From positions 1 through 53,559 of the forward strand of contig JAILAI010000265.1 in the NCBI GenBank assembly GCA_024681705.1: 53,559 bases of DNA. Reading direction: 5' to 3'. Positions 1-53,559 of the stretch are shown here, piece by piece. How positions within the stretch are numbered: position 1 is the first letter of the stretch; every line of letters begins with the position of its first letter. The notes beneath the pieces are model-generated. The model saw only the letters and a list, made by a program, of their open reading frames with translations. It made no database searches and was not told the origin of the DNA. Position numbers and translations under genes: made by a program. This DNA comes from Prevotella sp. (GTDB lineage Bacteria > Bacteroidota > Bacteroidia > Bacteroidales > Bacteroidaceae).

Positions 1-524
1 CAAGGACCTGTGTCGCCCATTTCCCAGAAGTTGTCGTGTTTGTTGCCGTTGATGATGTGGTCTGCGGGCACGTGTTTCAGCCAGAAACCGGCGGCTTCGT
101 CGTCGCGCTCCAGTCCTTCGGTGGCGTCGCCCTCGAAGACCGTCACGTAGAGGTCCTCGGGATTGAGCTTGAGCACATCCACTAGGTATTCCCATGCCAT
201 ATCGATGGCGCCCTCCTTGAAGTAGTCGCCAAACGACCAGTTGCCGAGCATCTCGAACATTGTGTGGTGGTAGGTGTCGTGACCAACCTCCTCAAGGTCG
301 TTGTGTTTACCGCTCACGCGCAAGCACTTTTGCGAGTCGGCGCGTCGGCGTGGCTCTGGGTCGCGTGTGCCCAGAATGATGTCTTTCCACTGGTTCATAC
401 CAGCGTTGGTGAACATCAGTGTTGGGTCGTCTTTGATGACCATCGGTGCAGAGGGCACGATGGCGTGTTGTTTCGACTCGAAGAACTTCTTGAACGAGTC
501 GCGAATCTCATTGGCTGTCATCAT
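1..524 (-). CDS. alaS: Alanyl-tRNA synthetase, N-terminal part (truncated by window edge)
   Basis: Reverse-strand translation [52 protein letters not shown]...[35 protein letters not shown] is classic AlaS. Confidence 0.96.
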
Positions 525-560
525 TTTTATCGTTTTTTCTCTTTTTACTCTTTTAAGGTG

Positions 561-568
561 CAAAGGTA
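561..568 (-). promoter_or_regulatory. Bacteroidetes -7 element TACCTTTG upstream of alaS
   Basis: CAAAGGTA on + strand, about 40 bp upstream of the alaS start. Confidence 0.65.
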
Positions 569-838
569 CGAATAAGCGAGCAAAACAACGAAAGAAAAAA
601 CAATTATTTTCGTTTTTTCGGGTGGAAGTACTTTGTTTAAAGCCAACCTTGTGTGTGTTAGTGAAGTATCAGCAATCATCCGTTTGTTGTGATTTATTGT
701 CATGACACTTTGGCTTTATGTTGTGAGTTTTTTTGCAAAAGCAAGAAAAATAAAATATCTTCCAATTTTTTTCGAAAGAAAAGAGTGGGATGTCTTATTT
801 TTTTCTTAATTTTGCAGAACAATCAAGAATATGGTATT

Positions 839-1186
839 ATGGCACTGAATACAGACAAGAACTTGAAGCTTTATTACACCATCAAAGAGGTAGCTGGCAT
901 GGTGGGCATGACAGAAAGCAACTTGCGTTTCTGGGAGAAGGAAATACCGCAGCTGAAGCCGAAAACATCGGCAAATGGCTTGCGGCAGTACACCGAGCAC
1001 GACATTGAGAATGTGCGCACGGTTTATAACTTGGTGAAAGTGCGCGGCTTCAAATTGTCCGCCGCCCGCAAAATGCTCTATCAGAACAAGCGCGGCGTAG
1101 ACAACAAGGCCCGTGTCATGGAGTCGCTCATACGAGTGCGCGACGAACTAAAGTCGCTGAAAAAACAACTCGATTACCTGACGTAA
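839..1186 (+). CDS. MerR family transcriptional regulator
   Basis: ORF from ATG 839: MALNTDKNLKLYYTIKEVAGMVGMTESNLRFWEKEIPQLKPKTSANGLRQYTEHDIENV, a MerR helix-turn-helix; TAATTTTG promoter at 807-814. Confidence 0.9.
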   Translation: MALNTDKNLKLYYTIKEVAGMVGMTESNLRFWEKEIPQLKPKTSANGLRQYTEHDIENVRTVYNLVKVRGFKLSAARKMLYQNKRGVDNKARVMESLIRVRDELKSLKKQLDYLT

Positions 1187-1267
1187 CCCTGTACCGCCCA
1201 TCCTTATAGGCAAAGCAACACTGCATTAGTTCCTTTTACGGGCCAGTTACTGAGCATAATAAAAAAG

Positions 1268-1307
1268 AAATCCCCGATTCTTCTCAATGAGGAATCGGGG
1301 GATTTTT
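1268..1307. terminator. Intrinsic terminator hairpin downstream of merR
   Basis: AAATCCCCGATTC TTCTCAATGAG GAATCGGGGGATTTTT. Confidence 0.85.
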
Positions 1308-1460
1308 ATATCCACACATTCTAGAATAATAATGTTAACGAAGTGTTCAACGTCGTCATCATGTAGCGTGCTGATTAGAATATAGCGGTGTTTGATTGTC
1401 GTAGGCGACGCCTTTGAAGTGGTGCGCTGGTGATTTGCGTTGTTGTGGTTGGCGGGAGTG

Positions 1461-1540
1461 CATGAAAAAATCTAGAAAATTTTCATCGAAATTGGCGCTT
1501 TTGATGAAAAAAATCTAGATTTTTTATTCGAAACTTGGCG
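1461..1540. repeat. Dispersed intergenic repeat, copy 1
   Basis: catgaaaaaatctagaaaattttcatcgaaattggcgcttttgatgaaaaaaatctagattttttattcgaaa; shared with three other loci in the window. Confidence 0.85.
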
Positions 1541-1589
1541 GAATGGGTTGCCAAGGGTGCGGAAGAACGGTGTCAGGGGTGACGCTTTG

Positions 1590-2648
1590 TCAACGAGCTT
1601 TTGCTGGTAGCCAAGCGTTGTCGGCTCCAAACACCTCTTCAGGTGTGATGCGCTGGGCTTGTTTCTTAGTGAGTTGGTGGCTCCAAGGTGCGCGCTGCTT
1701 GGTGTCGGCACCTTCGCCGCTGTTGTTGTATTCCTCGTAGCGGGTGGTCTGTTCGTTGGTTTGTTTGCCCCAGTTGTGCCATCCTTCGGGACGGATATGG
1801 TTGCCCATGCGGCAGTTCATGAACAACGTGTGGGCATAGGGACGCCAAGGACGGCCAAGGAAAACTTGGTCGGCACCGTCGTCGGCTATCAGGTCGCAAT
1901 CGTTGAACACGTAGCCGTAGGCCACACCCTTTGGGGTGGAAGCTGCAGTGATATAGCTGTTTGTCTTGCTCTTGATGGTGCAATGCTCGAACCAAGCCGT
2001 TGAAGGACCGAAGATAAAGTCGGTGGTTCCCTCGATGTAACAGTTCAGGAAGAATATGCGCGTGTTGCCGACGCCGGTGTAAACGGTGTCTTGGTTGCCA
2101 AGTAAGCGGCAGCCGTTGAAGACCAGTCGGTCGCCCTCGGTGTGTAGTGCAACTGCCTGACCTAGTCGGGGCGCATTGTTCTCGATGGTGATGTTCTTGA
2201 AGGTGATGTCGGAACCTTCCACCTTGACGGTGAAGGTGCGGAAGGTGCCCATGGGCTGCTGACCGCTTTCTTTCTCTGGTTGGGGCGAAGCCTCGAAACC
2301 AATCTTCGGAATTGGGATGTTTGCGTGGTCGTCGTAGGTGATGATGGTTGTGGCAGCGTCCTCACCACAAATCTCAATATTGGTGAGCCATGATGGAACG
2401 ATGATTTTCTCTTTGTAGACGCCTTTTTTGACGAATATCACCTTGTGGTATTCCATGAATGCGCGGCATACCTCTATGGCTGAGCCGATGGTGCGGAACT
2501 CAGCTGTGCCATCGCGGGCTACGAAGAGCGTGTCGGGGTTGTCATAGCTCTTTGCCCATGTGGGGCAACAATAAAAAAATCCGAGAACCAACGACAGCAT
2601 GGCTATCATTGATCCCCGGTGTTTCGGGATGGGATTGATTGTTCTCAT
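1590..2648 (-). CDS. Pectinesterase (carbohydrate esterase family 8-like), secreted
   Basis: LLGNQDTVYTGVGNTRIFFLNCYIEGTTDFIFGPSTAWFEHC and FLGRPWRPYAHTLFMNC motifs; hydrophobic N-terminus MIAMLSLVLGFFYCCPTWA. Start placed at MRTINPIPKHRGSM (2648) because the longer ORF runs into rel. Confidence 0.92.
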   Translation of the reverse strand: MRTINPIPKHRGSMIAMLSLVLGFFYCCPTWAKSYDNPDTLFVARDGTAEFRTIGSAIEVCRAFMEYHKVIFVKKGVYKEKIIVPSWLTNIEICGEDAATTIITYDDHANIPIPKIGFEASPQPEKESGQQPMGTFRTFTVKVEGSDITFKNITIENNAPRLGQAVALHTEGDRLVFNGCRLLGNQDTVYTGVGNTRIFFLNCYIEGTTDFIFGPSTAWFEHCTIKSKTNSYITAASTPKGVAYGYVFNDCDLIADDGADQVFLGRPWRPYAHTLFMNCRMGNHIRPEGWHNWGKQTNEQTTRYEEYNNSGEGADTKQRAPWSHQLTKKQAQRITPEEVFGADNAWLPAKAR

Positions 2649-2718
2649 GATGATGTTATGCGTGTAATGTGAAGTCGGGTGGTGGATAGAGTGGGGTGTA
2701 GCGGTGCGATTCGAGCAA

Positions 2719-5004
2719 TCAGTTGATGTTCTGTATCTCCTGTACACCGTTTACGTCCTTCAGCTGTTCGATGATTTTCTGAACGTCTTCGCGGTCGTGC
2801 ACACGTAGTTCTATGAGTCCGTCGAAGATGCTTTCCTCGCATGTGAACACGACCTTGCGGATGTTGACGTTGAGTTGTCGCGAGATGATCTGCGTCACTT
2901 CGTTGAGCAGGCCGATGCGGTCGATGCCTCTTAGCTTGATGGTACCCGAGAAGAAGAGCTGCTTGTGCATGTCCCATTTCACATCGAGGATGCGGTTGCC
3001 GAAGCTCGACTTCAGCTTGTTGGCCACAGGGCAGTTGCGCTTGTGTATCTCGATGCGGTTCTTGCCGTCGATGAATCCAAGGGCGTCGTCGCCGGGAATA
3101 GGTCGGCAGCAGGAAGGGAAGATGAATTGCGAGATGTTGTTCTCGGTGATGATGATGGGTTCCTTGCGGTTGAAGTCCTTCGGCACGATGAAGTAGTTCT
3201 GACTTTCAACGAGCGTTTGTGAAGATTTTGACTTGTCTTTGCCGATGAAGGGCACGTAGCGGCGCCAGCCTTTCTTCGCGTTGTCGCCCTTGTTCTTGTT
3301 GTGTAGTTCGTCGAGGTCCTTTTCTCCAAGGATGATGCGCTTGTCGCCCAATGCCTGGAAAAGGTTCTCGGGTTTCTTCACTTCGTGGAACTCGCAGAGC
3401 TTGTCGAGCACCGATGTAGTCATCTCCATCGAGTTTCGTTCGAGCCAGTCTATCAGAATCTTCTCTCCCTTCTTCTGAATCTCTCGTCCTTCTCTTCGCA
3501 GCACGGCCTGAATCTTGTTCTTTGCCTTGGCCGTTGAGACGAAATTGATCCATTCGGGCGACACGTGCTGTGAGTTGCTGGTGAGGATTTCCACCTGATC
3601 GCCGCTCTGCAACTTGTGGCTCAGCGGCACCAGTTTGTGGTTTACTTTGGCGCCAATGCAGTGGCTGCCGAGGAAAGTGTGAATCTGGAAGGCAAAGTCG
3701 AGTGCTGTACAGCCTGCGGGCATGGTCTTGATTTCGCCTTTGGGTGTAAACACGAATATCTCGCTGGCAAAGAGGTTCAGCTTGATGGCATCGAGGAAGT
3801 CCATCGCATCGGGCTGCGGATCGTCCAGAATCTCCTTGATGGTGCGTAGCCAGTTGTTCAGTTCGCCCTCGTCCTCGGTATACTCGTCATCGGGTTCTCC
3901 GTCCTTGTATTTCCAATGGGCAGCAAAGCCTTGCTCGGCTATCTCGTTCATTCTGTCAGAACGTATCTGCACTTCAATCCATCTGCCCTGATGCGACATC
4001 AAGGTTACGTGCAGAGCTTGGTAGCCATTGGCTTTCGGATGGCTGAGCCAGTCGCGCAGACGGTCGGGATGACTCTTGTAGATCTGGCTGATGCGGACGT
4101 AGATGTTGAAGCATTCGTTGATTTCCTCTTCGCGTTTCTTGGGTGTGAAGATGATGCGGACGGCCAGAATATCGTAGATTTCGTTGAACGTGATATTCTT
4201 GTTCTGCATCTTGTTCCAGATGGAGTAGGGGCTTTTTACGCGTGCCTTTATCTCGTAGTCCACTCCCATCTGGTCGAGTGCCTGGCGGATGGGCGCGGTG
4301 AAGTTGCTGAACAGTTCGTCGCGCTGCTCTTGCGTGATTTCCAGTTTCTTTGTGATGGCCTTGTATTCCTCGGGGTGTTCAAAGCGGAAGCTGAGGTTCT
4401 CGAGCTCGGTCTTTATCTTGTTGAGTCCCAGACGGTTGGCAAGCGGCGCATAGATGTAGAGCGTCTCGCCGGCAATCTTGTACTGCTTGTTGGCGGGCTG
4501 ACTCTCAAGTGTGCGCATGTTGTGCAGACGGTCGGCAATCTTGATGAGGATGACGCGGATGTCGTCGCTCATGGTGAGCAGCAGCTTTTTGAAGTTCTCG
4601 GCCTGTGCCGATGCCTGTTCGCCGAAGATGCCGCCGGAGATTTTGGTCAGTCCGTCGACAATCTGCGCAATCTTGGGGCCGAAAATGTTCTCGATATCTT
4701 CAACGGTGTAGTCGGTGTCTTCGACCACATCGTGAAGCAATGCTGAGCAAATACTGGTGGAGCCGAGCCCGATTTCCGAACAGGCAATCTGGGCAACAGC
4801 GATGGGATGCATAATATAAGGCTCGCCCGACAAGCGCTTCACGCCTTTGTGAGCCTGCCTTGCGAAGTTAAATGCCTTGGTGATGATGTCTACCTTTTTG
4901 CGGTGACGCGAACTGAGATAGCTTTCCAGCAATTTCTGAAAAGCGTCGTTTACCATTTGATCCTCGGCTGATTCTTTGGCCGTGTTCTTAATCGTCTCAT
5001 CCAT
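2719..5004 (-). CDS. RelA/SpoT family (p)ppGpp synthetase/hydrolase
   Basis: HD domain (HPIAVAQI..ALLHDVVEDT), synthetase (YSIWNKMQNK..DILAVRIIF), TGS (FTPKGEIKTMPAGCTALDFAF) and C-terminal ACT. Confidence 0.96.
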   Translation of the reverse strand: MDETIKNTAKESAEDQMVNDAFQKLLESYLSSRHRKKVDIITKAFNFARQAHKGVKRLSGEPYIMHPIAVAQIACSEIGLGSTSICSALLHDVVEDTDYTVEDIENIFGPKIAQIVDGLTKISGGIFGEQASAQAENFKKLLLTMSDDIRVILIKIADRLHNMRTLESQPANKQYKIAGETLYIYAPLANRLGLNKIKTELENLSFRFEHPEEYKAITKKLEITQEQRDELFSNFTAPIRQALDQMGVDYEIKARVKSPYSIWNKMQNKNITFNEIYDILAVRIIFTPKKREEEINECFNIYVRISQIYKSHPDRLRDWLSHPKANGYQALHVTLMSHQGRWIEVQIRSDRMNEIAEQGFAAHWKYKDGEPDDEYTEDEGELNNWLRTIKEILDDPQPDAMDFLDAIKLNLFASEIFVFTPKGEIKTMPAGCTALDFAFQIHTFLGSHCIGAKVNHKLVPLSHKLQSGDQVEILTSNSQHVSPEWINFVSTAKAKNKIQAVLRREGREIQKKGEKILIDWLERNSMEMTTSVLDKLCEFHEVKKPENLFQALGDKRIILGEKDLDELHNKNKGDNAKKGWRRYVPFIGKDKSKSSQTLVESQNYFIVPKDFNRKEPIIITENNISQFIFPSCCRPIPGDDALGFIDGKNRIEIHKRNCPVANKLKSSFGNRILDVKWDMHKQLFFSGTIKLRGIDRIGLLNEVTQIISRQLNVNIRKVVFTCEESIFDGLIELRVHDREDVQKIIEQLKDVNGVQEIQNIN

Positions 5005-5082
5005 AGGCCTTTGATTCTAAAAAGTAAAAAGGTAGGTGGCCACCACGAAGATGGCCTTTTCGTGTGCAGCTTCGCTCAGTCT

Positions 5083-6582
5083 TTATTTCACGCGAAGCTT
5101 CTTTCCGGCACGGATATTGTCGCCTTTGATGCCGTTCAGCTTACGCAGTTTGTCGACTGTTGTTCCGTGCTTGCGCGCCAGGCTTGTGAGGGTTTGTCCT
5201 TGTTCTACGGTTACGCTCTGCGACTGCTGACGTGCTGCCTTCCCTCGGCGGCCTTTCCCACGTTGTTGTCTGGCTGCTTGTTGCTGGGCGGCCTGTTGCT
5301 GTTTCCTTGAAGTTCTACTGTAACGACTACTGCGCGATGACTGTCTGCTTTGACGTGTCTGCGCCGTTTCTCCACGCTTGTACGAACGTGTTGAGGCCGT
5401 GTAGTTTGTGCGGCTCTGTGTGTATCCTGTGCGATTCTGTGTGTAGGATTGGCGCGGTGCGGCCTCTGGTTGGGTGTCGGCCTGCGTGATGGCCACCTCC
5501 GAGCGCTTTGTTATCAGTCGGTTCGCGTCGTAAGCATAGATGCTGTCCTCATTGTCAATGAATTGAGTGACGTATTGTTGCGGCAGACGAATGACAGAAG
5601 GTTTACTGCTTCCGTTCACGATGTCGCGGCGATACTGCGGGTTGAGCGTCCGCAACTCGTCAACGCTGATACCCATTACACCAGCAATCTGCTTGAAATG
5701 AACATCGCGCGACACCATGATGGTGTCCGACTTCAGCGGCAGCTCAGTGCGCATGGGGCAGATATTGTGCTCGCAATAGTAACTCATGATGTAGTTGGCG
5801 GCAATGAAAGCTGGCACGTAGCCCTGCGTTTCCTTGGGCAGATACTTGTAGATGGTCCAGTAGTCTGTCGATCCACCTGCGCGGTGCATGGCTTTGTTGA
5901 TGGTACCGGGACCGCAGTTGTAGGCTGCGATGACGGTATTCCAATCGCCGTAGATTTTGTAGAGGTCCTTCAGAAGCTGTGCTGCCGCATAAGAAGACTT
6001 GATAGGGTCGCGGCGCTCGTCAACAAGAGAGTTGATCTCTAGTCCGTATTGCTTTCCCGATTCCACCATGAACTGCCACAATCCCGATGCTCCGGCAGGT
6101 GAAGTGACGGAAGGATGAAGTCCCGATTCGATGACCGGCAGGTAGCGAAGTTCCAAAGGCAGGTTGTTGGCTTCCAAAGCCTGCTCGAAGATAGGCATGT
6201 AGAAGTTGGAAGCTCCCAGCATATAGGCCACCGAACGGCGCAGGTTCACGGCATAGCGGTCGATGAATTTGCGCACCACTTCGTTGTAGGGCATCTCCAT
6301 CACTGTGGGCAGACGGCGCAGACGTTCGACGTAGGTCTCCTTGCTGTATTCCGGATTCGTGTTGTCGAAGTTGCAGTCTTGCTCGTTCAGATAGGTGCGT
6401 GAGTTATAGAGATTGAGCAGGCTGTCAATCTCCACAAGCATGCCTTCAGGCACATCGATGGATTCCTGAGAACCGTCTTCTGCCGTGAAGGTGATCTCGT
6501 CGTTATCAACAGTCTGTGCTTGGGTGGCGCAATGGGAGCCGAGCAAAATGGCGGCCACGATCAAGTATTTCTTCATTTTCAT
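5083..6582 (-). CDS. Lytic transglycosylase with C-terminal LysM domain (MltD-like)
   Basis: SLT motif VIESGLHPSVTSPAGASGLWQFMVESGKQYGLEI..YNCGPGTINKAM; LysM VEQGQTLTSLARKHGTTVDKLRKLNGIKGDNIRAGKKLRV. Confidence 0.93.
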   Translation of the reverse strand: MKMKKYLIVAAILLGSHCATQAQTVDNDEITFTAEDGSQESIDVPEGMLVEIDSLLNLYNSRTYLNEQDCNFDNTNPEYSKETYVERLRRLPTVMEMPYNEVVRKFIDRYAVNLRRSVAYMLGASNFYMPIFEQALEANNLPLELRYLPVIESGLHPSVTSPAGASGLWQFMVESGKQYGLEINSLVDERRDPIKSSYAAAQLLKDLYKIYGDWNTVIAAYNCGPGTINKAMHRAGGSTDYWTIYKYLPKETQGYVPAFIAANYIMSYYCEHNICPMRTELPLKSDTIMVSRDVHFKQIAGVMGISVDELRTLNPQYRRDIVNGSSKPSVIRLPQQYVTQFIDNEDSIYAYDANRLITKRSEVAITQADTQPEAAPRQSYTQNRTGYTQSRTNYTASTRSYKRGETAQTRQSRQSSRSSRYSRTSRKQQQAAQQQAARQQRGKGRRGKAARQQSQSVTVEQGQTLTSLARKHGTTVDKLRKLNGIKGDNIRAGKKLRVK

Positions 6583-6646
6583 CTTCTTATTTGGGATTTC
6601 TATTTTCTATTCCTTGTGGTTATGACAGATACGTCTTGAGGTCTTG

Positions 6647-7381
6647 TCAGAAATTCAGCGCGCAACTCAGTCCTACGCCCGATGAATGGAGCGGATTAGT
6701 CCCCTTGTTCCCGTTTTGAATGACGGTGGGAGCAACGCGCATGCTGAGGTCGTCGGAGATGTCGAACTCTGAAAGTGAGGCGTCGACATAGGCGTCGATG
6801 ATGGACAAAGCGTAGACACCGATGAGGATAAATGCACTCATGTCGCGGTAGCGGCGGTAGTAGTCCTTACGCTTCTTGAACTTTGTCTGGTAGGTCGACA
6901 TGTTCTCCTCCGTGATGGTTCGCCCCAAGTGCAGGAACTGGTTGTAGCTTTGCGTCTCGGGATTGTCGTCCATGATGTCCATATATGCCTGCGAATAGTC
7001 GCGATACATTATATTATTCCATCGCATGGCGTAGATACATCCCACGAACCCTCCATATATGATGGGCAGCTTCCAGTACTTGCGGTTGTAGATTTGTCCG
7101 GCACCAGGCAGCACGATGGCCAACCACATGGCCCTTTTCGCGTTGGGTCGCCATTGGCTCCAGTCGCGTTTGGGCTTCTTCAATGAGATGGTGTCGAACA
7201 TGAACGATCCTTCCTCAAGACCGTAGTCGTCGTCGATGAACACGGGTGTCTCGTCTTCGTAGACAGGCTGTGGTATGGAATCGGGCGGCAGTGTCCAGAT
7301 GGAGTCTGCCTCTTCCTGTGCCCCTGCTGCCGTAGAGAGCAGAGTCACCACCATCAGAAGGATGTATTTGACTATTCTCAC
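6647..7381 (-). CDS. DUF5683-type membrane protein
   Basis: RAMWLAIVLPGAGQIYNRKYWKLPIIYGGFVGCIYAMRWN; adjacent to parB in the order common in Bacteroidales. Confidence 0.8.
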   Translation of the reverse strand: MRIVKYILLMVVTLLSTAAGAQEEADSIWTLPPDSIPQPVYEDETPVFIDDDYGLEEGSFMFDTISLKKPKRDWSQWRPNAKRAMWLAIVLPGAGQIYNRKYWKLPIIYGGFVGCIYAMRWNNIMYRDYSQAYMDIMDDNPETQSYNQFLHLGRTITEENMSTYQTKFKKRKDYYRRYRDMSAFILIGVYALSIIDAYVDASLSEFDISDDLSMRVAPTVIQNGNKGTNPLHSSGVGLSCALNF

Positions 7382-8265
7382 TGCAGTTTGCCGAACACGT
7401 TCATGATGCGTTCCAGTTCCTCTTCGTTGGCGAAGGGGATGCTGATTTTACCTTTACCCTTGGCATTGCAGGTCATTTCGACGCGTGTGCTGAGCACGTC
7501 AGCCAGTTTTATTCTGGCGGCGCTGACATTTTCGGGCAACTGCTTCTTGGTCGTCAGTTTCTTGCGTCCAGCCTGCATGTCCTCGCCGTTCTTCACCATT
7601 CTCACCATTTCCTCCACCTTTCTTACGGAGTAGGCGTTCTTCTGAATCTCGCGGAAGAGGGCGATTTGCTGTGCCGGACTATCGAGTGACAGCAAGGCAC
7701 GGGCGTGGCCCATGTCTATTTCCTTTTTCTGAAGTGCCATCTGCACTTGTGCAGGCAGCTTCAGCAGTCTCAGGTAGTTGGTGATGGCGGTGCGGCTTTT
7801 TCCCACTCGCTCAGCCACTTTATCCTGTGTCTTGTCAGTGGTTTCCATCAGATGCTGGTAGGCAAGGGCAATCTCGATGGCGTTGAGGTCTTCGCGCTGT
7901 ATGTTTTCCACCAAAGCCATCTCCATCACCTCCTCGTCCTTGATGGTGCGGATATAGGCAGGCACCGACGTCAGACCTGCAATCTGCGAGGCACGCCAAC
8001 GTCGTTCGCCGGCCACTATCTGGAAACGGTTTTCGCCCGTCTGCCTCAGTGTCAGCGGCACCACGATGCCAATCTCGCCGATGCTCTGTGCCAGTTCCTG
8101 CAAAGCCGTCTCGTCGAACTCCCGACGCGGTTGGTTCGGGTTGGGTTCTATCTGGCTGAGAGGTATCTCGTTGATGGTCGATGAGCCCTGTGTCTTCACA
8201 TCGTTTGTCGAAATGAGGGCATCGAGGCCTCGGCCGAGCGCACTATATTTCTTCTTTACTGCCAT
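7378..8265 (-). CDS. parB: ParB chromosome partitioning protein
   Basis: MAVKKKYSALGRGLDALIST..PLSQIEPNPNQPRREFDETALQELAQSIGEIGIVVPLTLR..GERRWRAS. Start at 8265 rather than the ORF limit 8367. Confidence 0.95.
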   Translation of the reverse strand: MAVKKKYSALGRGLDALISTNDVKTQGSSTINEIPLSQIEPNPNQPRREFDETALQELAQSIGEIGIVVPLTLRQTGENRFQIVAGERRWRASQIAGLTSVPAYIRTIKDEEVMEMALVENIQREDLNAIEIALAYQHLMETTDKTQDKVAERVGKSRTAITNYLRLLKLPAQVQMALQKKEIDMGHARALLSLDSPAQQIALFREIQKNAYSVRKVEEMVRMVKNGEDMQAGRKKLTTKKQLPENVSAARIKLADVLSTRVEMTCNAKGKGKISIPFANEEELERIMNVFGKLQ

Positions 8266-8314
8266 ATATGCAATTATCGGTAGGGTCTTTCCCGCCAATG
8301 CGGGAGCGTCCCAA

Positions 8315-9079
8315 CTATTTGTTACGGTTAATGATTTCCTTGGCCAGCGACAAGTGGTTCTTCGCACCGGTAGAGTCGGCGTCGTAGAGAATGACGGGCA
8401 GTCCGTGCGACGGACTTTCCGACAACTTCACGTTGCGCTGAATGACGGTCTTGAACACCAGTTCCTGGAAGTGGCGTTTCACCTCGTCGTATATCTGATT
8501 GGCCAGACGCAGACGCTGGTCGTACATGGTCAGCAGGAATCCTTCTATCTCCAGCTTCGGGTTCAGACGGCTCTTGATGATCTTGATGGTGTTCAGCAAC
8601 TTACTGATGCCTTCCAATGCAAAATACTCACATTGTACGGGTATGATGACCGAGTCGGCAGCTGTCAGCGCGTTTACGGTGATGAGTCCGAGCGACGGCG
8701 AGCAGTCAATCAGTATGTAGTCGTATTCTTTCTTGATAGGATCCAGCAGGTTCTTCAGTACCTGTTCGCGCTGTTCCATTTCGAGCATTTCAATCTCAGC
8801 TCCCACCAGGTTCACATGACTCGGAATAATGTCCAGTCCCTCGATGTCAGTGGTGTACATCGCGTCGCGTATGTCAGCTTGGTCGATGATGCATTCGTAG
8901 ATGCTGCAGTCGATGTCGTTGATGTTGACGCCCAGTCCGCTCGATGCGTTTGCCTGCGGGTCGGCATCAATCACCAGCACCGTTTTCTCCAGCGTTGCCA
9001 GCGAAGCTGCCAGGTTGATGGTCGTGGTTGTCTTGCCGACGCCACCTTTCTGGTTAGCTAATGCAATGATTTTTCCCAT
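8315..9079 (-). CDS. parA: ParA/Soj family ATPase
   Basis: MGKIIALANQKGGVGKTTTTINLAASLA..VLVIDADPQANASSGLG. Confidence 0.96.
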   Translation of the reverse strand: MGKIIALANQKGGVGKTTTTINLAASLATLEKTVLVIDADPQANASSGLGVNINDIDCSIYECIIDQADIRDAMYTTDIEGLDIIPSHVNLVGAEIEMLEMEQREQVLKNLLDPIKKEYDYILIDCSPSLGLITVNALTAADSVIIPVQCEYFALEGISKLLNTIKIIKSRLNPKLEIEGFLLTMYDQRLRLANQIYDEVKRHFQELVFKTVIQRNVKLSESPSHGLPVILYDADSTGAKNHLSLAKEIINRNK

Positions 9080-9525
9080 ATCTTACCTTTATATATACCT
9101 TGACATCACCTGACTATGGGCATTCGCGAAGTCAGGAGACGCTTTTATCATAAGAAAATTTGTGCAAAGATACAACTTTTTTTCGGAATAGACACAATCC
9201 ATTCCGATTTTAACGAGATTTACATACGTTTAACCAACGCACAGAAGCTCGACGGCTATTCGTTGAGTGGTCGATGGTTGTCGGCAGTGTCTTCGACGGG
9301 GTGTTGTCGGTTCACATTGGTTTTCCGTCGATGAAACGGGCATTGTGGCAGGTGTTCAAGGCCACGAATACCATAAGGTTTTGACATTCTTCAGATAAGA
9401 TGCTAGCGCCGTTTTTTGCCCAGAACGACGCTCAAGTACAGTTGAAAATCCGTCTCTTATAGCCGATTTTAACGGTCTGTAGGCAACTTTTCAGACCGAT
9501 AGGCCGCAGATTCCGTCTTTTTTCG

Positions 9526-9533
9526 TAACTTTG
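9526..9533 (+). promoter_or_regulatory. Bacteroidetes -7 element TAACTTTG upstream of surE
   Basis: ttcgTAACTTTGcag about 25 bp before the surE start. Confidence 0.6.
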
Positions 9534-9556
9534 CAGTCCAAACTTTTTGCGTGACA

Positions 9557-10327
9557 ATGAACAACAACCGACCACTCATATTGATTTCCAACGACGATGG
9601 CTACCAGTCGAAGGGCATCAACTGCCTTATCGAGTATCTACGAGATATGGCCGACCTCCTGGTTTGTGCGCCCGAAGGTCCGCGTTCGGGCTTTGCCTGT
9701 GCCTTCTCGGCCACCGAACCGCTACGTCTCACCGTGCGCCGTGAGGAACCAGGATTGCTCGTCCTCTCGTCGAATGGCACGCCTGTCGACTGCGTGAAAC
9801 TCGCTCTCAACCAGTATTGCCAGCAGCGCCGGCCCGACATGGTGATTGGCGGCATCAATCATGGCGACAATGCCTCCGTCAACACCCATTATTCAGGCAC
9901 GATGGGTGTGACGATGGAAGGCTGTATGAAATACATTCCAAGCGTGGCTTTCTCGATTTGCGACCATCGTGATGAGGCCGATTTCGAGCCCCTCAGGGAC
10001 TACATTCGCAAGATGACCCGTCGCGTGCTTGACAACGGACTGCCCAGAGGTGTCTGCCTGAACATCAACTTCCCGTTGCTCAGCGAGTTTCGTGGCGTGC
10101 GCGTATGCCGAATGGCCTATGGTACGTGGGGAAATGAGTGCGTGAAGATGCACCATCCGCGCGGCTACGACTACTTCTGGATGGTGGGCAGCTACACCAA
10201 TGATGAGCCCGAGGCCGAAGATACCGACAACTGGGCTTTGACCCATGGCTACGTGGCCATCACGCCCACGCGAATCGACGTTACGGACTACGATTTGCTC
10301 AGTCGCATGGACGATTGGAAGGAATAG
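9557..10327 (+). CDS. surE: 5'/3'-nucleotidase SurE
   Basis: MNNNRPLILISNDDGYQSKGINCLIEYLR..LVCAPEGPRSG..NGTPVDCVKLAL..GINHGDNASVNTHYSGTMGVTMEG. Confidence 0.96.
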   Translation: MNNNRPLILISNDDGYQSKGINCLIEYLRDMADLLVCAPEGPRSGFACAFSATEPLRLTVRREEPGLLVLSSNGTPVDCVKLALNQYCQQRRPDMVIGGINHGDNASVNTHYSGTMGVTMEGCMKYIPSVAFSICDHRDEADFEPLRDYIRKMTRRVLDNGLPRGVCLNINFPLLSEFRGVRVCRMAYGTWGNECVKMHHPRGYDYFWMVGSYTNDEPEAEDTDNWALTHGYVAITPTRIDVTDYDLLSRMDDWKE

Positions 10328-10423
10328 TCGCTTTTGTCCAGCAAAAACGTCAGTTTGTAGAACGAAATCTGACGATATTGATTAACAAAACTGACAATAT
10401 CGCTTAGTTATTCTGCCGCGTTG

Positions 10424-10490
10424 CAAGAAAAAAATCTAGAAAAAATTTGTCGAAAGCGCCAATTTCGATGAAAAAAATCTAGATTTTTTA
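10424..10490. repeat. Dispersed intergenic repeat, copy 2
   Basis: gcaagaaaaaaatctagaaaaaatttgtcgaaagcgccaatttcgatgaaaaaaatctagatttttta; the GGCGC block is inverted relative to copies 1, 3 and 4. Confidence 0.82.
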
Positions 10491-10589
10491 TGAAAGGGTT
10501 GTCGAAAAAGGTGGAACAAGTAGCAGAACCCGAAGTTGCATCTTGCCTTTCCGGTACGACGACCGAGTCAAGTTAAAAAGACGAAGAGA

Positions 10590-11789
10590 ATGAAATACTA
10601 CCTGATAGTTGGCGAAGCCAGTGGCGACCTGCACGCCTCCCATCTGATGAAGTCGCTCCAGCAGCACGACCCCGAAGTCGAGTTCCGCTTCTTTGGCGGC
10701 GACCTGATGACGGCGGTGGGCGGCACTCGTGTGCGCCATTTCCGCGAACTCGCCTACATGGGATTTGTGCCCGTGCTGCTTCATCTGCCCACAATATTGC
10801 GCAACATGCGCATGTGCAAACGGGACATTGCAGAGTGGCAGCCCGATGCCGTCGTCCTTGTGGACTATCCGGGTTTCAATCTCAGCATCGCCAAATATGT
10901 GCACAGCCATCGGCCTTTCTCCGACTCACGGTCTACGCAGGTCTTCTATTACATCTCGCCGAAGATTTGGGCGTGGAAGGAATATCGCATCAAGAGCATC
11001 CGCCGCGATGTGGACGAGTTGTTTTCCATATTGCCTTTCGAGGTGCCGTTCTTCGAGCAGAAACATCAATATCCCATACACTACGTGGGCAATCCTACTG
11101 CTGATGAGGTGAGAAGTTTCAAGGCCGAAAACAACGAGAGCCTAGCGCAGTTCGTCGAGCGGATGAACGCGCAGAAGCAGGCCGATAGTAATGCTCCGGC
11201 TGTATTCCGTCAGGAGCTTGACGAACGACCCATCATCGCTCTGTTGGCCGGCAGCCGACAACAGGAAATCAAGGATAACTTGCCCGCAATGATTGAGGCA
11301 ACGCGAGGACTCGACGACTATCAGCTGGTGCTGGCTGGCGCCCCGTCCATCGACGACACCTACTACGAGCCGTATCTCAACGGCAGCTCAGTTCGCGTGG
11401 TGCGCAACCAGACGTATGCTCTGCTGGCGCAAGCGACGGCGGCGCTCGTCACCAGTGGAACGGCAACCCTCGAGACCGCCCTCTTCGGTGTGCCCCAGGT
11501 GGTGTGCTACAAGACCCCAGTGCCGAAACTCGTCCGCTTTGTCTACAACCACGTCATCAAGTGCCGATTCATCTCGCTCGTCAATCTCATTGCCGATCGC
11601 GAGGTGGTTCCCGAACTGCTGGCCGACCGTTTCTCTGTGCAGAACATCCGTACGGAGCTTAATGGAATCCTGCCCGGTGGCGCTGCCCGCGAGGCGCAGA
11701 TTAGTGGCTATCGGCAGGTGGCCGAAGCACTCGGCACAACCAGTGCTCCCGACAATGCCGCACGGCAGATGTTGGCATTGTTGAAGTAG
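10590..11789 (+). CDS. lpxB: Lipid-A-disaccharide synthase
   Basis: MKYYLIVGEASGDLHASHLMKSLQ..YISPKIWAWKEYRIKSIRR..LLAGSRQQEIKDNLP. Confidence 0.95.
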   Translation: MKYYLIVGEASGDLHASHLMKSLQQHDPEVEFRFFGGDLMTAVGGTRVRHFRELAYMGFVPVLLHLPTILRNMRMCKRDIAEWQPDAVVLVDYPGFNLSIAKYVHSHRPFSDSRSTQVFYYISPKIWAWKEYRIKSIRRDVDELFSILPFEVPFFEQKHQYPIHYVGNPTADEVRSFKAENNESLAQFVERMNAQKQADSNAPAVFRQELDERPIIALLAGSRQQEIKDNLPAMIEATRGLDDYQLVLAGAPSIDDTYYEPYLNGSSVRVVRNQTYALLAQATAALVTSGTATLETALFGVPQVVCYKTPVPKLVRFVYNHVIKCRFISLVNLIADREVVPELLADRFSVQNIRTELNGILPGGAAREAQISGYRQVAEALGTTSAPDNAARQMLALLK

Positions 11790-11801
11790 TGCCTTTTGGA
11801 A

Positions 11802-11840
11802 ACGAAAAAACGGTGCATCCTTGCGGAAACACCGTTTTCA
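11802..11840. terminator. Hairpin between convergent lpxB and cdsA
   Basis: gaaaaaacggtgcatccttgcggaaacaccgttttc: AAACGGTG / CACCGTTT stem. Confidence 0.7.
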
Positions 11841-11906
11841 GATTGTCAGAGCAAGAACCTAATTGCGGTTCCTGCTTTGTTTTGTTTTTAGTATCGAAAG
11901 TTTGTT

Positions 11907-12791
11907 CTACAACAACGAAAGCGTGTAGATGTAGACCACAGCTGCAGGGAATGCCAAGAGTGAGGAGTCGAAACGGTCGAGCATGCCGCCGTGACCAGGC
12001 AATATGGTGCCGCTGTCCTTCACGCCGATGGTGCGCTTGAACAGGCTTTCCACCAAGTCGCCCCATGTGCCGAAGACGCACACTACGATGCCCAGTCCCA
12101 TCCAGGCTGCAAACTCGCCTAGCGCTCCGCCGCCGAATGCCTCACCTGCGAAAGGAGAGATGCCATTCTGATGCGCCAGATGACCAACGATGGCTGCGGC
12201 AATCAGGACGAAGACTCCGCCACCGATGCTACCCTCCCACGACTTGCCAGGACTGACACGCGGGAAGAGTTTGTGCTTGCCAATGAGCGAACCAACGCAA
12301 TAGGCTCCAGAATCGCTTACCCAGAGGAAGATGAATACCGACAACGGCAGAAGCGTGCTGAAGTGGATTTCGCCATCGGCACCCGCACTGAAAGCAAGGA
12401 CGGGAATCATAGAGAAGGGCAGGGCGATGTACATTTGCGACAGCATGGTGTAGGCCCAGTCGTTCACAGGGTTCTCTTGTTTCAGGTAGAGCTCGCTCAC
12501 CATCAGGTAGATGAGTGTGAGCAGATAGGGGATGAACACTCCGCTCGAGGGCGTGATGCCACTCACGTATCCACCCATAGCTAGGAAGAAATAGACGCCC
12601 GCTACGGTGCAGATGAACCGGTTGGTGGTAGTAGCGGCCACGTGGTCGTTCACCAGTCCGCAGAACTCCCAAACGGTGAGTCCCGTGACCACGGCGAAGA
12701 GGAACAGCATGGCGTCGGGTCGCAGGAAACATGTGACGATGGCAGCCACGAAGATGACGCCGGTGATGGAACGCACAATCAGATTCTTCAT
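11907..12791 (-). CDS. cdsA: Phosphatidate cytidylyltransferase
   Basis: Multi-TM protein with SPGKSWEGSIGGGVF and WGDLVESLFKRTIGVKDSGTILPGHGGMLDRFDSSLLAFP signature. Confidence 0.95.
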   Translation of the reverse strand: MKNLIVRSITGVIFVAAIVTCFLRPDAMLFLFAVVTGLTVWEFCGLVNDHVAATTTNRFICTVAGVYFFLAMGGYVSGITPSSGVFIPYLLTLIYLMVSELYLKQENPVNDWAYTMLSQMYIALPFSMIPVLAFSAGADGEIHFSTLLPLSVFIFLWVSDSGAYCVGSLIGKHKLFPRVSPGKSWEGSIGGGVFVLIAAAIVGHLAHQNGISPFAGEAFGGGALGEFAAWMGLGIVVCVFGTWGDLVESLFKRTIGVKDSGTILPGHGGMLDRFDSSLLAFPAAVVYIYTLSLL

Positions 12792-14809
12792 GCCTCTTCC
12801 TCCTTCTTTTCCTCGGCGGGACGGCGTTCTTCGGCCATCTTCTCAGCCAGAGCGCGACGCTCTGCTTCAGCGAGTTTCTCGTTCTCCTCGATGATTTCTT
12901 GCGAGCGGCTCACCCACGGGCGTTTACCGAACACACGTTCAACGTCCTCCGCGAAGATCACCTCGCGCGATACAAGCAGGTCGGCCAGCGCGTTGTGGCC
13001 CTCCTTGTGCTCCTCGAGCAGTTGCTTTGCGCGGGCATATTGGTCGTTGATCATCTTGAGCACTTCCTCGTCGATAATCTTGCCGGTAGTCTCAGAATAG
13101 GGTTTTTGGAACGAGTATTCCTGGTTGTTGTAGTAGCAGATGTTGGGCAGACGGTCGCTCATGCCTGCGAAGGCAATCATGCCGTATGCGCTCTTTGTGG
13201 CACGTTCCAGGTCGTTCATGGCACCTGTGGAGATGTGTCCAGTGAACAGTTCCTCAGCGGCACGGCCACCCAGCAGGGCGCACATCTCGTCGAGCATCTG
13301 CTCCTTTGTGGTAATCTGGCGCTCCTCAGGCAGGTACCAGGCGGCTCCAAGGGCCTGACCACGCGGCACGATGGTCACCTTGACCAGCGGAGCGGCGTGC
13401 TCGCAGAACCAACTGATGGTGGCGTGTCCAGCCTCATGGAGGGCGATGGAGCGCTTCTCCTCGGCCGTCATCACCTTGGTCTTCTTCTCCAGTCCGCCAA
13501 TGATGCGGTCCACAGCATCGAGGAAGTCTTGCTTCGAGACGGTCTTGCTATCGTGGCGGGCGGCGATGAGGGCAGCCTCGTTGCACACGTTGGCGATGTC
13601 GGCACCCGAGAATCCAGGTGTCTGACGTGCCAAGAAGTCGATGTCGAGCGTGTTGTCCACCTTGATGGGCTTGAGGTGCACTTGGAAGATTTCCTTGCGC
13701 TCGCTCAGGTCAGGCAGGTCTACGTGGATCTGGCGGTCGAAGCGGCCGGCACGCAACAGGGCCGAGTCGAGCATGTCGACACGGTTGGTGGCGGCTAGGA
13801 TGATGACGCCCGAGTTGGTGCCGAAACCGTCCATCTCGGTGAGAAGGGCGTTCAGCGTGTTCTCGCGTTCGTCGTTTCCACCCATCGAAGGATTCTTCGA
13901 GCGTGCACGACCTACGGCATCAATCTCGTCGATGAAGATGATGCAGGGCGACTTCTCCTTCGCCTGGCGGAACAAGTCGCGCACACGACTGGCACCCACA
14001 CCGACGAACATCTCCACGAAATCGCTACCCGACATCGAGAAGAAAGGTACGCCAGCCTCGCCAGCTACGGCCTTGGCCAACAAAGTCTTACCCGTTCCCG
14101 GAGGGCCAACCAATAGGGCTCCCTTGGGGATTTTACCGCCCAGATCGGTATATTTCTTCGGGTTCTTCAGGAATTCCACAATCTCCTGTATCTCTTGCTT
14201 GGCGCCTGCCTGGCCGGCCACGTCCTTGAACGTGATGCCCAGTTCGCCACCTTTCTCATACATTTTGGCCTTCGACTTGCCCACATTGAAGATGCCTCCC
14301 ATGCCACCTCCCATGCCTCCGCGGCCCATGCCGAACATCAGGTAGAGGAAGAACAGTATCATAATGATGGGGAAGGCTACGTTCAGCAGGTTCCAGAAGT
14401 CGTTGGAACTAGGCTTGTCATAGCCAAAATCGCCTTTGAACTTGCCGGCTTCTATCTGTGAGTTCACAAATTGTTCCACCTGGTCGACGCTTCCTATCTG
14501 TACCATTACGTAAGGTTCGGGACCCGTTTGGTCGGCTCCTTTGTTGAACACCGTGCGGAAATGCTCGGGCAGGACGTACATTCTCAGGTTGTTCTTTTCC
14601 TTGCTTACCAAGATCTTCGATGCATATCCGTTTTGCACATACACCTTGAACTGCTTGTAGGTGCACTCACCGCCCATGCTTCCCTTCACGTCGTCGCCGC
14701 CCATCATGTATATACCGATGAGGCTGAGCAATGCGATGATGTAGATCCAGCTCATGTTGAACCGGGGCATTTTCGGCTGTTTTTCGTCGTCTCTATTTTT
14801 AGGTTCCAT
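12788..14809 (-). CDS. ftsH: ATP-dependent zinc metalloprotease FtsH
   Basis: GPPGTGKTLLAKAVAGEAGVPFFSMSGSDFVEMFVGVGASRVRDLF; HEAGH zinc site; 4-nt overlap with cdsA. Confidence 0.97.
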   Translation of the reverse strand: MEPKNRDDEKQPKMPRFNMSWIYIIALLSLIGIYMMGGDDVKGSMGGECTYKQFKVYVQNGYASKILVSKEKNNLRMYVLPEHFRTVFNKGADQTGPEPYVMVQIGSVDQVEQFVNSQIEAGKFKGDFGYDKPSSNDFWNLLNVAFPIIMILFFLYLMFGMGRGGMGGGMGGIFNVGKSKAKMYEKGGELGITFKDVAGQAGAKQEIQEIVEFLKNPKKYTDLGGKIPKGALLVGPPGTGKTLLAKAVAGEAGVPFFSMSGSDFVEMFVGVGASRVRDLFRQAKEKSPCIIFIDEIDAVGRARSKNPSMGGNDERENTLNALLTEMDGFGTNSGVIILAATNRVDMLDSALLRAGRFDRQIHVDLPDLSERKEIFQVHLKPIKVDNTLDIDFLARQTPGFSGADIANVCNEAALIAARHDSKTVSKQDFLDAVDRIIGGLEKKTKVMTAEEKRSIALHEAGHATISWFCEHAAPLVKVTIVPRGQALGAAWYLPEERQITTKEQMLDEMCALLGGRAAEELFTGHISTGAMNDLERATKSAYGMIAFAGMSDRLPNICYYNNQEYSFQKPYSETTGKIIDEEVLKMINDQYARAKQLLEEHKEGHNALADLLVSREVIFAEDVERVFGKRPWVSRSQEIIEENEKLAEAERRALAEKMAEERRPAEEKKEEEA

Positions 14810-14832
14810 TTCTTCTTGTCGGTTTTAGTGAG

Positions 14833-15192
14833 TTAGTCAAGGTCGGGAATACGTTCGGTCTTGGCATCTTCCCATAGGTTCTCCAGCTTGTAGTAGTCGC
14901 GGGCATCGGGCACAAAGATGTGCACCATGGCGTCTGTGTAGTCCATGGCCACCCATGTGGCGTTCTCGCGTCCGGCTATTCTCACGGGTTTTTCACCAGT
15001 GTCCACCCTTACTGTTTCTTCCACCGAGTCGGTAATAGCTTCCACCTGCTGAGGCGAATTGCCTTGGCAGATGACGAAGTATTGGCAGATGCTGCCCTCA
15101 ATGGTCCTAAGGTCGGTCACAACGATGCCCGAACCTTTCTTTTCCTGAATCCCTTTGACAATTGTCTGTACTAATTCTTTTGTCTTTACCAT
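14833..15192 (-). CDS. rsfS: Ribosome silencing factor
   Basis: GIVVTDLRTIEGSICQYFVICQGNSPQQVEAITDSVEE..WVAMDYTDAMVHIFVPDARDYYKLENLWEDA. Confidence 0.94.
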   Translation of the reverse strand: MVKTKELVQTIVKGIQEKKGSGIVVTDLRTIEGSICQYFVICQGNSPQQVEAITDSVEETVRVDTGEKPVRIAGRENATWVAMDYTDAMVHIFVPDARDYYKLENLWEDAKTERIPDLD

Positions 15193-15345
15193 TCAATAAT
15201 AATATGTATACTTTCAATCTGCAAAGGTACGCTGAAATCTCCGAATATGCAGCAAAAAAGCGTAAGATTTTGGTTATTTTCGCACTTTTTTTCAATTTTG
15301 GAGCAATTTTCTTTGGAAAAAACTTGGAGATTCAAAAAAAAGCAG

Positions 15346-15353
15346 TACCTTTG
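15346..15353 (+). promoter_or_regulatory. Bacteroidetes -7 element TACCTTTG upstream of tRNA-Gln
   Basis: TTGG..ttcaaaaaaaagcagTACCTTTGc, about 45 bp before the tRNA. Confidence 0.6.
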
Positions 15354-15396
15354 CACCCGCTATTCAGCCGTCAGGTGATGGTGATAGCAAAGGAAT

Positions 15397-15467
15397 TGGG
15401 GTATGGTGTAATGGTAACACTGCAGATTCTGGTCCTGCCTTTCCTGGTTCGAGTCCGGGTACCCCAA
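15397..15467 (+). tRNA. tRNA-Gln (anticodon CTG)
   Basis: TGGGGTA...TACCCCA acceptor stem, T-arm CCTGGTTCGAGTCCGGG, anticodon loop TTCTGGT; 71 nt, CCA not encoded. Confidence 0.92.
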
Positions 15468-15474
15468 CAGAAAT

Positions 15475-15514
15475 AATCGCTAAGTAGCTGTCCATCAGCC
15501 CTTGGCGATTTTTC
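15475..15514 (+). terminator. Terminator after tRNA-Gln
   Basis: AATCGCTAAG ... CTTGGCGATT TTTC stem (one G-T wobble) followed by T-rich tract. Confidence 0.65.
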
Positions 15515-15799
15515 TTATCCTATGATTCCCGAGCTTTCCCCGAGTCTTTTTTCTCATATGATTGCTGTTCTACACTTGGTCGTTTCCCCCGATGTTTTTC
15601 CATCGGTTTGAAACAAGAAGACAATATAAGAACCACCTTATGTCAGGCTTTCAATTACTCTGGTTTTGAATAATAGACAGTGAACGTCTTGTCGATAAGT
15701 TCTTTAGCTATTGATGGTAAAGAAATAACTCCGACGGAGTATGTAACTGGGTCAAAAAGAAGTGGATGATACAGTGAAATAGAAAAAAAAGAAGGTTTA

Positions 15800-15831
15800 T
15801 TTGGCATTTTCGTAAAAAAAAACTATCTTTG
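15800..15831 (+). promoter_or_regulatory. Bacteroidetes promoter (-33 TTTG, 19-bp spacer, -7 TATCTTTG) for the SIR2-TIR operon
   Basis: TTTGgcattttcgtaaaaaaaacTATCTTTG, about 45 bp before the start codon. Confidence 0.75.
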
Positions 15832-15876
15832 CGCTTTAGAAAAACAGAATTGTCATATTCAAACTAAAGAGCCAAT

Positions 15877-17187
15877 ATGAAATCGTCAATATTTAAACGT
15901 AAAGGCCGGGAAGACTCTGAGTCGACGCGTCAGTGGGACACGTTGATAACGAAGATAATGGAAGGCAACGTAGTACCTGTTATTGGGCCAGAGTTTATGG
16001 TCGATAGTGAGCGTGGTACTAACCCCCATCAGATACTTATTGACGATTTGGCAGAAGCCTACGAAGTGGAAGGTCATCCTACATCGTTCTCGCAGTTGTT
16101 GTTCGACAAGAATTTCGATGCAGAGGACCGTAAGAACATTTACGTGATGCTTGGTGACGCCTTCGAACAGAAACTCTTTGAACCATCGGCACTTCTCAAA
16201 CGCCTTCTCAGCATTCGTCAGTTCCCCTTTGTCATCACGACTTCGTTTACCCCTGTAGTAGAGGATGCTATGCGGGAAATCTGGGGCAACGAGCTGCGCG
16301 TGATGAAGTTCTCGAACGACCCCGCGCGCAACGACGACATCAAGACACGTCAGGACATCCGCAAGCCCACGGTCTACTACATGTTCGGTCGCGTTTGCCA
16401 CTCGGAGAAGAAGTACGTGGTGACCGACACCGACATGCTGGCCTTCTGCAAGTCGTGGCTCAGTTCGGCCGAGCGTCCGCAGAACCTGGCTTCCGAGCTT
16501 CAGTCGAAATACCTGCTCATTCTGGGAAACAGCTATAGCGACTGGCTGTGCCGCTTCGTGTGGTACAGCATGAAGTCGCGCTTCGAAGCCCAGCCTGTCG
16601 GCATGATGGTCGACCCTGTGGCCGACGACAATCTGTTGCAGTTTATGCGACGCATCGATGCTTTCACTCAGAATAATATGGAAGAAGTGCTCGACAAGAT
16701 GGAGAGCATGATAGAGGCGAGGATGAAGGAAGAGCAGAGTAGTGGTGCGCCGATGAAAGGCGCCGACGTGTTCCTGAGTTATTCACGTAGCGATTCTGAT
16801 GTGGCCAAGCAACTTTACAACACTCTTAAGGCTCGTGGCATGCGTGTGTGGTTCGACCGTGACAGCCTGTCGTATGGTGCCTCTTTCATGGATGAGATTA
16901 TCGCTGCCATCAAGTCGGCTCGCCTGTTTGTGCCCATCATGACGCAGAATATTGAGCGCGAAAAGAACGACTATCACCCTTATCGAACCGAATGGCAGAC
17001 AGCTATCGATATGGCCACAGGCTACGGGCGCAACTTTATCTTCCCCGTCAGTGAACGTAGTTTCGACTTCTATGGAAGCAATGTTCCGCCGCAGTTGCAA
17101 CGTCACAACGCCTTCCTCTACGATCCGCAGCAACCTAGCTTCGAAGAATTTGCCGATCAGATTGCCAATGTGTTGGCAAATCTCTGA
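15877..17187 (+). CDS. SIR2-like + TIR domain fusion protein
   Basis: N-terminal GNVVPVIGPEF..QFPFVITTSFTPVVEDAM..TVYYMFGRV..YLLILGNSYSDWLCRF follows the SIR2_2 layout; C-terminal GADVFLSYSRSDSDVAKQLYNTLKARGMRVWFDRDSLSYGASFMDEIIAAIKSARLFVPIMT..YRTEWQTAIDMA is TIR. Confidence 0.88.
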   Translation: MKSSIFKRKGREDSESTRQWDTLITKIMEGNVVPVIGPEFMVDSERGTNPHQILIDDLAEAYEVEGHPTSFSQLLFDKNFDAEDRKNIYVMLGDAFEQKLFEPSALLKRLLSIRQFPFVITTSFTPVVEDAMREIWGNELRVMKFSNDPARNDDIKTRQDIRKPTVYYMFGRVCHSEKKYVVTDTDMLAFCKSWLSSAERPQNLASELQSKYLLILGNSYSDWLCRFVWYSMKSRFEAQPVGMMVDPVADDNLLQFMRRIDAFTQNNMEEVLDKMESMIEARMKEEQSSGAPMKGADVFLSYSRSDSDVAKQLYNTLKARGMRVWFDRDSLSYGASFMDEIIAAIKSARLFVPIMTQNIEREKNDYHPYRTEWQTAIDMATGYGRNFIFPVSERSFDFYGSNVPPQLQRHNAFLYDPQQPSFEEFADQIANVLANL

Positions 17188-17229
17188 CCCAAACCCATTC
17201 CAAGAACTACGAACAGTGAACCCTGAACT

Positions 17230-20200
17230 ATGAACAACCCATGGAAAGGCCTAGATTCCTATAAGGAGTCTGAGAAAATATACGGTCGCGACGAAGAGAC
17301 CGAGGTGCTCTTCAGTCGCATAGAATACAACGTGCAGACCGTGGTCTACGGACGGTCGGGCATCGGCAAGTCGAGCATCATCAACGCCGGCATCTTCCCC
17401 AAGGCGCGAAGGGCCGGCATGATGCCCGTTAGCATACGCCTCATCCACACGACAGACACGGAGAACCCGAGCGACCCCTATCTGGCGCAGATCAGACGGG
17501 CCATAGAGAGCGAACTGGCGCAGAGCGGCGGCAAGGCCGAGCAGCTGGTGGAGCAATGTGGCACCCACGAGGAGACGCTCTGGGAATATCTGCACCGCTA
17601 TCGCTTCTTCGGAGCCGACGGAATGGTGCTGAAGCCGCTGCTTGTGTTTGACCAGTTCGAGGAGATCTTCACTCTCGAGAAGGACCGGCAGCGCGTTTAC
17701 GACTTCTTCAGCCAGATGGGCGACCTGATCAACGAGGTGCGTCCGCCCTATCTGGAACAGAGCGAAAGAACCACGCAGCAGCCCCTGCCCACGGCAGCCG
17801 GCGGTTCCATCTTCGGCAACATCAAGGGGCGCATGAGGAAGAAAGGGCCGGAATATCTGGAGGAAAGCCTCTTCCACATCGTCTTCACTCTGCGCGAAGA
17901 CTACCTCTCCTATCTGGAACGCAGCACCGCACACATTCCCTCGCTGAAGCTGAACCGCTACAGTCTGCAGCCCATCAACGAGGAACAGGCCGCGGAAATC
18001 ATCATGAAGCCCGTGCCGGGACTGGTGGACAAAGGCGTTGCTGAACTGATTATCCAGAAGGTGACAGGCGAAGCCAACGTCACGATAGACGGCATTCCCA
18101 CGCTGCAGGTGGACTCGGCCATCCTCTCGCTCTACCTGAGCCGACTCTACCTGAAGTGCAGCGAGACGGGAGGAAAGATAACCCGGGAACTGGTGGACCG
18201 CTTCAGCGACAACATCATTCAGGACTTCTACATGGAGAGCATTGCCGGTCTGCCCGACAGCATCGTGGAGTATCTGGAGGACAACCTGCTGAACAACGAC
18301 GGTCGCCGCGAGAACATCTCGGTCTATAATGCCATGCATGTGGGCCATCTCAGTGAGCAACAGCTCGACCTGCTGGCCAGTGAGCGCAAGCTGCTGCGGC
18401 GCTTTGCCTACGGCGGTGACATGCGCATAGAATACATCCACGACATCCTGTGTCCCGTGGTGCAGGAACGGCGCGACTACCGCTCCATGCTGAAGCGGCA
18501 GGAAGCAGAGCGCAACAAGCTGCTCATGGAGGAGAAAAAGAAGCGCGAGGAAATGGAGGAGAAGGCGCGCAGGGAGAAAGAAGAGATGGAGCGGCAGGCC
18601 CAGCGGCTGAAGCGAAAAAACCGGCGCAGGCTGGTGGTGGCGGCATCGGCGGCCATCCTGCTTTTCCTGTTGTGGGCCGGCTATGCGCTGCTCTACCTGG
18701 CCAGCTATAGCGACAGCTACGGCTCATTCACATGGAAAAACGGCTGGCCCGTAGGCGTGGGAAAGAAGCTCGACGGCGACGAGAAGAAGCAGATGGTGGT
18801 GTACTACCGGCTGACGCGCGAGGGAATCTTCAAGCCTGGAACACTGCAACGGACGGAGTTTACGAAGGTGGAGGTGATGAATGCCAAGGGAAAACACACC
18901 ACCAACAAGTTCGTGGCGTCGCCCCTGGTGGCACTCTACGAGAGCGAGGGCGACGACATGAAGGCCCGCGCCTTCGCGCTGATGCAGCAGAAAGTGGCGC
19001 GATGGGAGTACACAGCCGACAACAAAGGCGACCTCACCCGCGAAACGGCATACGACATCGACGGGAATGAGCTCTACGGAATACAGTTCTTCCGCTCGGG
19101 AAACCAGAACATCGTGGACGGGCAGGACGTGGAGACCACCACGGCAGGCGACATGCAGCTGTGGGCCAACTACACCGACTCGGAGGGAAAGGCGATGCGC
19201 GTGCGCGACAATGGCGCCGACCGCATGCGCCTGACCATGAAGAACGGCTTCATCACAGGCTATGCCTTCTTCAGCGAGTCGGGCACGCCTCAGCAGAACG
19301 GAAACCGCGGACAGGGAGTCTATGGCTACAGATACAAGGTGAACGAGGACGGATGCATCACGAAGAAAGTGCCCGTGGACGTGTTCAACGACGATATCAG
19401 CAGTCAGGCCGTCAGCTACACTGCGTTCGACGAATACGGCAGATGGACGAAGTCGTCGGAGGGAACAGCCCGTTACGACGCGAAGATGGTGGTCTACAAC
19501 ATGGGCGCACAGTGCGACACCTTGCGGTTTGACAATGGTGGACGGCTGGTCAGCCGGTCGGCCATGACCGCAGGAAGCCGCTACCAGATATATAGCTACA
19601 ACGATGCACAGGAACTGAACGTCAGAAAGGATTTTACGAAGAAAAACGGCCAATGGCAGTTGGAAGAGAGCATGGAGACGTTCTTCGACCAGAAGACAGG
19701 AAAGAAACAGAAGGTGGTGACCTTCAACAACGATGCCCCCATGAAATACAAGGCCGAAGTGTATGACTACCAGGGACAGAAAACCATTGTAACCTATTAT
19801 GAAGGCAGCACCGCCGAAAAGATAGACCAGCCATCGGAAAAAGACGACAGGAAAGGCGGCTATCACAGGCTCGTGAAGGAGACCGCCACAGAGAAGGACA
19901 TGCAGAAGGAAACGCTGACCTACTACGACAAAGACGGGAAACCCTGCGAGAACAGGGAGTTCTTCAGGCAGGAGACCTTCTACAATGCCGACCAGTATCC
20001 TGTCCGTCGAGTGCTGTACAACAGCGGCGGCATCTATAAGACCGTGCTCTATGAATACGACGAGAACGGGAAGATGGTGGCGCAGTCGGCCATGGGCGTC
20101 GACAACACACCTATACGTTGTTCGCAGTGGGAGATGCAGGGATTCAGCTATTACAAGCTGAAATTCATACAGAATTTCACGGGCTCGAATGTCGCTGTGA

Positions 20201-20658
20201 AGGCCATCAACGAGTTCGGCGACGAGACATGGGTGGTCTATTCCGACGACAACTACAGCTATGTGCGCGAGGTGGTTCCGTCGAAAGAGTTCTTCCATCA
20301 GGACAGTGAGGAGGTCTATGTTCGCGCCGTTCCCATCTATCAGGAGTCGCTCAAACGCATCGAACACAAGAACGCGGTGACCTATATACATATTTTAAAT
20401 AAGGAAGGCACCTACTACAAAGCCACCTCGACAGTGGCAGGCGGACTGCGCGACGGCGACCTGTTGCTGGAAAACCACCAGGCGGGCGAGAACACTGCAG
20501 GAAAAGTGGTCGTGGCGCGCCCCAATCCCAAGGCCAACAACTTCCTCGTCCTCACATTCAATGTCGCGGCCGGCAGCCGTGGGGCTGAGACGTACCCTGT
20601 TTATTACACATACGAAGAAATGAGAAGACTGGAATCATCAATCGGTAAGAAGAAATGA
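17230..20658 (+). CDS. nSTAND-type NTPase with single TM helix and large extracytoplasmic YD-like/PDZ-like region
   Basis: NPWKGLDSYKESEKIYGRDEETEVLFSRI; Walker A GRSGIGKSS; Walker B LLVFDQFEE; charged helix then TM RRLVVAASAAILLFLLWAGYALLYLASY; then YDxxGxx-rich segments and GLRDGDLLLE near the C-terminus. Confidence 0.88.
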   Translation: MNNPWKGLDSYKESEKIYGRDEETEVLFSRIEYNVQTVVYGRSGIGKSSIINAGIFPKARRAGMMPVSIRLIHTTDTENPSDPYLAQIRRAIESELAQSGGKAEQLVEQCGTHEETLWEYLHRYRFFGADGMVLKPLLVFDQFEEIFTLEKDRQRVYDFFSQMGDLINEVRPPYLEQSERTTQQPLPTAAGGSIFGNIKGRMRKKGPEYLEESLFHIVFTLREDYLSYLERSTAHIPSLKLNRYSLQPINEEQAAEIIMKPVPGLVDKGVAELIIQKVTGEANVTIDGIPTLQVDSAILSLYLSRLYLKCSETGGKITRELVDRFSDNIIQDFYMESIAGLPDSIVEYLEDNLLNNDGRRENISVYNAMHVGHLSEQQLDLLASERKLLRRFAYGGDMRIEYIHDILCPVVQERRDYRSMLKRQEAERNKLLMEEKKKREEMEEKARREKEEMERQAQRLKRKNRRRLVVAASAAILLFLLWAGYALLYLASYSDSYGSFTWKNGWPVGVGKKLDGDEKKQMVVYYRLTREGIFKPGTLQRTEFTKVEVMNAKGKHTTNKFVASPLVALYESEGDDMKARAFALMQQKVARWEYTADNKGDLTRETAYDIDGNELYGIQFFRSGNQNIVDGQDVETTTAGDMQLWANYTDSEGKAMRVRDNGADRMRLTMKNGFITGYAFFSESGTPQQNGNRGQGVYGYRYKVNEDGCITKKVPVDVFNDDISSQAVSYTAFDEYGRWTKSSEGTARYDAKMVVYNMGAQCDTLRFDNGGRLVSRSAMTAGSRYQIYSYNDAQELNVRKDFTKKNGQWQLEESMETFFDQKTGKKQKVVTFNNDAPMKYKAEVYDYQGQKTIVTYYEGSTAEKIDQPSEKDDRKGGYHRLVKETATEKDMQKETLTYYDKDGKPCENREFFRQETFYNADQYPVRRVLYNSGGIYKTVLYEYDENGKMVAQSAMGVDNTPIRCSQWEMQGFSYYKLKFIQNFTGSNVAVKAINEFGDETWVVYSDDNYSYVREVVPSKEFFHQDSEEVYVRAVPIYQESLKRIEHKNAVTYIHILNKEGTYYKATSTVAGGLRDGDLLLENHQAGENTAGKVVVARPNPKANNFLVLTFNVAAGSRGAETYPVYYTYEEMRRLESSIGKKK

Positions 20659-23600
20659 AAAGCAAGATAAAAACCCTTCTGCTGGCCGCCATTTTGCTCC
20701 CTTCGGTGGTCTATGCACAGATAGAGAACGACAGTCCGCTGACAAAGCGCGAGGCGAGAAAGGCTGTTGGTGCGCAGCGAGCTGGCTTGTTCGGTTCTGA
20801 CAGCGATAAGAAGCCTGTCAGAAAGAAAGCACCTTCTGCCCGGCCAGTGCAGAAGCAAGGGGACAAGTTCAATGCAATGCGAGACAGTGTACTGCCACAT
20901 GTACAGACAAGAACTTTTCCCGATACAAAAGGATATGACTACCGATACTATGCCCATGTGACAAGGAAGCATGGCTGGTATGTGGGGGTTGGCGAGCCGC
21001 TCACCGAAGAGCATACCAAACATTTGATGTTGTACTATAAGCTATCAAGAAAAGGTAAGAGCGGGCCATGGACAATTCTGCAGGCCATGAACTCTTATGG
21101 AAAACTGAATGAAAGCAACAACGTGCTGCCTTATGTGGACTATTCGAGCCGACAAGCCAAAGACTGGGCTGACGACATCAGCTCCGTGTGTCAATGGGAG
21201 ACCATAGGCGACAATGGCATGGTGCTACAGGAAAACGCTTACGATGAGGAAGGCAGGCTCGTGTATTCGTTTATGCCCACGTCGGTGAGTGACAATCAGA
21301 TTGTCGGTCATTTCGTAGATAAATACGGCATGACAACAACCTTGAGAGACAATGACGACGATTCGCCAAGCTATATTATCATAACGTTAGATAAAAATGG
21401 CTTTGAATCCAGATTCGACTTTGTCGATGAGAGCGGCTACTATAAGCGGGATGCAAGCGGAAATGCGTTTGTCAACGTGAGAAAATATGATGAAAAAGGA
21501 AACGTCATGAGCGACACCTCGTGCGACATCATGGGCAATCCCGTCAACGACAGTTGGGGCAACAGCAGCTGGAAAGCTGAATATGACAAATGGGGAAACA
21601 CCATGTTAGTGGCCTATTTTGATGATAAGGGACAGTTGATGAGACTGCCATCAATAAAGACTTACGATGACGTCTTTATGAAATACTATGAGCGAGACAA
21701 GTGGGGAAGGGAGTTAAAGGAACGGTTTTTCAAGTTCAACGGTGACGGGGAACTGGTGCCAGACACGACCAGCTTGGGTGTTCACTGCCATGTTCATGAA
21801 TACAACGATAAGGGGAAAACGACACTCTATAGGATTGAAGGTCTTGACAAAAATGTGTTGATAAATGATAACTCAGGTGCCGCATTCAGCATCAGGGCCT
21901 ACGATGACGACGGGAATCAGACACTATTCGCTCGATACACAGCCGATTCGCTTTTGGTAAACGACAACGATGATGACTGTATTAGTAGGCACCGCTATGA
22001 AAATGGAATAATTGTAGAGAGCCTCTATTATTCAACCACCAACGGACGCGACTCCGTACTTAATTTCGTGTACACTTCGGACGGAAGGACAAAGATAAGG
22101 AAAAACATCGCAGAGGGCAGGATTAATGTGGAGAAATACGACGATAGAGGCAACCTCACGGAAGACGCGTATTATGACCTAGACATGAATCCGATAGAAA
22201 GAAACGGCTATTCAAAAAAGACTATCAATTATGAATACAGGCCCAAGTGGATGAGAACGGAGGAGAGATATGTGGATGCAGAAAACCATCCGGTTCTCCA
22301 TAATTCATGTAGTGTTCAGGTTATTGTGACGGATTCCGTTTCGAATATGAAGGAAGTCATTTCCTATGATGAGAACATGAAGGTGATAGAGCATAACCGT
22401 TCTCACTATGATGATGCTTTCGAGAAACAGCTGGACTATCAGTGCTTCACGGCTACCGGTGAGCCAGGCCGCACCATGCTTGATGGTGATTTCTTCTACA
22501 AAATAAAAGCTCAGCGAACCATCAAGGGAGGTATTGCGAACACCGTTGCTGTGAACGAGTTCGACGAGCCTTCATATATGATGGGTGGAGACTTGAACGA
22601 TATTAGATATGTCTATTACGACAACGTGCGCTATGATCCTTATTATTATGATGAGAAGGGAGACAGCATCGTAGACCCTAGCGGATTCAAACAACGTCAC
22701 TGCAAGGCATTTTGCGTGGAAATGCTCGATTCCACGGGAGGAGCCTGGAAACAGGGCCTTAGAAGTGGCGATCTGCTGCTGCAATATGGCGAGTGGACGT
22801 ATTACATCTCTAAGCGGTGGAGCGACCTTCATGAAGACTATCTTTGTTTGGCTACCATCAATAATGCTCCACGAATAAAGGAGGTGGTGGTGATGAGGCA
22901 CGATCCAGTGACGCGAACTAGCCGCGTGATACCAATGATGTTCGAAGAGGGTACCCCGCAGCAACTTGGCTTTGTGTATCATAAGATACTAATGACACCA
23001 AGGGAGGAAGAACGATACGACAGTGTGGCAAGGGCTTTCATTGAAGGACAGGGTTTGAGTATACGCGACTATGAATTGTCATATAAACTGTACAACGATT
23101 CTCTTGATGTCTGTGTGTTCAAGCCTTACCTCGTGGACATGAAAAACCAGAATGTGGCATCAAAGGGACTTCTGGAACAGGTTGCCATTGTCGGGGCAAA
23201 GGTGTACAGTGACGGTAAGTCGGCTCTCTATCTGCTGGGTGATACCATATCGCTGCTTGACATGATGAAAAATGGCGAGCGCGATTCGCTCACCATCTAT
23301 TATACCAATGACGGGCGTACTGTAAGGAGCATCACCATGGACGAAGAAGGCATTGCTGCCATGTTTTCTCTGAGTTCTTCTCCCGACAGGCTCTACGGAC
23401 ATCTCCGGGAAATGGCAGCCAAGATAGGCGAGGAGTATGCAGCGTCGGATGAGCCAAAGATGCAGATGGTTGACGTAATGCTGTCGCCACGGGAGGCGAT
23501 GGAAGCTATCGGAATGCTAATGCCAGACCAAGTGGAGCGAAGAAAGAATGGATTCAGCACCGAAGATATGGGTGACCACCCAGTGAAAGGCATCGGCGAC

Positions 23601-23879
23601 TGCATGATGCAACGACAGCAGAAGTATGATTTACCCCTTGAATCAGGCCTTTGCCTAATGAGCATCATCAGCCATATTGATCCAGAGGGTTATGAGTGCT
23701 ATGTAGATGACAACAAGAATAAGATGTTTTATAAGGTGAAGAAGGGAACCATCAAAGAGGTGGCTGTCGTCTGTCGCAGCGGACAAACGGTGTTTGCCAA
23801 TTGCCATATCAAGGCAGACGATTATGAGCCCGACTACCTATTGAAGGCATTCATGTCGTTGCTAAACGAAGATGAATAG
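20655..23879 (+). CDS. Secreted protein homologous to the extracytoplasmic region of the upstream NTPase, with PDZ-like segment
   Basis: Signal peptide MKSKIKTLLLAAILLPSVVYAQ; KHGWYVGVGEPL..LMLYYKLSRKGKSGPWTILQ matches KNGWPVGVGKKL..MVVYYRLTREGIFKPGTLQ of the NTPase; GLRSGDLLLQY; ATGA overlap with upstream gene. Confidence 0.85.
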   Translation: MKSKIKTLLLAAILLPSVVYAQIENDSPLTKREARKAVGAQRAGLFGSDSDKKPVRKKAPSARPVQKQGDKFNAMRDSVLPHVQTRTFPDTKGYDYRYYAHVTRKHGWYVGVGEPLTEEHTKHLMLYYKLSRKGKSGPWTILQAMNSYGKLNESNNVLPYVDYSSRQAKDWADDISSVCQWETIGDNGMVLQENAYDEEGRLVYSFMPTSVSDNQIVGHFVDKYGMTTTLRDNDDDSPSYIIITLDKNGFESRFDFVDESGYYKRDASGNAFVNVRKYDEKGNVMSDTSCDIMGNPVNDSWGNSSWKAEYDKWGNTMLVAYFDDKGQLMRLPSIKTYDDVFMKYYERDKWGRELKERFFKFNGDGELVPDTTSLGVHCHVHEYNDKGKTTLYRIEGLDKNVLINDNSGAAFSIRAYDDDGNQTLFARYTADSLLVNDNDDDCISRHRYENGIIVESLYYSTTNGRDSVLNFVYTSDGRTKIRKNIAEGRINVEKYDDRGNLTEDAYYDLDMNPIERNGYSKKTINYEYRPKWMRTEERYVDAENHPVLHNSCSVQVIVTDSVSNMKEVISYDENMKVIEHNRSHYDDAFEKQLDYQCFTATGEPGRTMLDGDFFYKIKAQRTIKGGIANTVAVNEFDEPSYMMGGDLNDIRYVYYDNVRYDPYYYDEKGDSIVDPSGFKQRHCKAFCVEMLDSTGGAWKQGLRSGDLLLQYGEWTYYISKRWSDLHEDYLCLATINNAPRIKEVVVMRHDPVTRTSRVIPMMFEEGTPQQLGFVYHKILMTPREEERYDSVARAFIEGQGLSIRDYELSYKLYNDSLDVCVFKPYLVDMKNQNVASKGLLEQVAIVGAKVYSDGKSALYLLGDTISLLDMMKNGERDSLTIYYTNDGRTVRSITMDEEGIAAMFSLSSSPDRLYGHLREMAAKIGEEYAASDEPKMQMVDVMLSPREAMEAIGMLMPDQVERRKNGFSTEDMGDHPVKGIGDCMMQRQQKYDLPLESGLCLMSIISHIDPEGYECYVDDNKNKMFYKVKKGTIKEVAVVCRSGQTVFANCHIKADDYEPDYLLKAFMSLLNEDE

Positions 23880-23902
23880 CCCTTTTTCCAACGAAAGGAA
23901 AA

Positions 23903-23944
23903 CGAAAGCCGCTGCCCTTTAATCGGAGAGGGCAGCGGCTTTCG
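23903..23944. terminator. Strong hairpin between convergent operon and DUF349 gene
   Basis: cgaaagccgctgccc tttaatcggaga gggcagcggctttcg. Confidence 0.88.
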
Positions 23945-23960
23945 CTTTTATAATGGCCGT

Positions 23961-25850
23961 TTATTCTTCGCTTTCCTTGTTCTCAGCGTCGATGGCCTTG
24001 ATTTTCTGGCGTACCAGCTCGCAATCGTCCTTGAGCTTCTGCACCTTGCGGTTCATCTCGTCGATGAGCGAGTTGCCCTTCTTTGAAGCGGCATTCAGGA
24101 AACCGAGGTTGTTCTCGTATGTCTGAATCTCCTGTTTCATCGCCTCGTAGCGGCGCATCAGTCTTGAACGCTCGTTGTCGAGTGCGTCGCCACCACGCTC
24201 TGCCATCGACTTCAGGTTGCTTCTGAAGTTGTCGAGACGGCGGCGGGCGATGCTCACGTTGAGTTCTTTGTAGAGCTTGTCGAGCACCTCGTGGTATTCT
24301 TTATAGAGTTTATCCTTCTCCCTGAAGGGTACGTGACCGATCGACTGGTACTTCTCTACGAGTTCCTGCACCTTCTCTTGCACGTTTTCGCCAGCCTCTT
24401 CGGCTACGGCTTTCAGCTTTGCGATGATGTCGCGCTTCTGTGCCAGGTTTTCCTTTTCGGCGTTGCGTGTGCCGGCATTGGCGGCATTGCGGGCCTCGAA
24501 GAACTTGTTGCAGGCGCCGAGGAAGTCGTTCCAGAGCTGGTCTCCCAATTTCTTGGGCACCATGCCGATGGTCTTCCACTCCTTCTGCAGGGCGATGAGC
24601 TTGTCGCTTGTCGCTTTCCACTCGGTGCTGTCCTGCAAAGCCTTTGCCTGTTCTACCAAAGCGCGCTTCTTGTCAGCGTTCTCGGCGAACTTCGTCTTCA
24701 TGTCCTTGAAGTATTCAGCTTTGCGACCGAAAAAGTCGTCGCAAGCGGCGCGGAAGCGCTCGAATATCTTCACGTTCATCTTCTGCGGAGCAAAACCGAT
24801 GGTCTTCCATTCGGCCTGCACGGCGATGATTTCGCGTGTGTGGCGCTCCCAGTCGGCAGAGCCTTTGTTCTCTTCCTTGGCGATGGCTTCCACCTTCTCG
24901 CACAGGGCCGTCTTCTTCTGCAGGTTCTCCTCCTCACGACTACGAAGGTCGTCGAAGTGCTGCTGATGTTTCTTGTTGATAACGGTGGAGGCAGCCTTGA
25001 ATCGTGCCCATACCTCTTCGCGCAAATCCTTCGCCACAGGACCTGTCTCGCGGAATTCCTGATGAAGTTTCTGAAGCTGGTGGAAGGCGCTGATGACGTC
25101 GCTCTCCTCGTCGAGCTTCTCTGCGGCCTCACAAAGGCGGGTCTTGATCTCCAGGTTCTTCTTGAAGTCGTATTCGCGAGCCTCGCTATTCAGCTTGAGC
25201 AGGTCGTAGAACTGCTCTACGTAGAGCTGGTAGTTGCGCCACAACTCGTTAGCTTTCTCTGCGGGAACGGCTTTTATCTCTTTCCATTCCTGCTGGAGCT
25301 TCTTGAATTCCTGGAACGATTTGTTGGCCTCTTCGGGCGAAGTGGCCATATTCTTTATCTTCTCGATGATGTCGAGTTTTCTCTTCAGGTTCTCCTGTTT
25401 TTCGGCTTCTTGCTCGAGGAACACCTTTGCGCGGCGCTCCTTGATGATGCCCATTTCTGCCTTGAACGTCTCTTCGTCCTCGTCGGGCAGCACGGTGTAT
25501 TTCTCTGGGTCGCCTCCTGCATCGAGGTAGGCCTTCTGTGCTGCATCGCGCTCAGCGAAATGCATCTTGTAGAAGATGGTCTTTAGGGAATCCACTTCCT
25601 CTTTCGAGGGTGTTTCATCTCCGTGAGCCAACTCTTTGAGTCTTTCCACCACTTCCTGCTTGTTGGCAAAGACGCGTTGGTTCGTCTCTTCGGCCTGTTC
25701 GGGTTCGTTGTCGGTTGCGGGTTCGCTGCTTTCGGCAGCTACTTCGCTGGATTCCTGTTCAGCAGCAGGTTCGTTAGCTGCTGTTTCTTCTACTTGGTTT
25801 TTTTCCAACTGTTCCTCTTGTTCGAGGACATTTTCTTGAGAGTCCATCAT
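23961..25850 (-). CDS. DUF349 domain-containing protein
   Basis: Repeated segments LQKEWKTIGMVPKK, VQAEWKTIGFAPQK, LQQEWKEIKAVPAEK, VEKYQSIGHVPFREKDKLYKEY with acidic N-terminus. Confidence 0.9.
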   Translation of the reverse strand: MMDSQENVLEQEEQLEKNQVEETAANEPAAEQESSEVAAESSEPATDNEPEQAEETNQRVFANKQEVVERLKELAHGDETPSKEEVDSLKTIFYKMHFAERDAAQKAYLDAGGDPEKYTVLPDEDEETFKAEMGIIKERRAKVFLEQEAEKQENLKRKLDIIEKIKNMATSPEEANKSFQEFKKLQQEWKEIKAVPAEKANELWRNYQLYVEQFYDLLKLNSEAREYDFKKNLEIKTRLCEAAEKLDEESDVISAFHQLQKLHQEFRETGPVAKDLREEVWARFKAASTVINKKHQQHFDDLRSREEENLQKKTALCEKVEAIAKEENKGSADWERHTREIIAVQAEWKTIGFAPQKMNVKIFERFRAACDDFFGRKAEYFKDMKTKFAENADKKRALVEQAKALQDSTEWKATSDKLIALQKEWKTIGMVPKKLGDQLWNDFLGACNKFFEARNAANAGTRNAEKENLAQKRDIIAKLKAVAEEAGENVQEKVQELVEKYQSIGHVPFREKDKLYKEYHEVLDKLYKELNVSIARRRLDNFRSNLKSMAERGGDALDNERSRLMRRYEAMKQEIQTYENNLGFLNAASKKGNSLIDEMNRKVQKLKDDCELVRQKIKAIDAENKESEE

Positions 25851-25957
25851 TTGGTTTAATGATAATTAGTTCGTAAATCAAGGTTTATGAGGGTGCAAAC
25901 TTACTTAAAAAAATTGAAAGTTCCTAATTTTCCGCCGTTTTTTTTACACTTTGAGGC

Positions 25958-26884
25958 TCAAATGAGTCTTTTTGCGCGCAAAAAGAGCCAAGTGAGAGCA
26001 CTTCCACCAATGGAAATAATCAATGCGACGATGAAGCCGAACGGACTGTTCTCCATTCCGTTGATGAGATTCATGCCAAACAATCCCGCCACGAGGGTTG
26101 GGAACATCATCACGATGGTCACTACGGTGAGCGTACGCATCACGATGTTCATGTTGTTGTTGATGATGCTTTGGTAGGTGTCCATCGTCGATTCCAGAAT
26201 GTTGGAGTAGATGCTCGTGGTTTCGCGGGCCTGCGTCATCTCGATGTTGACGTCCTCGATGAGGTCGGCGTCGAGTTCGTCCACCTGAAGCTTGAACTTC
26301 AGTTTGGCCAACAGGTTCTCGTTACCACGAATAGAGGTCTGGAAATAGGTGAGTGAGTCTTGTAGACGAGAAAGTCCGATGAGGCTTTCGTTGTCCACAT
26401 TGTGATCGAGATCTCGCTTGGCCTTGTCGATGAGCAGGCTGATTTGCTTGAGTCGTTTCAGATACCACACCGCCGACGACAGGAAAAGACGGAAGATCAT
26501 ATCGACATAGTCGGTGAATCCCTCGCCGCGTTTCTGCTGGAAGCTCACGAAGTCGATCATCATGTTCGTCTCGTAATAGCACACGGTGATGGTGACATCG
26601 CGCTTGTGGATAATGCCCAACGGCACGGTGGTATAGGGAGTTCGCGAGCGGATTTCCTTCACATAGGGGATGCGCAGGATGATAAGCATCCAGCCGTCAT
26701 CGTACTCATAGCGGGCACGCTCGTCGGTATCGCTGATGTCGCTAAAGAAATAGTCGGGAATCTGGAAGCGTTCCTCCAGTTCCTGCTGGTCGTCGTCGGT
26801 TGGACACGTCACCTGTATCCAACAATTTGATTCCCATTCGGGGATTGTCCGCAAGCCTTTGCTTGTGTTCCAATAAGTCTTCAT
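25958..26884 (-). CDS. corA: CorA family magnesium/divalent cation transporter
   Basis: C-terminal MNIVMRTLTVVTIVMMFPTLVAGLFGMNLINGMENSPFGFIVALIISIGGSALTWLFLRAKRLI, with GMN motif. Start at MKTYWNTSKG. Confidence 0.92.
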   Translation of the reverse strand: MKTYWNTSKGLRTIPEWESNCWIQVTCPTDDDQQELEERFQIPDYFFSDISDTDERARYEYDDGWMLIILRIPYVKEIRSRTPYTTVPLGIIHKRDVTITVCYYETNMMIDFVSFQQKRGEGFTDYVDMIFRLFLSSAVWYLKRLKQISLLIDKAKRDLDHNVDNESLIGLSRLQDSLTYFQTSIRGNENLLAKLKFKLQVDELDADLIEDVNIEMTQARETTSIYSNILESTMDTYQSIINNNMNIVMRTLTVVTIVMMFPTLVAGLFGMNLINGMENSPFGFIVALIISIGGSALTWLFLRAKRLI

Positions 26885-27056
26885 TGTTGCTAATCCTCCA
26901 AAGATTAAAAGATGAATACTAAAAACCATCTCCGCGAGGATTAGCGCCCTAGGCACCTCATCCTCACGCGTTCACTTGATAAGTTTCCGCCGGATAATCG
27001 TCCATTTCTTGAATATTATTTTGGTTTAACGGGTGCAAAGATACGAAAAAAAAATT

Positions 27057-27093
27057 GTCTGCCATCAGTTTTTCGGGAAAAATGATGGCAGAC
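27057..27093. terminator. Hairpin downstream of pepD
   Basis: TGTCTGCCATCA gtttttcgggaaaaa TGATGGCAGACA perfect stem. Confidence 0.8.
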
Positions 27094-27222
27094 ATCAAAG
27101 AAAATAACCGTTAGTCGGCTCACAAACGATGTCTTCAGGGTCTGTTTCGGGCGATTAAGAGCGTCAGCGGGTTATTCGACCGGCGCCAAACGCGACGTGC
27201 AAACGCCTGTAGACATTGAGTG

Positions 27223-28671
27223 TTATACGTCGGCCAGCGTCTTCTTCAGCAGTTGCCAGAAGGGCTCAACGGTCTCGATGAGGGCACGCTCCGTAGTGGT
27301 GTGGGGCGACTTCATGGTCGGACCGAGCGACACAACGTCGAGATGCGGATACTTGCCAAGGATGACAGAGCATTCCAATCCCGCATGATCGACCTGGATG
27401 ATGCCGTCTTCGCCGAACAGCTCCTTGTATTCCTTGAGCAGCAGGTGAAGCACTTCCGACTCGGGATTGGGGTCCCATCCGCCGTAGCTACCGGCGGTTT
27501 CGACCTTCATTCCGGCCATGTTGAAGCAGCTCTCCAGCATCTTCACGATGTAGTCCTTCATGTCTTCGCGACTCGAACGGGCGAGAATCTTCAGCGCGGC
27601 CTTACCGTTCTCGATGTCGATGATGGCAAGATTCGACGATGTCTCCACCACGCTTGGGTAGCTGGGAATCATGCGCACCACACCATCGTGGCAGGCATAG
27701 ATGGCATTGACGAGGTTGTCCTGAATCTCGACCGGCACTTCGGTCTTGGGCGCCTCCACCTCTTCGGCGAAGAATTCGATGCCGCTCTCGATGTTCTTGT
27801 ATTCGTCGGCGAAGTCAGCCTTCCAATCGTCCACCAGTTCTTTCAGTGCTTCCACATTGTCCTTCGGCAATGTGATGACCACTTCAGCCTTGAACGGGAT
27901 TGCATTGCGCATGTTTCCACCGTGCCAGCTGGCCAGACGAGCATCCAGTTCTTCGATGGCCTCGCGAACGAAGCGCACCATCATCTTGTTGGCATTGCCT
28001 CGTCCCTCGTGGATTTCTAGCCCTGAATGACCTCCGCGCAGACCTTTCAGCGTCACGCGCATGGCCGTGTCTTCGGGGTCGGTTTCCACCTCTTTATATT
28101 CCATTGTGGCGGTAACGTCGATGCCACCTGCCGAACCAATTACGAACTTTCCCCATGTCTCGGAGTCGAGATTCAGCAGGATGTCGCCGTTCAGCTCGCC
28201 TTCGGGCAGATCGTTGGCGCCATACATGCCCGTCTCTTCGTCGGCGGTGATGAGCGCTTCCACCGGACCGTGCACCAGCGTCTTGTCTTCCATCACGGCC
28301 AGGATGGCGGCTACGCCCAGACCGTTGTCTGCACCGAGCGTGGTACCTTTGGCCTTCACCCATTCGCCATCGATCCAAGTCTCAATGGGATCGGTCTCGA
28401 AGTTGTGCTTCGATTCGGGTGTCTTCTGCGGTACCATGTCCATGTGGGCCTGCAATATCACACCTTTCTTTCCCTCCATACCAGGACTTGCGGGCTTGCG
28501 CATCACGATGTTGTTGCCAGCATCCTTGAAAGCCTCTACACCAGCTTTCTGAGCGAAGTCGAGCAAGAATTGCTGAACCTTCTCTAAATGTCCGCTTGGG
28601 CGGGGTACTTGTGTCAGTGCATCGAAGTTTTTCCAGATGCACTCGGGTTTCAGATTTCTAATTTCATGCAT
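27223..28671 (-). CDS. pepD: Aminoacyl-histidine dipeptidase (peptidase D, M20 family)
   Basis: VILQAHMDMVPQK..GTTLGADNGLGVAAILAVMED..LITADEETGMYGANDL. Confidence 0.95.
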   Translation of the reverse strand: MHEIRNLKPECIWKNFDALTQVPRPSGHLEKVQQFLLDFAQKAGVEAFKDAGNNIVMRKPASPGMEGKKGVILQAHMDMVPQKTPESKHNFETDPIETWIDGEWVKAKGTTLGADNGLGVAAILAVMEDKTLVHGPVEALITADEETGMYGANDLPEGELNGDILLNLDSETWGKFVIGSAGGIDVTATMEYKEVETDPEDTAMRVTLKGLRGGHSGLEIHEGRGNANKMMVRFVREAIEELDARLASWHGGNMRNAIPFKAEVVITLPKDNVEALKELVDDWKADFADEYKNIESGIEFFAEEVEAPKTEVPVEIQDNLVNAIYACHDGVVRMIPSYPSVVETSSNLAIIDIENGKAALKILARSSREDMKDYIVKMLESCFNMAGMKVETAGSYGGWDPNPESEVLHLLLKEYKELFGEDGIIQVDHAGLECSVILGKYPHLDVVSLGPTMKSPHTTTERALIETVEPFWQLLKKTLADV

Positions 28672-28710
28672 AGTTGTAGGTTTTTTTTATTTATGAGTGT
28701 TTGAAAATTA

Positions 28711-29712
28711 TCATTTCTCGACCGGCAGACTCTTCCCCCTCAGCTCCAGCGCTATCCAGGCGTAGATGCCCAGTAACACGACGAGTCCCGTCTGCAATGT
28801 GTGCACGATGAGCACGAAGTAGAGCGCCTGTTCGTCTTGCACGCCGTAGAGAATCAGCATGGTCTTGACGGCAAAGTGCCAAGGTCCGGCGCCATTGGGA
28901 GTGGGAACGATGACGGCGATGCTACCCACGATGAAGGTGACCAATGCGCACGAAAGCCCAAGATGCTCGGTGAACGGGAAGCAGAAGAAGGTAAGGTAGT
29001 AGTGCAGGAAGTAGCTCAGCCAGATGCCAAGCGTGAATGCAACGAACTTCCACTTGTTCTTCACGTCCTTCAGCGACAACACACCTTGCCACAATCCGCC
29101 CAAAGTAGCCTTCACCTTGTTATATATGGTGAGGCTCTTCAGGAGCCACGCCAGTAGCAATAGGGCAGCTAAGGCGCAGATGGCGGTCACCCACCATCCG
29201 GTTTCGGAGAAGCGTCCCAATAAAGAATCCATGCTCGTGCCGGTCTTCTCGAAGAACGTGCCGAACATCGTCATCTGCCAGAGCAACGTCAGTCCCGTGA
29301 CGCCCATCACCAATAGCGAGTCTACGGCTCGTTCGGTGACCACCGTGCCCAGTGCCTTTGAAAACGATGTGCCGTCGTAGCGCTTCAGCACGCCACAACG
29401 CATGAACTCGCCAATGCGCGGTATCACCAGACTGGCGGCATACGACAGGAGTACGGCGTGCACGCAAGTGCCCGTGCGCGGATGCTCGCCCAACGGATCG
29501 AGCGTCTGACGCCAACGCCAGCCACGCATCAGCTGGGCCAACAGACCGAAGGGCATCGACAGAAGCATCCAGCTCCAAGTCATCTCGCCCGTCAGCACAT
29601 CCCACACCTGGCCGAAGTCAAAGTCGCGGTACATCCACCACAATATGGCTCCGCCCAGCAGCAATGGCAAGGCAATCTTCATGGCATTTGCGGCCATCGA
29701 TTTTTGTTCCAT
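28711..29712 (-). CDS. Lysylphosphatidylglycerol synthase TM region-like (YbhN/UPF0104) membrane protein
   Basis: Multi-TM; VLLSYAASLVIPRIGEFMRCGVLKRYDGTSFSKALGTVVTERAVDSL and PTPNGAGPWHFAVKTMLILYGV. Confidence 0.85.
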   Translation of the reverse strand: MEQKSMAANAMKIALPLLLGGAILWWMYRDFDFGQVWDVLTGEMTWSWMLLSMPFGLLAQLMRGWRWRQTLDPLGEHPRTGTCVHAVLLSYAASLVIPRIGEFMRCGVLKRYDGTSFSKALGTVVTERAVDSLLVMGVTGLTLLWQMTMFGTFFEKTGTSMDSLLGRFSETGWWVTAICALAALLLLAWLLKSLTIYNKVKATLGGLWQGVLSLKDVKNKWKFVAFTLGIWLSYFLHYYLTFFCFPFTEHLGLSCALVTFIVGSIAVIVPTPNGAGPWHFAVKTMLILYGVQDEQALYFVLIVHTLQTGLVVLLGIYAWIALELRGKSLPVEK

Positions 29713-30053
29713 AGCGCAAAGTTACGATATTTCTCGCGATTACCAAACCTTTTTAAGACATAATAACACATCGTTTTCCAAAACGCGAGTCCCCGTCAAT
29801 GTGCCGACCAATCTCCATTCGTGGTGTCAACATGTGCTGGCCATTTGATTTCGTCAGAGCATTTGCCATATTTGAAGGAGAAATCGACCGCACGAGCTCC
29901 TGTTCGCCCATATATATAAGTATATAATACCTTATTATATATAAGAGCCCTTGTTTCCATTGACGCAAATCAACCCTTTTGACCAACGTCAAAAAAACGG
30001 GCAAAAGCTGACGAAAACGATACCCTTCCCCTTGCCGAATGACAGAAAACCCC

Positions 30054-30061
30054 TACCTTTG
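30054..30061 (+). promoter_or_regulatory. -7 element TACCTTTG (with CTTG 19 bp upstream) for small-ORF cluster
   Basis: CTTGccgaatgacagaaaaccccTACCTTTGcatc. Confidence 0.65.
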
Positions 30062-30092
30062 CATCGTCAAAAAGGATAACAGGTAAAAAGAA

Positions 30093-30146
30093 ATGAGCCA
30101 TAGGGCTCTCGTTCACACGCACAAGAGCGGTGAATGTAAGTATTAG
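30093..30146 (+). CDS. Putative 17-aa leader peptide
   Basis: ATG...TAG: MSHRALVHTHKSGECKY; first ORF after the predicted promoter; preceded by AAAGGATAACAGG. Existence as a protein is inferred only. Confidence 0.3.
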   Translation: MSHRALVHTHKSGECKY

Positions 30147-30189
30147 TTTTTAAGGATAGCAAATTTAAAGCAGAGAAAGGAAATTTAAA

Positions 30190-30270
30190 ATGACAATGAT
30201 TTCATTAATGGTAGCCCTCTCAGCAGTCGTTTTGGTCGTAGCCGGTAAGTACGGTCTGACCTCAAAGTAA
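30190..30270 (+). CDS. Putative 26-aa hydrophobic peptide
   Basis: MTMISLMVALSAVVLVVAGKYGLTSK; TM-like; preceded by AAGCAGAGAAAGGA. Confidence 0.5.
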   Translation: MTMISLMVALSAVVLVVAGKYGLTSK

Positions 30271-30288
30271 GACAAACGAACTGCCTTT

Positions 30289-30305
30289 AGCCCAAAGGGC
30301 TTTTT
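30289..30305 (+). terminator. Small intra-cluster hairpin with T tract
   Basis: AGCCC aaa GGGCT TTTT. Confidence 0.5.
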
Positions 30306-30398
30306 AAAAAAGAGTTAGACAAAGGCGGGCAGAGGTGCCTCAGGGCATCGGTCCCAGCCAATTTCAAAAACATTATAAGCAGAGAAAGGATAACAATT

Positions 30399-30485
30399 AT
30401 GGCATATTTCGCAGTTACGGCAGCCGCCACAATCATTTGCGCTATAACCATCGCTCTCGGCATTCATGTTGCCTCGAAGCTCTAA
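30399..30485 (+). CDS. Putative 28-aa hydrophobic peptide
   Basis: MAYFAVTAAATIICAITIALGIHVASKL; TM-like; preceded by the same AAGCAGAGAAAGGA block. Confidence 0.5.
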   Translation: MAYFAVTAAATIICAITIALGIHVASKL

Positions 30486-30525
30486 GCGCAATGCTCAGAA
30501 AGAAGTAAAATCGATTATAAAACCG

Positions 30526-30557
30526 GCAGGGGGATCCATTCGTTTGGGTCCCCCTGC
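30526..30557 (+). terminator. Hairpin downstream of small-ORF cluster
   Basis: GCAGGGGGA tccattcgtttggg TCCCCCTGC. Confidence 0.6.
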
Positions 30558-30771
30558 TTGTGTGTGTATGGTCGCTTGTCGTGTGGATGTGGGAGATTGT
30601 CGGGATGGTTTCGCGGTGTTTTATTCAAGAAAGGGACACAACGTTGTACGAAATTAACATATTGTGGGGGTGGAAATGTTAAAATGAAGGTCTCAAAACG
30701 CCCAACTTTTTAACACAAAACTACCCACATGTCTACCCCCTTTTTGCTATCTCGGAGATTACACTCGACGA

Positions 30772-30925
30772 CTCGTTTCACCAAAATTGGCGCTTTTCAT
30801 CACCAAAACTGGCGCTTTTGATGACTTAAACCGCCGCTTTTGCTCATCGAAATTGGCGCTTTTGATGAAAAAAATCTAGATTTTTTAGTCGAAAAAGTGC
30901 CAATTTTCGCTTTTGAAATCGACGC
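30772..30925. repeat. Dispersed intergenic repeat, copy 3 (expanded, with internal tandem-like units)
   Basis: aaaattggcgcttttcatcac / caaaactggcgcttttgatgac / ttaaaccgccgcttttgctcat / cgaaattggcgcttttgatgaaaaaaatctagatttttta. Confidence 0.85.
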
Positions 30926-31236
30926 GCGGGTTGTAACTATCTGTCAGTTAGAGAGTTACGGCTAATCGCTGAGAATCGCATATTTTGCGCCTTCGGAACT
31001 CTTGTTCGCATATTTTTAAATCTCCGTGTTAAAAACGTCAAGAATTTCATTTAAGAAATGTTATCTGCCAAGTGTGGTTTTGGACACTTTCCGATGGCCT
31101 TTTATAATGTCTCGCTACCTGAAACGTGATTCCTTTTATGGTTTTAGGGAGCTTCTTTCAGGCTCAATACGAGGTTCACTCGCCCGAAAACTAAAAGAAA
31201 ATTGCGTTTTCCTTCGTCGTTTTGCGCGCTTATTCG

Positions 31237-31244
31237 TACCTTTG
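31237..31244 (+). promoter_or_regulatory. -7 element TACCTTTG for ksgA
   Basis: cttattcgTACCTTTGcgccc just upstream of the start; implies a very short 5' UTR. Confidence 0.6.
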
Positions 31245-31249
31245 CGCCC

Positions 31250-32104
31250 ATGAAGCAAGTACGCCCTAAAAAGAATCTCGGCCAGCATTTTCTGACCGAT
31301 CTGTCTATCGCCCGCGCCATCGCCGATACGGTGGACGCCTGTCCTGACATTCCCGTTCTCGAGGTGGGACCAGGCATGGGAGTCATGACCCAGTTCCTCG
31401 TCACCAAACCTCGTCCGGTAAAGGTCGTGGAGATTGACCGCGAGAGCGTTGTCTACCTTCGCGCACACTTCCCCCAGTTCGCGCTTACGCCTCGGGAAAC
31501 CGAAGCCGAAGGCGGCAATGAAGGTGAATCGAATCAGGGCGGCGGACTCATCGAAGGCGACTTCCTCCGCATGGACCTTCATGCACTATTCGGCGGAAAG
31601 TCCTTCGTTCTAACGGGCAACTACCCCTACGACATCTCCACACAGATATTCTTCAAGATGCTCGACAATCGCGACCTCATTCCTTGTTGTACGGGAATGA
31701 TTCAACGCGAAGTGGCCTTGCGCATCGCTTCGCAACCCGGCACGAAGGCATACGGCATACTCTCCGTTCTCATTCAGGCGTGGTACGATGTGGAATATCT
31801 CTTCACCGTCGACGAAAAGGTCTTCAATCCGCCGCCCAAGGTGAAGAGTGCCGTTATCCGGATGACCAGAAACGCCACCGAACACCTCGATTGCGACGAA
31901 AAGCTTTTCCGTCGTGTCGTGAAGACCGTTTTCAATCAACGTCGTAAAATGTTGCGTGTTTCTCTTCGTCAGCTCTTCAGTGCCGATCGTCAGCCCGCTC
32001 CGGAGTTCTTCTCACATCGTTTCATGACCCAGCGTCCCGAGCAGCTCTCCATCCCTGAGTTCGTGGAACTCACCAACCTCGTGGCTCCATATCTGCAGGC
32101 CTAG
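31250..32104 (+). CDS. rsmA: 16S rRNA (adenine(1518)-N(6)/adenine(1519)-N(6))-dimethyltransferase
   Basis: MKQVRPKKNLGQHFLTDLSIARAIADTVD..VLEVGPGMGVMTQFL..LTGNYPYDISTQIFFKML; also called ksgA. Confidence 0.96.
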   Translation: MKQVRPKKNLGQHFLTDLSIARAIADTVDACPDIPVLEVGPGMGVMTQFLVTKPRPVKVVEIDRESVVYLRAHFPQFALTPRETEAEGGNEGESNQGGGLIEGDFLRMDLHALFGGKSFVLTGNYPYDISTQIFFKMLDNRDLIPCCTGMIQREVALRIASQPGTKAYGILSVLIQAWYDVEYLFTVDEKVFNPPPKVKSAVIRMTRNATEHLDCDEKLFRRVVKTVFNQRRKMLRVSLRQLFSADRQPAPEFFSHRFMTQRPEQLSIPEFVELTNLVAPYLQA

Positions 32105-32109
32105 CGGCC

Positions 32110-32811
32110 CTAGAGGGCAATCACAAGTAGCGCCACCACCGTCAGCCAGAAGGTAGCTATGATGATCCAGCTCTCTTTCTCGTCGAATTGTTGTTCGAAG
32201 TCGCCCATCGGTCCCCATCGTTTCTCGGCCATCGCATACGCCCTGCGGTAGCCTCCATACACCAGCCATCCGATGAGAATGCCTATCAGGCTTCCCGCCA
32301 GGATGTCGCCTGGATAATGCACGCCCAGGTACATTCGCGAATAGCACGACCCAGCAGCCCATAGCACGGCCGTCAACGTGAGCCATCGCCTTCGGTAGAG
32401 CAGGCCGAGCATCGTGACCGTTGCGAAGCCGTTGCTCGCATGGTTACTCGGGAAACCGTAGCGTCCGCCGCGATAATCGTGGAAGAAAACCAGCTGGTCC
32501 ATGATGCCTTCGTCGTGGCTCGGACGTATGCGCGCCACCAGTGGTTTCAGAACGCTCGCCACCGTGAAGTCGCTCAGCACGTAGAGCAGCACCAAGGCGC
32601 CCACCAAAAGCATCACCTGACGCCAACAAAGATGATGACACAAGCAAACTACCGCCACCATCGCCATCAGCGTCCACGACACCTTGTCGGAATACATGTG
32701 CCAGAACAATCCGTAGCTCTCACTACCCGCAAAGTTGATGATCTTCAGCAACGTGCCATCAAGTTCCTGAAGTTGCCAGAGTAGCGAGTCGGTAAGTAGA
32801 ATGCTTGTCAT
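32110..32811 (-). CDS. PAP2 superfamily phosphatase
   Basis: KPLVARIRPSHDE..YGFPSNHASNGFATVTML..SRMYLGVHYPGDILAGSLIG, all three PAP2 motifs. Confidence 0.93.
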   Translation of the reverse strand: MTSILLTDSLLWQLQELDGTLLKIINFAGSESYGLFWHMYSDKVSWTLMAMVAVVCLCHHLCWRQVMLLVGALVLLYVLSDFTVASVLKPLVARIRPSHDEGIMDQLVFFHDYRGGRYGFPSNHASNGFATVTMLGLLYRRRWLTLTAVLWAAGSCYSRMYLGVHYPGDILAGSLIGILIGWLVYGGYRRAYAMAEKRWGPMGDFEQQFDEKESWIIIATFWLTVVALLVIAL

Positions 32812-32900
32812 AAGTTGTAAAATTTTCGTGCAAAGATACTTGTTTTTTGTCATTTCGGCAAAAAAGCATCCCAAAAGTTGCGCATTTCAAAAAAACTACC

Positions 32901-32908
32901 TATCTTTG
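32901..32908 (+). promoter_or_regulatory. -7 element TATCTTTG for frr
   Basis: aaaaactaccTATCTTTGtcac upstream of frr. Confidence 0.6.
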
Positions 32909-32945
32909 TCACTCGAAAAATCATTATTTTAAATATATCTACACT

Positions 32946-33506
32946 ATGATCGACGTAAAAGCAACACTCAGCGAGGCGCAGGATCGCATGGAAATGGCTG
33001 CCTTGTTCCTCGACGAAAGCCTCAATCGCATCCGTGCAGGAAGAGCCAATGTCGCCATCCTCGACGGCGTGAGGGTTGAATCCTACGGACAGCGCGTGCC
33101 ACTTAACCAGGTGGCCAACGTCAACTGCCCCGACGCACGCACCATTGCCATCAGGCCGTGGGACAAGAAGGCCATCCGCGATATTGAGAAAGCCATCATG
33201 GATAGCGACGTGGGCATTACCCCTGAAAACAACGGAGAAATCATCCGACTGAACATTCCGCAGCCCACCGAAGAGCGCCGCCGTGAGCTTACCAAGCAAT
33301 GCAACAAGATTGCTGAGAAGGCGAAGGTGGAAGTGAGAAACGTGCGCGGAGACATCAAGGACAAACTGAAGAAGGCCATCAAGGACGGACTCTCGGAAGA
33401 CAACGAGAAGGACGCTGAGGCCGATCTGCAGAAGCTCCACGACAAGTTCATTGCCCGAATCGACGAGCTCATTGCTGCCAAGAACAAGGAAATCATGACG
33501 GTTTAG
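32946..33506 (+). CDS. frr: Ribosome recycling factor
   Basis: MIDVKATLSEAQDRMEMAALFLDESLNRIRAGRANVAILDGVRVESYG..IRLNIPQPTEERRRELTKQ. Confidence 0.96.
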   Translation: MIDVKATLSEAQDRMEMAALFLDESLNRIRAGRANVAILDGVRVESYGQRVPLNQVANVNCPDARTIAIRPWDKKAIRDIEKAIMDSDVGITPENNGEIIRLNIPQPTEERRRELTKQCNKIAEKAKVEVRNVRGDIKDKLKKAIKDGLSEDNEKDAEADLQKLHDKFIARIDELIAAKNKEIMTV

Positions 33507-33554
33507 GCCTTCCAAGGCCCATCGCAAGGTGGGAAAGGGGGCGAAGAAGATATC

Positions 33555-34562
33555 ATGCACGGTCTGGTCATTAAAAACACAGGTTCCTGGTACACCGTTC
33601 TTACCGACGACGGCCAGGAACTCGATTGTAAGCTCAAGGGAAACTATCGCATACGCAAGTCGGCCATAAGGCCTACCAATCCTGTCGCCATCGGCGATCG
33701 CGTCACGGTGGAGTATCCAAAAGTAGCACCGACCTCGCAATCTTCTGGAGAATCGGCAGAGGGTGGAGGTGCGGCTTCCTCAACATGTCCCTTTATCACG
33801 TCTGTGGAGGACCGCCGCAATTATATCATCCGTCGCTCGCAGAACCTCTCGCGGCAATGTCATATATTGGCAGCTAATGTCGATCAGGCCGTTCTTGTGG
33901 TCACGGTAGCCCATCCGGAGACGTCGACGACGTTTATCGACCGCTTCCTCGCAAGCGCTGAGGCCTATGACGTGCCGGTTGTTCTGGTCTTCAACAAAAC
34001 CGATCTTCTGTCGCCCGACGAGTTGGAACTCCAGCAGTACCTCATACATGTATACAGCCATATCGGCTATACTTGCATACCGGTTTCTGCCATTCAGGTC
34101 GACACGCTCGCCCCGTTGATGCCCCTCCTGCACAATCGGGTCACCTTGCTCAGTGGAAATAGTGGGGTGGGAAAGTCCACATTATTAAATAATATAATAC
34201 CTGGACTCAATATTCGCACCGCTCCGATTTCTGAAGCACACGATACTGGTCAGCACACCACGACGTTCTCAACCATGTATAGGCTCCAACATCAACAGGG
34301 AGAGAAAGCCTTCCTCATTGACACTCCGGGCATTAAGGGCTTCGGAACCCTCGATTTCCAGTCGGCAGAGGTGTCGCATTACTTTCCTGAAATTTTCAAG
34401 ATATCAGCCGAATGCCGTTTCTCCAATTGCACCCATACCCATGAACCGGGTTGCGCCGTTTTGCAAGCCCTCGAGGATCATCTCATTGCCCCCAGTCGCT
34501 ATGCCTCCTATCTGTCCATTCTTCAAGACGAAGATGAAGGCAAATACAGACCAGCATTTTGA
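33555..34562 (+). CDS. rsgA: Ribosome small subunit-dependent GTPase A
   Basis: OB-fold N-terminus, VLVFNKTDLL, LLSGNSGVGKSTLLN, DTPGIKGFG, C-terminal Cys/His zinc site CRFSNCTHTHEPGCAV. Confidence 0.95.
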   Translation: MHGLVIKNTGSWYTVLTDDGQELDCKLKGNYRIRKSAIRPTNPVAIGDRVTVEYPKVAPTSQSSGESAEGGGAASSTCPFITSVEDRRNYIIRRSQNLSRQCHILAANVDQAVLVVTVAHPETSTTFIDRFLASAEAYDVPVVLVFNKTDLLSPDELELQQYLIHVYSHIGYTCIPVSAIQVDTLAPLMPLLHNRVTLLSGNSGVGKSTLLNNIIPGLNIRTAPISEAHDTGQHTTTFSTMYRLQHQQGEKAFLIDTPGIKGFGTLDFQSAEVSHYFPEIFKISAECRFSNCTHTHEPGCAVLQALEDHLIAPSRYASYLSILQDEDEGKYRPAF

Positions 34563-34644
34563 GTCGATTTTCTTACGGTTTCTCACTGATTTACGAATAA
34601 TGTAGAGATAAATTCAAAAAAAACATAAAAAATATGTGATTTTC

Positions 34645-34676
34645 TTTGTTCGTTATAAAAATAATTCTTATCTTTG
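34645..34676 (+). promoter_or_regulatory. Promoter for dockerin/cohesin-like operon
   Basis: TTTG (34645-34648), 20-bp spacer, TATCTTTG (34669-34676). Confidence 0.7.
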
Positions 34677-34749
34677 CAACGGTAATGCAAAAACATGTGT
34701 TGCGAGAGTAAAAGTTATAATATTACTAATAATTTAAAATCAAACAAGT

Positions 34750-35568
34750 ATGAAAAAAACCTTAATTAAGTCAATTCTGCTTGCCATTTTTGGAATGATG
34801 GTAGTGCAGAACGTTAATGCGCAGAAGATTTCTGCTGATGAAGAGGTTGCCACCAACATCGGTGGAGGTTTGTCTGTAGGAAGTAATTTCTTCTATGGAC
34901 CGATTCTTTATGAGGTAACAGCAGTGGAAGGCACTAAGTACACCGTGAATGCTATAGCTTTCTATGGCTCTTCTTTTGATGCTGAGATTGAGATTATCGG
35001 TAGCGGAGAAGCCAATGGCTATCAGTTCGAAGTAGCTGAAATCGAGTCTCTCAATAGCGCACTGGTTATGAATGGTACCAATTATACCGCAACTGGCGCT
35101 GGTGACCTGGGCTCTATCACAACTCTCTTGTTTGTGGATGACGAGGGTAATGGCTTTGCTGGAACTATCGCAGATGGTGCTTTTGGTAATTTGTCTGGTG
35201 TTGAGTATATATACACAGACTTGACTACTGTACCTGAAGCCGGAGATGAGGCATTCTGGGGACTATTTGAGAATGATGAGGCTCCTGTGTTGGTCGTTCC
35301 TACTGGTTGCATGGGTAAGTATGGAACAGCAGAAGGTTGGCAGTATTTCTATATTTATACAGATCTTACTGGAGCTCGTTTCGGTGATATTAATGGCGAT
35401 GGTTCAGTTAACATTAATGATGTTTCTGCACTTCTCGAGTATCAAGACTTCGGTGAGATAGAGAATGGGACTCTCAATACCGAGAGTGTAGATGTTAATG
35501 GTGATGGTAACGAAAACATCAATGATGTATCGGCATTGCTTGGTGTTCTTGATTATGTTGGCGATTAA
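34750..35568 (+). CDS. Secreted BspA-like protein with C-terminal dockerin-like repeats
   Basis: Signal peptide; DGAFGNLSGVEYIYTDLTTVPEAGDEAFWG..VLVVPTGCMGKYGTAEGWQYF resembles LRR_5/BspA; two dockerin calcium-loop repeats GDINGDGSVNINDVSALLEY and VDVNGDGNENINDVSALLGVLDY. Confidence 0.82.
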   Translation: MKKTLIKSILLAIFGMMVVQNVNAQKISADEEVATNIGGGLSVGSNFFYGPILYEVTAVEGTKYTVNAIAFYGSSFDAEIEIIGSGEANGYQFEVAEIESLNSALVMNGTNYTATGAGDLGSITTLLFVDDEGNGFAGTIADGAFGNLSGVEYIYTDLTTVPEAGDEAFWGLFENDEAPVLVVPTGCMGKYGTAEGWQYFYIYTDLTGARFGDINGDGSVNINDVSALLEYQDFGEIENGTLNTESVDVNGDGNENINDVSALLGVLDYVGD

Positions 35569-35591
35569 TATTAATTAAATTCAAATAGATT

Positions 35592-36638
35592 ATGAAAAAA
35601 ATTAAATTCGTATTATTTGCAGTAGCATCGGTTTTCTTCTTGAATTCTAATGCTCAAACCCTTTCGATGGATCCTATCGCATTGGGAGCAGGTCAGACTG
35701 CTACCGTTCAGATTAAAGTAACGGGTGGTTCTAATATCGGTGCTGTTCAGTTTACGTTGACACTCCCCGAAGGTGTACGTCAGGTGGATTGTACAAGCGA
35801 TGCAAACACCAAGATCCTTGATAAAAATGCCAATGCAATTACTTATAATGCAAACAGGGTTCCTTCTGCTCCTTCGACAAAGAGTTTTAGCTATGTTAAG
35901 ATGAAAAAGGTTCATAAGTATACTGCTTTGTTCGATGATGAGTTCACAGGTAATGATGGCGAGTGGTTTATGTCTTTTGAAGTGAAGAACTTCAGCGCTG
36001 TAACAGCAACAGGTACAGCTACATTCTCTAGTGTCATGATTGGTCCGAATGGAGCAGCAGTAGATGCAACTGGTGACGATGCAAGTGTTGTAACATCAGC
36101 AGAAAGTGTGTTCCTTGCAACAATAGCTTCTTCTGGCTGGTCTACGATTTGCTCAGCTGAGGGTCTTGACCTTTCTGGAGTTGATGCATACATCGTAACT
36201 GACGTAACGAAAACTTCTGCAACCTTAAAGAAAGTAACTGAGGCTGCTGCAAAGGAAGGACTTCTTATTAATGGCGCTGCAGGTACTACTGTTTCTATTC
36301 CATTCAAGACTGGTGCAACTACTGATGGCACAAATAAGTTGGTAGGTGTTACTGAAACAACAAGTATTACCGGTGATGGTACTATCTTCTTCTTGAAAGG
36401 TGGAGAGTTTGTGAAAGCTGAAGCTAATTCTTCTCTCGGTGCTGGTCACGCATATCTTACTGGAGTTCCAGCAGGTGCTAAGGTTATTAACATTGTTTTT
36501 GATAATCCGACAGCTATCCAGTCTGTTGATGTTGAACAAAATGAGAACAGTGTTCTTTATAATCTTAATGGTGTTCGCGTGGACAACCCGACAAAGGGTG
36601 TGTATATCCAGAATGGTCGCAAGGTCATTTTGAAGTAA
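35592..36638 (+). CDS. Secreted protein with cohesin-like N-terminal domain and C-terminal anchoring/sorting-like tail
   Basis: Signal peptide; LSMDPIALGAGQTATVQIKVTGGSNIGAVQFTLTLPEGV..; tail SVLYNLNGVRVDNPTKGVYIQNGRKVILK. Confidence 0.65.
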   Translation: MKKIKFVLFAVASVFFLNSNAQTLSMDPIALGAGQTATVQIKVTGGSNIGAVQFTLTLPEGVRQVDCTSDANTKILDKNANAITYNANRVPSAPSTKSFSYVKMKKVHKYTALFDDEFTGNDGEWFMSFEVKNFSAVTATGTATFSSVMIGPNGAAVDATGDDASVVTSAESVFLATIASSGWSTICSAEGLDLSGVDAYIVTDVTKTSATLKKVTEAAAKEGLLINGAAGTTVSIPFKTGATTDGTNKLVGVTETTSITGDGTIFFLKGGEFVKAEANSSLGAGHAYLTGVPAGAKVINIVFDNPTAIQSVDVEQNENSVLYNLNGVRVDNPTKGVYIQNGRKVILK

Positions 36639-36675
36639 GTTGATTTAATTCATGAACTTTTAAATTATAATTATT

Positions 36676-36834
36676 ATGAAGAAATATTATATTACACCCA
36701 CTACTAAAGTGAGAGTTGTTTCTAGTGAACAGCTGCTTCAGACTGCTTCTATTCCTGTTGATGGCGACAAGAGTTCTTCAACAGGTGAATCAAAGCCCTC
36801 GTTCACAATCTGGGAATTCATGGAAGAAGAATAA
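36676..36834 (+). CDS. 52-aa peptide, precursor-like
   Basis: ATG..TAA: MKKYYITPTTKVRVVSSEQLLQTASIPVDGDKSSSTGESKPSFTIWEFMEEE; sits between the cohesin-like gene and a strong terminator; absent from the supplied ORF track. Confidence 0.65.
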   Translation: MKKYYITPTTKVRVVSSEQLLQTASIPVDGDKSSSTGESKPSFTIWEFMEEE

Positions 36835-36855
36835 TTATTCAAGACATTTATATTC

Positions 36856-36887
36856 AAAAGGCTGGTCGCAGATGCGACCAGCCTTTT
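36856..36887 (+). terminator. Intrinsic terminator of the dockerin operon
   Basis: AAAAGGCTGGTCGCA gA TGCGACCAGCCTTTT. Confidence 0.9.
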
Positions 36888-36995
36888 ACTTCTAAAGAAA
36901 TCTGCATGGAAAGCTGATTTCTTTTATTTCTTTTTATGATTTTCTTTCAACGCCTTTTCTGTTTATTGATAAAACAATCAGGTTCGTTGAACGTT

Positions 36996-37027
36996 TTTGT
37001 ACCCTTCTTGCTTTTCTGCTATCTTTG
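36996..37027 (+). promoter_or_regulatory. Promoter of carbohydrate-binding lipoprotein gene
   Basis: TTTG, 20-bp spacer, TATCTTTG. Confidence 0.7.
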
Positions 37028-37069
37028 CATCATCATTAAAGTATAAACCATTTTAAAAGAAGTAAGGCA

Positions 37070-38905
37070 ATGAAACAGAAAATCTATATTCTAGCTATGT
37101 TTGCGGCATTAACATTGTCCGCATGCTCGACAGATGATCCTTATGAAGACATCTTCAGTTATTCTCAGTATGATAATTCCCAAAGCGGTGGCATGTCTGG
37201 TACAGGTGGTAGCACTTCTACCAATACTGGTGTGCTTGGCGATCTCGCTTCGTTCGATATCTCCGTCGATACGTCTTCTTTGTCGGAGAGCGAAACCTTG
37301 CCCGACGCCACAGACACCTATTATGAAGACTATGTAGAGACTTATTCGCCTACTTCGGTGGTTACTGTTACCTACGATGGTTCGCAAGCTACGATTGGTG
37401 AACTGCCCGAAGGTGTAACCGCAACGGTGAATGGTGCCCACGTCACCATCTCTTCTACCTTAAAGAATATGTGCTATCAGCTTTCTGGAAGCAGTACCGA
37501 CGGATCGTTTAAAATCTATAGCGACAAGAAATTTTCGCTTGTCATGAACGGAATTACGCTCACAAATCCTCAAGGTGCAGCTATAAATAATCAGGGAAAG
37601 CGGATGTACTTGGTCATTGCCGACGGTACTATCAACTCACTCTCCGACGGAACTACCTATTCAACTCCAGACGATGAGGATGAGAAAGGCGCCCTCTTCA
37701 GTGAAGGTAAAATAGCTATCAGCGGAAGCGGATTGCTCACAGTAACCGCACAAGGTAAGAATGGTATCGTCAGCGACGACTATATCCTGTTCCGTCCAGG
37801 ATGCAATGTCCAGGTGAAATCGACAGCTTCCAATGGCATAAAGAGTAACGATGGTATCATTATTCGTGGTGGCGTCATCAATGTGGAGACGTCTGCCAAC
37901 GCTTCGAAAGCAATGAAGACCGATGGTCAGGTACTGATTGAAGGAGGTCGTACCACGCTACTCACAACAGGTTCTACGGAATATGATTCCGACGACCGCG
38001 AATATAAGGGTTGTGCCGCGCTGAAAGCCGACAGCATCATCACGATTACTGGTGGCACTTTGCTGGCTAAAAGCACTGGCGGAGGTGGTAAAGGCATCAG
38101 TGGTGATCTGACGATGACCATCACCGGAGGCACCGTTCGCGCTCTTTCCACAGGCTCCAACAGCAATAGTGTTTCGGCAAAAGCCATTAAGTTTGATGGC
38201 GACATCTTGATACAAGGTGGTGATATCATGGCGCGTGCCTCCAGTCACGAGGCTATCGAGACTAAGGGTAAACTCACCGTAGAAGCTGGTAGCGTTGCCG
38301 CATATAGCTCTGATGATGCCATCAACTCGGCTAAGGATATGAACATCAATGGTGGTTATGTTTATGGTTACAGTACTGGTAACGACGGAATCGACTCTAA
38401 TGGAAACCTCACCGTCAGCGGTGGTTTGCTCATTGGTATTGGTGCTACAGCTCCAGAGGAAGGCATCGACGCCGTAGAGGGAAAGACATTCTCCATCAAT
38501 GGCGGCACCGTCATCGGACTAGGCGGTGGTGGTGAAGCTATGAGTGGAACGCAGCAGAAAGCCTCCATCTCTGGCGTAAGTGTCAGCGCAGGTAGCTATC
38601 TCGCCGTACTCGACGCAAATGGCTCATGCCTCTTTGCCCTTCAGTCGCCGCGCGGCTTTAGTGGAGCCACGTTGCAGGTGAGCGATCCCAATATGAAGAG
38701 CGGCACTACCTACACGCTTTCTTCCGCTTCTTCAATATCTGGCACGGGTTCTTTCTTCGGCTACCTTTCTGCTCCGACCGTTAGCAGCGCCACACAAATC
38801 ACTACCTTTACCACTTCAACGACTACTTCCGGCGGCATGGGAGGCGCCGGAGGTGGCTTTCCGGGAAGCACTGGCACAGGTGGTAGTCGTCCTGGCGGTT
38901 GGTAA
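37070..38905 (+). CDS. Lipoprotein with Cthe_2159/DUF4353-like carbohydrate-binding beta-helix
   Basis: Lipobox LTLSACSTDD; repeated GGVINVETSANASKAMKTDGQVLIEGGRTTLLTTG / GGTLLAKSTGGGGKGISGDLTMTITGGTVRALSTG units; Gly-rich C-terminus. Confidence 0.82.
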   Translation: MKQKIYILAMFAALTLSACSTDDPYEDIFSYSQYDNSQSGGMSGTGGSTSTNTGVLGDLASFDISVDTSSLSESETLPDATDTYYEDYVETYSPTSVVTVTYDGSQATIGELPEGVTATVNGAHVTISSTLKNMCYQLSGSSTDGSFKIYSDKKFSLVMNGITLTNPQGAAINNQGKRMYLVIADGTINSLSDGTTYSTPDDEDEKGALFSEGKIAISGSGLLTVTAQGKNGIVSDDYILFRPGCNVQVKSTASNGIKSNDGIIIRGGVINVETSANASKAMKTDGQVLIEGGRTTLLTTGSTEYDSDDREYKGCAALKADSIITITGGTLLAKSTGGGGKGISGDLTMTITGGTVRALSTGSNSNSVSAKAIKFDGDILIQGGDIMARASSHEAIETKGKLTVEAGSVAAYSSDDAINSAKDMNINGGYVYGYSTGNDGIDSNGNLTVSGGLLIGIGATAPEEGIDAVEGKTFSINGGTVIGLGGGGEAMSGTQQKASISGVSVSAGSYLAVLDANGSCLFALQSPRGFSGATLQVSDPNMKSGTTYTLSSASSISGTGSFFGYLSAPTVSSATQITTFTTSTTTSGGMGGAGGGFPGSTGTGGSRPGGW

Positions 38906-39085
38906 TCTGTGGACCTATGCTTTGCTTTACAGAAAAAAAAGACAGCTACGACAGGTCTTGCGAGATACAATAAATTCTTACTTTTAGCGTTATAATCTTA
39001 TATATGTAAAGGTTCAGGAGTTGACGGGAACTCCCACAACTCCTGACCTCTGTTGAAAACTTACAAAACATGAAGAAACACTACA

Positions 39086-40366
39086 ATGACTCACCTGAAA
39101 CGTGAACTGAAAGAAAACCTGGTTTACCTTGCATTGTGGATTATTCTTTTCGCGGCACCAGTCGTCTCTCAGCTGGTGCATGTGCAGGATCATTCGCACA
39201 TGGAATTCCGCTGGGATGACATTTTCTCCGTGTGGCACATCTATGTTGGTTTCCTGGTTGTCTTTCTCATCCATAATTTCCTGCTTGCCCCCATCCTGAT
39301 ATACCGTCAGCGCAAACTGGCGTATTTCTCCAGCGTTTTTCTGCTGTTGGTGGCTTTTATGCTCTATCAGTGCAGGACCATGCCGGGCCAAGAGCCAGGG
39401 GGACCCGAGTTTGCGGAAGGTCCTGGTCAGATGCCTCCTCCGCCGTTTGACGAAGCCAACGACAGTCTCTTTGCAGGTCCACCTGCACCGGGGGAAGCAG
39501 GTCCGGATAGTCTCTTCGGACATTTCCCTGGCGAACGTGAAGAGATGGCAGACCAGCACCAAGGACCCGAGTTCCGTCCCGATGACGGACCGCATCCCGG
39601 CGAAAAGAAACCGCTCAAGGGTATGCCCATTATTGAAAATGTAATGCCTACGGTGATTGTTCTCTTGCTTATGGGAATGAATCTTGGCGTGAAGCTCTAC
39701 TTCAAGGCCGATGACGATATGAAGGAGATGCAGATGTTGGAAAAGAAAAGTCTCGAGCATCAGCTGGCTTATCTGAAATACCAGATCAATCCCCATTTCC
39801 TGATGAACACGCTCAACAACATTCATGCGTTGGTCGACATCGAACCAGAAAAGGCCAAGGAGACCATCGTGATTCTCTCTCGCATCATGCGTCACGTGCT
39901 GTACGATGGCGACCGAAGTCTCATCCCCTTGCAGCACGAACTCGATTTCTTAAACAACTATGTCGACTTGATGCGAATCCGCTATACCGACCACGTCCGC
40001 ATGAATGTAGACGTGCCAACGGCTCTACCCGAGGCAAGTATCCCACCGCTGTTGCTCATCACTTTCGTAGAAAATGCCTTCAAACACGGCATCAGCTATA
40101 AGCAGGAGTCGTTCGTTGATATCAAAGTCGTCATCAGCGACAAACGCCTGAAATTCACTTGTCGCAACAGCAAAGTGCGACGAACGGAGACAGAATCATC
40201 CACAAAGAAACCAGAAGAGGGCGGCGTTGGGCTGGCCAATGTGAAACAAAGATTACAATTATTATATGGAAAGAATTATACTTTAGATATTGATGACGGC
40301 ACAGACACCTTTGAAGTGTTGTTGCTCATCCCCTTGTTAACGATAAAGAAAAAGGAAAATGATTAG
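39086..40366 (+). CDS. LytS/YehU-type sensor histidine kinase
   Basis: EHQLAYLKYQINPHFLMNTLNNIHALVDIEPEKAKETIVILSRIMRHVLYD (His_kinase family); GVGLANVKQRLQLLYG; Pro-rich loop between TM segments. Confidence 0.92.
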   Translation: MTHLKRELKENLVYLALWIILFAAPVVSQLVHVQDHSHMEFRWDDIFSVWHIYVGFLVVFLIHNFLLAPILIYRQRKLAYFSSVFLLLVAFMLYQCRTMPGQEPGGPEFAEGPGQMPPPPFDEANDSLFAGPPAPGEAGPDSLFGHFPGEREEMADQHQGPEFRPDDGPHPGEKKPLKGMPIIENVMPTVIVLLLMGMNLGVKLYFKADDDMKEMQMLEKKSLEHQLAYLKYQINPHFLMNTLNNIHALVDIEPEKAKETIVILSRIMRHVLYDGDRSLIPLQHELDFLNNYVDLMRIRYTDHVRMNVDVPTALPEASIPPLLLITFVENAFKHGISYKQESFVDIKVVISDKRLKFTCRNSKVRRTETESSTKKPEEGGVGLANVKQRLQLLYGKNYTLDIDDGTDTFEVLLLIPLLTIKKKEND

Positions 40367-41108
40367 AGTATTGGCTATTGACGATGAGCCGCTGGCATTG
40401 AAGCAGCTGGCCGCTTATATTGGAAAGATTCCGTATCTCGAACTGGTGGACACCTGCCAGAGCGCCCTCGATGCACTGAAGGTGATGGAGGAGGAAGTGG
40501 TGGATGCCATCTTCGTTGACATCAACATGCCCGACCTGAACGGCATGGACTTCGTAAAGTCGCTGTTGGTCCCGCCTCTTGTGGTCTTCACAACGGCCTA
40601 CTCCGAATATGCTGTCGAGGGATTCCGTGTAGATGCCGTAGATTATCTGCTCAAGCCCTTTGGCCTGCAGGACTTCCAGCGTGCAGCCCAGCGGCTGAAG
40701 GACCGTTTCGAAGCCACCCGCGCTTTGGATGGTCAGACTCAGCCGTCGGCTCCTCAGCCAGCTGTCGCACCTGCCGACGACAGCATGTTCCTGAAGACCG
40801 ACTACAAGACGGTTCGCATTTCGGTGAAAGATATCCGCTATGTAGAGGGAATGAGTGAGTATCTGAAGATTTATCTTGAGGGCCAGCCGAAGCCGCTGAT
40901 CGTACTGTTGAGTATGAAGAAGATGGAAGAGCGCTTGCCTCAAGATTCCTTTATGCGTATTCATCGCTCCTACATCATCAACCTGTCGAAGATACGCGAG
41001 GTGAACAAAAACCGCGTCATCATGGACGAGGACACCTATCTGCCCATAGGCGATTTGTACAAAGAGACCTTCCAGAACTATCTCAGCTCCAAGTTCCTTG
41101 GGAAATGA
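40359..41108 (+). CDS. LytTR family response regulator
   Basis: MIRVLAIDDEPLALKQLAAYI..DAIFVDINMPDLNGMDFVKSL..VDYLLKPF; LytTR YVEGMSEYLKIYLEG..FMRIHRSYIINLSKI; overlaps the kinase gene by 8 nt. Confidence 0.94.
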   Translation: MIRVLAIDDEPLALKQLAAYIGKIPYLELVDTCQSALDALKVMEEEVVDAIFVDINMPDLNGMDFVKSLLVPPLVVFTTAYSEYAVEGFRVDAVDYLLKPFGLQDFQRAAQRLKDRFEATRALDGQTQPSAPQPAVAPADDSMFLKTDYKTVRISVKDIRYVEGMSEYLKIYLEGQPKPLIVLLSMKKMEERLPQDSFMRIHRSYIINLSKIREVNKNRVIMDEDTYLPIGDLYKETFQNYLSSKFLGK

Positions 41109-41143
41109 TCGTGTTCCCCTTGTCCTTTGTCTTTGACAGAGTA

Positions 41144-41181
41144 CAAAAATGCGCCACCCCGAAAGCGAGTGGCGCATTTTT
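41144..41181 (+). terminator. Terminator after LytTR regulator
   Basis: AAAATGCGCCAC cccgaaagcga GTGGCGCATTTTT. Confidence 0.85.
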
Positions 41182-41241
41182 CGTATTGTCTATTCTCTGT
41201 TACTGCTCTTCCGATGAATATCAGGTGTGCTGGCAGAAACA

Positions 41242-42111
41242 TTATCCCACTGTAATGGTATATTCAGCCAAGAATGATGCTCCGGGCTGCAAATGATTCA
41301 TCAATGCCTTTTTGCGGAAGTCTCCTCGGTATTCTACCGTGTCGTGAACGCCATACCAAGGTTCAATGCAGACAAACGGAGCGTGCTTTCCGTAGGGACT
41401 CCAGATGCCAACGGCAGGCGTCTTCATGTCAACAGTGATGACCGGACGCTGTTGTTTGTCGAGCAATTGCACCTGCTTCACCTGACATTTGTCGATGATG
41501 ATGGCATCTTCCTTGAAGCTTTCCTCGTTGAATTTCCACAGACCTTTCTCTGTCTCCAGTGCGAAACGTCCAGGTATGATACAGCCGCCCATGTTGCCGA
41601 TGATTCGCTCGATGGCGCCTTCGTTGTCAAACTTCATTGTTCCTGCCATTGGTTCGCCTTCCTCCAAGTCGGGAACATAGAAAGCTGGATGACCGCCTAT
41701 CTGGAAGTGAATCTCCACGTCGTCGGTGTTGTGTACGTGCCAGATGACGTGTATCTTGTTGCCATCCAATCGGTAGGTGACGCTCAGCATAAAGTGGTAG
41801 GGATAGATTCGCCGAGTGTGAAGCGTGTCTTCTAGTGCGAATGTCACCTTCTGCTCGGTGCGGGCAATGAGTTTGAACTCCATGTCGCGTGCAAACCCGT
41901 GACGCTCCATCGGATATTCAAAGCCGTCGATGCGGTAGTGCCCTTGCCATAGTCCGCATACAATGGGGAATAGTATGGGCGAATGGCGTGCCCAGTAGTT
42001 GGGATCGGCCTGCCACAGATATTCCTTACCGTTGCTGTCTTTGATACTCTGCAGTTCGGCCCCCAGTGGATTGACGGCGATTTGCAGCTGTTCGTTTTTT
42101 AATGTTTCCAT
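41242..42111 (-). CDS. Aldose 1-epimerase family protein
   Basis: METLKNEQLQIAVNPLGAELQSIKDSNGKEYLWQADPNYWARHSPILFPIVG-like..GGHPAFYVP..WSPYGKHAPFVCIEPWYGV. Confidence 0.9.
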   Translation of the reverse strand: METLKNEQLQIAVNPLGAELQSIKDSNGKEYLWQADPNYWARHSPILFPIVCGLWQGHYRIDGFEYPMERHGFARDMEFKLIARTEQKVTFALEDTLHTRRIYPYHFMLSVTYRLDGNKIHVIWHVHNTDDVEIHFQIGGHPAFYVPDLEEGEPMAGTMKFDNEGAIERIIGNMGGCIIPGRFALETEKGLWKFNEESFKEDAIIIDKCQVKQVQLLDKQQRPVITVDMKTPAVGIWSPYGKHAPFVCIEPWYGVHDTVEYRGDFRKKALMNHLQPGASFLAEYTITVG

Positions 42112-42151
42112 AGGTCTCTGTTTTTTGTTATCGTTTTGAATGATTCAGTTT

Positions 42152-42337
42152 CTAATTTTCCAGCTTCTTGAAGATGACGAAGATCAGTGCGCTCGACACG
42201 ACGCCTATGCTGATGACAGAGGCGATGAACGTTGACAAAGATATATGATTCGTCAGGAAGACCACGCAAAACAAGGCAAGTGCCATACTTTGCAGTCCCG
42301 ACACTATTAAGATGGCTTTTTTTCTGTTCATGTTCAA
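42152..42337 (-). CDS. Small two-TM membrane protein
   Basis: MNMNRKKAILIVSGLQSMALALFCVVFLTNHISLSTFIASVISIGVVSSALIFVIFKKLEN; lies in operon order with the SPFH and RHH genes. Confidence 0.65.
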   Translation of the reverse strand: MNMNRKKAILIVSGLQSMALALFCVVFLTNHISLSTFIASVISIGVVSSALIFVIFKKLEN

Positions 42338-42347
42338 TTCTTTATTG

Positions 42348-42554
42348 TTATTCTGGTTCTTCTTCTTTGCTTTTGTCTTCCGATGTACGCTTCTTGGGCA
42401 AGCGACGGGCTTTCCGCAGTGCCTCGGTAATGATCCACTGCAGTTGTCCGTTGGTGCTGCGGAATTCGTCAGCAGCCCAGGCCTCGATTGCGTCCATCGT
42501 ATCGCTGTCTATGCGAAGGATGAAACTCTTATTCTTCGATTCTTTCTTTGGCAT
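42348..42554 (-). CDS. Arc/ribbon-helix-helix-like small DNA-binding protein
   Basis: SFILRIDSDTMDAIEAWAADEFRSTNGQLQWIITEALRKARRLPKK. Confidence 0.75.
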   Translation of the reverse strand: MPKKESKNKSFILRIDSDTMDAIEAWAADEFRSTNGQLQWIITEALRKARRLPKKRTSEDKSKEEEPE

Positions 42555-42715
42555 TACAATGTTTTAAAGAGTTTCAGAAGATGCTTTTAAGTGTTCCGGA
42601 AGTAACAGGAGTCCTGGAATTGCAGGCGGGATTTCTGCCGATGAAGTTCGCTATGCAACGAACTTAGTGCCAGAGAGTCCACAACTCTCATGACTCCTGT
42701 TCATCCTTATATTGC

Positions 42716-43666
42716 TTAGTGGTTCAACGTTCCGGTGTTGACCACTGGTTGTGCGCTTTCGTCGCCACAAAGCACTACCATCAGATTGCTCACCATGGCG
42801 GCCTTCTTGTCGTCGTCAAGCTCCACTATCTCCTCGTCAGAGAGGCGTTTCAGGGCCATTTTCACCATCGAGACAGCACCTTCCACAATCTTCTCGCGTG
42901 CGGTGATGATGGCCGATGCCTGCTGACGACGTAGCATCACAGCAGCAATCTCCGGTGCGTAAGCCAGATAGTTGATGCGTGCTTCCACCACTTCGATGCC
43001 TGCCATAGCCAGACGCTCGTCGAGTTTCTGCTCCAGCTCCTTGTTGATCTCGTCGCTACCGTCGCGAAGCGTCAGCTCGCCATCCTTGGTGTCGTCGCTA
43101 TTGTCGTAGGCATATTGTCCAGCCACCTGGCGAAGGGCGGCATCGCTCTGCACGCGGACGAAACGCTCGAATGCAGCCATTAGGCTCTTCGTGTCGGCAC
43201 TGCCCACCGAACTGGATCCCGGAGAGGCCATCGTCTGTGAGTCAATTTCAAAGAGAGCTTTGTATGTGTCGTTCAGTTTCCACACCAGCACAAGACCAAT
43301 CATCACCGGGTTGCCAGTCTTGTCGTTCACCTTGATGGGTTCGGCATCCATGTTGCGAGCCCTCAACGACAGCTTCTGTGCCGAGCAGAAGGGGTTGATC
43401 CAGTAGTAACCCGTCTGGGTAAATGTGCCGCGATACTTACCGAAGAATGTGATTACGCGTGCCTCATTTGGCTCGAGCATCAGGAAACCGCACCACAGAA
43501 TGATGGCGGTCAACAGCAACAAAGCTCCCACCACGATAAGGGGAATACTGTTGATAATGCCATCTATCAACACGGCAATGCTGCCTAGTGTGATGATGAT
43601 GCAGACGAACAACATCAAGAATCCGTTAAGAACGGTTCCACCATAATTAAATTCTTTCTTTTCCAT
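42716..43666 (-). CDS. SPFH (stomatin/prohibitin-like) domain protein
   Basis: MLEPNEARVITFFGKYRGTFTQTGYYWINPF..LDERLAMAGIEVVEARINYLAYAPEIAAVMLRRQQASAIITAREKIVEGAVSMV. Confidence 0.92.
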   Translation of the reverse strand: MEKKEFNYGGTVLNGFLMLFVCIIITLGSIAVLIDGIINSIPLIVVGALLLLTAIILWCGFLMLEPNEARVITFFGKYRGTFTQTGYYWINPFCSAQKLSLRARNMDAEPIKVNDKTGNPVMIGLVLVWKLNDTYKALFEIDSQTMASPGSSSVGSADTKSLMAAFERFVRVQSDAALRQVAGQYAYDNSDDTKDGELTLRDGSDEINKELEQKLDERLAMAGIEVVEARINYLAYAPEIAAVMLRRQQASAIITAREKIVEGAVSMVKMALKRLSDEEIVELDDDKKAAMVSNLMVVLCGDESAQPVVNTGTLNH

Positions 43667-43850
43667 ATTAAATACGTTGATAAATAAGTGATATCATTTT
43701 GATATTGCAAAGATACGAAAAAATATTCCAAAGTTGTATCTTTTGTGGCCCAAATTTAGGATTTTTTTACTATTCGGGCGTGAAAACAGGGTGGCGAAGA
43801 CGTCGTTTAGGGAATCGTGGTTTGACAGATGGAAGAAATGAACACGCCGC

Positions 43851-43935
43851 GTTGGCGAAAAAAATCTAGATTTTTTGGAGCGAAATTGGCGCTTTTGATG
43901 AAAAAAATCTAGATTTTTTATCGAGAGTGTGGCGG
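43851..43935. repeat. Dispersed intergenic repeat, copy 4
   Basis: gttggcgaaaaaaatctagattttttggagcgaaattggcgcttttgatgaaaaaaatctagattttttatcga: two palindromes flanking the GGCGC block. Confidence 0.87.
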
Positions 43936-44112
43936 ATAGTGTTCGGGAAAGCGAAGGTTTGCCGTTGTGAAAGTGGCAGTTTCATTGCCTGAAAAGGGTG
44001 GAGGAATGAAATGCCTGCGCCTGATGGCGCATTGTCGCATTGCAGTTCTTTGCATGACGATAGCCGCCGTTTTGTTTGCTATGCTGCGTTGCTAAAGCAG
44101 AAAAGTCACTCT

Positions 44113-47100
44113 TCATTGCAGGTTGAACGCGTTGAGCTGGCTGCGCATGTGCTGTTCGATGCGCCGTGCAAGGCCTTCGTCGGTCTGCTGAGCTTCCTCG
44201 AGAATATGCCGAAGAATGTAGAGATGGCGGCCTATGGCAGTCTGGTTGTTTGTTTGCTGGGTGGCCGAAAGCGATTGAAAGTATTCGAGCATCTGCCGCG
44301 AAGAGTCGTAGAGCAGCGACAGACGTTTGTATGCTTCTTCGCGGTTGCCTAGCAGTCGGTAGGCTCGGGCGATGTCTATATCGTTGCCAAGTATGTAGTC
44401 GGCAGGTAGGCACGATAGCGGAATCGCCTCGTCGGCACGCTTTAGCACACGTTGGGCTTGTTCAAAACTCTGATTCGCGGCGCTGTCTTTGTCCGTTTGA
44501 TTGGCAAAGCCCTCTGCAATGAGTTGAAGAGCCAGTTGCGCAAAAAGTCGACGATAGCGGTAGGCCATGCCGCGAGCGGTCTCGTCGAGATAGACGCTAG
44601 GGTCGTTGATACCTGTAAAGCGGAAGCGCGTCATCAGGTTCTGGTAGGTCCGGGCAGTGTCCATGCGTTGTCCGGATGTCGGTTTTGCGGCACTTGTGGT
44701 GTCAGATGGGGTGGAGGCGTTTGATGCGGAGCTGGAGGGAACGAACCGGGCGGCGAGCCCTTCGATGACGGTGTGGTCGTCGAGATTCAGATAGTCGCTT
44801 TCACCCACGGATGTAGCTACGTAGACGGGCCGTTCGTCGCTATGGCGCAGTAGTTCAAGCAGTGCTAACTCATTTTTGTATAGCTTGCGGCGGCCTTTGA
44901 GGGGGATGTCCCATTGGTCCGAAAGATGAAGCGTGTCGGTGTCAAGGTCGGTCAGGTCGTAGACGTCGTTTTGGCCGGTGATATAGTCGGCGGGTTCCCA
45001 GTCGATGGGCAGTCCCGGCGAATCGTAAGCAGGTCGTCGCAGCTGGTCGATGTACCAGTCGGTCTGCATATACTGCAGGTTGCACACACGGGCATCGCTG
45101 CGATAACCCTCCACCTCTTGCGCATACCAAAGCGGGAATGTGTCGTTGTCACCATTTGTCAAAATGATGGGGTTGCCCTCATCGGGCAGAGAGGACAAGT
45201 AGTTGTAGCCTGCATCGCGACAGATATAGCGCCCTGAGCGGTCGTGATCGTCCCAGTTCTGCGTTGCCATCAGAACGGGGATGCCTAGCGAGAGAAGTGT
45301 GGTGACGGCGGCAGAAACAGTAGCCGGGATGCTTTTCCTGCAATAGCGGAGAGCGCGGGCGAGGGGAACCACGCCCATGCCGCACCAGATGGCGAAGGCA
45401 TAGAACGACCCCGCATAGGCGTAGTCTCGTTCTCGGGGCTGCATAGGCGTCTGGTTTATGTAGACCACGATGGCAAGTCCTGTCATGAGGAAGAGCATGA
45501 GCACCACCCAGAACTGCTGTCTGCCGTGTCGCCGACAACATGCCGACTGCCACCATAGACCCAACAAACCCAGTAGCAAGGGCAGACAGAAGTATACGTT
45601 GTGCCCGCGGTTATGCTGCAGTTCCGTGGGGAGAAGCCGCTGATCGCCCAATCGCCAATTGTCCAGCAGGCTGACGCCCGAGAGCCAGTTGCCGTGTTCG
45701 GGTTCGCCGTGACTCTGTATGTCGTTCTGTCGTCCGGCAAAGTTCCAGAGGAAATAGCGCCAATACATGAAGTTGCATTGGTAGCCGAAGAAGAAGCGCA
45801 GGTTGTCCCATTGCGATGGCATCGTCACGCTCACCATCTCGCCACAACGATCATACCACACCTCTTTGCCGTTGTTGCCGCCCGTCCACGCTTCGTAGGC
45901 ATCGGCGTGGCGCGGGTTCCACATGCGCGGGAACCACATGTTCTGTGCGTATACATACTCGATATGATGGCCGGTCACGATGTATTGGTCCTTCTCGCCA
46001 GCCTCTTCTTTTGGTTTTGGCTGATAGATGGTCTTTCCCTGTTGTATTTCGGGTACACAGTAGTTGCCCTCTATTCGCAGCTGGGGTTGCGAACTATAGG
46101 CCTGACCATAGAGCAACGGCCCGTGCTCATACTGGTCGCGCGCCAGGTAGCGCCCAAGCGAGAAAATGTCTTTCGGTGCGTTTTGGTTCATGGGCGTGTT
46201 GGCAGAAGCACGCACAAAAGTCACCGCATAGCTGCCGTAGCCAAGCAACAGCATCAGGAAACAGAGCAGCGAGGTGTTCAGGATGCGCAATTGTCGGCGT
46301 TGCGCATAGGCGATGGCGAGGATGAGTGCGGGGAATAATATAATAAGGTACACGAGGAAACCGCTGTTGAAAGGCAGACCTAGATGGTTGACAAACAGTA
46401 GTTCGAACCATCCACCCACCGTCGTGACGCCTGGAATGATGACGAACAAGATGACACCAATGAGAGCGAACGACGCTAATAGCGCCGCGATGACTCCCCA
46501 TGTCCGGATGTTGGGGAAGCGATGGAAACAGAACACCAAGACGATGGCAGGCAGACAAAGCAGGTTGAGCAGGTGGACACCGATGCTGAGCCCCATGAGA
46601 TAGGCGATGAGAATCAGCCAACGGTCGCTCTGTGGTTCGTCTGCATGGTCCTCCCATTTCAGAATCAGCCAGAAAACGACCGCCGTAAAGGCCGACGAAA
46701 AGGCGTAGACTTCGCCTTCTACGGCAGAGAACCAGAATGTGTCGCTGAACGTATAGACGAGTGAACCTACGAGTGCTGCGCCAATGATGATAATGGTTTG
46801 TGAAACCGATGGGGCTGCTTCTTTTCTCGTCTTCGGGCCGTTTTCGTTGGTTGAAACGATTAGTCGGCGCACCAAATGGCTGATGGTCCAGAAGAGAAAC
46901 AGGATGGTGAGGGCCGAGAGGAACGCGCTGAGCAGGTTCACCATCATGGCTACGTGTTCTGTATTGCCACTCAGTTGGCTGAACAGGTTGGCAACCAACA
47001 TGAAGAAAGGTGCTCCTGGCTGATGGCCAATCTCGAGTTTATAGCCTGCGATGATGAATTCGGGACAGTCCCAAAACGAGGCGGTGGGTTCAATGGTGAG

Positions 47101-47172
47101 GCCGTAGACTGTGAACGCGATGGCAAACGTCAGCCAGCCGAAAAGGGTGTCAATGCGATGGAAGTGTTTCAT
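44113..47172 (-). CDS. DUF2723 (protein O-mannosyltransferase-like) membrane protein
   Basis: FHRIDTLFGWLTFAIAFTVYGLTIEPTASFWDCPEFIIAGYKLEIGHQPGAPFFMLVANLFS; many TMs; periplasmic TPR-like C-terminal part. Confidence 0.92.
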   Translation of the reverse strand: MKHFHRIDTLFGWLTFAIAFTVYGLTIEPTASFWDCPEFIIAGYKLEIGHQPGAPFFMLVANLFSQLSGNTEHVAMMVNLLSAFLSALTILFLFWTISHLVRRLIVSTNENGPKTRKEAAPSVSQTIIIIGAALVGSLVYTFSDTFWFSAVEGEVYAFSSAFTAVVFWLILKWEDHADEPQSDRWLILIAYLMGLSIGVHLLNLLCLPAIVLVFCFHRFPNIRTWGVIAALLASFALIGVILFVIIPGVTTVGGWFELLFVNHLGLPFNSGFLVYLIILFPALILAIAYAQRRQLRILNTSLLCFLMLLLGYGSYAVTFVRASANTPMNQNAPKDIFSLGRYLARDQYEHGPLLYGQAYSSQPQLRIEGNYCVPEIQQGKTIYQPKPKEEAGEKDQYIVTGHHIEYVYAQNMWFPRMWNPRHADAYEAWTGGNNGKEVWYDRCGEMVSVTMPSQWDNLRFFFGYQCNFMYWRYFLWNFAGRQNDIQSHGEPEHGNWLSGVSLLDNWRLGDQRLLPTELQHNRGHNVYFCLPLLLGLLGLWWQSACCRRHGRQQFWVVLMLFLMTGLAIVVYINQTPMQPRERDYAYAGSFYAFAIWCGMGVVPLARALRYCRKSIPATVSAAVTTLLSLGIPVLMATQNWDDHDRSGRYICRDAGYNYLSSLPDEGNPIILTNGDNDTFPLWYAQEVEGYRSDARVCNLQYMQTDWYIDQLRRPAYDSPGLPIDWEPADYITGQNDVYDLTDLDTDTLHLSDQWDIPLKGRRKLYKNELALLELLRHSDERPVYVATSVGESDYLNLDDHTVIEGLAARFVPSSSASNASTPSDTTSAAKPTSGQRMDTARTYQNLMTRFRFTGINDPSVYLDETARGMAYRYRRLFAQLALQLIAEGFANQTDKDSAANQSFEQAQRVLKRADEAIPLSCLPADYILGNDIDIARAYRLLGNREEAYKRLSLLYDSSRQMLEYFQSLSATQQTNNQTAIGRHLYILRHILEEAQQTDEGLARRIEQHMRSQLNAFNLQ

Positions 47173-47267
47173 CTTTGCTTACTGATTAGGCAAGCAAAGG
47201 TAGTGGGAATGGCCGACGGAGGCGAAAAAACTTGCTGACATTTGTCTGACAATTGCCAGACAAACGT

Positions 47268-48014
47268 CTATTCAGCTGATTCTCTGGTGGTTAGCTCGTA
47301 CGCTTTTCCGCGGTCGGAAACAATGTGAAGGTCGCTGTTTTGTTCCACGATAGGTTTCAGACGGCGTATCAGCGTGTAGAGTGTTTCGCTGGCATCTGGC
47401 TTCTTGGGCCACAATGCGTCGCAGATGGTCTGCTTGCTGAGACGCTGACCGTCGGCATCGAAGAAGAGGCGAAGCAGCTGGGTCTGCATGGGTGTGAGGT
47501 GGATGGGGTGGCGCTGGGCATCGAGGAACTGGTCGTTTTGTGCATCATAGCTCAAGGTGCCTACGTGTGGTAGTTCGGGCATGAGGGCTTTTTGTCTGTG
47601 CAGACGATATGCGGCGAGTGCGCCCCATAGCAGGGTCAGCATCCAGAGAAGGGCGGGGAAGCGCTGGTCGGAAACCGAGAGAACCATCAGTGGCGAACAC
47701 GAGGCATAGCTGCGGAAGGTTGTCTCGCTACCGCCTGCACGGTGTCTGATGGCATCACTGCGTAGTCCGCCGAAAGGCATGTCGTAGGCCACGAACGAGC
47801 GCGAACGCAGGGCAGCAATCTGGAGATGGCTGCGGTAGTCGCGAATGGTGTCGGGCGTGATCCATGGGTCCGATTTCGTTTCGAGCGTCTGTTCCAGGGC
47901 TTGGCTCATGTCGCTGACAATAAGCTGTTGTGCTTGTCGGTAGCTACCCATGCTGCATAGCAAGGCTGAGGCAAGCAATAGGCCGAATATGAAGATGGCA
48001 AATCGTGGTTTCAT
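47268..48014 (-). CDS. Membrane-anchored transcriptional regulator with C-terminal winged helix (Trans_reg_C-like)
   Basis: N-terminal TM FAIFIFGLLLASALLCS, second TM FPALLWMLTLLWGALAAYRL, C-terminal HLTPMQTQLLRLFFDADGQRLSKQTICDALWPKKPDASETLYTLIRRLKPIVEQ. Confidence 0.82.
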   Translation of the reverse strand: MKPRFAIFIFGLLLASALLCSMGSYRQAQQLIVSDMSQALEQTLETKSDPWITPDTIRDYRSHLQIAALRSRSFVAYDMPFGGLRSDAIRHRAGGSETTFRSYASCSPLMVLSVSDQRFPALLWMLTLLWGALAAYRLHRQKALMPELPHVGTLSYDAQNDQFLDAQRHPIHLTPMQTQLLRLFFDADGQRLSKQTICDALWPKKPDASETLYTLIRRLKPIVEQNSDLHIVSDRGKAYELTTRESAE

Positions 48015-48955
48015 CGTGATGAGGTGTTAGAGGGTGGATAAGAAGATGAGTGATGCTTGGGTGGGAAACGGGGAGAAGCGGACTGCGATGTGCGCTTCCT
48101 GAAATTGTTGTATACGATGTAGAAGATGACGGCGACGGCAACAAAGATGGTGAAAATAGCAAGATACACAACCATTTTTTTGAGAGAGAAGTGGGGACCT
48201 TCGTTCTGTTTCGCAGTAGTGTTTGATACATTGTCGGCGTCAACTTTTTCCTGAAGCACGCTGAAAGGCGCATCTGTGGAGAGCGAAGGGTGGAAATGGC
48301 CTTTCTCAAAACGGCAAACCAGCGTGAGGTAATCGTTGTTCTTGAGCGCTCCATCCACATAGGCAGCAATACGACCATTTATACATTCCGACTCCACCTG
48401 ACAGCCATAGCTCCATAGACGTACCCATTCTGGGTTGAAGTCGCGTCTTTCATCGTAGATAACCATGCGGACGAAGCGTGGCAATGGCGTCACGCCAGGG
48501 GCTATGAATTGATAGAGCAGTCCGTCATAGTCGCTGAAGCTGCGCACCAGGCCCGTCACGGTGTAGCTCACCCAATACTCGCGAACGCCTTCGTGTCCCA
48601 AGCCCCAGCAGAGCTCATAGTTGCCATCTCCGGTTTCAATGATGCTGCATTTCTTCGCTTTCTGGCTGCGTGTTCGCAGGGCATTCCAGTCGCTGACGTA
48701 TTGATAATATTTGTCTGCGTGCTCGTCGAACACCTTGAAATCCTTTAGATGACTGTCTTTGTCGAGGTTGTTGATGGCAGAAAACGCCTCCGTATTCTTG
48801 CTGTCAATGGTCATCATGCGCTTTTCCGTCACTTCGGCATCGCCGTTAGGTTTTAGCCCAACCACCAAATAGAGCGAGTCGAGTTGCGGATCGGCATTGG
48901 CCAGCAGACCGCATGCCAAAAGCAAGAGCAGGGAAAGAAGGCGGATTTTTCGCAT
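48011..48955 (-). CDS. Signal-peptide protein with one C-terminal TM helix (DUF2207-like N-terminal region)
   Basis: MRKIRLLSLLLLLACGLLANADPQLDSLYLVVGLKPNGDAEVTEKRMM..; TM MVVYLAIFTIFVAVAVIFYIVYNNF; ATGA overlap with the regulator gene. Confidence 0.7.
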   Translation of the reverse strand: MRKIRLLSLLLLLACGLLANADPQLDSLYLVVGLKPNGDAEVTEKRMMTIDSKNTEAFSAINNLDKDSHLKDFKVFDEHADKYYQYVSDWNALRTRSQKAKKCSIIETGDGNYELCWGLGHEGVREYWVSYTVTGLVRSFSDYDGLLYQFIAPGVTPLPRFVRMVIYDERRDFNPEWVRLWSYGCQVESECINGRIAAYVDGALKNNDYLTLVCRFEKGHFHPSLSTDAPFSVLQEKVDADNVSNTTAKQNEGPHFSLKKMVVYLAIFTIFVAVAVIFYIVYNNFRKRTSQSASPRFPPKHHSSSYPPSNTSSR

Positions 48956-49064
48956 GTTACTTCGGCTATTGGTGACGTTTGGGCTGCGATAGTGTTGCAA
49001 CCTTCATGAGAGACAGAACTTGAATACGCGGACAGAAACGGCTTTTGGGGGCTTCGTCGTCGAC

Positions 49065-50060
49065 CTAACGGAAGGAGTCGGTGAGCAGTTTAATCTCGAT
49101 TTGTGGGCTGATGCGCTCGTACAAGATGTTGTAGACGGCGTCGAGGATGGGCATGTTCACGTGCATGTGTCGGTTGATTTCCTTCATGCACTTGGTGCCG
49201 AAGAAGCCCTCGGCAATCATTTCCATCTCTATCTGGGCCGACTTTACCGAATATCCCTTGCCAATCATGGTGCCGAAGGTGCGGTTGCGCGAGAAGTTCG
49301 AATAGCCTGTCACCAGTAGGTCGCCCATGTAAACAGAGTCGTTAATGTTGCGTTCTATGGGATGCACGGTGTTGAGGAAACGGTTCATTTCCTGCACGGC
49401 GTTCGACATCAGTACACTCTGGAAGTTATCGCCATACTTCAAACCGCTGCAGATGCCTGCCGCAATGGCGTAGACATTTTTCAGCACCGATGAATATTCA
49501 ATGCCAATGACGTCGGTCGAGGTCTTGGTCTTGATAAATTCAGAGGCTATCAAATCGGCAAAGGCCTGTGCTTTTTCGCGGTCGGAACATCCAATGGTCA
49601 GATAGGAAAGACGCTCCAGCGCCACTTCCTCAGCGTGTGAAGGACCGCCGATGCACGCCAGATTGTCGTAGGGCACATCGTAGACCTGATGGAAGTATTC
49701 CGAACAAACCAGGTTCTCGTCGGGCACAATACCCTTGATGGCCGTGATGACGAACTTCTCCTTGATGCGCGTCTTGAGTTTCTTCAGATGGTTTTTCAGG
49801 TAGGGCGACGGGGTGACGAAGACCAGCGTGTCGTACGCCTGTACGATTTTGTTGATGTCGCTCGAGAAATCTATCTCGTCGATGTCGAATCGTACGCTTG
49901 TCAGATAGGCTGGGTTGTGGCCCATTCGGCGGAAGTCGTCTATGCGGTCGTCGCGTCGCATATACCAGCCGATGTGGTGGGTGTGCCCTACCACAATCTT
50001 GGCAATAGCCGTAGCCCAGCTACCACCACCGATAATTGCTATGTTTCCGCAATCGTACAT
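49065..50060 (-). CDS. gpsA: NAD(P)H-dependent glycerol-3-phosphate dehydrogenase
   Basis: NIAIIGGGSWATAIAKIV..AIKGIVPDENLVCSEYF..IGGPSHAEEVA..GLKYGDNFQSVLMSNAVQEMNRFL..GDLLVTGYSNFSRNRTFG. Confidence 0.94.
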   Translation of the reverse strand: MYDCGNIAIIGGGSWATAIAKIVVGHTHHIGWYMRRDDRIDDFRRMGHNPAYLTSVRFDIDEIDFSSDINKIVQAYDTLVFVTPSPYLKNHLKKLKTRIKEKFVITAIKGIVPDENLVCSEYFHQVYDVPYDNLACIGGPSHAEEVALERLSYLTIGCSDREKAQAFADLIASEFIKTKTSTDVIGIEYSSVLKNVYAIAAGICSGLKYGDNFQSVLMSNAVQEMNRFLNTVHPIERNINDSVYMGDLLVTGYSNFSRNRTFGTMIGKGYSVKSAQIEMEMIAEGFFGTKCMKEINRHMHVNMPILDAVYNILYERISPQIEIKLLTDSFR

Positions 50061-50153
50061 TTCTTCCTTGTTCTGTATTCTTCGGCGCGACGGTCACGGC
50101 GTCTGTCTATTGCCAGGCGCCGTGTCCGCCTCGTAAGATTTCAGTTTGGGCGT

Positions 50154-51929
50154 TTATTTGTTCGCCTGATCGATCCAAGACTGCACGTCGTTTACGTTCG
50201 GCTTTTCCAGACCCAGCTTGAACTTCTTGTTGATCTCGCCGATCTTCTGTTGCAGACCTTGTGCCTTTTCTTCGCGGATGTTCTGAATAAGGTTGAAGCC
50301 TGCCTTGCGCAGAACGTACACCCAGTCCTCGGGAACGCCGATGGCAGCCCATTCCTGAATGCTGCTCTGGGGAATCTTCTTCTCCGGTTTCATCTGCGGG
50401 AAGAAGAGCACTTCCTGAATGAAAGTCTTGCCCGTCATAAGCATCACCAGTCGGTCGATGCCGATGCCGATACCACTTGTCGGGGGCATTCCGTATTGAA
50501 GGGCGCGTAGGAAGTCCTGATCGATGATCATGGCCTCGTCGTCGCCCTTGTCGGCTAGCTTCATCTGCTCCACGAAACGTTCCTCCTGGTCGATGGGGTC
50601 GTTGAGCTCAGAGTAGGCGTTTGCCAGCTCCTTGCCGTTCACCATCAGCTCAAAACGCTCGGTCAGTCCGGCCTTCGAGCGGTGCATCTTTGTCAGCGGC
50701 GACATCTCAACGGGGTAGTCGGTGATGAAGGTAGGCTGGATGAATGTGCCTTCGCAGAACTCTCCGAACAACTCGTCGATGAGTTTTCCCTTGCCCATGG
50801 TCTCGTCCACGTCCATGCCTTTCGACAGGCAGAATGCGCGAATCTCCTCTTCTGTCTTGCCGTCGCAATCAAAACCAGTCTTCTCCTTGATGGCGTCGAG
50901 GATAGGAAGACGGCGATAAGGTGCCTTGAACGACACGATGTTGCCATCGATTTCGCGCTTAGGCTTGCCGTTCACGGCGATGCAGATGGTTTCGAGAAGT
51001 TTCTCGGTGAACGACATCATCCAATTGTAGTCCTTATATTGCACGTAGAGTTCCATGCATGTGAACTCCGGGTTGTGATTACGGTCCATGCCTTCGTTGC
51101 GGAAGTTCTTGCCGATTTCGTAGACGCCCTCGAAGCCGCCAACGATGAGACGCTTCAGATAGAGTTCGGTAGCGATGCGCATATACATGTCTTGATCGAG
51201 CGCATTGAAGTGGGTGATGAACGGACGGGCCGATGCTCCACCGGCAATCATCTGCAGGGTAGGTGTCTCTACCTCGGTGTAACCTGCGTCGTCGAGCACC
51301 TTTCTGAGGGTGCGGAGCACGGTGGCGCGTTGCAGGAACGTGTCCTTCACGCCGTCGTTTACCACCAGGTCGACGTAGCGCTGGCGATAGCGCAGCTCAG
51401 GATCGTCGAACTTATCGTAGGCCACGCCGTCCTTGTATTTCACGATGGGCAGCGGCTTGAGTGCCTTTGAAAGCAGCGTCAGTTCCTTTGCGTGAACAGA
51501 AATCTCGCCTGTCTGCGTGCGGAATACGAATCCCTTCACGCCGATGAAGTCGCCGATGTCCATCAGTTTCTTGAAAACGGTGTTGTAGAGGTCCTTGTTT
51601 TCCTCGGGGCAGATGTCGTCGCGAGTGATGTAAACCTGGATGCGTCCCTTTGAGTCTTGCAGCTCGGCAAACGATGCCTTGCCCATCACGCGGCGGCTCA
51701 TCATGCGGCCTGCGATGCACACCTGTGGCAACTCTTCAATGGGTTTGGGTTCCTCGCCTTCGGGCGAGTCGATAATCCATTCGCCCTGTTCCACCTTCTG
51801 GCGAATGTCGGTGCTGAAAGCATTGGTTGGATACTCGGCTGCGGGGTATGGGTCGATGCCCATCTGGCGCAACTGCTGCAGACTCTCACGTCTGCCTATT
51901 TCTTGCTCACTTAATTCTAAAATATTCAT
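50154..51929 (-). CDS. lysS: Lysyl-tRNA synthetase (class II)
   Basis: RYRQRYVDLVVN..ETPTLQMIAGGASARPFITHFNALDQDMYMRIATELYLKRLIVGGFEGVYEIGKNFRNEGMDRNHNPEFT..GIGIGIDRLVMLMTG. Confidence 0.97.
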   Translation of the reverse strand: MNILELSEQEIGRRESLQQLRQMGIDPYPAAEYPTNAFSTDIRQKVEQGEWIIDSPEGEEPKPIEELPQVCIAGRMMSRRVMGKASFAELQDSKGRIQVYITRDDICPEENKDLYNTVFKKLMDIGDFIGVKGFVFRTQTGEISVHAKELTLLSKALKPLPIVKYKDGVAYDKFDDPELRYRQRYVDLVVNDGVKDTFLQRATVLRTLRKVLDDAGYTEVETPTLQMIAGGASARPFITHFNALDQDMYMRIATELYLKRLIVGGFEGVYEIGKNFRNEGMDRNHNPEFTCMELYVQYKDYNWMMSFTEKLLETICIAVNGKPKREIDGNIVSFKAPYRRLPILDAIKEKTGFDCDGKTEEEIRAFCLSKGMDVDETMGKGKLIDELFGEFCEGTFIQPTFITDYPVEMSPLTKMHRSKAGLTERFELMVNGKELANAYSELNDPIDQEERFVEQMKLADKGDDEAMIIDQDFLRALQYGMPPTSGIGIGIDRLVMLMTGKTFIQEVLFFPQMKPEKKIPQSSIQEWAAIGVPEDWVYVLRKAGFNLIQNIREEKAQGLQQKIGEINKKFKLGLEKPNVNDVQSWIDQANK

Positions 51930-52032
51930 CTTGGTTCACAAAATTTGGGGCAAAGGTACGAAAAAAAACTGAAGTAGACACTGTTCATGTCTTAAAATGT
52001 GTTTCTTCTGTCCCATTCACAATCTTTTTTCG

Positions 52033-52040
52033 TACCTTTG
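52033..52040 (+). promoter_or_regulatory. -7 element TACCTTTG for the downstream secreted protein
   Basis: ttttttcgTACCTTTGcagcc. Confidence 0.6.
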
Positions 52041-52065
52041 CAGCCGAAACATTTTTTATAGTGGT

Positions 52066-52521
52066 ATGTTACGTATTTTAAGAACGTTTTGCTGCGTAGC
52101 TTTCGCCTGCCTGTTTTCAGGGTCGGTTATGGCACAGACGCAGCTACCGGGTTGCGACGATTTCGACTGGAGCCCAGTGATGGATGCTCTGATCGAGCAC
52201 GAGAGTAAAGGCAACCCCAATGCGGTGAACGGGCAGTACGTGGGCGTCTTGCAGATTGCCCCAGTACTGGTGAAAGGCGTCAATCAGATTCTGGCCAGTC
52301 GCGGCAGTAGCCTGCGCTATACGGTTGGTGACCGTAGGAATGCCCAGAAGTCGAAGGAGATGTTCATCATCATGATGTCCAAATTCAATCCCGAGCACGA
52401 TTTTGTTAAGGCAATCCGCATCTGGGCAGGAGGACCTGGCTACAGCGTCAAGGGAACCCAGAGGCATGTCAATCGAGTGATGGCTATCATGCGTCGCCAA
52501 GCCCAGCAGAAGGGCAAGTAG
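52066..52521 (+). CDS. Secreted lytic-transglycosylase-like protein
   Basis: Signal peptide MLRILRTFCCVAFACLFSGSVMAQ; WSPVMDALIEHESKGNPNAVNGQYVGVLQIAPVLV..IRIWAGGPGYSVKGTQRHVNRVM. Confidence 0.8.
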   Translation: MLRILRTFCCVAFACLFSGSVMAQTQLPGCDDFDWSPVMDALIEHESKGNPNAVNGQYVGVLQIAPVLVKGVNQILASRGSSLRYTVGDRRNAQKSKEMFIIMMSKFNPEHDFVKAIRIWAGGPGYSVKGTQRHVNRVMAIMRRQAQQKGK

Positions 52522-52639
52522 TGGCGCGGTCTCACTCATTCTCAATCATCAAGACAGATTCCTTTCATCGCCAGCCTTCGGGCTTTGAGTCGTGGACGGA
52601 ACCTGTCTTTTTCTTTTCATCGCTTTCAATGCTCTATCT

Positions 52640-53559
52640 ATGCAATATCTGGGAGAAATCATTTCGTTGGGCGTAGCCTGTTCGTGGACGGTAGCCGCTT
52701 TGTCAAGCGAGGTGGGCAGCCGTCATCTGGGCGTATTCGTCATGAACGTCTGGCGCATGGCTCTGGCGTTGCTCTTCTCAATCATACTTCTATGGGTGGC
52801 CACGGGTTATGGGCTTCCCGTGCACGCAGGGTTGAAGGCGTGGCTCTGGCTGCTCGCATCGGGCGTGGTGGGCTATTTCTTTGGCGACTGGTGCCTTTTC
52901 AACAGCTATCTCACCATAGGTTCTCGCATGGGTCAACTTTTCATGACTTTGGCGCCGGCCTTCTCGGCCATCTTTGCCTACCTGCTTCTTCACCAGACGC
53001 TTGGCATTTCAAGCATTATTGCTATAGTTGTGACCTTGGCGGGCATCGCTATCTCTGTTTTCGATAGTGGCGACGACCGTCCTGAAGCGAAGCGATTTTC
53101 GTCTATTCTCGCCCATCATCTGTCGTTGCCGCGCAAAGGTGTGCTCTTCGGATTGGGTGCCGCGCTCGGACAAGGTCTCGGATTGGTGCTCAGCAAGATT
53201 GGCCTCGACTACTATACGGCGGGCGTTCCCGTCGCCGAACTACCGCAGATGGAGAACTATCTGCCTTTTGGTGCCAACCTCATTCGATGCGTGGCCGGAC
53301 TGGTGTGCTTTTCTGCGTGGCTTCTTCTGCGTGGTGAAGGCGGCGGCATGCGTCGTAGCCTGTCCGACCATCGTGGTTTGGCGGCTATGCTTGTGGCCGT
53401 CATCTCGGGTCCGTTTGTGGGTGTTGGCTTTTCGCTCATGGCCGTCCAGCACACGGCAGCAGGCATTGCCAGCACGCTCATGGCCCTGACGCCCATCATC
53501 ATCCTGCTGCCTTCGCGGTGGCTCTTTGGTCAGCCCATCACCGTGCGTAGCGTCGTTGG
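52640..53559 (+). CDS. EamA/DMT-family transporter (truncated by window edge)
   Basis: MQYLGEIISLGVACSWTVAALSSEVGSRHLGVFVMNVWRMALALLFSIILLWV..GYFFGDWCLFNSYLTIGSRMGQLFMTLAPAFSAIFAYLLL; open to the window end. Confidence 0.85.
   Translation, partial: MQYLGEIISLGVACSWTVAALSSEVGSRHLGVFVMNVWRMALALLFSIILLWVATGYGLPVHAGLKAWLWLLASGVVGYFFGDWCLFNSYLTIGSRMGQLFMTLAPAFSAIFAYLLLHQTLGISSIIAIVVTLAGIAISVFDSGDDRPEAKRFSSILAHHLSLPRKGVLFGLGAALGQGLGLVLSKIGLDYYTAGVPVAELPQMENYLPFGANLIRCVAGLVCFSAWLLLRGEGGGMRRSLSDHRGLAAMLVAVISGPFVGVGFSLMAVQHTAAGIASTLMALTPIIILLPSRWLFGQPITVRSVV

Follow-up and report, generated by a model that had tools for sequence, protein, structure and literature searches.

The operon and its signals

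The window, by which we mean the whole stretch of DNA that was analysed (53,559 nucleotides), comes from a rumen Prevotella-type genome and carries an operon of three genes, all on the + strand, at 15877-23879 (ORF translation and Pfam). The features of the locus are as follows.

15397..15468, + strand: tRNA-Gln (CTG), junction context outside the system (ARAGORN)
15800..15831, + strand: Bacteroides-type promoter, TTTG-N20-TATCTTTG (motif count against shuffles)
15877..17187, + strand: gene 1, 436 aa, degenerate SIR2-like domain plus TIR domain (Pfam, 79-homologue alignment, AF2, Foldseek)
17230..20658, + strand: gene 2, 1142 aa, nSTAND1 NTPase with TM segment and ectodomain (Pfam, conservation among 82 homologues, AF2, Foldseek)
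18631..18699, + strand: TM segment of gene 2, approximate (hydropathy)
20655..23879, + strand: gene 3, 1074 aa, predicted exported partner (Pfam, BLAST, phmmer, locus comparison)
23903..23944, + strand: intrinsic terminator, 18-bp stem followed by a T-rich tail

A first-pass annotation had described three co-directional genes with a promoter upstream of gene 1 and a strong terminator at the end. This layout holds: the ORF coordinates agree, genes 2 and 3 share an ATGA overlap, and the stem and T-rich tail are in place. Two distances needed small corrections. The short gap between genes 1 and 2 is 42 nt (17188-17229) rather than 43, and the spacer between the promoter elements, TTTG at 15800-15803 and TATCTTTG at 15824-15831, is 20 nt rather than 19. 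The promoter motif has 7 matches in the window against 0.72 expected, a count reached in 0/100 shuffles. Long antisense ORFs lie opposite gene 2 at 17251-18441 (- strand, 396 aa) and 18724-20391 (- strand, 555 aa); these are most likely a by-product of the GC3 of gene 2 (0.78) rather than genes.

Gene 1 joins a TIR domain to a degenerate SIR2 fold

The TIR domain of gene 1 spans approximately residues 296-435 (TIR_2, E 4e-18, 66.7 bits against a cut-off of 28; Pfam) and matches AbTIR and SARM1 in the PDB. The catalytic-type Glu372 is present in 79/79 aligned homologues. With a TIR fold and a conserved catalytic Glu on helix alpha-C, this domain is a predicted NADase and remains, as first annotated, the candidate effector.

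The N-terminal half (approximately residues 14-285; SIR2_2, PF13289, E 3e-9; Pfam) has a SIR2 fold. In Foldseek, the AF2 model of gene 1 (pLDDT 86) places it with the SIR2 domains of ThsA, DSR2, KomC and Avs5, with ThsA the closest. The annotated SIR2-TIR fusion is therefore real, but a second NAD-consuming activity in the SIR2 half is rejected on the catalytic residues. SIR2 NADases carry the Asn of TTN and the His of HG. A profile alignment with KomC and 9v0g set the register; both read TTNYD, and 9v0g also has HG. Gene 1 of the window has Ser123 at the Asn site and Phe170 at the His site. Across the 79 homologues, the first site is Ser in 48, Thr in 28, and Val, Asn and Ala in one each, so the catalytic Asn is gone in 78/79, and the second is Phe in 77, Leu in one and Cys in one, with His in 0/79. 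The His is missing from more distant relatives as well. In Avs5, the SIR2 domain is functional with NG replacing HG, whereas the N110A mutation abolishes function (PMC12931631). Because Avs5 tolerates the loss of the His motif but not that of the Asn, the double loss argues strongly, though not absolutely, that the SIR2 half of gene 1 is not a plausible NADase.

Why keep a SIR2 fold that has lost both residues? The conserved pseudo-SIR2 poses the question of whether it is a scaffold, an NAD or ADPR sensor, or a signal receptor. SIR2 proteins of the ThsA, DSR2, KomC and Avs5 types are known as oligomers or filaments, and a scaffold role can therefore reasonably be inferred; a retained ligand pocket is another possibility.

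Gene 2 is a membrane nSTAND1 protein with exchangeable sensors

Gene 2 matches nSTAND1 (PF20703; E 2.8e-24, 86.9 bits against a cut-off of 27.1; Pfam) and has an intact P-loop and Walker B motif (GRSGIGKSS at 41-49; DQFEE at 141-145), in line with its annotation as an nSTAND-type NTPase. The Walker A Lys and Walker B Asp are kept in 80/82 homologues, among which E401 and H404-D405 are also conserved. A single hydrophobic helix lies at approximately residues 468-490, and because the basic stretch RLKRKNRRR comes just before it, the C-terminus is predicted to be outside. The TM and signal-peptide assignments rest on hydropathy and inspection rather than on a trained predictor. A TM segment at the equivalent place, just after the NTPase/winged-helix region, is found in 74/78 adjacent nSTAND partners, and the topology is thus kept across the family.

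The predicted extracytoplasmic part of gene 2 has about 650 residues and is beta-rich and Rhs/teneurin-like. AF2 predicts an all-beta fold for the window-type ectodomain (pLDDT 83), which in Foldseek comes closest among PDB entries to T6SS Rhs cores and teneurins. The E-values are significant, but the TM-scores are 0.15-0.23; such low TM-scores suggest similarity at the level of the repeat only. The window-type ectodomain ends in a weakly PDZ-like segment, with PDZ models matching 4/8 fragments taken from the ends of gene 2 ectodomains and the middle of gene 3; these matches had E-values between 6e-4 and 0.09, fell below cut-off throughout and included no fragment of the window.

The sequence after the TM segment falls into several unrelated classes. 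Among 71 C-termini, 28 are of the window type and 27 belong to a mixed class with WD40, LRR, TPR and multi-TM forms, the remainder being small families and singletons. WD40 C-termini occur in 17/71, and BspA-LRR, TPR and multi-TM forms were also found. WD40, LRR and TPR-type C-terminal modules are typical of STAND sensors. The ectodomain is thus present on gene 2 as first noted, though not as a unique feature: it is one of several interchangeable modules. Within the core, only the STAND C-terminus varies, being Rhs/teneurin-like, WD40, BspA-LRR, multi-TM or other.

Gene 3 is a predicted exported partner of one sensor class

Gene 3 begins with a Sec/SPI-type signal, MKSKIKTLLLAAILLPSVVYAQ, by hydropathy and inspection. 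It has no Pfam match above threshold, only sub-threshold RHS matches, and is Rhs/YD-like with a PDZ-like motif, GLRSGDLLL. BLAST and phmmer comparisons between loci supported its homology to the gene 2 ectodomain, and the annotated signal peptide was likewise recovered. Homologues of gene 3 occur at 26/32 loci with window-type sensors versus 0/50 others (Fisher p 5e-16), and at one window-type locus (L017) a gene with an FGE-sulfatase domain takes its place. Gene 3 therefore appears tied to one ectodomain class, as a variable part of the system, and these counts rule out a fixed three-gene unit.

The conserved core is a gene pair

In a survey of the genus, gene 1 was found in 7/150 genomes, and the next gene was an nSTAND in all six non-window genomes. 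In a survey of the order, gene 1 was found in 16/393 genomes, such that the operon is present in about 4% of the sampled genomes (rumen and gut Bacteroidales), common enough in these bacteria to be studied. Scanning GTDB genomes with a profile turned up 80 loci, mainly in rumen and gut Bacteroidales MAGs. Counting 82 loci with that of the window included, an nSTAND gene lies directly downstream of gene 1, on the same strand and with an overlap or short gap, in 78; at L084, one of the four exceptions, the gene 1 ORF is masked and the nSTAND gene is in place. The recurrence that the first-pass annotation had wanted checked for all three genes is seen for genes 1 and 2, which gene 3 joins in one sensor class only, and the conserved system is, as judged from these loci, the gene 1-gene 2 pair. 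None of the three outcomes that the annotation had named as fatal to it was observed: genes that fail to occur together elsewhere, a gene 2 with no true TM segment, or predicted structures that lack SIR2, TIR or STAND folds.

Other Bacteroidota classes also keep the pair, as does Paraburkholderia caribensis. On the megaplasmid of P. caribensis MBA4 (NZ_CP012748.1; L157), a SIR2-TIR ORF of 546 aa overlaps by 4 nt an nSTAND gene of 660 aa with a TM segment at 433. This betaproteobacterial version may offer a more tractable experimental host. Copies were also seen in two MAGs labelled Clostridiales/Clostridium (L030, L089), which reflect either transfer or mislabelled Bacteroidales bins. Separately, genome G000 encodes a second TIR-domain protein (G000:C285:13326-13589; L002; L015:7997-10285), with no nSTAND gene after it and another TIR-like gene just upstream.

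The operon is an accessory insertion with exchanged parts

In the window, the operon occupies 8.7 kb at an RsfS/tRNA-Gln/DUF349 junction, flanked by housekeeping genes (CdsA-type, FtsH, RsfS, DUF349 and CorA). A tRNA-Gln is also present in most of the RsfS-DUF349 intergenic regions of relatives that we inspected, and in three relatives (G014, G031, G020) the gap from CorA/DUF349 to RsfS/FtsH is just 321-520 bp and holds the tRNA-Gln. These empty sites, together with the patchy presence of the operon, show that it is an accessory insertion. A prophage or integrase island is rejected for the window: no integrase was noted in the flanks of the operon there, no att-like repeats surround it, and no copies were found in the viral contigs or phage records searched. 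Nor does a defence gene adjoin the operon at this locus.

At a sister locus, L016, the operon sits at the same junction, but roughly 6.5 kb of additional genes separate gene 1 from RsfS/tRNA-Gln (L016:3286-9868), encoding a 189-aa exported protein, a 985-aa beta-helix protein and a DUF4468 protein; the junction is therefore a variable site. Gene 2 of the window (17230-20658) and of L016 (11223-14651) is 98.2% identical in DNA and about 99% in protein, whereas the flanking housekeeping genes are about 88% identical in DNA and gene 3 is 53% identical in DNA and 45% in amino acids. Likewise, dS is 0.07 for gene 2 versus 0.64-0.80 for flanking genes. Identity shifts sharply at the ends of gene 2, and gene 1 is a mosaic between the two loci. 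These contrasts mark a recent exchange of gene 2 and are what the swapping of cassettes beside a diversifying gene 3 would leave behind, with the caveat that both genomes are MAGs. Comparison of other locus pairs likewise usually shows gene 1 and the NTPase part to have diverged less than the ectodomain and gene 3.

RyR genes are enriched beside the operon

The 1.5 Mb of operon flanks contain 28 RyR-domain genes (PF02026), in 23 loci and all on the operon strand, which at L084, where gene 1 is masked, was taken relative to the nSTAND gene. With a background of 16 in 149 Bacteroidales genomes, 0.05 would be expected, an enrichment of about 500-fold. Such genes are found at only 4/32 window-class loci, and the genome that the window comes from (89% complete) yielded none. 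A family of proteins combining TM helices, a Rossmann (RCK-like) region and RyR occurs at 8-9 loci, and in L018 its gene immediately follows the pair. Proteins of this family (L018:13905-16157) have 680-890 aa, with TM helices at the N-terminus, a Rossmann/RCK-like region in the middle and, in several cases, RyR at the C-terminus; homologues lie at L034, L053, L059, L064, L069, L070, L076 and L083. It is possible that they are channels gated by an ADPR signal.

Phage RyR proteins bind and sequester or cleave 2'/3'cADPR (PMC13232231, preprint). Because RyR genes are enriched near the operon and phage RyR proteins act on this molecule, the TIR product may be of the ADPR type, at least in relatives with RyR genes. 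The enrichment could also mark signalling in general rather than defence. PADLOC neighbours, among them TIR, AbiEii, AbiLii and LeoA models, occur at a minority of loci. The raw count is a few PADLOC matches among 149 sampled neighbours, and we do not claim strong defence-island enrichment. A defence-island context is weak at the window, with its housekeeping flanks, and modest among relatives, even though the operon is in its own right an accessory insertion.

Discussion

How might such an operon work? Gene 2 would be a membrane-anchored STAND switch, with its NTPase in the cytoplasm and its variable C-terminal sensor carried through the inner membrane. In the window class, the Rhs/teneurin-like periplasmic sensor would probably pair with exported gene 3, a fast-diversifying co-receptor. 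The trigger would be periplasmic or from the envelope, most likely a component of a phage or other invader. Binding of the trigger would lead to ATP-driven oligomerisation of gene 2, which would gather gene 1, whose degenerate SIR2 would serve in oligomerisation, as an adaptor or in sensing nucleotides. Clustering of the TIR domains would create an active NADase, and loss of NAD, an ADP-ribose-type signal, or both would stop the cell or the invader.

We are highly confident of the architecture, and we favour the whole chain, in which a membrane STAND senses an extracytoplasmic trigger and clusters pseudo-SIR2-TIR proteins for NAD consumption or signalling, as somewhat the better bet. The pair is most naturally read as a membrane STAND that acts through a TIR effector, and the operon probably acts in immunity to phage or envelope attack as an NLR-like alarm. 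The coupling of an envelope sensor to a TIR effector had already been suggested by the first-pass annotation, and the domains, the TM topology and the recurrence of genes 1 and 2 fit it; its SIR2 effector and its three-gene core have fallen away.

A serious contender, although we think it will more often prove wrong than right, is that the TIR domain serves signalling and not suicide, making a cyclic ADP-ribose-type messenger, as in Thoeris, that many relatives would read with RyR or channel-type effectors and the window locus with the degenerate SIR2 itself or an unlinked receptor. The RyR enrichment, confined to the operon strand, the TM-Rossmann-RyR family with its member directly downstream in L018, the action of RyR proteins on 2'/3'cADPR (PMC13232231) and the ThsA-like fold of the SIR2 half all point this way. 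However, the window locus and the genome around it yielded no RyR gene, few window-class loci have one, and RyR proteins could be regulators instead of effectors.

Sensing of nutrients or polymers, or envelope homeostasis with NAD turnover as a stress response and not immunity, is unlikely. It would explain the housekeeping neighbourhood and the lack of phage association in the viral contigs and phage records, and an Rhs-like and PDZ-like ectodomain with a secreted partner would suit a detector of damaged envelope or misfolded proteins. Yet the operon is a patchy accessory insertion beside a tRNA, its site is empty in relatives, its cassettes have been exchanged and its partner gene is hypervariable, all of which fits this reading poorly, and swapping of WD40, LRR and Rhs sensors is typical of conflict systems, not homeostasis. 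Inter-bacterial antagonism, with gene 3 and the gene 2 ectodomain as toxin/immunity-type parts, is very improbable: the top Foldseek matches and sub-threshold RHS matches recall Rhs proteins, but a toxin tip, PAAR, VgrG and an immunity gene are all missing from the locus, for which reason an Rhs toxin cassette is rejected, the signal peptide of gene 3 is ordinary, and the same core bears WD40 or LRR elsewhere. Least probable of all is that the SIR2 half is catalytic through alternative residues, giving gene 1 two NADase domains. Avs5 does show that the His is dispensable in one SIR2 domain, but it fails as N110A (PMC12931631), and nearly all 79 homologues have both sites altered, Asn to Ser/Thr and His to Phe.

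Why would a membrane STAND matter, should our preferred reading of an envelope-triggered TIR effector be right? Most characterised bacterial STAND/NLR sensors are cytoplasmic and recognise phage proteins already made inside the cell. NLR-type sensors (Rhs-like, WD40, LRR) placed across the inner membrane and joined to TIR would extend bacterial innate immunity to detection at the envelope stage. Animal Toll-type receptors have a sensor outside and a TIR inside, and the arrangement here would be a comparable outside-in design built from NLR parts. The RyR association would further tie the system to cADPR signalling.

Comparison with known systems

No named PADLOC or NCBIfam system accounts for the operon, which gave only partial matches, mostly in the TIR region, with NCBIfam scores far below curated cut-offs. 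The open-access literature that we searched, whose silence is weak as evidence, held no account of SIR2-TIR with STAND or of a pseudo-SIR2-TIR and membrane nSTAND pair.

Thoeris consists of a ThsB TIR gene and a separate, signal-gated effector of the ThsA type, for example SIR2-SLOG. The operon is like Thoeris in using TIR and SIR2 folds together, with ThsA the nearest fold to its SIR2 half, and many of its relatives have nearby RyR genes, a family known to act on signals of the Thoeris type. However, TIR and SIR2 are fused here, the SIR2 is degenerate, and control lies with a membrane STAND; the operon has no SLOG or Macro effector, and its PADLOC matches to ThsA/ThsB are partial and weak. 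With Avs it shares a STAND NTPase switch, a variable C-terminal sensor and a predicted NAD-targeting effector. An Avs protein, however, is one cytoplasmic chain in which an N-terminal effector is fused to the STAND, followed by a C-terminal sensor of phage proteins. Avs5 has the order SIR2-nSTAND3-repeats, whereas the operon has nSTAND1, an effector on a separate gene and a non-catalytic SIR2, and its TM helix, between STAND and sensor, is predicted to put the sensor outside the cytoplasm. No Avs match was returned by PADLOC.

Published work outlines nSTAND1/FGS and DGR-diversified STAND conflict systems whose sensors are modular and which contain TIR effectors and domains of the formylglycine type; for some of these systems it proposes sensors in the periplasm (PMC8195603, PMC10907252). 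The operon shares their nSTAND1 and TIR parts, and its relative L017 has an FGE-sulfatase partner. It differs in having a pseudo-SIR2-TIR effector and no recognised EAD/CARD-type adaptor, and an Rhs/PDZ-like ectodomain with an exported paralogue is not described for those systems. KomBC and DSR2 belong to the same SIR2 branch, with a PF13289 match and known oligomeric assemblies; unlike the operon with its degenerate SIR2, they are active NADases with TTN and HG, and have neither TIR nor STAND.

Judged by its genes and residues, the operon is neither Thoeris, for want of a SLOG or Macro effector, nor Avs, given its split genes, TM segment and non-catalytic SIR2. We tentatively suggest, while holding the opposite to be slightly more probable, that it represents an undescribed and widespread class of transmembrane bacterial NLRs, in which a pseudo-SIR2-TIR protein is driven by a periplasm-reading STAND whose ectodomains can be exchanged, each having its own secreted co-receptor that matches it and evolves fast, and RyR proteins control the ADP-ribose signal.
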